Part shown: one piece after another, positions 1-44,450 of the stretch
Numbering within the stretch: position 1 is the stretch's first letter
Layout: each line of letters begins with the position of its first letter
Source: Carboxylicivirga marina
GTDB lineage: Bacteria > Bacteroidota > Bacteroidia > Bacteroidales > Marinilabiliaceae
DNA: 44,450 nt
Direction: 5' to 3'
Assembly: GCF_016612505.1 (NCBI RefSeq)
Contig: NZ_JAENRR010000041.1
Coordinates: 1-44,450, forward strand
The notes under the pieces: generated by a model
What the model saw: the letters and a program-made list of their open reading frames with translations, nothing else
Database searches by the model: none
Told to the model about the DNA's origin: nothing
Position numbers and translations under genes: made by a program

Positions 1-290
1 TTTCGGCTGATTTTATCGCCTGAAAATACTAATACACATCTGTATGTCAAAGTTTTAATTTATAGAAGTCCCCTTAAATACTTTGATCGAATTAGGTACA
101 TCTACGAGATAAAAAGAAATTGCCCTCTCAAGGGAAAGAGAGGGCAAGTAGAATGTATGAATCGGGAAACCATAAAGATTTACAGTCGCAAAACTATTGG
201 CTTTTAACATCTTTTAGAAATATTGCATTGGTAGTTTTATGGTACATCTGTGTTTTTTAAGTTATTTTTACATTAACCAAATTCACAGCC
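1..290. other. Intergenic left edge, no gene seen
   Basis: No convincing reading frame is present before the first gene. The only clear structure is the hairpin at 121-146, listed separately. A short TACATCT motif recurs near 34, 99 and 243, but I could not tie it to a function. The stretch probably holds the end of an upstream transcript plus the promoter region of the PAS regulator at 291. Confidence 0.5.
111..146 (-). terminator. Hairpin, possible terminator
   Basis: A perfect 9-bp stem pairs 121-129 (TGCCCTCTC) with 138-146, around an 8-nt loop. The A-rich stretch at 111-119 would give the U-run on the minus-strand transcript. No minus-strand gene ends just to its right, so its partner is unclear. 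It may act in both directions for a gene left of the window. Confidence 0.5.
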
Positions 291-959
291 ATGAAATACC
301 TGAACACCCAGATTTCAAACGTAATAGAAGACGAAGCCATTGTCATAGCCGAACTTAATGGACAAATTCTTTCAGGGAACCAACAAGCCTTAGACCTATA
401 CAACTACAGCTCTATCCAATCATTCAAAAAACATCATTTACGTGATTTGATGCCTGAAGATTTTGCCAATCTCTATCCCGATGAAATGACGCCGGAACAC
501 GTTAATTTTGATGGTTATTACACACATGTCTGTCGAAAAAGCAATGGTGAACTCTTTGCTTGCAAATTACACACCCACTACCAAAGTATTAATGGCAGGA
601 AATTACTGGTTGGTCATGTACAAAAAATAAATGGCGAGGTTGATATCGAAAAAATCAGACTTAAGCAAAATATAATCGTTCTGGAGCGAGAACTTAAGGC
701 CGAACGCAACAAGAACCAGAACAAAGCCTTACTCAGTTCCAGTCAACAATTATGTCAGTGTTTTCCAGTGTTGAGTAGCCACGATTTAAAAATATGCCAT
801 TACATAGCGAAGCAATATAATAGCAAGCAAATATCGGAACTATTAAACATCACTACTGATGGGGTATATGCAGCACGCAAACGCATTCGAAAAAAGTTAC
901 AACTCAAAGCTGGCGACGACTTAACAAAAACACTTATTAATTGCATCAAACATTGCTAG
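291..959 (+). CDS. PAS domain, LuxR-type HTH transcriptional regulator
   Basis: A 222-residue cytoplasmic regulator. Residues about 9-112 look like a single PAS fold (conserved pattern ending in LLVGHVQ). Residues about 119-145 are a charged heptad-like helix, probably a coiled-coil linker. Residues about 160-206 match a LuxR/GerE-type helix-turn-helix (SSHDLKICHYIAKQYNSKQI, then the recognition helix VYAARKRIRKKL). There is no receiver domain, so a ligand or redox cue sensed by the PAS domain probably controls DNA binding. Its targets are unknown. It is transcribed alone and converges on the small winged-helix gene. Domain calls are by eye; the HTH is the surer of the two. Confidence 0.75.
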   Translation: MKYLNTQISNVIEDEAIVIAELNGQILSGNQQALDLYNYSSIQSFKKHHLRDLMPEDFANLYPDEMTPEHVNFDGYYTHVCRKSNGELFACKLHTHYQSINGRKLLVGHVQKINGEVDIEKIRLKQNIIVLERELKAERNKNQNKALLSSSQQLCQCFPVLSSHDLKICHYIAKQYNSKQISELLNITTDGVYAARKRIRKKLQLKAGDDLTKTLINCIKHC

Positions 960-968
960 TTAAAACAC

Positions 969-1000
969 AAAAAAGCCTTGAAAGCAAAAACCTCCAAGAC
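969..1000 (-). terminator. Terminator after small winged-helix gene
   Basis: On the minus strand a 6-bp stem (with a G-U pair), plus-strand 995-1000 with 975-980, is followed by a U-run (plus-strand A-run 969-974). It lies directly downstream of the stop at 1022 and between two convergent genes. Confidence 0.5.
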
Positions 1001-1021
1001 TTCATTTATTTGATAATATGC

Positions 1022-1201
1022 TTACTTAGCTGGCTCCCAAAAACAGCGCTTTGGTGAAACAATTTTTGCTTCCACCTTAAGTTCCTTCATTGCTTTTTCC
1101 ACTTCTTTCTTATCAAGCTTACTTGCTTCTACAATTTCCCCTGTTCGCATTGGTTTACCAGCCTGCTTCAAGGCTTCCAATACTGCCGTTGCGTTTGACA
1201 T
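1022..1201 (-). CDS. Small winged-helix DNA-binding protein (59 aa)
   Basis: The start chosen is the ATG at 1201 (MSNATAVLEAL). A longer frame extends upstream to 1327, but it runs through the hairpin at 1284-1307 and the extra residues look non-coding. The 59 residues form one compact winged-helix unit: helix ATAVLEALKQAG, helix-turn-helix MRTGEIVEASKLDKKEVEKAMKEL, then a short wing ending in RCFWEPAK. Stand-alone domains of this size occur in Bacteroidota and archaea and are usually annotated as hypothetical or MarR-like. It probably binds DNA as a dimer. No partner gene is evident; the upstream neighbour has its own terminator. Confidence 0.65.
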   Translation of the reverse strand: MSNATAVLEALKQAGKPMRTGEIVEASKLDKKEVEKAMKELKVEAKIVSPKRCFWEPAK

Positions 1202-1280
1202 ATCCTTAATTTTAAAGTTGTAGTTTATTTTGTTGTGTATAAAGACAAGTAGTGAGCAGGATTTGTTTTTGAATTGAATT

Positions 1281-1307
1281 AAAAAGGGAGCAAAAATCAG
1301 CTCCCTT
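1281..1307 (-). terminator. Terminator after the 1336-1941 gene
   Basis: A perfect 8-bp stem (AAGGGAGC at 1284-1291 with GCTCCCTT at 1300-1307) has an 8-nt loop and is followed on the minus strand by a U-run. It separates the 1336-1941 gene from the small winged-helix gene and supports the shorter start of the latter. Confidence 0.8.
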
Positions 1308-1335
1308 AAATTTTGTATGCATAACATTGATGATA

Positions 1336-1941
1336 TTACTTAACCGTAATACCCACCTGCTCCAATACCTGACGTTCGCTTCCATGATAAAACAAGTTTA
1401 AACACTCCCGCAAGTCGCTACAGTAGGCCTTAAGTTCAGCCATTGTTTCACGCTTTTTAACCGAGGCTGCCTGTGCTTCTCCATCTTCTTTTTCGGCCAC
1501 AATTTTAAGCTGACCAATATTCATTAAATCGTCTTGCCAACCAGTTAACACATCAGTACTGATGTTTACCAACGACAGCTTTTCGGTAATAGCAGGTGTT
1601 GCCATCACAACACTCAGAGTGCGTTCAATCAGATTACTCCATTGGGCGTAGTTGCCCGGTATATCTTCATTCAGGTATACCATATTCTGCATATTAACAT
1701 CAGACTTAAAGAAATAGCGAACGGAGTGACGTAAACGCACAAAGTTATTATGTAATTCATCTTTCGCCCCATTAAACGCTTTGACCGCAGCAGTTCCTTC
1801 AGCCTTTTCTTTAGTCTGATGATTGGCAGCAAGCTTTGCGTTGGTGAACAATACCGGGCCATTGGCCAACTTTTCTTCAGTGTAGATGGGCGCAATACGG
1901 GTTTTAATAGCATCATTACTGTTAACGCCTTCAATTAACAC
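1336..1941 (-). CDS. Hypothetical protein, start uncertain, possible 5' frameshift
   Basis: A 201-residue soluble, helix-rich protein that I do not recognise. There is no signal peptide or membrane segment. The central part (KDELHNNFVRLRHSVRYFFK) and the end (CSDLRECLNLFYHGSERQ) look like amphipathic helices. The only upstream start in this frame is a GTG at 1941, and an in-frame TGA lies four codons before it. In another frame an ATG at 1979 opens a short peptide (MSQSHESQLENAEC, then stop) whose end meets the GTG. One extra base would fuse the two into a natural-looking N-terminus (ENAE-x-LIEGVN). The gene is therefore either GTG-initiated, frameshifted, or affected by a sequencing indel. 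A clear terminator follows it. Confidence 0.55.
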   Translation of the reverse strand: MLIEGVNSNDAIKTRIAPIYTEEKLANGPVLFTNAKLAANHQTKEKAEGTAAVKAFNGAKDELHNNFVRLRHSVRYFFKSDVNMQNMVYLNEDIPGNYAQWSNLIERTLSVVMATPAITEKLSLVNISTDVLTGWQDDLMNIGQLKIVAEKEDGEAQAASVKKRETMAELKAYCSDLRECLNLFYHGSERQVLEQVGITVK

Positions 1942-2533
1942 TCTGCATTTTCAAGTTGACTTTCATGTGATTGACTCATAAATAATGATTGTTTTGTGCT
2001 AAAGCATAATAAATGCATCTGCAGCTAGCAGAATGCTCTTAAAAGGCTTTAACTGGTTTGTTAAAATTGATTAATTATTTTTCAGAACGGAACGCTCTTT
2101 TCGGATGTCGTTTTAAAACCATAAAGGACGGGCAAGATGTAATCATAATAAGGATTTTATATTTAGGCAAAACGAATATATAAATTAAACTCTTACACTC
2201 CAAACGTTGGTGTAAATTCATTAAACACCATGCCTATCAACCATTATAGCAATCTACTATTTTAAATAGCTCTCCATAACCATAGAGTAGCACCCTCGAG
2301 CTATTAAACAGTAGTTATTGCGCCATAATTGCACTTTTGCAGTAGGTAATTGCACTTTTGTAGTGTTAAATCGTGCTCTCGTCATACCAAATTGCACCTC
2401 AAGCCACTAAATGGTACTCTTAAACAATTAAATGATGGTTGTGAAGGTTTGAAAAGCAGCTTATTTATATTTCATCTACAGAATAAAATAATTAAATTAA
2501 ACAAGTTGGCATTTCAATTTATTACACCCACAG
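1942..2533. other. 592-bp AT-rich intergenic region
   Basis: No supported gene. It lies between divergently transcribed genes, so it should hold both promoters. The short + frame at 2350-2544 has no domain or usage support and I reject it. The notable content is the tandem 14-bp repeat at 2326-2360 and a run of GCAC-containing near-repeats up to about 2415. Confidence 0.5.
2326..2360 (+). repeat. Tandem 14-bp repeat, possibly promoter-related
   Basis: TAATTGCACTTTTG occurs at 2326-2339 and again, identically, at 2347-2360 (period 21). A degraded third copy (AAATTGCAC) lies near 2389. The second CACTTTTG resembles the Bacteroidota -7 box with one mismatch, and a TTG sits about 21 bases upstream in the first copy. 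It could be the promoter of the membrane protein at 2534, or two operator sites. Regulatory function is inferred. Confidence 0.45.
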
Positions 2534-3484
2534 ATGAACACTAAAATAGCAGTTATCTTAAATTTCTATTTACTGTGTATTACCTATGTATATTCACAAC
2601 ATGACACTACTAAGATTATCCTCAAAGACACTATTGGCTTAAAATACATATCGCATATCAGTAATATAAAGAGCGATAGTCTATTTAAAAGTGAACCTAT
2701 AGGAAACAAAGGTAAGCTGCAGGAAAATTACCCTGTTCAATCCATAAGATCAAAGCGTGATTACAGCGATGAAAAAAACTATTTACTTTATCGTTTTTCA
2801 AAGGACTATTCTGCAAATAACATAGTTCTACCAGATACAGCTGCTGTTTACGATAAGCGTCTAATTCCTAAATTTTATATAGAGGCTGGTATCATCATTG
2901 GATTTCCAAGGAGTAAATTTCAGAGCATTGCTAATAAGAATGAATTAATAGGGTTTGGCACTGATATACTGTTTAATCCAAAGGTGAATAAGCCAAATTG
3001 GCACACGGGAATTGGTGCAGAATTCTATCCTACATTTAGAAAATCAGATAGTTGGTCTGGTGGAGATTTAAAGACTTCACAAACATTCTATACGGTTACC
3101 TTTATCAATCGTTTAAAACTATCAAAAAGCAGAGTGCTTAGTCCTTACCTAGAGCTAGGAGTAGGCATCTTTGGCTCATACACCTCTACCTTCTATCTAG
3201 ATACGACGACATCAATTGATATTGAAACTGGAGAAATTACCACGGAGAAAGATAGAGATACAATTTACAAACACAGTAAGGTAACAGCTAACTTATCACT
3301 AGGATTTGGGCTACTATTCAGCAGGAGCACCCTTGAATTCAATTACAACTTAGCCCCTAACTTCCAATATGTTAATAGAGATAATGTTACTATTATGCCA
3401 AATGAGATCATTTACAAAACAAGCGAATCACCTGTACATATGCTAGTCGTTGGCATTGCTTTTATGTTTCCCATTATAGAATAA
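2534..3484 (+). CDS. Probable outer-membrane beta-barrel protein
   Basis: A 316-residue exported protein. Residues 1-21 are a Sec signal peptide (MNTKIAVILNFYLLCITYVYSQ). Residues about 22-110 are polar, with no recognisable fold. From about residue 113 the sequence alternates hydrophobic and polar residues with aromatics (FYIEAGIIIGF, GIGAEFYPTF, YLELGVGIFGSY, SLGFGLLF, LEFNYNLAPNF), and it ends in a hydrophobic strand close to the C-terminus (HMLVVGIAFMFP). This is typical of small PorT/OmpW-like barrels of Bacteroidota. No substrate can be proposed. It stands alone, with its promoter probably in the long upstream gap. Confidence 0.6.
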   Translation: MNTKIAVILNFYLLCITYVYSQHDTTKIILKDTIGLKYISHISNIKSDSLFKSEPIGNKGKLQENYPVQSIRSKRDYSDEKNYLLYRFSKDYSANNIVLPDTAAVYDKRLIPKFYIEAGIIIGFPRSKFQSIANKNELIGFGTDILFNPKVNKPNWHTGIGAEFYPTFRKSDSWSGGDLKTSQTFYTVTFINRLKLSKSRVLSPYLELGVGIFGSYTSTFYLDTTTSIDIETGEITTEKDRDTIYKHSKVTANLSLGFGLLFSRSTLEFNYNLAPNFQYVNRDNVTIMPNEIIYKTSESPVHMLVVGIAFMFPIIE

Positions 3485-3599
3485 CATTCAGATTGAATCC
3501 TCTTGAAAATATACACCTGGTAAAAGTATAGTCAAAGAACCTTGTATATAAAGACAATCACTTCTCATCCCTCATTCCTTCCTCTCCGCTCTTTTTTAG

Positions 3600-3607
3600 T
3601 ATCTTTG
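3600..3607 (+). promoter_or_regulatory. -7 promoter box (TATCTTTG) for hisS
   Basis: Exact match to the Bacteroidota sigma-A -7 consensus TAnnTTTG, followed by CC, 39 bases before the hisS ATG. No convincing -33 TTTG is seen at the expected distance. Confidence 0.55.
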
Positions 3608-3646
3608 CCACGTTTTAAAAATTGAATAGCAAAACAATAGTTAGAT

Positions 3647-5011
3647 ATGGCTCAAAAACCAAGCATTCCAAAGGGCACAAGGGATTTTTCACCAGTGGAA
3701 ATGGTGAAACGCAATTATATATTCGATACGGTAAAATCAGTGTTTCAAAAGTATGGCTACCTGCCCATTGAAACGCCTGCCATGGAGAACCTGAGCACCC
3801 TACTTGGCAAATATGGTGAGGAAGGCGATAAGCTATTATTTAAGATTTTGAATTCGGGCGATTACCTTAAAAAGGCCGACGAAGGTTTATTGGCTGAAAA
3901 AGCTTCCAACAAAGTGATGTCACAAATTAGCGAGAAAGGCTTACGTTATGACTTAACCGTACCTTTTGCACGTTTTGTGGTACAGCACCAAAATGAGATT
4001 AGCTTCCCATTTAAGCGTTACCAGATTCAACCGGTATGGCGTGCCGACCGTCCGCAAAAAGGTCGTTACCGCGAGTTTTTCCAGTGCGATGTAGATGTGG
4101 TAGGCAGTAACTCTTTACTAAATGAGGTTGAACTGATTCAGATAGTTGATGAAGTATACCGCTTGTTGAATATCAATGTGGCTTTATTACTTAACAACCG
4201 CAAGGTATTATCAGGTATTGCTGAAATCATTGATGCATCCGATAAAATTGTAGACATCACTGTAGCCATTGATAAGCTCGATAAAATAGGTCTAGATAAG
4301 GTGAATGAAGAATTAGCTTCGAAAGGTTTATCGCAGGAAGCCATTGATACCATTCAACCTATTATCATGCTAAGTGGTTCGAATCGTGATAAGATTGCCA
4401 AGCTTCGTGAAGTATTAGCAGCGTCGGAAGTAGGACAAAAAGGAGTGGATGAATTGGAAGTGGTTCTTAACTACCTGGACACTTTAAATCTTGATTTGGA
4501 AGTTGACCTGGATTTAACCTTGGCACGCGGACTTAACTATTATACAGGGGCCATCTTTGAAGTAAAAGCCAAAGATGTGAAGATTGGCAGTATTACTGGT
4601 GGTGGACGTTACGATGACCTAACTGGCATCTTCGGACTAAAAGATGTATCCGGAGTTGGTATCTCATTTGGTGCCGACCGCATTTACGATGTGATGAACC
4701 AACTGGAGTTATTCCCTAAAGCTGATGGCGCTAAAACACGTGCCATGTTTGTTAACTTTGGTGGCGAGGATGAATTATATGCGCTACGAATCCTTAAAGA
4801 GGTTCGTCAGGCAGACATCAATGCCGAGCTATTCCCAGACTCGGTAAAGATGAAGAAGCAAATGAATTATGCCAATAAAAAGGAGATACCATTTGTACTG
4901 TTAGCCGGTGAAGAAGAGCGTAATAACAACGTGGTAACTGTTAAAAACATGGAAACAGGTGAGCAAAGTAAAGTTAGTGTTGACGAATTGATTAAAATCA
5001 TCAATATCTAA
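3647..5011 (+). CDS. hisS: Histidyl-tRNA synthetase
   Basis: Charges tRNA-His with histidine (class II synthetase, cytoplasmic homodimer). It is 454 residues long, within the usual bacterial range. The N-terminus PKGTRDFSP is characteristic. The substrate segment [11 protein letters not shown] is at 100-110, class II motif 2 ([23 protein letters not shown]) at about 122-144, the histidine-specific segment ARGLNYYTG at about 292, and GGGRYDDL at about 318. The C-terminal anticodon-binding domain begins near residue 365. The ATG follows a Bacteroidota -7 box and the gene ends in a strong terminator, so it is monocistronic. Confidence 0.97.
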
Positions 5012-5031
5012 TAAAGAAAATACCTAAGTTT

Positions 5032-5067
5032 GCGGGGTAAGCATCTAATTGTTTACCCCGCTTTTTT
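5032..5067 (+). terminator. hisS terminator
   Basis: A perfect 9-bp stem (GCGGGGTAA at 5032-5040, TTACCCCGC at 5053-5061) is followed by TTTTTT, 21 bases after the hisS stop. Confidence 0.9.
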
Positions 5068-5137
5068 ATGGGTCGAATATTAAAAAACAGAGATCAAGTT
5101 TTCATCTCCTTTGGAGGTGATATCCGCTGCCCCTGAG

Positions 5138-5267
5138 CAGGCGTTGCCTGTTTTGTTATGACGCAATAACACACCCCCTCTGCCTACGGCATCTCCCCAA
5201 GGGGAGAATAAACAGAAGTCAGAGTCATCTTCCCCCAGGGGAAGTGCCTGAAAGGCGATGGGGGAAG
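5138..5267. repeat. REP-like palindromic elements in inverted pair
   Basis: Two related units face each other. Unit A (5173-5207) has hairpins TGCC/GGCA (5181-5191) and TCTCCCC/GGGGAGA (5192-5207). Unit B (5229-5267), in reverse, has CTTCCCC/GGGGAAG (5229-5244) and GCCT/AGGC (5246-5256). Unit A and the reverse complement of unit B share the order C-run, GCC..GGC hairpin, CCCC..GGGG hairpin. A third small hairpin CAGGC/GCCTG is at 5138-5150. This matches REP/BIME elements spread by RAYT transposases. No RAYT gene is in the window. Confidence 0.7.
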
Positions 5268-5314
5268 TTCAGTCCATAACAAACACAATACCCAATCGAT
5301 CATTACAGTATTAT

Positions 5315-5396
5315 CTTCGTGCACCGTGCTTTAAGCACCATGCACCAGTTTTAAACCTGCACCGGGCGATAGGCACAGTGCATCATTTTAAATACC
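5315..5396. repeat. GCACC-rich degenerate repeat ahead of hutH
   Basis: About 80 bases of short near-repeats built on GTGC/GCACC and TTTTAAA, including the palindrome GTGCTTTAAGCAC (5326-5338). It ends at the hutH start codon. It crosses a spurious + frame (5258-5440) rich in His and Cys. Together with the neighbouring REP pair it makes 5138-5396 a repeat cluster. Confidence 0.5.
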
Positions 5397-6902
5397 ATGC
5401 AAAAGACATTTCAAATTTCACCAGCACCTCTATCATATGAAATTATTGAAACGATTCTTACTGAAGGCTACCACCTTGAACTATCAGACGAATCAATCAA
5501 ACGCATTGAGCATTGTAAGCAATACCTTGACAATAAAGTAGCCAATAACGATGGCCCTGTTTATGGTATTAACACCGGCTTTGGTTCACTATGCAACATC
5601 TCCATCTCTTCTGATGACTTAAGCAAGTTGCAAGAGAACCTGGTAAAAAGCCATGCCTGTGGTATTGGTCGTGAAGTACCTCGTGATGTGGTTAAGCTAA
5701 TGTTGATGTTGAAGATTCACGCCTTGAGTATTGGTAACTCTGGCGTGCAGGTACAAACCGTTCAGCGTTTATGTGATTTCTTCAACCACGGCGTTTACCC
5801 AATCGTATTCGAACAGGGTTCTTTAGGAGCATCGGGCGACTTAGCACCACTAGCACATTTATTCTTGCCTCTAATTGCCGAAGGTGAAGTACATTACAAA
5901 GGCGAGTTACGTCAGGCTGCTGATGTATTAAAAGAAAACAACTGGGAGCCAATTAAGCTAGGCGCCAAAGAAGGTTTAGCCTTATTAAACGGTACGCAGT
6001 TTATGAGCTCACATGCGGTTTACACCTTGCTTAAAGCTTTCCGCTTATCGAAATATGCCGATATGATTGCAGCTACTTCTTTAGATGCTTTTGATGGTCG
6101 TATTGAGCCTTTCTTCCCTCAGTTACATGCTGTTCGCCCTCACCCGGGTCAGATTGAAACAGCACGCAACATTAAAGCTATATTAGAAGGTAGTGAGCTG
6201 ATTACACGTGAGAAGAAGCACGTTCAGGATCCATATTCGTTCCGTTGTGTGCCACAAGTACATGGTGCCATCAAAGATGCCATCAACTACGTAGCAAACG
6301 TGGTATTAACCGAAATTAACTCAGTCACTGACAATCCAATGGTTTTTCCTGAGGATGATTTGATTGTGTCGGGTGGTAACTTCCACGGCGAGCCATTGGC
6401 ATTAGCAATGGATTTCTTATCCATTTCAATGAGTGAAATAGGCAGTATTTCAGAGCGTCGTACCTACCGATTAATCTCAGGTGAACGTGGGTTACCTGAA
6501 TTCCTTGTAGCCAACCCGGGCTTAAACAGTGGCTTTATGATTCCACAGTATTCAGCCGCATCAATTGTTAGCTTAAACAAGCAGATGGCAACACCTTCAT
6601 CAGTTGATAGTATTCCATCATCAAACGAGCAGGAAGATCATGTGAGTATGGGTGGTAATGCAGCAACCAAAGCATTAAAAATTGCTCAGAATGTAGAGCG
6701 TGTATTGGCCATGGAGTTATTCAATGCAGCACAGGCAATGGAATTCCGTCGTCCGGCGAAGACTTCGCCTTTCCTTGAAGATTTCTTAGCTCAATATCGC
6801 GAGTACGTTAGCTTCGTAAAAGAAGACAAAATCATGTACAAGGAAATTGAGAAGAGTATTGACTTCCTTCAGAATGGTAAATTCGGCGAATTTGGTGAGT
6901 AA
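5397..6902 (+). CDS. hutH: Histidine ammonia-lyase
   Basis: Converts L-histidine to trans-urocanate and ammonia, the first step of histidine breakdown, as a cytoplasmic homotetramer. It is 501 residues long, normal for the family. The MIO cofactor triad is visible as A145-S146-G147 in GSLGASGDLAPLAHL. The catalytic Tyr lies in VYGINTGFGS (about 55-64), and a histidine-selecting SHACG lies near 85. The closely related tyrosine ammonia-lyase also carries a His there, so a tyrosine substrate (flexirubin-type pigment pathways) cannot be excluded. No hutU, hutI or hutG is nearby. The ATG at 5397 directly abuts the GCACC repeat; I see no better start. A strong terminator follows. Confidence 0.88.
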   Translation: MQKTFQISPAPLSYEIIETILTEGYHLELSDESIKRIEHCKQYLDNKVANNDGPVYGINTGFGSLCNISISSDDLSKLQENLVKSHACGIGREVPRDVVKLMLMLKIHALSIGNSGVQVQTVQRLCDFFNHGVYPIVFEQGSLGASGDLAPLAHLFLPLIAEGEVHYKGELRQAADVLKENNWEPIKLGAKEGLALLNGTQFMSSHAVYTLLKAFRLSKYADMIAATSLDAFDGRIEPFFPQLHAVRPHPGQIETARNIKAILEGSELITREKKHVQDPYSFRCVPQVHGAIKDAINYVANVVLTEINSVTDNPMVFPEDDLIVSGGNFHGEPLALAMDFLSISMSEIGSISERRTYRLISGERGLPEFLVANPGLNSGFMIPQYSAASIVSLNKQMATPSSVDSIPSSNEQEDHVSMGGNAATKALKIAQNVERVLAMELFNAAQAMEFRRPAKTSPFLEDFLAQYREYVSFVKEDKIMYKEIEKSIDFLQNGKFGEFGE

Positions 6903-6933
6903 GTAAAATTGGCCCAGGCCGATAATAACATAT

Positions 6934-6983
6934 AGGATCGCATCTTTATAACTCCATTGGAAATAAGGATGCGATCCTTTTTT
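6934..6983 (+). terminator. hutH terminator
   Basis: A perfect 11-bp stem (AGGATCGCATC at 6934-6944, GATGCGATCCT at 6968-6978) with a 23-nt loop is followed by a U-run. Confidence 0.9.
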
Positions 6984-7028
6984 ATGTTTTAAACCTTGTA
7001 AATCATCTCCATACTCACTACTTATATC

Positions 7029-7061
7029 TTGATACTATCTCAAAAAAAACCACTACTTTTG
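7029..7061 (+). promoter_or_regulatory. Promoter of ychF (TTG, then TACTTTTG)
   Basis: TACTTTTG at 7054-7061 matches the Bacteroidota -7 box, followed by CA. TTG at 7029-7031 lies 22 bases upstream as a partial -33 element. The ychF ATG is 40 bases downstream. Confidence 0.6.
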
Positions 7062-7101
7062 CAGCTCAAAACAATCGAGTAACAAATTAACAGATAATAT
7101 A

Positions 7102-8202
7102 ATGGCATTACAGTGCGGAATCGTTGGCTTACCCAACGTCGGAAAATCAACTCTTTTTAATTGCTTATCAAATGCAAAAGCTCAGTCGGCAAACTTCCCA
7201 TTTTGCACCATTGAGCCAAATGTTGGTGTGATAACAGTGCCAGATGACAGATTGGTTAAACTTGAGCAGTTAGTTAATCCTCAGCGAGTGGTACCAACAA
7301 CTGTAGAGATTGTTGATATTGCCGGTTTGGTAAAAGGTGCCAGCAAAGGTGAAGGTCTTGGTAATAAGTTTTTGGCTAACATTCGCGAAACAGATGCCAT
7401 TATTCACGTATTGCGTTGCTTCGATGACGAAAACGTCACCCACGTAGATGGCTCAATCAACCCTGTCAGAGATAAGGAAATTATCGATCTAGAGCTTCAG
7501 TTTAAAGATTTAGAAACAGTTGAAGCCCGTTTACAGAAAACAGAACGCGCTGCTAAGGCCTCAAAAGATGCTGATGCGAAGAAGTTAGTTGAGGTACTTT
7601 ATCGTTACAAAGAAGCCTTTGAGAATGGAAAATCGGCTCGTACCGTTGAGTTAACTGAGCAGGAAGAAAAGGTTTCGGGCGACTTAATGCTATTAACTAA
7701 CAAGCCAGTAATGTACGTTTGCAACGTGGACGAGGATTCGGTATTGGAAGGCAATAAGCATGTTGATGCCGTACGTGAAGCAGTTAAGGATGAGAGTGCT
7801 GAAATACTAATGATTGCTGCCAAAACAGAATCAGAGATTGCAGAATTAGAGACTTTTGAAGAGCGCCAGGAATTCCTGGAGGATATGGGCTTAAAAGAAT
7901 CAGGTGTTGCTAAATTAATTCGCTCGGCATACAAATTACTTGACCTTCAGACCTACTTTACGGCAGGTGAAAAAGAAGTGCGTGCCTGGACTTTCCACCG
8001 AGGATTTTTTGCTCCTCAGGCAGCCGGTGTTATCCATACCGACTTCGAAAAAGGCTTTATTCGTGCCGAAGTAATAAAGTACGATACCTTTGTAGAGTTA
8101 GGCTCAGAATTAGCCTGTAAAGAAGCTGGTAAAATGAGTGTTGAAGGCAAAGAGTATGTTGTTCAGGATGGTGACATCATGCACTTCCGCTTTAATGTGT
8201 AA
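7102..8202 (+). CDS. ychF: Redox-regulated ribosome-associated P-loop ATPase/GTPase YchF (OLA1 family)
   Basis: A universally conserved Obg-like NTPase that binds ribosomes and, in studied homologues, prefers ATP and modulates stress responses. The 366-residue length is typical. G1 is GLPNVGKS at 9-16, G3 is [10 protein letters not shown] at about 73-82, and the family-specific [11 protein letters not shown] follows G1. The NVDE motif (about 208) replaces the usual NKxD, as expected in this family. A coiled-coil insert (about 130-170) and a C-terminal TGS domain (about 283-366) follow. It is monocistronic with its own promoter and terminator. Confidence 0.96.
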
Positions 8203-8256
8203 TTTAGACTTTAGACCGCGAACAAGTTCGCTTATAGAAGCTAGACAATAGAAATA
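8203..8256. repeat. Degenerate TAGAC-type repeats with small palindrome
   Basis: Short near-repeats (TTTAGACTTTAGAC, then AGAAGCTAGACAATAGAA) surround the palindromic hairpin GCGAAC/GTTCGC. Similar TTAGAC-rich DNA lies at about 42066-42100. It is probably a decayed dispersed repeat. Confidence 0.4.
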
Positions 8257-8257
8257 C

Positions 8258-8283
8258 AAAAGCCCGGCAAACGCTGGGCTTTT
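8258..8283 (+). terminator. ychF terminator
   Basis: An 8-bp stem with one G-U pair (AGCCCGGC at 8261-8268, GCTGGGCT at 8273-8280), flanked by A and T runs that lengthen the stem. It could also work on the minus strand. Confidence 0.8.
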
Positions 8284-8292
8284 GATGTATAA

Positions 8293-8313
8293 TAAACTTC
8301 TAAACTTCTAAAC
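8293..8313. repeat. 8-bp tandem repeat
   Basis: TAAACTTC is repeated about two and a half times. It is a simple microsatellite-like run with no assigned role. Confidence 0.6.
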
Positions 8314-8385
8314 TCATCAAGCGATTCTCATTTTATTTTGATAGTTCTACAAATCTGTCATTCAACAGTTCATCAATTTGATCAT

Positions 8386-11300
8386 CTACAATCTGAAGCC
8401 CATCAAAAGAATATCATCTACCTGCTCATACTCTGTTCCCATCCACTCTTCCATTTTCTGATGCAGGATGGCCTTTTGATCATCAATTGGCAGCTTATGT
8501 ATATTAAGCAATAAGTGACGGAATCGACGGTATTTGAACTTCTTCCCTTCGGCACCACCAAACTGATCGGCGAATCCATCAGAGAAAAGATAAATCACAT
8601 CTTTTGGATACACTTCAATTTCCTGACACGAATAAGACAATTCACGCTCATCATCAGAATAACCAATCGGAAAGCGATCGCCCTTATAGGTCATTATTTC
8701 ATTATCCCGAATGATATAAAGTGGGTTCATGGCTCCTGAAAACTGCAACACCTGCTTCTCTTCATCCAGCATCACCAATGCGATATCCATACCATCGTCG
8801 ACACTTTGCTTATTCAGACCTTTATCTTGACCATTCTTCTTAAAAGTTAGAGCCACCTCACGGCTTAACATATTTAGGATTTGAGCCGGACAGTGCTCTT
8901 CCTGTACCTCCACTATATTCTTTAGTAAGTCATATCCGATGATGGACATAAAGGCCCCGGGAACACCATGTCCGGTACAATCTACCGCTGCCAGAAACAC
9001 TTTTTTGCCGCTTCTGTATGTCCAGTAAAAATCACCACTAACAATATCTTTTGGTCGAAAATACACAAATGACTCAGGTATTATCTGCTTCACCATCTCT
9101 TCCGAAGGTATCATGGCTTCCTGTATTCTTTTAGCATAACTGATACTATCAGTCAAACTTTGGTGAATTCTCGATAAAGATTCCTTTTGAACCTCTATCT
9201 TTTTCTTATCCAGTGCCTTTTCATTCAGCGCCTTATATGCTTTTCTGTAGTTTCTGATTCGATAGTTAATCAGCGTTTGAATAAGCAATACGGCGAATAT
9301 GATATAAAAAGCATAAGCATAACCTGACATCCATAATGGAGGTTTCACCTCAATGAGTAACTGGGCTTCATCCTGTGCATATACACCATCATTATTAGCA
9401 CCTTTAATCTTGAGTATATATTCTCCAGGCGACAAGTTAGAAAAGTTCACAAAATTCTGAAAAGTGTCATCGCGCCAGCCTTCATCGTGTCCTTCCAACT
9501 TTATGCGATAAACATTTGCGGCCGGATAAGTATATTCCAGTGCTGAAAAGGAGACCCTAATCATCGTATTTCGCCTATACAAAACCGAAATTTCATCTAA
9601 CACACCCTGATAATCGTTGCTTAGTTTTCCTTTATGATAAACCTTAGCACCTGTAACTATTACCTTAGGTTTATTTAGATTTTTTGGCACATCAAGGGCA
9701 TTAATGATAGTTAAACCTTTATCTCCGCCAAAAAACAACTCATTATCGCCAAACTTACAAGAGGCGCTTACATTAAAATTATAATCAGGTACGCCATCAT
9801 TTTTATTGTAATGCGTTGGTGAACCTCCGGGTAGAATCATTGAAATACCAATGCCTGTACTTATCCATATGCGATTAAAATCGTCGATTTCAACAGCATA
9901 TATCTTACCACTAATTAAATCGTCATATTTCCAAAAAGAGGAAGCCTTGGTGTTCTTATCAAAATAAGATAAGCCGGAATGTGTCCCAATCACAATTTTG
10001 TCATGGTCTTCGGCAAAATCTGATATAATGTTATGGCTTAATACCTTCTCCTGCCCTTCGATATTACGAATACGATTAAAAGTCTTGGAAACAATATTAT
10101 AGGTATTGATACCATCATTCGTTCCTATCCATAGCAACCCATCGGTATCCTGAAACAACACATTAATCTCATCATCGCACAATCCATTATCACTTTCATT
10201 ATCTGCCCAATAGCTCGTCATTTTGCTACCATCAAATTTATAGAGCCCAAATTGTGTTGCAAACCAGATATGACCCAAACGATCTTCGATGATATCCTTA
10301 ATCTTATTCGTCTTAAGTAAATATTTAAAATCAGTACTGTTGGTATAACTAAACTCCTGTATTCGATTACTACCCCGATGAAGAATAAACACACCATCGT
10401 CGGTACCAAACCACATATTGTCTTTCGAATCTTTAAACATGGTATTAACTACCGGATCATCTTTTGACACATAGGGCGGATAAATGGTGTAGTGCTTGAA
10501 ACGCTTTGTATCACGCTGAATGGAATAAACTCCCTTTTGTACTGTCCCTAACCAAAGTGTGTTATCATCATCTACAAACACAGATTGAAAATCGAAACAA
10601 TCAATTGGATATTCAACTTCATCGCTTGCCGCTATAGAAGAAAACTTTGAAGGTTTACTATCAATCTTAAATAAACCATCTTGCCTTGTTCCAACCCACA
10701 TTAGTCCACTATTATCAATCAGTATCGATGATATCTTTTTAAAGGCAGCATTTAACTGACTATTGATTACATAACTATGATAGCTATTATATGGTGACTT
10801 AGAATTCATTAAACCTTTTGAAGTAGATAACCAAACGTCTCCATCATCACAGGCCAGAATACTATTAACACTCTCAACTTTATACTTATCTGTACTTTTA
10901 AATAATGGTGTAAAAGATTGCTGTTTTATTGAGTATCTCCATAATCCTTCTTTCGAACCAGCGAACAATAAGGAATCATTAACTTTTGCAAGGCTACTTA
11001 TCTCAACCTGTTGTTTTCTATTAGTGGGTGCAATGTGCTTAATCGATTGCACATCTTCCTGAATATATTGAATCCCATCCTTAGAGCCAAACCATATTTT
11101 ACCATTGCCAGATACAACAGGATATGATTCACTTATGCCTTTCTTTAAAACGGATGAATAATGGTCGTATCGCTTAAATTCCTTAGTTGCATGATTGATT
11201 TTAATAATGGCGTTTCGTGTTTTCACCCACACATCATCTCCATTGGTTTCCATACCATACACACCATACTCTCTGAGTGCCTTAAAGATTGGGGAAGTCT

Positions 11301-11712
11301 TTCCTAAATTCTTGAATTTACCATCCTTTTTTTGCCAGATAGCGATACCACTGTTTCTCGTGCCAATCCATATATTACCATCAGGCGTTTCTGTAATTGC
11401 CTGAATGTAATTGCCTACAATAGTGCTATCAGCAAGGGGATGATGCCTGAAAACATCAAAACCATAACCATCATAACGATTTAGCCCATCAGATGTACCA
11501 ATCCAAATATAACCTCTGCTATCCTGAAAAAGAGTGGTGATATGGCTGTTTGACAAGCCATCATTAATAGTATACTGCTCGTAGGATAACCGAACCTGCT
11601 GGGCATCAGCCACACTTAAACAACTAATTACCAACACAATATTCGCTAAAAAACGAAATTGAGAGATGGCATTAAATAAACCACAGAATATCCTTTGAAT
11701 CAACACACTCAT
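8386..11712 (-). CDS. Periplasmic propeller sensor with SpoIIE-type PP2C phosphatase output
   Basis: About 1108 residues from the ATG at 11712. A TTG at 11781 could add 23 residues, but the ATG gives a proper signal peptide (hydrophobic FLANIVLVISCLSVADA, cleavage before QQ). The periplasmic part (about 40-690) carries many two-component-regulator propeller repeats of the form D-x-x-G-x-I-W-I-G-T. A Y_Y_Y domain follows (about 720-810, ending SPGEYILKIKGANNDG), then one membrane helix (YAYAFYIIFAVLLIQTLI), a coiled coil, and a cytoplasmic SpoIIE/PP2C phosphatase. Its metal-binding acidic motifs are SGDF, DCTGHGVPGAF, DDGMDIAL and FSDGFADQFGG. It probably senses a periplasmic ligand (often polysaccharide in this class) and dephosphorylates an anti-anti-sigma-like partner. 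No partner gene is adjacent. Confidence 0.85.
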   Translation of the reverse strand: MSVLIQRIFCGLFNAISQFRFLANIVLVISCLSVADAQQVRLSYEQYTINDGLSNSHITTLFQDSRGYIWIGTSDGLNRYDGYGFDVFRHHPLADSTIVGNYIQAITETPDGNIWIGTRNSGIAIWQKKDGKFKNLGKTSPIFKALREYGVYGMETNGDDVWVKTRNAIIKINHATKEFKRYDHYSSVLKKGISESYPVVSGNGKIWFGSKDGIQYIQEDVQSIKHIAPTNRKQQVEISSLAKVNDSLLFAGSKEGLWRYSIKQQSFTPLFKSTDKYKVESVNSILACDDGDVWLSTSKGLMNSKSPYNSYHSYVINSQLNAAFKKISSILIDNSGLMWVGTRQDGLFKIDSKPSKFSSIAASDEVEYPIDCFDFQSVFVDDDNTLWLGTVQKGVYSIQRDTKRFKHYTIYPPYVSKDDPVVNTMFKDSKDNMWFGTDDGVFILHRGSNRIQEFSYTNSTDFKYLLKTNKIKDIIEDRLGHIWFATQFGLYKFDGSKMTSYWADNESDNGLCDDEINVLFQDTDGLLWIGTNDGINTYNIVSKTFNRIRNIEGQEKVLSHNIISDFAEDHDKIVIGTHSGLSYFDKNTKASSFWKYDDLISGKIYAVEIDDFNRIWISTGIGISMILPGGSPTHYNKNDGVPDYNFNVSASCKFGDNELFFGGDKGLTIINALDVPKNLNKPKVIVTGAKVYHKGKLSNDYQGVLDEISVLYRRNTMIRVSFSALEYTYPAANVYRIKLEGHDEGWRDDTFQNFVNFSNLSPGEYILKIKGANNDGVYAQDEAQLLIEVKPPLWMSGYAYAFYIIFAVLLIQTLINYRIRNYRKAYKALNEKALDKKKIEVQKESLSRIHQSLTDSISYAKRIQEAMIPSEEMVKQIIPESFVYFRPKDIVSGDFYWTYRSGKKVFLAAVDCTGHGVPGAFMSIIGYDLLKNIVEVQEEHCPAQILNMLSREVALTFKKNGQDKGLNKQSVDDGMDIALVMLDEEKQVLQFSGAMNPLYIIRDNEIMTYKGDRFPIGYSDDERELSYSCQEIEVYPKDVIYLFSDGFADQFGGAEGKKFKYRRFRHLLLNIHKLPIDDQKAILHQKMEEWMGTEYEQVDDILLMGFRL

Positions 11713-11822
11713 TGATGATAAAAGTAATAAAATCCTACGACCTAAAACAAGCGATAAATAATAAAGAACTTTAAATATCAAACATTTATTCTGAGTTTGA
11801 ATAAGCTTAACTATCAGAGAGC

Positions 11823-11846
11823 AAAAAAGAGAGGCTTAACCTCTCT
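11823..11846 (-). terminator. gltA terminator
   Basis: A perfect 7-bp stem (11828-11834 with 11840-11846) and 5-nt loop is followed on the minus strand by UUUUUU, ten bases after the citrate synthase stop. Confidence 0.9.
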
Positions 11847-11855
11847 TGCTTATAA

Positions 11856-13169
11856 TTATTTTTGATAGTTTACCTTATCAACAAACCACTTTAAGTTTTG
11901 CGACTTAGGCCTTTCAATTGGCAATCCATATAAGCGATCCCAAATAAGCTGAGTTAACACCCCTAAAGAACGTGAAACGCCGAATAAAACCGTATATATC
12001 GGATACTCGGTAATGCCAAAGGATGATAATAAAGAACCACTAATAGCATCTACATTTGGCCATGGGTTCTTCACTTTACCTGTCTGTGTCAATAAACCTG
12101 GTACTACATTGTATATCTTATCCACCATTTGAATCAAAGGTGCGTTTGGTGCATATTTCTTAGCAAACTCAAGCTGAACCGTAAATCGAGGGTCAGTCTT
12201 TCGCAATACGGCATGGCCATATCCCGGAATTACCTGTCCCTTTTTAAGAGTCATTTCTGCATACTCTTTTATTTGCGATTCTGTTGGATTTTCACTTCCA
12301 ATCTCCCTCATCATTTTATGAATCCAGTGCATTACATTTTGATTTGCCATTCCATGTAGCGGTCCGGCTAAGCCATTCATACCAGCTGAGAAACTATAAT
12401 AGGGATTCGATAAAGCGGAGCCTACTAAATGAGTGGCATGCGCCGACACATTGCCACCTTCGTGATCGGCATGAATCATCATGTAAAGTCGCATCAGTCG
12501 ATGTACTTCTTCAGTATCATGTCCCATCATGTGGGCTAAGTTTGCTGCCCAATCATGACTCGGATCAATATCGATGTATTGCTCGTTATGAAATACTCGA
12601 CGATAGATATAGGCCGCAATCACTGGCAAACGCGAGATTAAATCCATCACACCCTCATAAGTTGGCCCCCAATAGTCCTTCTTATCCATCCCTGTTAGAT
12701 AAGCTTTTCTAAATTGTGATTCGGTAGACATTGCCAATATCGCCGTATTAAACTGAATCATAGGGTGGGCATCTTTTGGCAAAGCATTAATCACATCAAA
12801 CACATGTGGAGGGATGCCTTGTGAACGCTGAGCCCATTGTTCACTTATTTGATTAACATCTTCTTTTGTTGGTAATTCGCCCGTTAGCATCAGGTAAAAT
12901 AACCCTTCAGGTAATGGTTCTCCTTCCTTTTTTACTTTCGGAAGAAGCTCCTGTAGTTGAGGAATCGAATAACCGCGGAAACGAATACCTTCTTCAGCAT
13001 CTAACTTTGAAGTACACGTTAGTAAGGACACCATGCCTTTCATCCCTGTCAGAACCTGACCTAAGGTAACATCCTGAATAACATCATCACCGTGTTTTTT
13101 GAGTAAGTCTTTAACCATCTCGGCCTTAGGGCGGCCTATTTCAATGATCTTTTCTTTAATATAATCCAT
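11856..13169 (-). CDS. gltA: Citrate synthase, eukaryotic (mitochondrial) type
   Basis: Condenses acetyl-CoA and oxaloacetate to citrate, the entry to the TCA cycle. It is 437 residues long. The sequence follows the mitochondrial enzyme far more closely than E. coli GltA: HADHEGGNVSAHATHLVGSA (about 232-251, catalytic His), then NGLAGPLHGMANQ (about 264-276), PGYGHAVLRKTDPRF (about 315-329, second catalytic His), KNPWPNVDAISG, and YTVLFGVSRSLGVL with the ending ERPKSQN. Such enzymes belong to the dimeric, NADH-insensitive type I class. The gene has its own terminator and lies upstream of the sensor gene. Assignment to the eukaryotic subtype is from memory of the family and was not aligned. 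Confidence 0.95.
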   Translation of the reverse strand: MDYIKEKIIEIGRPKAEMVKDLLKKHGDDVIQDVTLGQVLTGMKGMVSLLTCTSKLDAEEGIRFRGYSIPQLQELLPKVKKEGEPLPEGLFYLMLTGELPTKEDVNQISEQWAQRSQGIPPHVFDVINALPKDAHPMIQFNTAILAMSTESQFRKAYLTGMDKKDYWGPTYEGVMDLISRLPVIAAYIYRRVFHNEQYIDIDPSHDWAANLAHMMGHDTEEVHRLMRLYMMIHADHEGGNVSAHATHLVGSALSNPYYSFSAGMNGLAGPLHGMANQNVMHWIHKMMREIGSENPTESQIKEYAEMTLKKGQVIPGYGHAVLRKTDPRFTVQLEFAKKYAPNAPLIQMVDKIYNVVPGLLTQTGKVKNPWPNVDAISGSLLSSFGITEYPIYTVLFGVSRSLGVLTQLIWDRLYGLPIERPKSQNLKWFVDKVNYQK

Positions 13170-13268
13170 ATTGAGTAAGCTGATTGAATTAATACTGCGC
13201 CTTGGTGTGAGTTCGAGGCAATGTTAAAACAGATAAGTGCTATAATTGTTCTGCAGACATATGGACAT

Positions 13269-13298
13269 AAAAAAAAGGCTGACCATAAGGCCAACCTT
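13269..13298 (-). terminator. eno terminator
   Basis: A 10-bp stem with two G-U pairs (13275-13284 with 13289-13298) and a 4-nt loop is followed on the minus strand by eight U. It lies 23 bases after the enolase stop. Confidence 0.9.
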
Positions 13299-13321
13299 TT
13301 CTATATTAGAGAAATATTTAC

Positions 13322-14635
<1,314 letters not shown>

Positions 14636-14661
14636 TTATGTATTGATTGATAATCTGTCAT

Positions 14662-14693
14662 AAAAAAAGGATAATGCTATTTCATCATTATCC
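14662..14693 (-). terminator. Second hairpin terminator between rplQ and eno
   Basis: A perfect 8-bp stem (14669-14676 with 14686-14693) and 9-nt loop is followed on the minus strand by a seven-U run. It could be a tandem backup terminator, or an attenuator controlling read-through into eno, whose ATG is 39 bases further. Confidence 0.8.
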
Positions 14694-14713
14694 CCTTTTA
14701 AAGCAATTTCAAG

Positions 14714-14747
14714 AAAAAAAAGGAAAAACGAAAGTCTTTCCTTTTTT
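14714..14747 (-). terminator. Terminator ending the ribosomal-protein cluster
   Basis: An 11-bp stem (14716-14726 with 14737-14747), A/U-rich with a GGAAA/TTTCC core, is followed by a U-run on the minus strand. It lies ten bases after the rplQ stop. Confidence 0.85.
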
Positions 14748-14756
14748 AACATTGAT

Positions 14757-15293
14757 TTATTCTTTTGATTCAGCTTCAGTAGAATCAGAAGCTTGCTCTT
14801 GAGTAGTTTCTTCTTGAGCAGGCGCCTCTGTAGCAACCGCTGTTTCAGCAGTTGATTTTCTACGTCCGCGTCGTGTTCTTTTACCAGCTGAAGAGGACTT
14901 CTTAGTTTCCAACATATTTTCATTGTAGTCGACCAACTCGATTAAACACATTTCTGCGTTATCACCCAAACGGTTTCCTAACTTTAAAATACGAGTATAT
15001 CCTCCTGGTCTGTCAGCAACTTTCTCAGCTACATCACCAAATAACTCTTTAACTGCGTATTTATCTTTTAAAGATGCAAATACGGTTCTTTGAGCATGAG
15101 TACGTTCTTCAACAGTACTTAACTCTTTTGTTTTAGTGATAAGAGGCTCAACATACATACGTAATGCTTTAGCCTTAGCAACCGTAGTCTTGATTCTTTT
15201 GTGAAGAATCAATGAGGAAGCCATGTTAGCCAACATCGCTTTGCGATGCGCGCTCTTACGACCTAAATGATTAAATTTCTTTCTATGTCTCAT
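14757..15293 (-). CDS. rplQ: 50S ribosomal protein L17, with C-terminal extension
   Basis: A large-subunit protein near the peptide exit tunnel. The core is residues 1-125 ([40 protein letters not shown]). The total of 178 exceeds the usual 115-130. Residues about 130-145 are a basic patch ([11 protein letters not shown]), and 146-178 form an acidic, low-complexity tail rich in Ala, Thr, Glu and Gln. Such tails occur on L17 in Bacteroidota, with no proven role. It is the last gene of the cluster, 5 bases after rpoA. Confidence 0.96.
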
Positions 15294-15298
15294 CGCTT

Positions 15299-16291
15299 TT
15301 ATTCCTTGTCTAATTTATACTTTGCGGTGTCCATTCCGAAAGTAAGCCCCATATTGAGTAGTAAATCATCCAACTCAGTAAGTGACTTCTTACCGAAGTT
15401 ACGGAACTTAAGTAAGTCGTTACGATTAAATGTTACAAGCTCTCCTAATGTTTCAACATCGGCGGCTTTTAAGCAATTAAGTGCACGAACTGATAAGTCC
15501 ATATCAACCAGCTTCGTTTTAAGAAGTTGACGCATATGCAATACTTCTTCATCAAACTCTTCGTTGCCAAATTTCTCATCAGAATCAAGAGTAATCTTTT
15601 CATCAGAAAATAGCATGAAGTGATAAATCAATATTTTTGCGGCTTCTTTTAGTGCATCTTTTGGATGAATAGAACCATCAGACTCAATTTCAAATACTAA
15701 CTTTTCGTAATCTGTCTTTTGCTCAACACGATAGTTTTCAATGGCAAACTTAACGTTGCGAATAGGTGTAAAGATTGAATCAATAGCAATTAAACCAAAT
15801 TCTGCCTCAGCGGGTTTATTCTCTTCAGAAGGAACATAACCTCTTCCCTTATCGATGGTCAAAACCATCTGCAGATTTACCTCTGGATTCATCTTAGCAA
15901 TTACTAGTTCTGGGTTTAACACCTCAAAACCAGTCATAAATTGATTAAGATCACCGGCTGTAAACTCTTCTTTACCTGAAATACTAACAGTAACAGTTTC
16001 CTGCTCTGTATCTTCTACCAGATTTTTGAAGCGAACCTGCTTAAGATTAAGAACGATCTCTGTAACATCATTAATTACACCAGGGATGCTGGTAAATTCA
16101 TGATCTACGCCTTCGATCTTAACAGTCGTAATTGCGTATCCCTCTAGTGAGGACAACAATATTCTTCTTAAGGCATTTCCAACGGTAATACCATACCCTG
16201 GTTCAAGCGGACGAAATTCAAATTTGCCGAATTTTTCGTCGGCTTCCAGCATAATTACTTTATCTGGTTTTTGGAATGCTAATATTGCCAT
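15299..16291 (-). CDS. rpoA: RNA polymerase subunit alpha
   Basis: Scaffold subunit of RNA polymerase. It is 330 residues long, as usual. The N-terminal domain (about 1-235) dimerises and binds beta/beta' ([30 protein letters not shown]-like [12 protein letters not shown]). The C-terminal domain (about 255-318) binds DNA and activators ([37 protein letters not shown]). It is embedded between rpsD and rplQ in the conserved alpha-operon order. Confidence 0.98.
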
Positions 16292-16300
16292 AAGAATTAA

Positions 16301-16906
16301 TTATTTAGAATACAATTCAACAATCAACTGTTCTTTAATGTTTTCAGGAATATCACTTCTTTCAGGTACATTCAAGAATTTACCTGCAAATGAATCTTGA
16401 TCCCATTCTAACCAGGAATATTTATGCACACCTGTATTTGCCAAAGAGTTTGAAATAACTTCAAGCGATTTTGACTTTTCGCGAACTCCTACTACCATAT
16501 CAGATTTAACCTGAAATGAAGCGATGTTTACGATTCCACCATCCACAGTAATGTGACGGTGTGATACAAGTTGTCTTGCAGCTGCTCTTGTAGGAGCAAT
16601 TCCCATGCGATAAACAACGTTATCTAAACGAGATTCTAGAAGTCCAAGTAACACCTCACCTGTAATACCTTTGCTTCGAGAAGCCTTCTTAAACAGGTTA
16701 CGGAATTGTTTTTCTAAAACACCGTATGTGTACTTAGCTTTTTGCTTTTCTTTTAACTGTAGACCGTATTCACTTGTTTTACGTCTACGGTTATTACCAT
16801 GTTGTCCTGGAGGAAAATTTCTTCTTTCGAAATTTTTATCCGGGCCATAAATCGCTTCACCGAACTTTCGGGCGATTCGTGTTTTTGGACCAATATATCT
16901 AGCCAT
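16301..16906 (-). CDS. rpsD: 30S ribosomal protein S4
   Basis: Primary 16S rRNA-binding assembly protein, 201 residues. The N-terminal region lacks the zinc-binding cysteines found in some S4 proteins (zinc-independent form). The S4 RNA-binding domain is at about 91-150 ([38 protein letters not shown]). In E. coli S4 represses its own operon; whether that holds here is unknown. A 144-base gap to rpsK and a tandem repeat right before this start set it apart from the tightly packed neighbours. Confidence 0.98.
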
Positions 16907-16912
16907 TCTTCT

Positions 16913-16944
16913 AAATTTTTGATTTTAAATTTTTGATTTTAAAT
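16913..16944. repeat. Tandem 14-bp repeat just upstream of rpsD
   Basis: AAATTTTTGATTTT occurs at 16913-16926 and again at 16927-16940, followed by the start of a third copy. It lies 6 bases ahead of the rpsD ATG (minus strand) in the largest gap of the alpha-operon part. Confidence 0.7.
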
Positions 16945-17050
16945 ATTGAATATGGCAGCCGCTAGATTATAGAGAGGAGAAATAATCATATAACCAATTC
17001 TTATTCAAAATTTGCCATCAAAAACCTATGGTTAACAACTAGTAGAGTTA

Positions 17051-17440
17051 TTAAACTCTTCTTCTTTTTGGAGGACGACATCCGTTGTGCGGTAATGGTG
17101 TAACATCAACAATTTCTGTTACTTCAATACCTGCCGCATGAATTGAACGAATCGCAGACTCACGACCGTTACCAGGTCCTTTCACATGAACTTTTACCTT
17201 TCTTAGTCCTAGGTCGAATGCTACTTTTGAACAATCAGTAGCAGCCATCTGTGCAGCATAAGGTGTGTTCTTTTTAGAACCACGGAAACCCATTTTACCT
17301 GCACTAGACCAAGAAATCACCTGACCATTTTGGTTGGCCAAAGTAATGATAATGTTATTGAAAGACGAATGGATACTAGCCTGTCCAACTGCCTCCACTT
17401 TAACAACTCTCTTCTTTTGAGATCCTGACTTCTTTGCCAT
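17051..17440 (-). CDS. rpsK: 30S ribosomal protein S11
   Basis: Small-subunit platform protein near the E-site mRNA path. 129 residues with the conserved blocks [42 protein letters not shown] and the basic end [18 protein letters not shown]. It lies 10 bases after rpsM. Confidence 0.98.
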
Positions 17441-17450
17441 ATCTTACTTA

Positions 17451-17828
17451 TTATTTAGTGGCTTTCTTTTTATTTGCAACAGTCTTCTTCTTACCCTTAC
17501 GAGTACGAGCATTGTTTTTAGTACATTGCCCACGTAATGGTAAACCGATACGGTGACGAATTCCACGGTAACATCCAATATCCATCAAACGCTTGATGTT
17601 CAATTGAACTTCCGAACGTAATTCACCTTCGATTTTATAACTGTCAGCAATATTTTCACGTACAGCTTTAATCTGCGCGTCGGTCCAGTCTGAAACTTTG
17701 ATATTAGCGTCAACGCCAACATTCTGAAGAATCTCTTGTGCTCTGCTTCTACCTATACCGAAGATATAAGTTAAAGCGATTTCACCTCTTTTATTTGAGG
17801 GTATATCAACTCCAGCAATCCTTGCCAT
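17451..17828 (-). CDS. rpsM: 30S ribosomal protein S13
   Basis: Small-subunit head protein contacting P-site tRNA and the subunit bridge. 125 residues with [20 protein letters not shown] at the start and the basic C-terminus [20 protein letters not shown] that reaches the P site. Confidence 0.98.
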
Positions 17829-17839
17829 AATCTTATAAT

Positions 17840-17956
17840 TTATCCTTGACGTTGTTTAAACTTTGGATTCTTTTTATTAATCACATACAAGCGCCCTTTG
17901 CGTTTTACGATTTTGCAATCGGCACTTCTTTTCTTTACAGATGCTCTAACCTTCAT
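17840..17956 (-). CDS. rpmJ: 50S ribosomal protein L36 (38 aa, zinc-free form)
   Basis: Smallest ribosomal protein, placed between infA and rpsM as in other bacteria. The translation runs [20 protein letters not shown], then [18 protein letters not shown]. Of the four ligands of the zinc form (Cys-x2-Cys...Cys...His) only one Cys remains. This is the zinc-independent variant common in Bacteroidota. The start is ATG at 17956 and the stop TAA at 17840-17842. Confidence 0.96.
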
Positions 17957-17970
17957 GATCAGTCACTTTT

Positions 17971-18189
17971 TTATTTGTATCTATAGGAAATTCTTCCCTT
18001 TGTCAAATCATACGGAGACATCTCTACCTTTACTTTATCACCTGGTAAAATTTTAATGTAATGCATACGCATTTTACCAGAGATATGTGCGGTAATGATA
18101 TGCCCGTTTTCCAATTCCACTCTAAACATGGCATTGGATAAGGCTTCAATGATTGTTCCGTCTTGTTCTATAGAGGCTTGTTTCGCCAT
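17971..18189 (-). CDS. infA: Translation initiation factor IF-1
   Basis: 72-residue OB-fold protein that blocks the A site during initiation. The standard sequence is visible: [59 protein letters not shown], ending RISYRYK. It lies 15 bases after map and precedes rpmJ, the usual order. Confidence 0.98.
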
Positions 18190-18204
18190 AATTTCTATAA
18201 CTTT

Positions 18205-18990
18205 TTATTTTTCAGACTGCAAATGTAATACTTCTTCTACAAATTTAAAACTAGAAAGTATATCAGCTTTACCTTTTCTTACTGCTACAGTATGTTCATA
18301 ATGAGCAGATACCTTACTATCTATCGTTTTAATGGTCCATCCATCGTCGTCCTGAACAATTTGGCGTTTGCCTAAATTAATCATTGGTTCGATGGCAATA
18401 ACCATTCCCGACTTTAATTTGGTACCGTTTCCTTTGCGACCATAATTGGCTACTTCCGGTGCTTCATGCAGGTTTTTTCCAATTCCATGACCTACCATTT
18501 CGCGAACAACACTATAACCGCGTTCTTCTGAGTAAGTTTGAATAGCATTACCTACATCACCCAATCGATTATTTTCAATTGCTTGCTCAATGCCTTTATA
18601 TAACGATTCTTTGGTTGCATCTAATAATGCTTTTACTTCAGGTGCAACTTCTCCAATTGGGAAAGTGTAAGCTGAATCACCATAGAATTCATTTATTAAA
18701 ACACCACAATCAACCGAAACAATATCTCCTTCGTTTAAAGGATTATCGTTAGGGATACCATGAACTACCTGTTCGTTAACAGAAGTACAAAGTGTATTAG
18801 GGAAACCCTGATAATTTAAAAAGCCAGGAGTACCTCCATTATCTCTAATGAAGGTCTCGGCTATTTTGTCTAGTTCTAACGTAGAAACACCAGGCTTAAT
18901 GGCCTTTGCTACTTCACCAAGCGTTTTAGCCACCAATTGGTTGCTAATGCGCATCAACTCTATTTCTTCGTCAGTCTTTAAATAAATCAT
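18205..18990 (-). CDS. map: Methionine aminopeptidase, type I
   Basis: Removes the initiator Met from nascent proteins. 261 residues, type Ia (no N-terminal zinc extension). The five metal ligands can be placed: Asp in VSVDCGV, Asp in FYGDSAYTF, His in MVGHGIGKNLHE, Glu in VIAIEPMIN, and Glu in YEHTVAV. The substrate-binding His lies in QVVHGIPND. It lies between secY and infA, a common Bacteroidota arrangement that couples synthesis and processing. Confidence 0.97.
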   Translation of the reverse strand: MIYLKTDEEIELMRISNQLVAKTLGEVAKAIKPGVSTLELDKIAETFIRDNGGTPGFLNYQGFPNTLCTSVNEQVVHGIPNDNPLNEGDIVSVDCGVLINEFYGDSAYTFPIGEVAPEVKALLDATKESLYKGIEQAIENNRLGDVGNAIQTYSEERGYSVVREMVGHGIGKNLHEAPEVANYGRKGNGTKLKSGMVIAIEPMINLGKRQIVQDDDGWTIKTIDSKVSAHYEHTVAVRKGKADILSSFKFVEEVLHLQSEK

Positions 18991-19011
18991 GTCAATGATC
19001 GTATTCCAATA

Positions 19012-20358
19012 TTAAAGTGCAGCAGCTCCGCCTCCGGATCTACCCATGATTCTACCAGATTTTGTTAATCCATCATAATGTCTCATCAACAAATGACTTT
19101 CGATTTGCTGCAAAGTATCTAAAACTACACCTACTAAAATTAGTAGAGATGTACCTCCAAAGAATTGTGCAAATCCTTGATCAACACCAGCCATCATTGC
19201 GAAGGCAGGCAAAATTGCCACCAAAGCAAGGAAAAAAGAACCCGGTAAGGTAATCTTAGACATTACTGAGTCTAAAAATTCTACCGTCTTCCTACCTGGT
19301 TTAACACCTGGAATAAAACCACCATTACGCTTCATATCCTCAGCCATTTGCGTTGGATTAATTGTAATGGCCGTATAGAAATACGTGAATGCAATAATCA
19401 TTACAGCGAAAATTACATTATACCATACTCCCGTAAAGTTGGCAAAAATGGATGCAAAACCTGTTGCTGCTTCACTATCAACGAAACCTGCAAAAGTTAC
19501 AGGAATAAACATGATAGCTTGCGCAAAAATAATTGGCATTACACCAGCAGCGTTAACTTTTAATGGGATGTATTGACGAACGCCTCCGTATTGCTTATTA
19601 CCAACAATTCGCTTGGCATACTGTACAGGTATACGACGAGTACCCTGAACCAAGGCAATTGTTCCGGCAAATACGAAGAACAACACAACAAACTCAATTA
19701 GCAACATAACCAAACCACCGCTTCCACTAGCAGCTTCCATTCTTGATATAAACTCGGCAAACATCGATTGAGGTAAACGAGCAATAATACCAATCATGAT
19801 GATTAGTGAAATACCATTACCAATACCTTTATCGGTAATACGCTCACCTAACCACATTACGAACATTGTTCCAGCAGTTAATATGATTGTACTAGTAACA
19901 GTAAACGACCAACCTGTAGCTACAAAAGCCGCGTCTGGCAACTGATTAAAAAGGTTTGTTAAGTAACCTGGCGCTTGAACTACCAAAATCAAAACAGTCA
20001 AATAACGAGTTATTTGATTGATCTTTCTACGTCCACTTTCACCTTCCCTTTGAAGACGTTGAAAGTAAGGCACAGCAATACCCATCAATTGAATAACGAT
20101 GGAAGCTGAGATGTAAGGCATAATACCCAATGCAAAGATAGAGGCGTTAGAAAACGCTCCACCAGAGAACATATCGAGCAGGCCTAATACACCGTCCCTA
20201 GTTTGACTTTTTAGTGCGCTAAGTTGCGTAGGATCAATTCCAGGAAGAACGACAAAAGAACCAAGTCTATAAATTAACAATAGTCCAATCGTTGTTGTAA
20301 TTCTGGATTTAAGATCCTCAATTTTCCAGATGTTGCGGATGGTTTCGAATAGTTTCAT
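19012..20358 (-). CDS. secY: Protein translocase subunit SecY
   Basis: Channel-forming subunit of the Sec translocon in the inner membrane. 448 residues, with ten hydrophobic segments expected. The N-terminal block KSRITTTIGLLLIYRLGSFVVLPGID and plug region (LDMFSGGAFSNASIFALGIM), the RRIPVQYAKR cytoplasmic loop and the MAEDMKRNGGFIPG loop are all present. It lies 4 bases after rplO. secE and secG are not in the window. Confidence 0.98.
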   Translation of the reverse strand: MKLFETIRNIWKIEDLKSRITTTIGLLLIYRLGSFVVLPGIDPTQLSALKSQTRDGVLGLLDMFSGGAFSNASIFALGIMPYISASIVIQLMGIAVPYFQRLQREGESGRRKINQITRYLTVLILVVQAPGYLTNLFNQLPDAAFVATGWSFTVTSTIILTAGTMFVMWLGERITDKGIGNGISLIIMIGIIARLPQSMFAEFISRMEAASGSGGLVMLLIEFVVLFFVFAGTIALVQGTRRIPVQYAKRIVGNKQYGGVRQYIPLKVNAAGVMPIIFAQAIMFIPVTFAGFVDSEAATGFASIFANFTGVWYNVIFAVMIIAFTYFYTAITINPTQMAEDMKRNGGFIPGVKPGRKTVEFLDSVMSKITLPGSFFLALVAILPAFAMMAGVDQGFAQFFGGTSLLILVGVVLDTLQQIESHLLMRHYDGLTKSGRIMGRSGGGAAAL

Positions 20359-20362
20359 TCAA

Positions 20363-20809
20363 TTACAATTTTACTACGGTTCCTTCAGCTGCTTCAATAG
20401 CTTTAGTTGCTGATTCTGAGAATGCATGTGCTTTAACCTCTAATTTAGCTTTAAGCTCACCATTTCCAAGAATCTTCACCAAGTCATTTTTGCTAACTAA
20501 ACCGGCTTGTCTTAAAATTTCAGGATCAATTACATTAACCTCTTTCTTTTCAGCAATAGCCTGTAACATTTCAATGTTTACAGCCTTATACTCAACTCGA
20601 TTAATATTTTTGAATCCGAATTTAGGAACACGTCGCTGCAACGGCATCTGACCGCCCTCAAAACCAAACTTACGTGAGTAACCAGAACGTGACTTAGCTC
20701 CTTTATGACCACGGGTAGATGTTCCACCGCGACCAGAACCTTGTCCACGACCGATACGTTTTGAGGTCTTTACCGAACCCTTTGCAGGTCTTAAGTTATT
20801 TAAATTCAT
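20363..20809 (-). CDS. rplO: 50S ribosomal protein L15
   Basis: Late-assembly large-subunit protein. 148 residues with the glycine/arginine-rich N-terminus ([43 protein letters not shown]) and a globular C-terminal half. It sits between rpmD and secY. Confidence 0.97.
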
Positions 20810-20838
20810 ATTAATTTCCTCTAATTCGTTCGACCAAA

Positions 20839-21015
20839 TTATCTTTCTACTACAACCAGGTGTAGTACTTTTTGAACCATTCCTTCAATTTGAGGTGTGG
20901 CTTCATGTTCAACGGTTTGCTGAAGTTTCTTCAGCCCAAGGGCAGCCAGAGTGTTTTTTTGTCTGGTTGTGGCCCCGATCTTACTCTTAATCTGAGTTAC
21001 TTTTATCTTAGCCAT
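20839..21015 (-). CDS. rpmD: 50S ribosomal protein L30 (58 aa)
   Basis: Found by reading the gap between rpsE and rplO. ATG at 21015 and TAA at 20839-20841 give 58 residues: [20 protein letters not shown], then a middle [20 protein letters not shown] and the end [14 protein letters not shown]. The pattern KSx[10 protein letters not shown] and the VxHLV end is diagnostic of L30. It lies 11 bases after rpsE and 29 before rplO. Confidence 0.97.
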
Positions 21016-21026
21016 TTTGTCCTTAT

Positions 21027-21545
21027 TTATCCGTTAAAAACTTTTTCCATTGAAACACCACGTTGCTCGGCAATAGTTGCTGCGTCACGTAATTCAGTTA
21101 ATGCTTCAATTGTTGCCTTAACCAAGTTGTGAGGGTTAGATGACCCTTTTGACTTTGCTAATACATCAGTTACACCAACACTCTCTAATACGGCACGCAT
21201 CGCACCACCAGCCTTAACTCCAGTACCATGAGATGCAGGCTTCATAAATACACTTGCACCACCATAACGAGCTAATTGCTCATGAGGAACAGTACCATTG
21301 ATAATAGGTACTTTAACTAGATTCTTTTTGGCAGCTTCAACGCCTTTTGCAATAGCAGTCGTTACTTCGCCTGCTTTACCAAGGCCCCAGCCAACAACGC
21401 CGTTCTCGTTTCCAACCACTACAATGGCAGAAAAACTAAAGGTTCTACCACCTTTGGTTACTTTAGTTACCCGGTTGATAGCAACCAAACGATCTTTTAA
21501 CTCAAGATCGTTATTGTTTCTGATTCTTTTGTTATTTCCAGCCAT
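21027..21545 (-). CDS. rpsE: 30S ribosomal protein S5
   Basis: Small-subunit protein involved in decoding accuracy and helicase activity at mRNA entry. 172 residues: double-stranded-RNA-binding-like N-domain ([40 protein letters not shown]) and C-domain ([34 protein letters not shown]). Confidence 0.98.
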
Positions 21546-21550
21546 CGTTG

Positions 21551-21907
21551 TTAGAATTTAAGCCCTGCTTCACGAGCAGCGTCGGCTAATTGTTTAACTC
21601 TACCATGATAAAGGTATCCATTTCTATCGAACACAACAGCAGTAATACCAGCCTTATTAGCTACTTCAGCAATGTTTTTACCTACTAAAGCGGCAACTTC
21701 TGACTTAGTACCTTTCTGATCAGCGATTTCTTTTAACAAAGAACTAGATGCTGCTAATGTTTTACCACTCACATCATCAATTAACTGCACAGAAATTTGC
21801 TTATTGCTTCTAAATACTGACATTCTTGGACGCTCTGCGGTTCCGCTGATATTCTTGCGAACGCGCATTTTAATTTTTCGTCTTCTCTCTATTTTCGAAA
21901 AAGCCAT
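21551..21907 (-). CDS. rplR: 50S ribosomal protein L18
   Basis: Binds 5S rRNA with L5 in the central protuberance. 118 residues: [58 protein letters not shown], ending REAGLKF. Confidence 0.98.
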
Positions 21908-21927
21908 AATTCCTAATTTAATTCAGA

Positions 21928-22479
21928 TTAAACTTTAGCAGATTTACCGGCCTTACGACGAATTTCTTCGCCTTTAAAACGTACACCTTTTCCTTTGTAA
22001 GGTTCAGGCTTACGTAATGACCTAATCTTAGCACATACTTGTCCAAGTAATTGCTTATCTGCTGACTCAAGTGTAATAATAGGATTACTTTTTCTGTCAG
22101 TAACAGCTTCTACTTTAATTTCCTTTGGTAACATAAGCTGAATTGGGTGAGAATATCCCAATGCTAAATCAAGTAGTTGACCTTGATTAGTTGCACGGTA
22201 ACCTACACCTACTAATTCTAACTCTTTTTTGTAACCTTCAGAAACTCCTACCACCATGTTGTTAATCAACGAGCGGTATAGTCCGTGCTGAGCACGTGTT
22301 TCTTTTTCTTCGTTGGGACGAACTATAGTTAGTTGGCCATCCTCAACTTTCACTTCCATTTCAGGGTGAATCACTTGTGACAATTCGCCTTTTGGGCCTT
22401 TAACTGTCACCGTATTGTCTTTAACTGTTACGTTCACTCCTGAAGGTATGCTAACTGGCGCTTTTCCTATCCTAGACAT
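21928..22479 (-). CDS. rplF: 50S ribosomal protein L6
   Basis: Large-subunit protein near the factor-binding site. 183 residues with two related domains. Conserved start MSRIGKAPVSIPSGVNV and the C-terminal signature PEPYKGKGVRFKGEEIRRKA. Confidence 0.98.
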   Translation of the reverse strand: MSRIGKAPVSIPSGVNVTVKDNTVTVKGPKGELSQVIHPEMEVKVEDGQLTIVRPNEEKETRAQHGLYRSLINNMVVGVSEGYKKELELVGVGYRATNQGQLLDLALGYSHPIQLMLPKEIKVEAVTDRKSNPIITLESADKQLLGQVCAKIRSLRKPEPYKGKGVRFKGEEIRRKAGKSAKV

Positions 22480-22491
22480 AGTTCTTCTTTT

Positions 22492-22887
22492 TTAATAAAC
22501 GTAACACAATACTTCACCACCCAATTTCTGTACTCGGGCTTCTTTATCCGTCATTACACCATGCGATGTTGACACGATAGCAATACCTAGTCCATTAAGA
22601 ACACGAGGTAAGCTACGATACCCGGCGTACGAACGTAGACCAGGTGTACTCACGCGTTTAAGCGCTTTGATAGCAGGCGTTTTTGTTTGAGGATCGTACT
22701 TAAGTGCGATCTTAACAATGCCTTGCTTGTCATCATCGATGAATTTGTAATTTAAGATGTACCCTTTCTCGAAAAGAATTTTGGTCATCTCTCTTTTAAG
22801 GTTGGAAGCCGGAACTTCTACAACCCTATGACCCGCCATGATGGCGTTCCTGATTCGTGTCAGGAAATCTGCTATTGGATCTGTCAT
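22492..22887 (-). CDS. rpsH: 30S ribosomal protein S8
   Basis: Primary 16S rRNA binder. 131 residues: [20 protein letters not shown] at the start and the C-terminal signature [20 protein letters not shown]. In E. coli S8 represses the spc operon; here this is not shown. Confidence 0.98.
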
Positions 22888-22941
22888 TTTATAAAGATTA
22901 AATTGATCCCGGCATTATCACCGGGACAATATTTAACACTC

Positions 22942-23211
22942 TTACCAACTTGCTTTTTTAACACCAGGTATTAAACCAGCTGAAGCCATTTCGCGGAACT
23001 GAATCCTTGAAAGACCAAACTGTCGCATATAACCTTTCGGACGTCCGGTTATTTTGCAACGGTTGTGCATGCGCACTGGAGATGCGTTCTTAGGAAGCTT
23101 CTGCAAACCTACATAATCGCCTTCTTCCAGTAATCTGGCACGCTTTTCAGCATATTTGGCAACAAGCTTAGCCCTTTTTACTTCGCGGGCTTTCATTGAT
23201 TCCTTTGCCAT
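22942..23211 (-). CDS. rpsN: 30S ribosomal protein S14 (long, zinc-free form)
   Basis: Small-subunit head protein. 89 residues, the longer zinc-independent form: only one Cys ([20 protein letters not shown]) instead of the CxxC...CxxC of the zinc form. It ends with [18 protein letters not shown]. Start and spacing (4 bases after rplE) fit. Confidence 0.97.
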
Positions 23212-23215
23212 ATAA

Positions 23216-23773
23216 CTAGTTCTTTTTCACGTTTTTAAATGGTAACCCAAACTCTTTTAACAGAGCGTAAGCTTCCTCATCGGTTTTTCCCGAGGTCACA
23301 AAGGTAATATTCATACCCAATATTTTTGACACATCGTCAATATTTATTTCAGGAAAAATGATTTGCTCCTCAATACCTAAGGTATAATTTCCACGTCCGT
23401 CAAGCTTACTGCTAACTCCTTTGAAGTCACGAATTCGAGGCAAAGCCACACGAATTAGACGTTCTAGGAATTCATACATGTTTTCACGACGCAACGTTAC
23501 TCTAACACCAATTGGCATTTTTTGACGAAGCTTAAAGTTCGAAATATCTTTTTTCGAAAGTGTAGACACAGCCTTCTGGCCGGTGATTGTCGTAAGTTCT
23601 TTGATTGCGATTTCAATCATTTTCTTGTCAGCAGTAGCTGCTCCAAGACCCTGGTTGATAACAATCTTTTCTAACTTAGGAACCTGCATGATTGATTTAA
23701 ACCCGAATTCTTTCATCAAGTTTGGTACAATCTCGTCCTTATACTGTTTACTTAAACTAGGTGTATAACTCAT
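23216..23773 (-). CDS. rplE: 50S ribosomal protein L5
   Basis: 5S rRNA-binding protein contacting P-site tRNA. 185 residues: [58 protein letters not shown] and the [16 protein letters not shown] end. Its ATG overlaps the rplX stop by one base (TAATG), implying translational coupling. Confidence 0.98.
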
Positions 23774-24093
23774 TACTTGATCTCCTCCCCTGATTTTTTA
23801 GCAATTCGAACCAGTTTTCCATCATCATTCAACTTACGACCAATACGTGTTGGCTTTCCAGTTGAAGGATCTTTCACATTCAAATTTGAAATATGAATAG
23901 GAGCCTCTTTCTTAACTATACCTCCTTGCGGACTCTCAGCATTAGGCTTTGTGTGCTTGCTCACCATGTTAACACCTTCAACAATGGCTCTGTCTTTGGC
24001 AGGGAATACCTCAAGGACTTTCCCTTCCTGGCCTTTGTTGACACCAGTATTAACAATTACGATGTCGCCTTTTTTAATATGCAATTTACCCAT
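23773..24093 (-). CDS. rplX: 50S ribosomal protein L24
   Basis: Assembly initiator near the tunnel exit. 106 residues with a KOW motif at about 3-33 ([27 protein letters not shown]) and the family segment [20 protein letters not shown]. The stop overlaps the rplE start by one base. Confidence 0.98.
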
Positions 24094-24113
24094 TGTTCTA
24101 ATCTCTTTGATGA

Positions 24114-24479
24114 TTAAAGTACTTCAGGCGCCAGTGATACGATCTTCATAAATCCTTCTCTCACCTCACGGGCTACAGGTCCGAAAATACGTGTTCCTCT
24201 CATTTCTCCGGCAGCATTCAGTAAAACGCAAGCGTTTTCATCAAAGCGGATGTAGGAACCATCTTGACGTCTAACTTCTTTTTTTGTGCGCACTATTACA
24301 GCCTTGGTAACGGTTCCTTTTTTCAATTCACCGCCAGCTGTTGCGCTTTTTACAGTTACCACGATACGATCGCCTACTCCGGCATAACGTTTCCGTGTTC
24401 CACCTAGAACACGGATACATAATACTTCTTTGGCTCCACTGTTATCAGCAACTGCAAGTCTAGATTCTTGTTGTATCAT
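24114..24479 (-). CDS. rplN: 50S ribosomal protein L14
   Basis: Intersubunit-face protein, also the target of the RsfS silencing factor. 121 residues: [40 protein letters not shown] and [15 protein letters not shown]. Confidence 0.98.
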
Positions 24480-24481
24480 GA

Positions 24482-24736
24482 TTACTTAGCTCTTTCTAGA
24501 ATTTCAACTAATCTCCAACGTTTAGTCTTGCTCAAGGGACGTGTTTCCATAATTTTCACAGTATCCCCGATATTGCAGGTGTTGTCTTCATCGTGCGCGT
24601 GAAACTTCTTTGTCTTTTTCACAAACTTACCGTAGATGGGGTGCTTTTCGCGAATCTCTACAGATACGACGATAGACTTATCCATCTTGCTGCTAGCTAC
24701 AATACCTGTACGCTCTTTTCTAAGATTTCTATCCAT
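24482..24736 (-). CDS. rpsQ: 30S ribosomal protein S17
   Basis: OB-fold primary 16S binder. 84 residues: [40 protein letters not shown] and the [13 protein letters not shown]-like motif [18 protein letters not shown]. Confidence 0.98.
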
Positions 24737-24743
24737 CTGTTAA

Positions 24744-24941
24744 TTATTTTTCAGTTAGTTGCTTTTGACTTAAAATAGTTTTTAAGCGCGCAATGTTTCT
24801 ACGAGAATGTCTAATCTGCATTGGGTTTTCCAATGGCGAAGTTGTGTGGTTTAACTCAAGCTGCTGCAATGCTGCAGTTTCAGTTTCAATACGCTCAACA
24901 AGTTCGCTTACACTTAATTCTTTGATTTCTTCTACTTTCAT
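24744..24941 (-). CDS. rpmC: 50S ribosomal protein L29
   Basis: Helical protein at the tunnel exit, a docking site for SRP and trigger factor with L23. The start chosen is ATG at 24941 (MKVEEIKELSVSELVER). Two earlier in-frame ATGs at 24968 and 24953 would overlap the end of rplP, and L29 proteins begin at this point. It is 65 residues long and keeps the NPMQIRHSRRNIARLKTIL end. It lies 4 bases after the rplP stop. Confidence 0.96.
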   Translation of the reverse strand: MKVEEIKELSVSELVERIETETAALQQLELNHTTSPLENPMQIRHSRRNIARLKTILSQKQLTEK

Positions 24942-24945
24942 GTCA

Positions 24946-25377
24946 TTAAGCATTTGCTGATTCAACATAGTCTCTTCTCACAACGAATTTCGTAGTTACA
25001 GGAAGCTTTTGAGCGGCAAGGCGCAATGCTTCTTTAGCTACTTCGTAAGGTACTCCTTCACATTCTAAAATAATGCGTCCTGGAGTAACAGGGGCCACAA
25101 ATCCTTCCGGACTACCTTTACCTTTACCCATACGTACTTCGGCTGGCTTCTTTGTAATCGGTTTGTCTGGAAATATTCTAATCCAGATCTGTCCTTGACG
25201 CTGCATGTAACGCGTTACGGCGATACGAGCAGATTCAATCTGACGACCTGTAATCCATTTACTTTGTAAGGCTTTGATACCGAAAGATCCGAATGCTAGC
25301 TCTTGCCCACGTTGAGCATCGCCTTTCATACGGCCTTTCTGCCTTCTTCTAAATTTTACTTTCTTTGGTTGTAACAT
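24946..25377 (-). CDS. rplP: 50S ribosomal protein L16
   Basis: Contacts A-site tRNA and organises the peptidyl-transferase centre. 143 residues: [40 protein letters not shown] and [20 protein letters not shown]. Confidence 0.98.
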
Positions 25378-25407
25378 CGTTCCTAATCAATTAATGTGAA
25401 AGGAGAA

Positions 25408-26127
25408 TTACTTCTTATTATTTCTTCTTCTCGGACCTCTACCGCCTCCACGGTTTCCACCACCTTTTTCTTTGGTGTTGAAAGCAGGTGATAAATCTGG
25501 CTTACCATAAATTTCACCTTTACAAATCCAAACTTTGATACCAATCAGACCCATTTTTGTCAAGGCTTCTTCTTGAGCATAGTCTATGTTGGCGCGCAAT
25601 GTATGCAAAGGCGTACGACCTTCTTTGTACATTTCGCTACGGGCCATTTCAGCACCGTTCAAACGTCCGGAAATCTGTATTTTGATACCTTCAGCACCCA
25701 TTCTCATGGTAGAAGCGATGGCCATTTTAATGGCACGACGATATGCGATACGTCCTTCCACCTGACGAGCGATGTTTTTCGCTACAATAATAGCGTCCAA
25801 CTCTGGTCTCTTTACCTCAAAGATGTTAATCTGAACTTCTTTGTCGGTAATTTTCTTAAGCTCCTCTTTTAGTTTATCAACTTCAGAACCTCCCTTACCA
25901 ATAATGATACCAGGACGTGCAGTGAAAACGGTAATAGTTACCAATTTCAATGTCCTTTCAATAATGATACGTGAGATACTTGCTTTAGCTAAACGTGCAT
26001 TGAGGTACTTTCTGATTTTGGAGTCTTCTAATAGCTTATCGCCATAGTTCTTTCCTCCATACCAGTTAGAATCCCATCCTTTGATGATTCCTAACCTGTT
26101 ACTAATTGGATTAACTTTTTGTCCCAT
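25408..26127 (-). CDS. rpsC: 30S ribosomal protein S3
   Basis: mRNA-entry protein with helicase activity. 239 residues: KH domain around residues 40-110 ([20 protein letters not shown]) and the C-terminal domain ([40 protein letters not shown]). It ends in a glycine/arginine-rich basic tail ([18 protein letters not shown]), longer than in E. coli. Confidence 0.98.
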
Positions 26128-26134
26128 CTAGCTA

Positions 26135-26554
26135 TTAGTTTTCTTGTGTTTCACTTGATACTACTTTGCTTGCAACGCGTAACGTTACGTGGTTAGAACG
26201 CTTTCTGATACGGTGCGCACGACCCTGTGGAGCCGGACGTAAACGTTTCAAAATACGGCCTGAATCAACCGCGATCTCACTCACATAAAGGTTAGCGTCT
26301 TCGATGCGAACACCTTCGTTCTTTTCTTTCCAATTAGCGATAGCAGAAAGCAACAGTTTCTCAACCCTTCTGGAAGCTTCTTTCGATGAGAATTTCAGCA
26401 TATCCAGAGCAAGGTTCACCTCTTTACCTCGGATCATGTCGGCAACAAGACGCATTTTCCTAGGTGAAGTCGGTACATTACGAAGCTTTGCGAAGAAATC
26501 AGTCTTCTTGGCTTCCTTTATTTTTTCAGCTCTTATTCTTTTTCTTGCACCCAT
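26135..26554 (-). CDS. rplV: 50S ribosomal protein L22
   Basis: Lines the exit tunnel; its hairpin loop is a known macrolide-resistance site. 139 residues with a 20-25-residue basic N-terminal extension before the core ([20 protein letters not shown]). The tunnel hairpin [20 protein letters not shown] is intact. Confidence 0.98.
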
Positions 26555-26592
26555 TTTTTACTGTTTAAAGAATTTAAATATTGGCAGGCCAA

Positions 26593-26862
26593 TTACTTTT
26601 TCTTATTACCACCATGACCGCGGTATGTGCGGGTTGGGGCAAATTCGCCTAATTTGTGTCCTACCATATTTTCAGTAACATAAACCGGGATAAATTTATT
26701 ACCGTTGTGCACGGCAATAGTATGCCCTACAAATTCCGGAGAAATCATAGACGCACGTGCCCAAGTTTTGATAACTGTTTTCTTACCTGACTCGTTCTGT
26801 GTAAGAACTTTCTTTTCCAGTTTAAAGTCGATAAATGGGCCTTTTTTTAATGATCTGCTCAT
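26593..26862 (-). CDS. rpsS: 30S ribosomal protein S19
   Basis: Small-subunit head protein contacting S13 and the intersubunit bridge. 89 residues: [20 protein letters not shown], the core [40 protein letters not shown]. Confidence 0.98.
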
Positions 26863-26882
26863 AATTCGTTTAATTTAACCGG

Positions 26883-27707
26883 TTATTTTTTTCTTCTTTC
26901 AATGATATATTGATTAGAAGCCTTCTTAGGATGACGGGTTTTGAAACCTTTAGCCAATACCCCTGTACGAGATCTTGGGTGTCCTCCTGACGAACGACCT
27001 TCACCACCACCCATTGGGTGATCAACTGGGTTCATAGCCACACCACGAACTCGTGGACGACGACCCAACCAGCGGCTACGTCCAGCTTTTCCTGAACGCT
27101 CAAGAGCGTGGTCTGAGTTTCCAACCGCACCTAAAGTAGCACGACAAGTTACCAATACCATTCTTGTTTCGCCTGAAGGCAATTTAACAACCGCGTATTT
27201 TCCTTCACGAGCAGCCAATTGTGCGAAAGTACCAGCACTACGTGCCATTGTACCTCCTTGACCCGGACGCAATTCGATGTTGTGAATAATGGAACCTAAA
27301 GGAATCTCGCTTAATGGCAAGCTGTTACCTATCTCAGGAGCAACCCCTGTTCCTGAAGCAATAGCTTGTCCTACCTGCAACCCATTAGGTGCAAGAATGT
27401 ACCTTTTTTCTCCATCAGCGTAAGCTAGTAATGCAATACGAGCACTCCTGTTAGGGTCGTACTGAATTGACTCAACTGTTGCGTTAACACCGTCTTTATT
27501 ACGCTTAAAATCGATTACCCTGTATCTCCTCTTGTGACCACCACCGATATTTCTAACGGTCATTTTACCAGAGTTATTTCTACCTCCGGATTTCTTTAAT
27601 GGCCTCAATAAGGACTTTTCTGGCGACGCCGATGTAATCGTATCAAACGCCCCAATAATTTTGTGTCTCTGCCCCGGTGTTGTGGGCTTTAGTTTTCTTA
27701 CTGCCAT
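26883..27707 (-). CDS. rplB: 50S ribosomal protein L2
   Basis: Highly conserved protein near the peptidyl-transferase centre. 274 residues: [35 protein letters not shown] and the C-terminal signature [20 protein letters not shown], which includes the functionally important His. Confidence 0.98.
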
Positions 27708-27712
27708 TTTTA

Positions 27713-28003
27713 TTAGATATTGCTATAAAAATCAATAGTATCTCCTTCAGCAAGTGTTACTACAGCTTTTTTGAAGGAATTTGTTCTACCAACAATAACT
27801 CCACTCTTAGTATAACGCGATTTTGATTTACCGGCGTATACCATTGTATTGACAGACTCTACACTTACGTTGTATAACTCTTCTACAGCGTCTTTGATTT
27901 GAAGCTTATTAGCTCCTTTATCAACTACGAATGCAAAGCGATTCAACTTTTCGCCTAGTTCTGTCATCTTTTCAGTTACAATCGGTTTAATAATAACTTT
28001 CAT
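27713..28003 (-). CDS. rplW: 50S ribosomal protein L23
   Basis: Tunnel-exit protein, docking site for trigger factor. 96 residues: [40 protein letters not shown]. It sits between rplD and rplB as usual. Confidence 0.97.
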
Positions 28004-28014
28004 GACGAGCCTCC

Positions 28015-28644
28015 TTATGCGTTAAACAGTTTACCGAATTCTTCTACAGAACTTTCTACTAACACCAAGTTTTTAGCTTTCATGATGTCAAATGTATTAA
28101 GTTCATCCAATGTCACTACCTCAGCACGCTGAATGTTACGAGCTGAACGATAGATATTGTCATTAGCTTCTTTTAACACTAACAAAGAACGCTGACCATT
28201 CAGCTTTAGGCTTGTCACCAACGCTGCGTAGTCTTTTGTTTTAGGAGCTTCAAAGTTGAAGTCTTCTAATACAGTGATCATTTGTGATTGTGCTTTATAA
28301 GCTAATGCAGATTTACGAGCTAACTGCTTAAGTTTTTTATTCAACTTAAAACGGTAGTTACGTGGACGAGGACCGAATGCACGACCTCCACCTACGAACA
28401 CAGGAGACTTGATGCTACCTGCACGAGCAGTACCTGTACCTTTTTGCTTCTTGATCTTACGGGTACTACCTGTTATTTCTGCACGTTCTTTAGACTTATG
28501 AGTCCCTTGACGATTATTTGCCAAGTATTGTTTTACATCCAAGTAAATGGCATGGTCGCTGGGCTCAATTCCGAACACCGTTTCAGGTAATGTTACCTTT
28601 CTTCCGGTTTCTTTTCCTTCAATTGTTAATACGTTCAGTTCCAT
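28015..28644 (-). CDS. rplD: 50S ribosomal protein L4
   Basis: Exit-tunnel protein. 209 residues with the tunnel loop [20 protein letters not shown], then [20 protein letters not shown]. In E. coli L4 represses the S10 operon; this is untested here. The ATG overlaps the rplC stop by one base, implying coupled translation. Confidence 0.98.
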
Positions 28645-29261
28645 TACTTTTCAATAATTAGATATGAGCCTTTTGCTCCCGGAACAGAACCTTTAACCAA
28701 AATAAGGTTGTTCTCAGGAATTACTTTAATCACTTTAAGGTTTTCAACCTTAACTCTATCGCCACCTGTACGACCTGCCATGCGCATACCTTTAAATACC
28801 CTTGCTGGGTAGGATGCTGCACCAATAGATCCAGGAGCGCGTAAGCGGTTGTGCTGACCGTGGGTAGCGTCACCCACACCTCTAAAGTTGTAACGCTTTA
28901 CGACACCTTGAAAACCTTTACCTTTTGAGATACCAGTGATATCAACAAAAGCGTTTTCTTCGAAAAGTTTTACATCAACCTCTTCTCCTAGCTTTAATTC
29001 ATTCTCGAATTCGTGGAATTCGACAACTTTACGCTTTGGAGCAGAACCAGCCTTTTTAAAATGACCAGCTTCCGGTTGTGTAGTGCTTTTCTCTTTTTTG
29101 TCGTCAAACGCCAACTGTACAGCCTCGTAACCGTCAGTTTCCACAGTTTTAACCTGTGTAACTACGCAAGGGCCTGCTTCGATAACAGTGCATGGAACAT
29201 TTTTCCCATCGGCACTGAAAACGGATGTCATTCCGATTTTTTTTCCAATTAGTCCTGGCAT
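28644..29261 (-). CDS. rplC: 50S ribosomal protein L3
   Basis: Early-assembly protein reaching the peptidyl-transferase centre. 205 residues: [40 protein letters not shown] and the loop [20 protein letters not shown]. Confidence 0.98.
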
Positions 29262-29281
29262 TGTTTAAACATTTAAGATTA

Positions 29282-29587
29282 TCACACTTTAATTTCTACT
29301 TCTACACCACTTGGCAATTCAAGCTTCATCAAAGCATCAATCGTCTTAGCTGTTGAGCTATAGATATCGATCAAACGCTTGTAAGATGATAATTGAAACT
29401 GCTCACGTGATTTCTTGTTCACAAATGTGGAGCGCAACACAGTGAAGATACGCTTGTGAGTAGGAAGCGGAATAGGACCGCTTACTACTGCACCAGTGCT
29501 CTTAACTGTCTTTACAATCTTCTCAGCTGACTTGTCAACCAAGTTGTGATCGTAAGATTTAAGTTTTATTCTAATTTTCTGACTCAT
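29282..29587 (-). CDS. rpsJ: 30S ribosomal protein S10
   Basis: Small-subunit head protein, also NusE in antitermination. The start chosen is ATG at 29587 ([20 protein letters not shown]) rather than 29599, since S10 proteins begin here. It is 101 residues long. The segment [20 protein letters not shown] is characteristic. It lies 18 bases after fusA. No tuf gene lies between them, unlike in E. coli-type str operons. Confidence 0.97.
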
Positions 29588-29605
29588 AGTGGAGAACACT
29601 AATTG

Positions 29606-31717
29606 TTATAATAATTCTACTTTTCCTTTTGCTTCTTTTACTACATCAATGGCGATTTGCTTAGGTACACCTGCGTACTCTAAGAATTCCATTGATGATG
29701 TAGCACGTCCTGATGAAATAGTACGTAAAGCTGTAACATAACCAAACATCTCAGCCAAAGGCACCTTAGCTTTCACTACACGAGCTCCAGCTTTTGATTC
29801 CATACCTTCTACCTGACCACGACGCTTGTTGAAGTCACCAATAATATCACCCATGTACTCTTCTGGAGTAACAACCTCAACACGCATAATAGGCTCTAAC
29901 AATAGAGGCTTAGCTTGTGCTGATGCTGATTTAAACCCTTGACGAGCACAAATCTCAAATGATAACTGGTCTGAATCGACAGCGTGGAAAGAACCGTCAA
30001 ATACAGTTACTTTCAATGCTTCTACTTCACTACCACAAAGAACACCATTTAACATCGCTTCTTTGAAACCTTTCTCAATAGATGGGATAAATTCTTTAGG
30101 AATGTTACCACCTTTGATAATGCTTTCGAACTGAAGACCAGTTTTTCCTTCATCAGCAGGTCCCATACGGAACTGGATGTCGGCAAATTTACCACGACCA
30201 CCCGACTGCTTTTTGAATACTTCGCGAAGCTCAACTTCCTGAGTAATTGTTTCTTTGTATGTCACCTGAGGCTGACCCTGGTTACATTCTACTTTAAACT
30301 CACGCTTTAAACGGTCGATTAGTACCTCAAGGTGAAGCTCACCCATACCAGAGATAACTGTCTGACCAGTTTCGTCGTTAGTCTGAACGCGGAATGTTGG
30401 ATCCTCTTCAGCTAATTTACCAAGAGCAACACCTAACTTGTCCATATCTTTTTGCGACAATGGCTCAACAGCAACACCTATTACTGGCTCTGGGAAGTCC
30501 ATTGACTCAAGTACGATAGGGTGCTTCTCATCACAAAGAGTATCACCAGTACGAATATCTTTAAAACCTACACCTGCACAAATATCACCTGCTGAGATAA
30601 CCTCGCGTGGTAACTGCTTGTTAGATTTCATCTGATATAGACGAGAGATACGTTCTTTTTTGCTTGTACGTGTATTCAATACGTATGAACCAGCTTCGAT
30701 TTTACCAGAATAAACGCGCATAAATGCCAAACGACCTACGAATGGGTCAGTAGCAATTTTAAATGCTAACGCAGATAATGGCTCATCTTCGTCCATCTTA
30801 TATGTAACAGCTTCTTCAGTTCTTGGGTTAACACCTTCGATTTCACCAATATCACTTGGAGAAGGAAGGTACTGAATTACTGCATCCAATAAACGCTGTA
30901 CACCTTTGTTTTTAAAGGCTGAACCACACATCATTGGAGTAATCGTTTGAGCAATAGTTGCTTTACGAATTACTTCTAGCATCTGGTCACGTGTGATCGA
31001 ATCAGGATCTTCAAAATACATCTCCATCAACGCATCATCGTGCTCAGCTACTGCTTCAACTAATTTCCCTCTCCACTCTTCAGCTTCTGCTTTCAAGTTT
31101 TCAGGAATTTCCTGAAGCTCGTAACGTGAACCCATTTGCTCATCGTCAAACCACACTACAGCTTTGTTTTCGATCAAGTCGATAACTCCCTCGAAAGTCT
31201 CTTCAGCTCCGATAGGAATTTGCAACGGTACAGGATTTGCACCTAACATCTCACGAACCTGACGTACAACTTCAAAGAAGTTAGCACCTGAACGGTCCAT
31301 TTTGTTAACAAAACCGATACGAGGCACATTGTATTTGTTAGCCTGACGCCATACAGTTTCTGACTGAGGCTCTACACCACCTACCGCACAAAATAATGCT
31401 ACAGCACCATCAAGTACACGTAATGAACGCTCTACCTCTACCGTAAAATCAACGTGACCCGGGGTATCAATGATGTTGACTTTGTTTTCAACACCTTCAT
31501 AAATCCAGTTGGTTGTAACAGCAGCAGAAGTAATGGTAATACCACGCTCTTGCTCTTGCTCCATCCAGTCCATTGTAGCCGCACCATCGTGTACCTCACC
31601 AATTTTGTGAGTGATACCGGTATAAAACAAGATACGCTCTGTAGTCGTTGTTTTACCAGCATCGATGTGGGCCATAATCCCAATATTTCTGGTCTTTTTA
31701 AGATCTGCCTTTCCCAT
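29606..31717 (-). CDS. fusA: Elongation factor G
   Basis: GTPase that drives translocation of tRNAs and mRNA. 703 residues. G1 [15 protein letters not shown] is at 16-30, switch I follows with [13 protein letters not shown]3 is DTPGHVDF and G4 is NKMDRSGAN. Domains II-V follow, including the tip region of domain IV and the [15 protein letters not shown] end. It lies between rpsG and rpsJ. Confidence 0.98.
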
Positions 31718-31742
31718 GACAATAATTTCTTAACTAATTAGA

Positions 31743-32219
31743 TTAAAATCTGAAGTGAGCAAATGCACGGTTAGCTTCAGCCATCTTATGCATGTCTTCT
31801 TTCTTCTTGAAGGCACCGCCTTCTAAATTATATGCAGCAACAATTTCAGCAGACAATTTCTCTGCCATTGATTTTCCGCTACGCTTGCGAGCGAAAAGAA
31901 TCATGTGCTTCATGCCGATAGATACTTTTCTAGACGGACGAATTTCAGTTGGAACCTGAAAAGTAGCGCCACCAACACGACGGCTTTTAACCTCCACCGC
32001 TGGAGTAATGTTTTCAAGTGCTTTTTTGAAAATTTCCAATACTGGCTTTCCTTCTTTCTCTGCTTTATCGGCCATACGGTCCATAGCATCGTAAAAGATT
32101 TTGAAAGCGATTGATTTCTTACCGTCCAACATCATGTTATTCACAAACTGAGTAACTGTCTGATCGTTGAACTTTGGATCCGGAAGGAGGATCCTCTTTT
32201 TTGGTTTACTTTTTCTCAT
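31743..32219 (-). CDS. rpsG: 30S ribosomal protein S7
   Basis: Head-assembly protein at the E site. 158 residues: [60 protein letters not shown] and the C-terminal [12 protein letters not shown]. In E. coli S7 represses the str operon; here this is unknown. Confidence 0.98.
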
Positions 32220-32270
32220 CTTCTCTTTTGTTTACTTTGTTATTCTTCTTGGCTGTTATTACTAGTCTTC

Positions 32271-32286
32271 AATGTTTAAACATTTA
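32271..32286. repeat. TGTTTAAACATTTA palindromic motif
   Basis: The 14-bp palindrome AATGTTTAAACATT at 32271-32284 lies between rpsG and rpsL. The 14 bases TGTTTAAACATTTA (32273-32286) recur exactly at 29262-29275, just upstream of the rplC start. Confidence 0.5.
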
Positions 32287-32335
32287 CTCATCCAGTGCAC
32301 TAACCAAGTAAACAACGCACTTCACAATGTCTTAA

Positions 32336-32719
32336 TTACTTTTTAGCAGCCTTTGGTTTCTTAGTACCATACTTTGAACGGCGCTGCGTACGACCGTCTA
32401 CTCCTGATGCATCTAACGCGCCACGAACTAAGTGGTAACGTACACCCGGAAGATCTTTGACACGACCACCACGTACTAACACAATAGAGTGTTCCTGTAG
32501 GTTGTGACCTTCTCCTGGAATGTAAGCGTTAACCTCTTTTCCGTTGGTTAAACGCACCCTTGCTACCTTCCTCATGGCTGAGTTAGGCTTCTTTGGTGTA
32601 GTAGTATACACCCTCACACACACACCTCGTCTCTGAGGACATGCGTCTAAAGCACGTGACTTACTTTTTTCCACCTGCTTTGTTCGTCCTTTTCTAACTA
32701 ACTGATGAATTGTTGGCAT
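32336..32719 (-). CDS. rpsL: 30S ribosomal protein S12
   Basis: Decoding-centre protein; streptomycin-resistance sites lie in it. The start chosen is ATG at 32719 ([14 protein letters not shown]), because the 26 residues before it in the open frame are not S12-like. It is 127 residues long. Decoding loops [18 protein letters not shown] and [20 protein letters not shown] are intact, with wild-type-looking Lys residues, so no resistance substitution is seen. It is the first gene of the cluster. Confidence 0.97.
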
Positions 32720-32765
32720 AAAATTTAAATATATTGTATTAAACAATTTCGTTTTAAACGGGGTG

Positions 32766-32773
32766 CAAAGGTA
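32766..32773 (-). promoter_or_regulatory. Proximal -7 box (TACCTTTG) of the ribosomal cluster
   Basis: On the minus strand TACCTTTG followed by CA matches the Bacteroidota -7 consensus, 46 bases before the rpsL ATG. No clear -33 TTTG is seen. Confidence 0.5.
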
Positions 32774-32839
32774 CACTAATACCTTGTAAAACCCCACTGA
32801 TTTTCAGCCTTTTTGACAATTTTAGACAAAAAAGCGCTG

Positions 32840-32847
32840 CAAAAGTA
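32840..32847 (-). promoter_or_regulatory. Distal -7 box (TACTTTTG) of the ribosomal cluster
   Basis: On the minus strand TACTTTTG followed by CA matches the -7 consensus, about 120 bases before the rpsL ATG. With the box at 32766 it suggests tandem promoters for the cluster. Confidence 0.5.
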
Positions 32848-33037
32848 CTAATTTCCAATGGAAAATAGATACTCGAAGCTTTAAAAAATTCTAAATTATT
32901 TTATTTTTTCTCTTTGGAAAACAATTTGTTAGTTGCATTTCATTGCAAGAATGAACATGTTTGCACACTTATCAACAAGCTGGCCCTTGCATAACCTTTT
33001 TCATGCCCTATTTTCGTTGTTTCAAAAATCAATTAAC

Positions 33038-34591
33038 ATGAACAGGTATTTTTCATTAGTATTATTCCTAGCTTTTACAATTCTTAAACCTACCTATTCG
33101 CAAGATGAGATAGAAAAAGCTTTAAAAACAATTAATCAATCTTCACTTCAAGCAGAACTAACTTTCCTATCCTCAGACTGGTTTGAAGGCCGAGAGGCTT
33201 GCACAAGAGGGGCCTATATGGCTGCCGACTATTTAGCATCACTTTACCAATCAAGTAAACTTGCTCCATTTAACGAACACTCGTATTTTCAGGACGTACC
33301 CCTACTTATAGCCAGTCAACCGATTGAGGCCACTATCTCGATGCAAAATGAATTATTGAGTAAAACCTATTCATTTCCAACCCACTTTAGGGCTGAACGT
33401 ATCACCGAATCTTTTAACGTCGATTCTGAAATTATATGGGGCGGTTTTGGCATTAATGATGATAACTTCAAAGAAATCAACCTTAAGAATAGTAAAGGCA
33501 AAATACTAATACGCTTATCGGGATTACCTCAAACTACAGAAAACAGCCAACTAAAAGAACTTTTAGATTCTAAAAACACACAACAATGGCATCAGGTTAA
33601 AAGTGACGTTTTAAAGAAGTCAGGGGTTGTTGCCGTATTTGAATATGACTTGAGTAATCCTTACCTTAAAGAGTCATTTGAGAATACAGAAATACTTGAA
33701 GCGCCCACTGAAAAAGAATTAAACAAACGTTCATCAGGCATTTATAAAAAAAACCTGTTCTTGCCAGATGATAAAAAAAACTCACCTTATTATTATAAGG
33801 TATCAAAAGCCTTACTATCAGATTTAATTCCAAACTTTGACCAGTTTATTGAGAAGTACCTGAGCGACATACAAAACTTAAAAACCACAGCACAACTAAA
33901 GACCAATTACAATTCTATTGAGCTTAATGCTAAAGCTAATGTTTCGCTTAAAAAATGCAGAAATGTAATTGCAGTTATTGAAGGCTCTGAAAAACCAGAT
34001 GAAATCATTGTAGTAGGAGCACATTACGATCACTTAGGCAGTTATGATGGTTACATATGGAATGGAGCTGATGATAATGGTTCGGGGGCAATAGGGACAG
34101 TAGCGATAGCCCGCGCATTTATGGAAACTGGCATTCAACCTAAGCGCACGGTTATCTTTTGCAATTGGACAGCCGAGGAAAGAGGGTTGTTAGGCTCGCG
34201 ATTTTTCGTGAATACATTTAAAGATATTCATAAGGTTATTTACTACCATAACTATGACATGATAGGTCGCAGTTATAATTATGAGCAAGCAGATTCTGCT
34301 GTTACTTTATTATATACAAAGAGCTGGCCTCAGGCAGAAGAGTTATGCAAAACATATAATGACAAGTATCAATTAGGCTTGAAGATTAATTATAGCGCAT
34401 GGGATAATCCAACAAGCGGGAGCGACAATGCACCCTTTGCGAAAAAAGGAATTCCTATTATGTGGTTCCATACAGGCGGACATGAATCGTATCACATGCC
34501 AAGTGATCATGTCGACCGAATCGACTGGCAGAAGTTTGAAGCTATTGTAAAAACAAGCTTTCTGAGTCTTTGGAACTTAGCTAACGAATAG
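33038..34591 (+). CDS. Secreted M28-family metallopeptidase
   Basis: Zinc-dependent aminopeptidase-like enzyme acting outside the inner membrane. The start chosen is ATG at 33038, which opens a Sec signal peptide (MNRYFSLVLFLAFTILKPTYSQ). The longer frame from 32933 has no such pattern. It is 517 residues long. A PA-like insert region occupies about 100-300. The catalytic M28 domain starts near 315: GAHYDHLG (about 327, His and Asp ligands), GADDNGSG (about 344), EERGLLGS (about 380, catalytic and ligand Glu), YDMIGR, and the last His in GGHESYHMPSDHVDRI. The family includes Leu and carboxypeptidase-like enzymes, so the substrate is unknown. It is divergent from rpsL. Confidence 0.9.
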   Translation: MNRYFSLVLFLAFTILKPTYSQDEIEKALKTINQSSLQAELTFLSSDWFEGREACTRGAYMAADYLASLYQSSKLAPFNEHSYFQDVPLLIASQPIEATISMQNELLSKTYSFPTHFRAERITESFNVDSEIIWGGFGINDDNFKEINLKNSKGKILIRLSGLPQTTENSQLKELLDSKNTQQWHQVKSDVLKKSGVVAVFEYDLSNPYLKESFENTEILEAPTEKELNKRSSGIYKKNLFLPDDKKNSPYYYKVSKALLSDLIPNFDQFIEKYLSDIQNLKTTAQLKTNYNSIELNAKANVSLKKCRNVIAVIEGSEKPDEIIVVGAHYDHLGSYDGYIWNGADDNGSGAIGTVAIARAFMETGIQPKRTVIFCNWTAEERGLLGSRFFVNTFKDIHKVIYYHNYDMIGRSYNYEQADSAVTLLYTKSWPQAEELCKTYNDKYQLGLKINYSAWDNPTSGSDNAPFAKKGIPIMWFHTGGHESYHMPSDHVDRIDWQKFEAIVKTSFLSLWNLANE

Positions 34592-34642
34592 TCGAAATTG
34601 CAATTGGTGAACTTTTATTAGGTGCAATGGAATTTTATGCTT

Positions 34643-34650
34643 TATCTTTG
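34643..34650 (+). promoter_or_regulatory. -7 promoter box (TATCTTTG) for fabD
   Basis: Same box and following CC as at hisS. Transcription starting just after it would leave a leader of about 170 bases before the fabD ATG. Confidence 0.55.
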
Positions 34651-34656
34651 CCACGA

Positions 34657-34825
34657 TAAATTAAAAGAATTAATGGCTCTCGTCAACCGTGAGCCTTTGT
34701 TGTTTATCAACATAAGGCAGCTAATACCGGGATGATAGCGATTGAAACTTAACTTATTAAGCAGGTCACTTTTATAATTAACGTTCTTAACAACACCAGT
34801 GGTCTGCCTTATTAAAAAAGCAATT
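34657..34825 (+). promoter_or_regulatory. Candidate structured leader RNA of fabD
   Basis: Several stems can be drawn: GGCTC/GAGCC (34675-34679 with 34690-34694), TGTTG/CAACA around 34700-34712, and a 10-bp stem with two G-U pairs joining 34761-34770 to 34798-34807. A perfect 9-bp pairing joins ATAAGGCAG (34712-34720) with CTGCCTTAT (34804-34812). The last two share bases 34804-34807, so they exclude each other. This resembles a switchable leader, but I recognise no riboswitch class and no terminator U-run. Confidence 0.4.
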
Positions 34826-35716
34826 ATGAAAGCATTTGTATTTCCGGGCCAGGGTGCCCAATACGTTGGAATGGGTAAAGATTTATACGACAACTCACCA
34901 ATGGCAAAGGAACTATTTGAAAAAGCAAATGAAATTTTAGGATTTCGCATTACTGACTTAATGTTTGAAGGTACCGATGAAGACCTAAAACAAACAAAAG
35001 TAACGCAACCAGCAATCTTTTTACATTCGGTAATACTAGCTAAAACACTTGGCGAAACTTTTAAGCCAGAAATGACTGCCGGTCACTCATTGGGTGAGTT
35101 TTCTGCATTGGTATCAGCTGGTGCCATGAATTTTGAGGATGGCTTAAAATTAGTTTCGCAGCGAGCACAAGCGATGCAAAAAGCATGCGAGATTGAACCT
35201 TCTACCATGGCCGCTATCGTAGGATTGGAAGATTCCATTGTTGAAGAAGTGTGCCAGAGCATTGACGAGGTAGTGGTTGCTGCCAACTATAACTGCCCTG
35301 GGCAATTGGTTATCTCTGGATCTTTTGCCGGTATCGATAAAGCTTGTGAGGCCTTAACTGAAAAAGGTGCTAAACGCGCTATTAAATTGCCTGTTGGAGG
35401 AGCATTCCACTCACCTTTGATGGAGCCTGCAAGAACTGAGTTAGCTGCAGCTATTGAAGCCACTGAGTTTAATACGCCAGTTTGTCCGGTGTACCAAAAT
35501 GTAAATGCTAAAGCTGTTACTGACCCGGCAACTATAAAAGAAAATTTAGTTGCTCAATTAACCGCTCCTGTTCGCTGGACACAAACAGTTCAGAATATGA
35601 TTGCAGATGGTGTTTCATCATTTACAGAGGTTGGCCCAGGTAAAGTATTACAAGGCTTAGTGAAAAAGGTAGATCGTAAGATGCCTACCGAAGGGTTCAG
35701 CACTTATCAAGGATAA
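34826..35716 (+). CDS. fabD: Malonyl-CoA:ACP transacylase
   Basis: Transfers malonyl from CoA to acyl carrier protein, loading the extender unit for fatty acid synthesis. The start chosen is ATG at 34826 (MKAFVFPGQGAQYVGMGKDL), where family members begin; the open frame extends 9 codons upstream without support. It is 296 residues long. Nucleophile Ser88 lies in GHSLGE, preceded by QPAIF; the active-site His is at about 194 in GGAFHSPLM, and the GPGKVLQGL end is present. It ends at a shared terminator with the convergent acs. Confidence 0.96.
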   Translation: MKAFVFPGQGAQYVGMGKDLYDNSPMAKELFEKANEILGFRITDLMFEGTDEDLKQTKVTQPAIFLHSVILAKTLGETFKPEMTAGHSLGEFSALVSAGAMNFEDGLKLVSQRAQAMQKACEIEPSTMAAIVGLEDSIVEEVCQSIDEVVVAANYNCPGQLVISGSFAGIDKACEALTEKGAKRAIKLPVGGAFHSPLMEPARTELAAAIEATEFNTPVCPVYQNVNAKAVTDPATIKENLVAQLTAPVRWTQTVQNMIADGVSSFTEVGPGKVLQGLVKKVDRKMPTEGFSTYQG

Positions 35717-35760
35717 AAAAACAGACTGTTAGTTCATTAAACTAATAGATTGATAGATAT

Positions 35761-35792
35761 AACAAAGGCAAGCATAACAGCTTGCCTTTGTT
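35761..35792. terminator. Bidirectional terminator between fabD and acs
   Basis: A perfect 13-bp stem (35761-35773 with 35780-35792) with loop ATAACA lies between the convergent stops. There is no long U-run, but the symmetry fits use by both genes. Confidence 0.8.
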
Positions 35793-35798
35793 GTTTGG

Positions 35799-37688
35799 TT
35801 AATCATCCAATGTGCTTAAATCACCTTCATCTTCGCCTAATGCTCGTGCCTTTAAAACCCGACGCATGATTTTTCCACTACGTGTTTTTGGTAATGAATC
35901 TGCAAAAATAATTTCCTCAGGCCTTGCAATTGGCCCCATAACTTTCGCCACATGATCAAGCAACTCCTTAGCAAGTTCTTTATTACCTTCTTTTCCGGCC
36001 TTTAAAATAACATATACATGTATCCCGCTTCCTTTTAGCTCATGAGGCAAAGGAATAGCAGCAGCCTCCGCGACATCAGGATGGCTCACAGCCGCACTTT
36101 CGATTTCAGCAGTACCTAGGCGATAACCACTCACTTTAATCACATCATCACTTCGTCCAATTATCCAATAATACCCATCTTCATCTTTACGAGCAGAATC
36201 TCCGGCATGGTAATACTTTTGCTTCTCAAATTTTGACCAGTATGTTTCATTATATCGTTCATCATCACCCATAATGGTACGAGCCATACCTGGCCAAGGA
36301 TTTTTAATCACAAGGGCACCCACATCATTAGCTGCTACATCCTTTCCTTGCTCATCAACAACTCCTATTTCGTGCCCAAAGAAGGGTTTTGTGGCAGAAC
36401 CGGGTTTTAATGGTGTAATTGGTAATGGCGTAATGACGAAACCTCCTGTTTCTGTTTGCCACCAGGTATCCATTATAGGACATTGCTTATTTCCTACAAC
36501 CTCGTGATACCAGCGCCAGGCTTCTGGATTAATTGGCTCACCAACTGAACCCAGCAGCCTTAAAGAACTAATATCATGTCGGTTAACCCATGATTCGCCA
36601 TATCGCATTAATCCACGAATAGCTGTAGGCGATGTATATAAAACCGTAATCCCATATTTATCTATCATACGCCACCATCGATCGGGATAAGGGTGATTTG
36701 GAGCCCCTTCATACATAAAAATGGTAGAACCATTGATTAAGGGACCATATACCATGTAACTATGCCCTGTTATCCACCCCGGATCGGCCGCACACCACCA
36801 ACGATCTTCTGGTTTAATATCGAATACCATTCGGTGAGTGGCAGAGGTATAAACACTATAACCTCCATGAGTATGAACCAGACCTTTGGGTTTGCCCGTA
36901 GAACCAGAAGTGTATAATAAAAAGAGCATATCTTCAGCATCCATCTCCTCCGTCGCACACTTATGACTGGCAATAGGCAAGGCTTTTAAATCGTGATACC
37001 AATAATCGCGATCATTCTCCATGTATACCTCTTCACCTGTTCGCTTAACCGTGATACACACCTCCATGGTCGGTGATAATTCCATGGCTTTATTAACAAT
37101 GTCTTTTAGTTTAGTGGCTTTACCTCTTCGAAAACCCCCATCGGCGGTTATAACCACGCGGCTGTTAGCTGCATTAATACGCTCAGCCAGTGCCTCATGA
37201 CTAAAACCACCATATACTACGCTATGTGCTGCACCAATCTTAGCACAGGCCAACATAGCGAATATTTGCTCAGGTATTTGAGGCATGTAAATGGTGACAA
37301 TATCTCCTTTATGAACCCCCATCGCCTTAAGTATATTTGCAAATTCGGCCACTTCGCGGTTAAGGGCATGGTAAGAGTAAGTTTTTAAATCACCGGGTTC
37401 GCCCTCCCATATTAAAGCCAACTTGTTTCTGGTTGCTGTTTTTAAATGTCGATCGATGGCATTCTGAATGATATTGGTTTTACCACCTACAAACCATTTA
37501 TAAAAAGGATGCCTCGAATCATCCAACACTTTATCCCAAGGTTTATACCAATCTAATCGTTTGGCTTCATTAGCCCAAAATGTTTCACGGTCGGCAATTG
37601 ACTCATCATACAAGTCATCATAAGATTGAATGGTTGCATAGTTTTTTACATCTTCCGATGGGAAGACAAATTTTTTAGAATCCATCAT
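35799..37688 (-). CDS. acs: Acetyl-CoA synthetase, AMP-forming (or propionyl-CoA synthetase)
   Basis: Activates acetate to acetyl-CoA via acetyl-AMP. 629 residues, typical of the Acs/PrpE group. The N-terminal ACAS_N region is present. The P-loop-like LLYTSGSTGKPKGLVHTHGG is at about 256-275, the adenylate motif MDTWWQTETGG near 412, and YYHAGDSARKDEDGYYWIIG near 500. Lys606 in LPKTRSGKIMRR is the residue acetylated in regulated homologues. Trp in the acyl pocket motif (WWQTETGG) favours acetate. Start codons at 37688 and 37685 are adjacent; either works. Its downstream terminator is shared with fabD. Confidence 0.93.
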   Translation of the reverse strand: MMDSKKFVFPSEDVKNYATIQSYDDLYDESIADRETFWANEAKRLDWYKPWDKVLDDSRHPFYKWFVGGKTNIIQNAIDRHLKTATRNKLALIWEGEPGDLKTYSYHALNREVAEFANILKAMGVHKGDIVTIYMPQIPEQIFAMLACAKIGAAHSVVYGGFSHEALAERINAANSRVVITADGGFRRGKATKLKDIVNKAMELSPTMEVCITVKRTGEEVYMENDRDYWYHDLKALPIASHKCATEEMDAEDMLFLLYTSGSTGKPKGLVHTHGGYSVYTSATHRMVFDIKPEDRWWCAADPGWITGHSYMVYGPLINGSTIFMYEGAPNHPYPDRWWRMIDKYGITVLYTSPTAIRGLMRYGESWVNRHDISSLRLLGSVGEPINPEAWRWYHEVVGNKQCPIMDTWWQTETGGFVITPLPITPLKPGSATKPFFGHEIGVVDEQGKDVAANDVGALVIKNPWPGMARTIMGDDERYNETYWSKFEKQKYYHAGDSARKDEDGYYWIIGRSDDVIKVSGYRLGTAEIESAAVSHPDVAEAAAIPLPHELKGSGIHVYVILKAGKEGNKELAKELLDHVAKVMGPIARPEEIIFADSLPKTRSGKIMRRVLKARALGEDEGDLSTLDD

Positions 37689-37859
37689 GGAATTTTCAGT
37701 TTATCTCTCGATTAATAATGTGATTGTCATCAAGATATAAACTGATACGAAGATTTTCAACTATTACAGACCTTTTATTCTCTTATAGTACTCAACAAAA
37801 CCATCTATTGCCTATTGAATATATTTTTGTTTCTTTATATTAAAACCAGTCTGTAGGAT

Positions 37860-39050
37860 ATGCAAACTAAATATCTCACTTTAGCAATTGTATACTTTTG
37901 TCTATCACTTTCGAGCAATGGACAGAATATTGACAAACAAATCAAACAATACATTAAAGATAATCAGCCTGAAGAAGCTCTTCATCTAATAAACAATCAT
38001 CCTGATACAAAAAGTAATACAAATCACGATAATCTTGTTTTATTTCAAAAAAAGTTCCTGAATAAAAAGACCAATATTGAGAACTTTAATCCTTTACTAC
38101 TGGACTCTTTTATACAGATTTTAAAAAAGGCAGATATAACAAGAGAAATCAATTGGCACACTACCGCTTCTAATTCATTTTATGCATACCAATTAATAGA
38201 CCTTCCAAGAGTTAGTTTAATGGGTTGTAAAGTACTAGAAAAGGAGATTAAGCAGAAGAATTTAAATACTTCCAAACTACTGCTTTCGCATCTTATTTGG
38301 ATGACATCGGAACTAAAGTTTTATAACAATTCTCTTTCCTCTAAATTACTCCCTTCATCACAGACATACTCCTCGGACTATAGCAAACACAGAATGGAAG
38401 CCAGTCACATCACTAATAAATACGATCTTAAAACAGAACAAGCCATAAGACACCTCTTTTTCAAAAACATTTCCAACCTTGCAATATTAGCCTCAGAAAA
38501 TAAGGACACAACACTGACTAATAATATATTTAAATATGCTATTTTATCAGGTCAACCATTACCACCTATCAACTACTTAAAAATTCTGTACCAGGCCGAA
38601 TCCAATGATGAAATTCAATTCTACCATACACAAATAGCTAGTCACCTCAACTACTTTTCATACGACAACATAGTTAAACTATGTATTTTAACAGATAGAA
38701 CAGTACTCTTCGCCATTAAAAAACAATACGAAACCAGTGGTTTGCAAACAAACGACCTCATTTTGGCCAACATCAACCTTTATTTAAAAGACATTGTCAA
38801 AGCAAAAGAACTATTTAGCCAAATTGAAAAATCGCAGCATAATTTTCCAATTGCGCTAATAGCAACCAGCTACCTGTCTTTTGCCCAAAACCAGTTAGCA
38901 AAAAGAGAATTACCTGAAGTTGAACTAATTGAACTCTTCACATTGGCTAAGAATTATTTCATTGAAGCCAATAAAACCAACCCTTCTCAAAAAAATATAG
39001 AGCAGATCCACCCTTGTGACAATTGCATTACTATTGCTCAACAATCATAA
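37860..39050 (+). CDS. Hypothetical secreted helix-repeat protein
   Basis: 396 residues that I do not recognise. Residues 1-22 are a signal peptide (MQTKYLTLAIVYFCLSLSSNGQ), so it is exported. The rest is helical and polar. KQIKQYIKDNQPEEALHLIN (about 25-45) and KDIVKAKELFSQIEKS, NYFIEANKTNPSQKNI near the end read like degenerate tetratricopeptide helices. It ends DNCITIAQQS. Coding is AT-rich, like the other accessory genes. It stands alone on + between two minus-strand genes. A TPR-like scaffold role is only a guess. Confidence 0.5.
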   Translation: MQTKYLTLAIVYFCLSLSSNGQNIDKQIKQYIKDNQPEEALHLINNHPDTKSNTNHDNLVLFQKKFLNKKTNIENFNPLLLDSFIQILKKADITREINWHTTASNSFYAYQLIDLPRVSLMGCKVLEKEIKQKNLNTSKLLLSHLIWMTSELKFYNNSLSSKLLPSSQTYSSDYSKHRMEASHITNKYDLKTEQAIRHLFFKNISNLAILASENKDTTLTNNIFKYAILSGQPLPPINYLKILYQAESNDEIQFYHTQIASHLNYFSYDNIVKLCILTDRTVLFAIKKQYETSGLQTNDLILANINLYLKDIVKAKELFSQIEKSQHNFPIALIATSYLSFAQNQLAKRELPEVELIELFTLAKNYFIEANKTNPSQKNIEQIHPCDNCITIAQQS

Positions 39051-39076
39051 TGACTGCATAGATTGGTTTCCTTTTA

Positions 39077-42058
39077 TCAATCATTGATAACAATGGCCGC
39101 TCTTTGCTTTTTCCCATCCATTAAAATAGTTAATGGATCTTCAAACTCAACATGACGAAAGTATTCAGTTTCGCGCACCAACTTTTGTGATTTTAACCTA
39201 TCTAGTTTTACAAATTGTTCGTCATTATTATGGTGAACACTAAAGTATCCCACATTCATGGATGTGACATTATGGAAGAAATGCGATCCCAGAGAAGCAT
39301 CTAGTGGAAAATCAGGTAAGCCCATTTCAACAATAACACGTGCATGTGATATTTGCGACCAAAATACCGGAATGCCCGTAAAACGATCGCGTGTACCCCA
39401 TCGTCCGGGACCAATCAGTACATATTCTTTGCCTTGCTCTTCGAAATACTTATTAATTTCGGCCATCTCGGCGCCCATCTCAGCAGTTTTGGTACGATCA
39501 AATACATCAATATTCATATACACCACATCTTTAATATGGTTTAATCGACCGTTACCCATACCTTTAATCGACTGCAATATCATTTTATCGGTATCCTCTG
39601 CCTCAAAGTCAATATTTACATTGTTTTCAACACGGATAAGCGGTTTGATTTGCAAAAGGTATAAAGTTGGCAGATTTCGACGCCCTGCCTCCAGATCAAC
39701 AGCAAACTCAATTTCAACAGGCGCACCCATTGCCTCTTTAAAGAAACGAAGCAACATATCCAGCGTTTGCGAAAGCGGAATATAGTCGTACTTAAGAATA
39801 TTTGAGTAGTTAACCACACGCGGCCCACGTTTTGAGAAGTCATTGGTCATTCGGTCGTAATTGTAATCATACACCGAAGCACAATGCTTCAGGTTTCCAT
39901 CTTCTTCGGCTTCTTTAATGCTTAGCTTAACAATGGCAGCATCTTCGCCCCCCTTTTCAAGGCAGAAATCATCTTTTTCTAAATCTAAGGCATAGAAATA
40001 GGTTTGTGAATCTTTTATCTGATCCTGTATGGAATTCAATTCCAGTTTTGGATGTTTAGGGCAGAAACGATAGGCTTTTTCTCCGCCAACCACATACTTA
40101 CCCAAACCAACTCCTAACACGGCAAAACCGTCCTCAGGCTTCATATAAGAAAATGGATAGTAGTTATATGACTGTGCCACACCACTAATATGAGGGTAAA
40201 AACGATCTCCGACCTTGCCACCAACAACCTCCTGAATAATAACGGCCATTTTCTCCTCCTCAATCTTATAATTTACCGCATCGAAATAAGCCTTGGCAGG
40301 ATCACTAAACATGGAGGCATAAACTAATTTGACAGCAGTACATAACTGTCGGAAACGCTCATTGACATCGGGGTGATTATTGGGCACCATGAATGTGGCA
40401 TAAACACCAGCAAAAGGCTGCAACAGACTATCTTCAAATAATCCGGAAGAACGCACGGCCAAAGGCTGATCCATGACCTCAACATATTGCATTAGCTTTT
40501 CATTCACCTCATCGCTTAGCTCCGATTTCAAGAACAACTCTTTAATCTCGTCATATTTCTTTTCAACGAAAGCCAAAGTATAGAGATTGTTCTTCTCAAT
40601 AAAATGGGTGAATTCACCAGCACCAATAATGGTTGTAACCGGAATACGAATATTAATATTATCGATGATGCGATCAAAGTTGATGTTCTCAATAAAATTA
40701 CTCAGGAAAGCCACACCACGACCTTTACCACCAAAGGATCCTTCGCCAATACGCACAATGTATCGACTACTCTTAACCATATCCTTATCAAACATCACAA
40801 CCTTGCCACGAAGACGCCTTAAACGCACATCTTCAAATACTTCAAGTATAGCTTGTCGGAGCTTTGTTGAACTTTCAAAGTCCTCAATCCGATATGGACG
40901 GAGGCGTTTAGCAATGGTTATCTCTCCCCTAGCCATCAGCCAGGTTGAAATACCATTACGGCGGGCATGATACAGTAACGATTCAGGTGTAACCTCTTCA
41001 ATACAATCAACAAACTCCTTCATATTACGTGCCACCGCCACTTTGGCGCCACGTGTATTCTTAAAAACAAAATTACCAAACCCGAGTTTTTGGTGGATGA
41101 AATTGTATATATCAAGTGATAAGCTATCGGAGTTTTTATCGATAAAATCAGAATTAACAGCTTCGGCACGCAGAGCATTAGCCGGATCTGATGATTGCAG
41201 CAAGGTTGGTATTATGGTTTTTGACTTTACATATTTAATCAACTCAACGCCAGCATCAACATCGTCGACACCATTGCGGGCATATTGCACATCTGAAATC
41301 ACACAAATGAGGTTGTCAAGGTATTTATCTACAATCTGAACGGCATCTTCATAATTACTTACCAGTAAAATTTTCGGACGCACACGCATCTTCATGATTT
41401 TATGCAACTGATCGCTCGATTCTTCGCTCAGAATCGCTTGCGTTTGGCGCATAATTATCGAGTACAACAATGGCAGATAACGGGTATAATACTTTTGTGA
41501 ATCTTCCACCAGGAGGATAACACGTACATCACCCACCTTTACATCGTTGGCCACATTCATTTTGTCCTCAACGTATTTAATCATCGCTAAAAAAACACGA
41601 GAATCACCATTCCAAACAAATACACGATCGATGTGCTCAATATTACCGCTCGCCTCGTCAAAGAACTTGAGATCGGCATTATTATTAACCATTAACAAAA
41701 TAGGCACATTGGGCTGCACTTCTTTTAAGCGAGCACTCATTTGCAAGGGTAACTGCTTATCAAGACCTGCCATAAGTATGATCATATCAAACTCACGCTC
41801 GGCCATTAATTCTTCAGCTTCGGCACAGGTGGCAACACTTGTAATACGGGGCGCTGTAAACAAATTCAACTGTAAGTACTCGCCAAATATCTTATCAAAA
41901 AAACGTCCTTCACGCACTATGCTATAGGCATCGTAATGATTGGCAATGAGTAAAACTTCCTTGACCTTAAAGGACATTAGCTCCTGAAAAATGTCACGAT
42001 CGGAACGCTTACGATTATATAGATTTGAAAGAGATAATTCGTTGATGTTGTTATTCAT
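39077..42058 (-). CDS. Receiver-like domains fused to PEP synthase/PPDK-type ATP-binding domain
   Basis: 993 residues, cytoplasmic. Residues about 33-170 and 175-325 are two alpha/beta domains resembling response-regulator receivers. The first has KEVLLIANHYDAYSIV; the second has VILLVEDSQKYYTR and a late VISDVQYARNGVDDVDAGVE with a candidate phospho-Asp. From about 430 to 830 is a PPDK_N-type ATP-grasp domain (RIGEGSFGGKGRGVAFLSNF, PLAVRSSGLFEDS, AVIIQEVVGG, VEIEFAVD...LYLLQIKPL). The swivelling phospho-His domain and PEP/pyruvate barrel of true PEP synthase are missing. A C-terminal region of about 160 residues (YVLIGPGRWGTRDRFTGIPV) is unassigned. It is usually annotated as PEP synthase, but that reaction cannot be completed by this protein alone. 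Confidence 0.75.
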   Translation of the reverse strand: MNNNINELSLSNLYNRKRSDRDIFQELMSFKVKEVLLIANHYDAYSIVREGRFFDKIFGEYLQLNLFTAPRITSVATCAEAEELMAEREFDMIILMAGLDKQLPLQMSARLKEVQPNVPILLMVNNNADLKFFDEASGNIEHIDRVFVWNGDSRVFLAMIKYVEDKMNVANDVKVGDVRVILLVEDSQKYYTRYLPLLYSIIMRQTQAILSEESSDQLHKIMKMRVRPKILLVSNYEDAVQIVDKYLDNLICVISDVQYARNGVDDVDAGVELIKYVKSKTIIPTLLQSSDPANALRAEAVNSDFIDKNSDSLSLDIYNFIHQKLGFGNFVFKNTRGAKVAVARNMKEFVDCIEEVTPESLLYHARRNGISTWLMARGEITIAKRLRPYRIEDFESSTKLRQAILEVFEDVRLRRLRGKVVMFDKDMVKSSRYIVRIGEGSFGGKGRGVAFLSNFIENINFDRIIDNINIRIPVTTIIGAGEFTHFIEKNNLYTLAFVEKKYDEIKELFLKSELSDEVNEKLMQYVEVMDQPLAVRSSGLFEDSLLQPFAGVYATFMVPNNHPDVNERFRQLCTAVKLVYASMFSDPAKAYFDAVNYKIEEEKMAVIIQEVVGGKVGDRFYPHISGVAQSYNYYPFSYMKPEDGFAVLGVGLGKYVVGGEKAYRFCPKHPKLELNSIQDQIKDSQTYFYALDLEKDDFCLEKGGEDAAIVKLSIKEAEEDGNLKHCASVYDYNYDRMTNDFSKRGPRVVNYSNILKYDYIPLSQTLDMLLRFFKEAMGAPVEIEFAVDLEAGRRNLPTLYLLQIKPLIRVENNVNIDFEAEDTDKMILQSIKGMGNGRLNHIKDVVYMNIDVFDRTKTAEMGAEMAEINKYFEEQGKEYVLIGPGRWGTRDRFTGIPVFWSQISHARVIVEMGLPDFPLDASLGSHFFHNVTSMNVGYFSVHHNNDEQFVKLDRLKSQKLVRETEYFRHVEFEDPLTILMDGKKQRAAIVIND

Positions 42059-42325
42059 CCTATAGATTTTAGACTGATAGAGCTTAGACTATTAGACAAC
42101 AAAGTACTGACCCTAAAGTTGAATTGAACAATAGCAGCAAAATAAGTGAAAAATGTTGGGATGAGAAGAAAAGAGGGATGATTTTGAGATTAAGAATGGC
42201 ATGCTATGTGACAGTTCGCTTGACCTTCTCTAATGATTAGGGCTTTGAGAAAGATGGAAACAAAACATGACTAACTTTAATTGTAAAGTTATTTGTATTT
42301 TTAAACACCAATTAAATTATAATGT

Positions 42326-43564
42326 ATGAGCCACTTCATTACTGATATTCAAATCAACAAGATATTCCATTTAGAGAATATTCATATACCTATTGACAAA
42401 AAGGAGAAAAAACATCTAATAATTACGGGTAAAAATGGAAGTGGAAAAACGTCTTTACTTATTTCACTTAAAGAATTATTGAGCAGAATAATAAACGATT
42501 CTACGCTACAATTTTTACGATATGGAGAATTCTTAGATTCCTCCAAGATTAGACTAGAACAATTAATCAATCAAAATGCTCCTCATACAGCTATACACCA
42601 ACAAGAACAAAACTTCAAATACCATAACGAACAATTTCAAAATACCTTTGGAAAGGTAAACATTAATTTTACTCATATTATTGAAATATCTAAACTAGTT
42701 CATGCTAATAATTTCGTCATGGCCATATATGAAGCCAATCGAAAGACATTAATGAACAAACCCCCTAACCCTGAGAAACCGAACCTAAAAACACTCTACC
42801 AGATACAAGACAACACTCAACAGGAATTCCTAAAATTCTTAGTTGACCTAAAAGTTCAAGAAGCTTTAGCTCGTAATGAGAATGACGAAAAGTATGCCGA
42901 TGAAATAAGAGTCTGGTTCGATAACTTTACAAACCTTTTAAAAGATATATTTGGCAACAGCAATGTTCAATTGGAGTTTAATTTTAAAGACTACTCCTTT
43001 TCTATAATTGAAAACAACAAGTGCTTTGGCTTTAATGAATTATCTGATGGCTACTCGGCAATTATTGATATTGTAGCCGATTTGATACTAAAAATGCAAT
43101 CACCCGATAATATTACCCGTGCTTTTCAAAAAGAGGGTATTGTGTTAATTGACGAAATAGAAACCCACCTTCATTTAGAATTGCAAAAAACCATTCTTCC
43201 ATTTTTAACAAAGGTATTCCCTAATATTCAATTTATTGTTACCACCCACTCGCCATTTGTACTAAGTTCTATTGACAATGCTGTGGCCTATGATTTAGAA
43301 AAACAAGAAAGTTTGGACGACTTGAGTACATACTCATATGAAGCATTGGCAGAAGGTTACTTTAATGTTAGCAGCGAATCATCTCACCTTGACTGCAAGC
43401 TGAAACGATTTGAAGAATTACTCGATTTGGTAGAACGAGATATGGCTGAAACAAAAGAACTTAAAAATCTTGATGAAGAACTTGGCCAGCTGGATAAGAA
43501 TTTAACTCCTGAGAATATATTAGAACAGTACCTTCTATTAAAAGTAAAATACCCTATCAAATAA
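42326..43564 (+). CDS. ABC/SMC-like AAA ATPase, Septu PtuA-like
   Basis: 412 residues, soluble. Walker A GKNGSGKTS is at 35-43, an inserted helical coiled-coil region lies at about 50-230, the ABC signature-like NELSDGYSAI at about 237-246, Walker B IVLIDEIETHLHLELQ at about 273-288, and the H-loop VTTHSPFVLSS near 308-318. This is the OLD/RecF-type arrangement used by PtuA of the Septu anti-phage system. The HNH nuclease gene starts 6 bases after its stop, as in ptuAB. Assignment rests on architecture and pairing; a DNA-repair or other RecF-like ATPase is the alternative. The gene is visibly more AT-rich than the core genes, consistent with transfer. Confidence 0.75.
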   Translation: MSHFITDIQINKIFHLENIHIPIDKKEKKHLIITGKNGSGKTSLLISLKELLSRIINDSTLQFLRYGEFLDSSKIRLEQLINQNAPHTAIHQQEQNFKYHNEQFQNTFGKVNINFTHIIEISKLVHANNFVMAIYEANRKTLMNKPPNPEKPNLKTLYQIQDNTQQEFLKFLVDLKVQEALARNENDEKYADEIRVWFDNFTNLLKDIFGNSNVQLEFNFKDYSFSIIENNKCFGFNELSDGYSAIIDIVADLILKMQSPDNITRAFQKEGIVLIDEIETHLHLELQKTILPFLTKVFPNIQFIVTTHSPFVLSSIDNAVAYDLEKQESLDDLSTYSYEALAEGYFNVSSESSHLDCKLKRFEELLDLVERDMAETKELKNLDEELGQLDKNLTPENILEQYLLLKVKYPIK

Positions 43565-43570
43565 GCTTGT

Positions 43571-44215
43571 ATGATTAAAGTACGCAAGGCTAAAAAAGTT
43601 CCTGCCTCATTACACAAGAATCCATGCACAGCTTACGATGGACAAGATGTGCAGACTCAACTCATCACAGACCACGATGGCAAATGTTACCTTTGCGAGC
43701 AATTGACACACAAGAGCTTTGAAATTGAACACTTAAAACCAAAAGCAGAAGGCTATTACCCTGAGTTAAAATTCAAATGGAACAATTTGTTTCTTTCATG
43801 CCCCTACTGTAATGGAAGGAAGCACAATGCTCTACAGTTGCTTGACCCAACAACCAACCAGATAGAAGAAATAATAGAACAACGTATCGATTTTTCATCT
43901 CAAAAAGCAACATTTGAAAGTATCAATACCGATAAGCAAACAGTGGACACCATTACTCTGCTAAAGAAACTCCATAATGGTAAAAATGAAATTCGCGATG
44001 TCAGAACCAACGAGTTCTATAAAGATATTAAGCAACAAATTAAAGGCTTTCTAAAACTATTGGTTGATTATCAATGCAATCCGTCAACCGAAAACAAACA
44101 AGCCGTCATTGACAGTCTGCATATTAGCAAAGAATTTTTGGGTTTTAAATACTGGATAATAAAGGACTCTGATTCACTAAATGCAACTTTCAGTTCTTAC
44201 CTTAAATGGAATTAA
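43571..44215 (+). CDS. HNH endonuclease, Septu PtuB-like (TIGR02646-like)
   Basis: 214 residues. The N-terminus MIKVRKAKKVPASLHKN is typical of the PtuB/TIGR02646 group. The HNH centre with its structural zinc is complete: Cys39-x2-Cys42 (CYLCEQ), IEHLKPK with His54, then WNNLFLSCPYCNGRKH with Asn72, Cys77, Cys80, Asn81 and His85. The C-terminal half is helical (DTITLLKKLHNGKNEIRDVR) and may bind the ATPase. It is predicted to cut phage or host nucleic acid when the ATPase licenses it. The start is ATG at 43571, 6 bases after the upstream stop, so the two genes are co-transcribed. Confidence 0.8.
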   Translation: MIKVRKAKKVPASLHKNPCTAYDGQDVQTQLITDHDGKCYLCEQLTHKSFEIEHLKPKAEGYYPELKFKWNNLFLSCPYCNGRKHNALQLLDPTTNQIEEIIEQRIDFSSQKATFESINTDKQTVDTITLLKKLHNGKNEIRDVRTNEFYKDIKQQIKGFLKLLVDYQCNPSTENKQAVIDSLHISKEFLGFKYWIIKDSDSLNATFSSYLKWN

Positions 44216-44450
44216 GCATTTGACAAACCCAATGTTTATTTCTATGACATCCAATCAGATATCTACGACATCAAAAAAGATGTGTATCCATATAAAATTA
44301 GATGAACACCTATATCAAAATTGATAATAACAGTATCAATAAGGATGTGTATTTATATGAATTTTGATATCATGAAGTTGTTTAAAGTCCTAAAATAGAA
44401 TAAATTAAGCGGTTTAATTAATTGATATTCTGATGATTAAATGGTATATT
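44216..44450. other. AT-rich tail with nested inverted repeats
   Basis: No gene is seen. ATATCAAAATT (44312-44322) is matched by its perfect reverse complement at 44360-44370. Inside lies a 7-bp hairpin ATTGATA/TATCAAT (44320-44326 with 44334-44340). A diverged direct repeat GATGTGTAT (44279-44287, 44344-44352) is also present. It may be a terminator, an operator for a gene to the right, or a recombination border. Confidence 0.5.

Follow-up and report, generated by a model that had tools for sequence, protein, structure and literature searches.

Introduction

Septu type I systems, the original of which is from Bacillus, pair a PtuA-family ATPase with a PtuB-family HNH nuclease, an arrangement common to the PtuA1-PtuB1 systems of Escherichia coli ATCC 25922 and EcB88. 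Septu type I is reported to be one of three systems found in more phyla than the 26 of Hma (PMC8565338). According to the same source, a reverse transcriptase (RT) gene precedes ptuA in Septu type II, which corresponds to retron type I-A, and RT-preceded loci number 1,449, or 7.6% of the Septu systems found by the PADLOC authors (PMC8565338). The EcB88 system is described as requiring both its ATPase and its nuclease residues, with tRNA-Tyr being cut in its variable loop upon infection (PMC13096335). As to other members, PtuAB of retron-Eco7 is reported to deplete tRNA-Tyr, retron-Eco4 is in its authors' words likely not tRNA-targeting, and for the Septu system of ATCC 25922 an action on nicked DNA has been reported (PMC11555353).

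The stretch of DNA analysed here (the window; 44,450 bases) is the entire contig C142 of a Carboxylicivirga marina genome of 5.65 Mb in 206 contigs. The gene pair close to its right end (Table 1) is a standard member of the widespread and already described Septu type I. A literature search pairing Carboxylicivirga with phage defence gave no match.

Table 1. Features at and around the ptuAB locus, in window coordinates. Row counts refer to the PtuA alignment of 81 rows described in the text.
Feature	Coordinates	Strand	Remarks
Left neighbour, PPDK N-domain protein, 993 aa, outside Septu; left edge of the variable interval	39077..42058	-	PF01326, 129 bits
Spacer upstream of ptuA, 267 bases; presumed promoter region, too short for an RT gene	42059..42325
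ptuA, ABC/AAA-type ATPase subunit of Septu, 412 aa	42326..43564	+	Intact ORF
Walker A GKNGSGKT, PtuA residues 35-42	42428..42451	+	K41 in 79/81 rows, 2 gaps
Walker B core LIDE, PtuA residues 274-277	43145..43156	+	D276 and E277 in 81/81 rows
ptuB, Cys4-HNH nuclease subunit of Septu, 214 aa	43571..44215	+	Intact ORF; PDLC00323; PF01844
77 bases resembling the end of an insertion sequence of ~0.9 kb, at the contig end	44374..44450		Matches C44 and G009

Identity of the gene pair

The two genes lie on the same strand with ptuA first, which is the order of Septu type I, and 6 bases separate the ptuA stop from the ptuB start; the original prediction of two ORFs so spaced, with intact ATPase motifs, was confirmed in both coordinates and residues. 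Among PADLOC models the best match of the ptuA product was PtuA1 (PDLC00268; 386.7 bits, E 4.3e-116), with residues 1-396 covering positions 1-391 of the 411 in the model, and that of the ptuB product was PtuB1 (PDLC00323; 215.6 bits, E 1.5e-64), with residues 1-214 covering positions 1-211 of 215. Expectation values of this order against near full-length profiles, together with the presence of a PtuB frame directly after PtuA in 76 of 80 related loci (the best 80 of at least 385 relatives, partial frames included), indicate that the assignment is not a chance match. Pfam matches over cut-off were AAA_21, AAA_15 and HNH (31.5 bits for PtuB, cut-off 21.4). The NCBIfam models for retron systems scored below their curated cut-offs (TIGR02646, 41.9 against 52.15 bits; NF041760 for PtuA, 123.3 against 500 bits; NF041761 for PtuB, 27.8 against 150 bits), and agree in direction with PADLOC. 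Searches with PtuA, PtuB and TIGR02646 models had been proposed as a check on the original prediction; the first two bore it out with the PADLOC models, and TIGR02646 pointed the same way below its cut-off.

A repair ATPase of the RecF, RecN or SMC kind, adjoined by an unrelated HNH gene, was considered as another source of these matches, given that SMC_N was reached at its cut-off (40.0 bits, cut-off 40) and that the RecF model TIGR00611 gave 16.5 bits. The latter value is set against a RecF cut-off of 172 bits and a PADLOC PtuA score of 387 bits, and the conserved PtuB partner in 76 of the 80 loci and the non-core status of the pair in the genus also count against such an origin, which is given practically no probability. 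A best match to RecF, named in advance as grounds for abandoning the Septu assignment, was not what was found.

Foldseek comparison of the PtuA structural model listed 50 matches, every one a PtuA-containing structure. Identity in structural alignments is 20-25% to the studied PtuA chains overall and 20-21% to those of E. coli Septu, and PtuA is 412 aa here as opposed to 465 aa in the E. coli type I systems. The structural model of PtuB was poor (mean pLDDT 58.8), and the identity of this protein therefore rests on sequence. The PARIS system (AriA-AriB) differs in its second component, AriB being a different kind of protein from the PtuB-family HNH nuclease encoded here.

In addition to the Walker motifs (Table 1), PtuA has a signature-like LSDGY (residues 239-243) and an H-loop THS (residues 307-309). 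G242 and H308 occur in all 81 rows of an alignment comprising the 80 fetched loci (the best 80 of at least 385 relatives) and the window, and the signature residue D241 in 57 of them. The centre residues of PtuB are C39, C42, E53-H54, N72, C77 and C80; of 77 rows, some of them partial frames, 71 retain C39 and C42, 70 retain H54, 72 retain C77 and C80, and 71 retain N72 (a single row has K), the remaining rows at these positions being gaps. H85, the third 'H' that inspection by eye would suggest, lies in a variable column (with L, N, S, G and other residues), and N81 is constant in all 72 rows that carry a letter there. Judged from this alignment, the predicted completeness of the Cys4-HNH centre stands, with its third conserved residue being N81 and not a histidine.

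Relatives, pairing and neighbouring genes

Relatives were collected by a profile search of genome contigs with the PtuA alignment, and the best 80 of at least 385 were used. These loci are not all independent: at least L167 and L114 appear identical in place to two sequences of the alignment used as query, and L110/L115, L147/L148, L156/L157 and L166/L176 are near-copies. The window shows the same pairing as the 76 loci with an adjacent PtuB frame, and those with no such frame next are L136, which ends one base past ptuA, L163, L170 and L177, a PtuA fragment only. The ATPase had initially been regarded as short, and the pair as a possible minimal or divergent subtype. The length is ordinary and the subtype reading is not supported, since the median PtuA length is 411 aa (5-95% range 370-435; 81 frames, the best 80 of at least 385 and the window) and the PADLOC models are matched almost end to end.

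In a tree of 80 rows, from which L177 was left out because it is a fragment, the window falls among 22 rows that group together with full support, made up of 19 Bacteroidota, 1 Bacillota and 2 without a group, one of which is the window itself. This mostly Bacteroidota placement is a further difference from the E. coli type I systems. The nearest rows are from Marinifilaceae, Mucilaginibacter, Paludibacter, Pedobacter and Prolixibacteraceae, and the other rows of the tree from Bacillota, Bacteroidota, Pseudomonadota and others. No relative was found at E 1e-20 among 50,697 phage records, and 2 of 72,556 plasmid records carry one.

Clustering of neighbouring frames in the same 80 loci and the window revealed no constant third gene, no further family recurring at one position in over 3 of the 81. 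One ABC-transporter-like group occurs in 9 loci at places -7 to -1, another, scattered in its placement, in 5 loci, and further groups in 3 loci. A methyltransferase group lies immediately 5' of ptuA in L107, L116 and L119, in all of which ptuAB stands between type III modification (mod) and restriction (res) genes, and in L118 the pair has a DrmD-like helicase and a type III methyltransferase as neighbours. L116 also has a HEC-01A-like ATPase, and the DrmD-like helicase is present in both L116 and L118. Annotation of neighbours covered these four of the 80 loci, picked for their clustering neighbours; in the four, same-clade Septu pairs keep company with known defence genes. Because ptuAB is flanked by mod and res in L107, L116 and L119, the mostly Bacteroidota clade could be imagined as a functional Septu subgroup working with type III restriction-modification, for example firing when restriction fails and cutting a target other than tRNA-Tyr, a proposal that is considered decidedly unlikely.

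Retron association and the right edge of the contig

The effectors of type I-A retrons (Ec78/Eco7 and Ec83/Eco4; Septu type II in PADLOC) are likewise PtuA and PtuB, and it is to retron PtuA that the structural similarity of the present PtuA is highest. The pair could accordingly be the effector half of such a retron, its RT and ncRNA having been lost at the contig break, the more so as the right side is unseen beyond position 44450, where the contig ends 235 bases past ptuB. An RT would, however, be expected 5' of ptuA, where the spacer is followed by the PPDK-like gene on the opposite strand, an arrangement that agrees with Septu type I; no RT gene was found beside the pair on the contig or between ptuA and the PPDK-like gene. 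The three RVT_1 places of the genome are on contigs C140, C169 and C25 (L183, L184 and L185) and not on that of ptuAB, two of them carrying group II maturase domains and the third an internal stop. A scan for RT motifs among the neighbouring frames of the 80 related loci (the best of at least 385) returned five ORFs, of which one is a PtuA and none is RT-like by eye. Retron PtuA chains in the PDB are 542-552 aa long, with one of 456 aa, and compared with them the present PtuA is without the N-terminal 42-61 residues (model residue 1 aligns with chain residue 43, 59 or 62). Rfam scans of the window at gathering thresholds, and tRNA scans, gave no match; many retron RNAs are absent from Rfam. 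Together with the apparent insertion-sequence end after ptuB, described below, the gene order, the outcome of the RT searches and the length of PtuA make a retron origin highly improbable.

The last 77 bases of the window are identical to the reverse complement of C44:1-77, and 92% identical to a terminus of a ~0.9 kb element in genome G009 (L093:1501-2397), whose opposite terminus has the same 16 bases inverted and which encloses a DDE transposase frame of 172 aa. The end of contig C122 also has bases similar to these (84% over ~30 bases). The element at the contig end is presumably IS5-like. It is most likely, from these matches, that the contig stops inside an insertion sequence starting 158 bases past ptuB. 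Given this apparent end and the lack of a constant third gene family in the 81 loci, a third gene of the same operon beyond the edge, as suggested in the original prediction, is unlikely, the gap itself being unread.

Distribution and genomic position

The ptuAB pair is accessory in the genus and not core. Of the 13 other genus genomes, 1 has a PtuB relative (G001, 29% identity) and 2 have a PtuA relative (G001, 39%; G002, 32%). Among 295 genomes drawn from the order, 10, the present one counted, have a PtuB relative at E 1e-15, which is not the distribution of core genes that had been named as evidence against a defence module. G002 holds (L080:5876-7918) a more distant PtuA-like gene (455 aa) followed by a 223-aa gene with the start CAYC, which resembles TIGR02646 nucleases by eye and was not flagged by the search with the window PtuB.

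Orthologues of the PPDK-like left neighbour with at least 77% identity are present in 12 of the 13 other genus genomes, the exception being G004. Two more PPDK-like paralogues (49% and 37% identical) lie in tandem on contig C110 of the present genome. Clustering of the frames in the stretch adjoining the orthologue showed no ptuAB beside it in any of the 12 genomes, with short stretches in G007 (~0.9 kb), G013 (~3.0 kb) and G012 (~6.2 kb). For 9 of the 12 genomes the stretch runs as far as the his operon, whose genes were identified with Pfam at one locus, and between the PPDK-like gene and that operon there may be no gene (G010) or several, partly common between species (L060-L071). The PPDK-like gene/hisB interval is thus variable and a candidate insertion hotspot. 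In the present genome, hisB is on a separate contig, C122, with 0.8 kb between it and the right end, and the order PPDK-like gene, ptuAB, gap and hisB would follow by synteny.

The first ~130-155 bases of the spacer upstream of ptuA are patchily common to genus relatives and the remainder is not, with similarity fading 110-140 bases 5' of ptuA (alignment A3, which combined the window with 6 of the 12 relatives). To the left of the pair, this genome has genes that resemble housekeeping genes, not a defence island. The GC content of ptuA is 32.4% as against 38.9% for the window; since a neighbouring 396-aa gene is equally GC-poor (32.6%), GC alone is no evidence of transfer.

Genome G022, of another genus of the same family (Marinilabiliaceae), carries a ptuA-ptuB remnant (L074:675-1345, contig C144) in which about residues 1-64 of ptuA, 75% identical, are fused directly to the C-terminal part of ptuB. 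The remnant adjoins a hisB-like frame, assigned by inspection, and by synteny occupies the same interval as the window pair; the PPDK-like orthologue of G022 is on a separate contig (C61), preceded by 6.2 kb of other genes. This suggests that ptuAB was at the interval in more than one lineage and was lost in one, to which limited weight is given because the assembly is fragmented, with 7% estimated contamination. The broken copy and the apparent insertion sequence after ptuB could be taken as signs that the present pair is a decaying, non-functional Septu island; both frames are whole here, and the catalytic residues are retained, which makes decay very unlikely.

Proposed function

The locus is, with high confidence, a canonical type I Septu anti-phage system in which PtuA would hold and then release the nuclease PtuB. 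What was seen at the locus itself comprises gene identity, intact catalytic residues, the modelled fold of PtuA, conserved pairing and accessory distribution; assembly, activation, cleavage and defence by PtuAB are inferred from studied relatives. The original suggestion of a stand-alone Septu module with no RT is upheld by the profiles, the comparison of PtuA structures, the pairing and the patchy distribution. By analogy with those relatives, PtuA would bind ATP via its ABC-type site and assemble into a complex that keeps PtuB in check, until a signal caused by phage would release or activate the nuclease; PtuB would then cut nucleic acid and stop phage production by the infected cell. Nucleic-acid cutting by PtuB and abortion of infection would be the well-founded part of this scheme. 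As to the target, the same analogies leave the balance between tRNA, in the form of the tRNA-Tyr variable loop, and DNA about even, perhaps leaning slightly to tRNA.

The locus is a further clean example of Septu, from a marine genus of Bacteroidota in which it is accessory, with a broken copy by the his operon in a relative. Since the clade to which it belongs is distant in sequence from those E. coli systems with known targets, it would provide a fair test of how general tRNA cleavage is in Septu.
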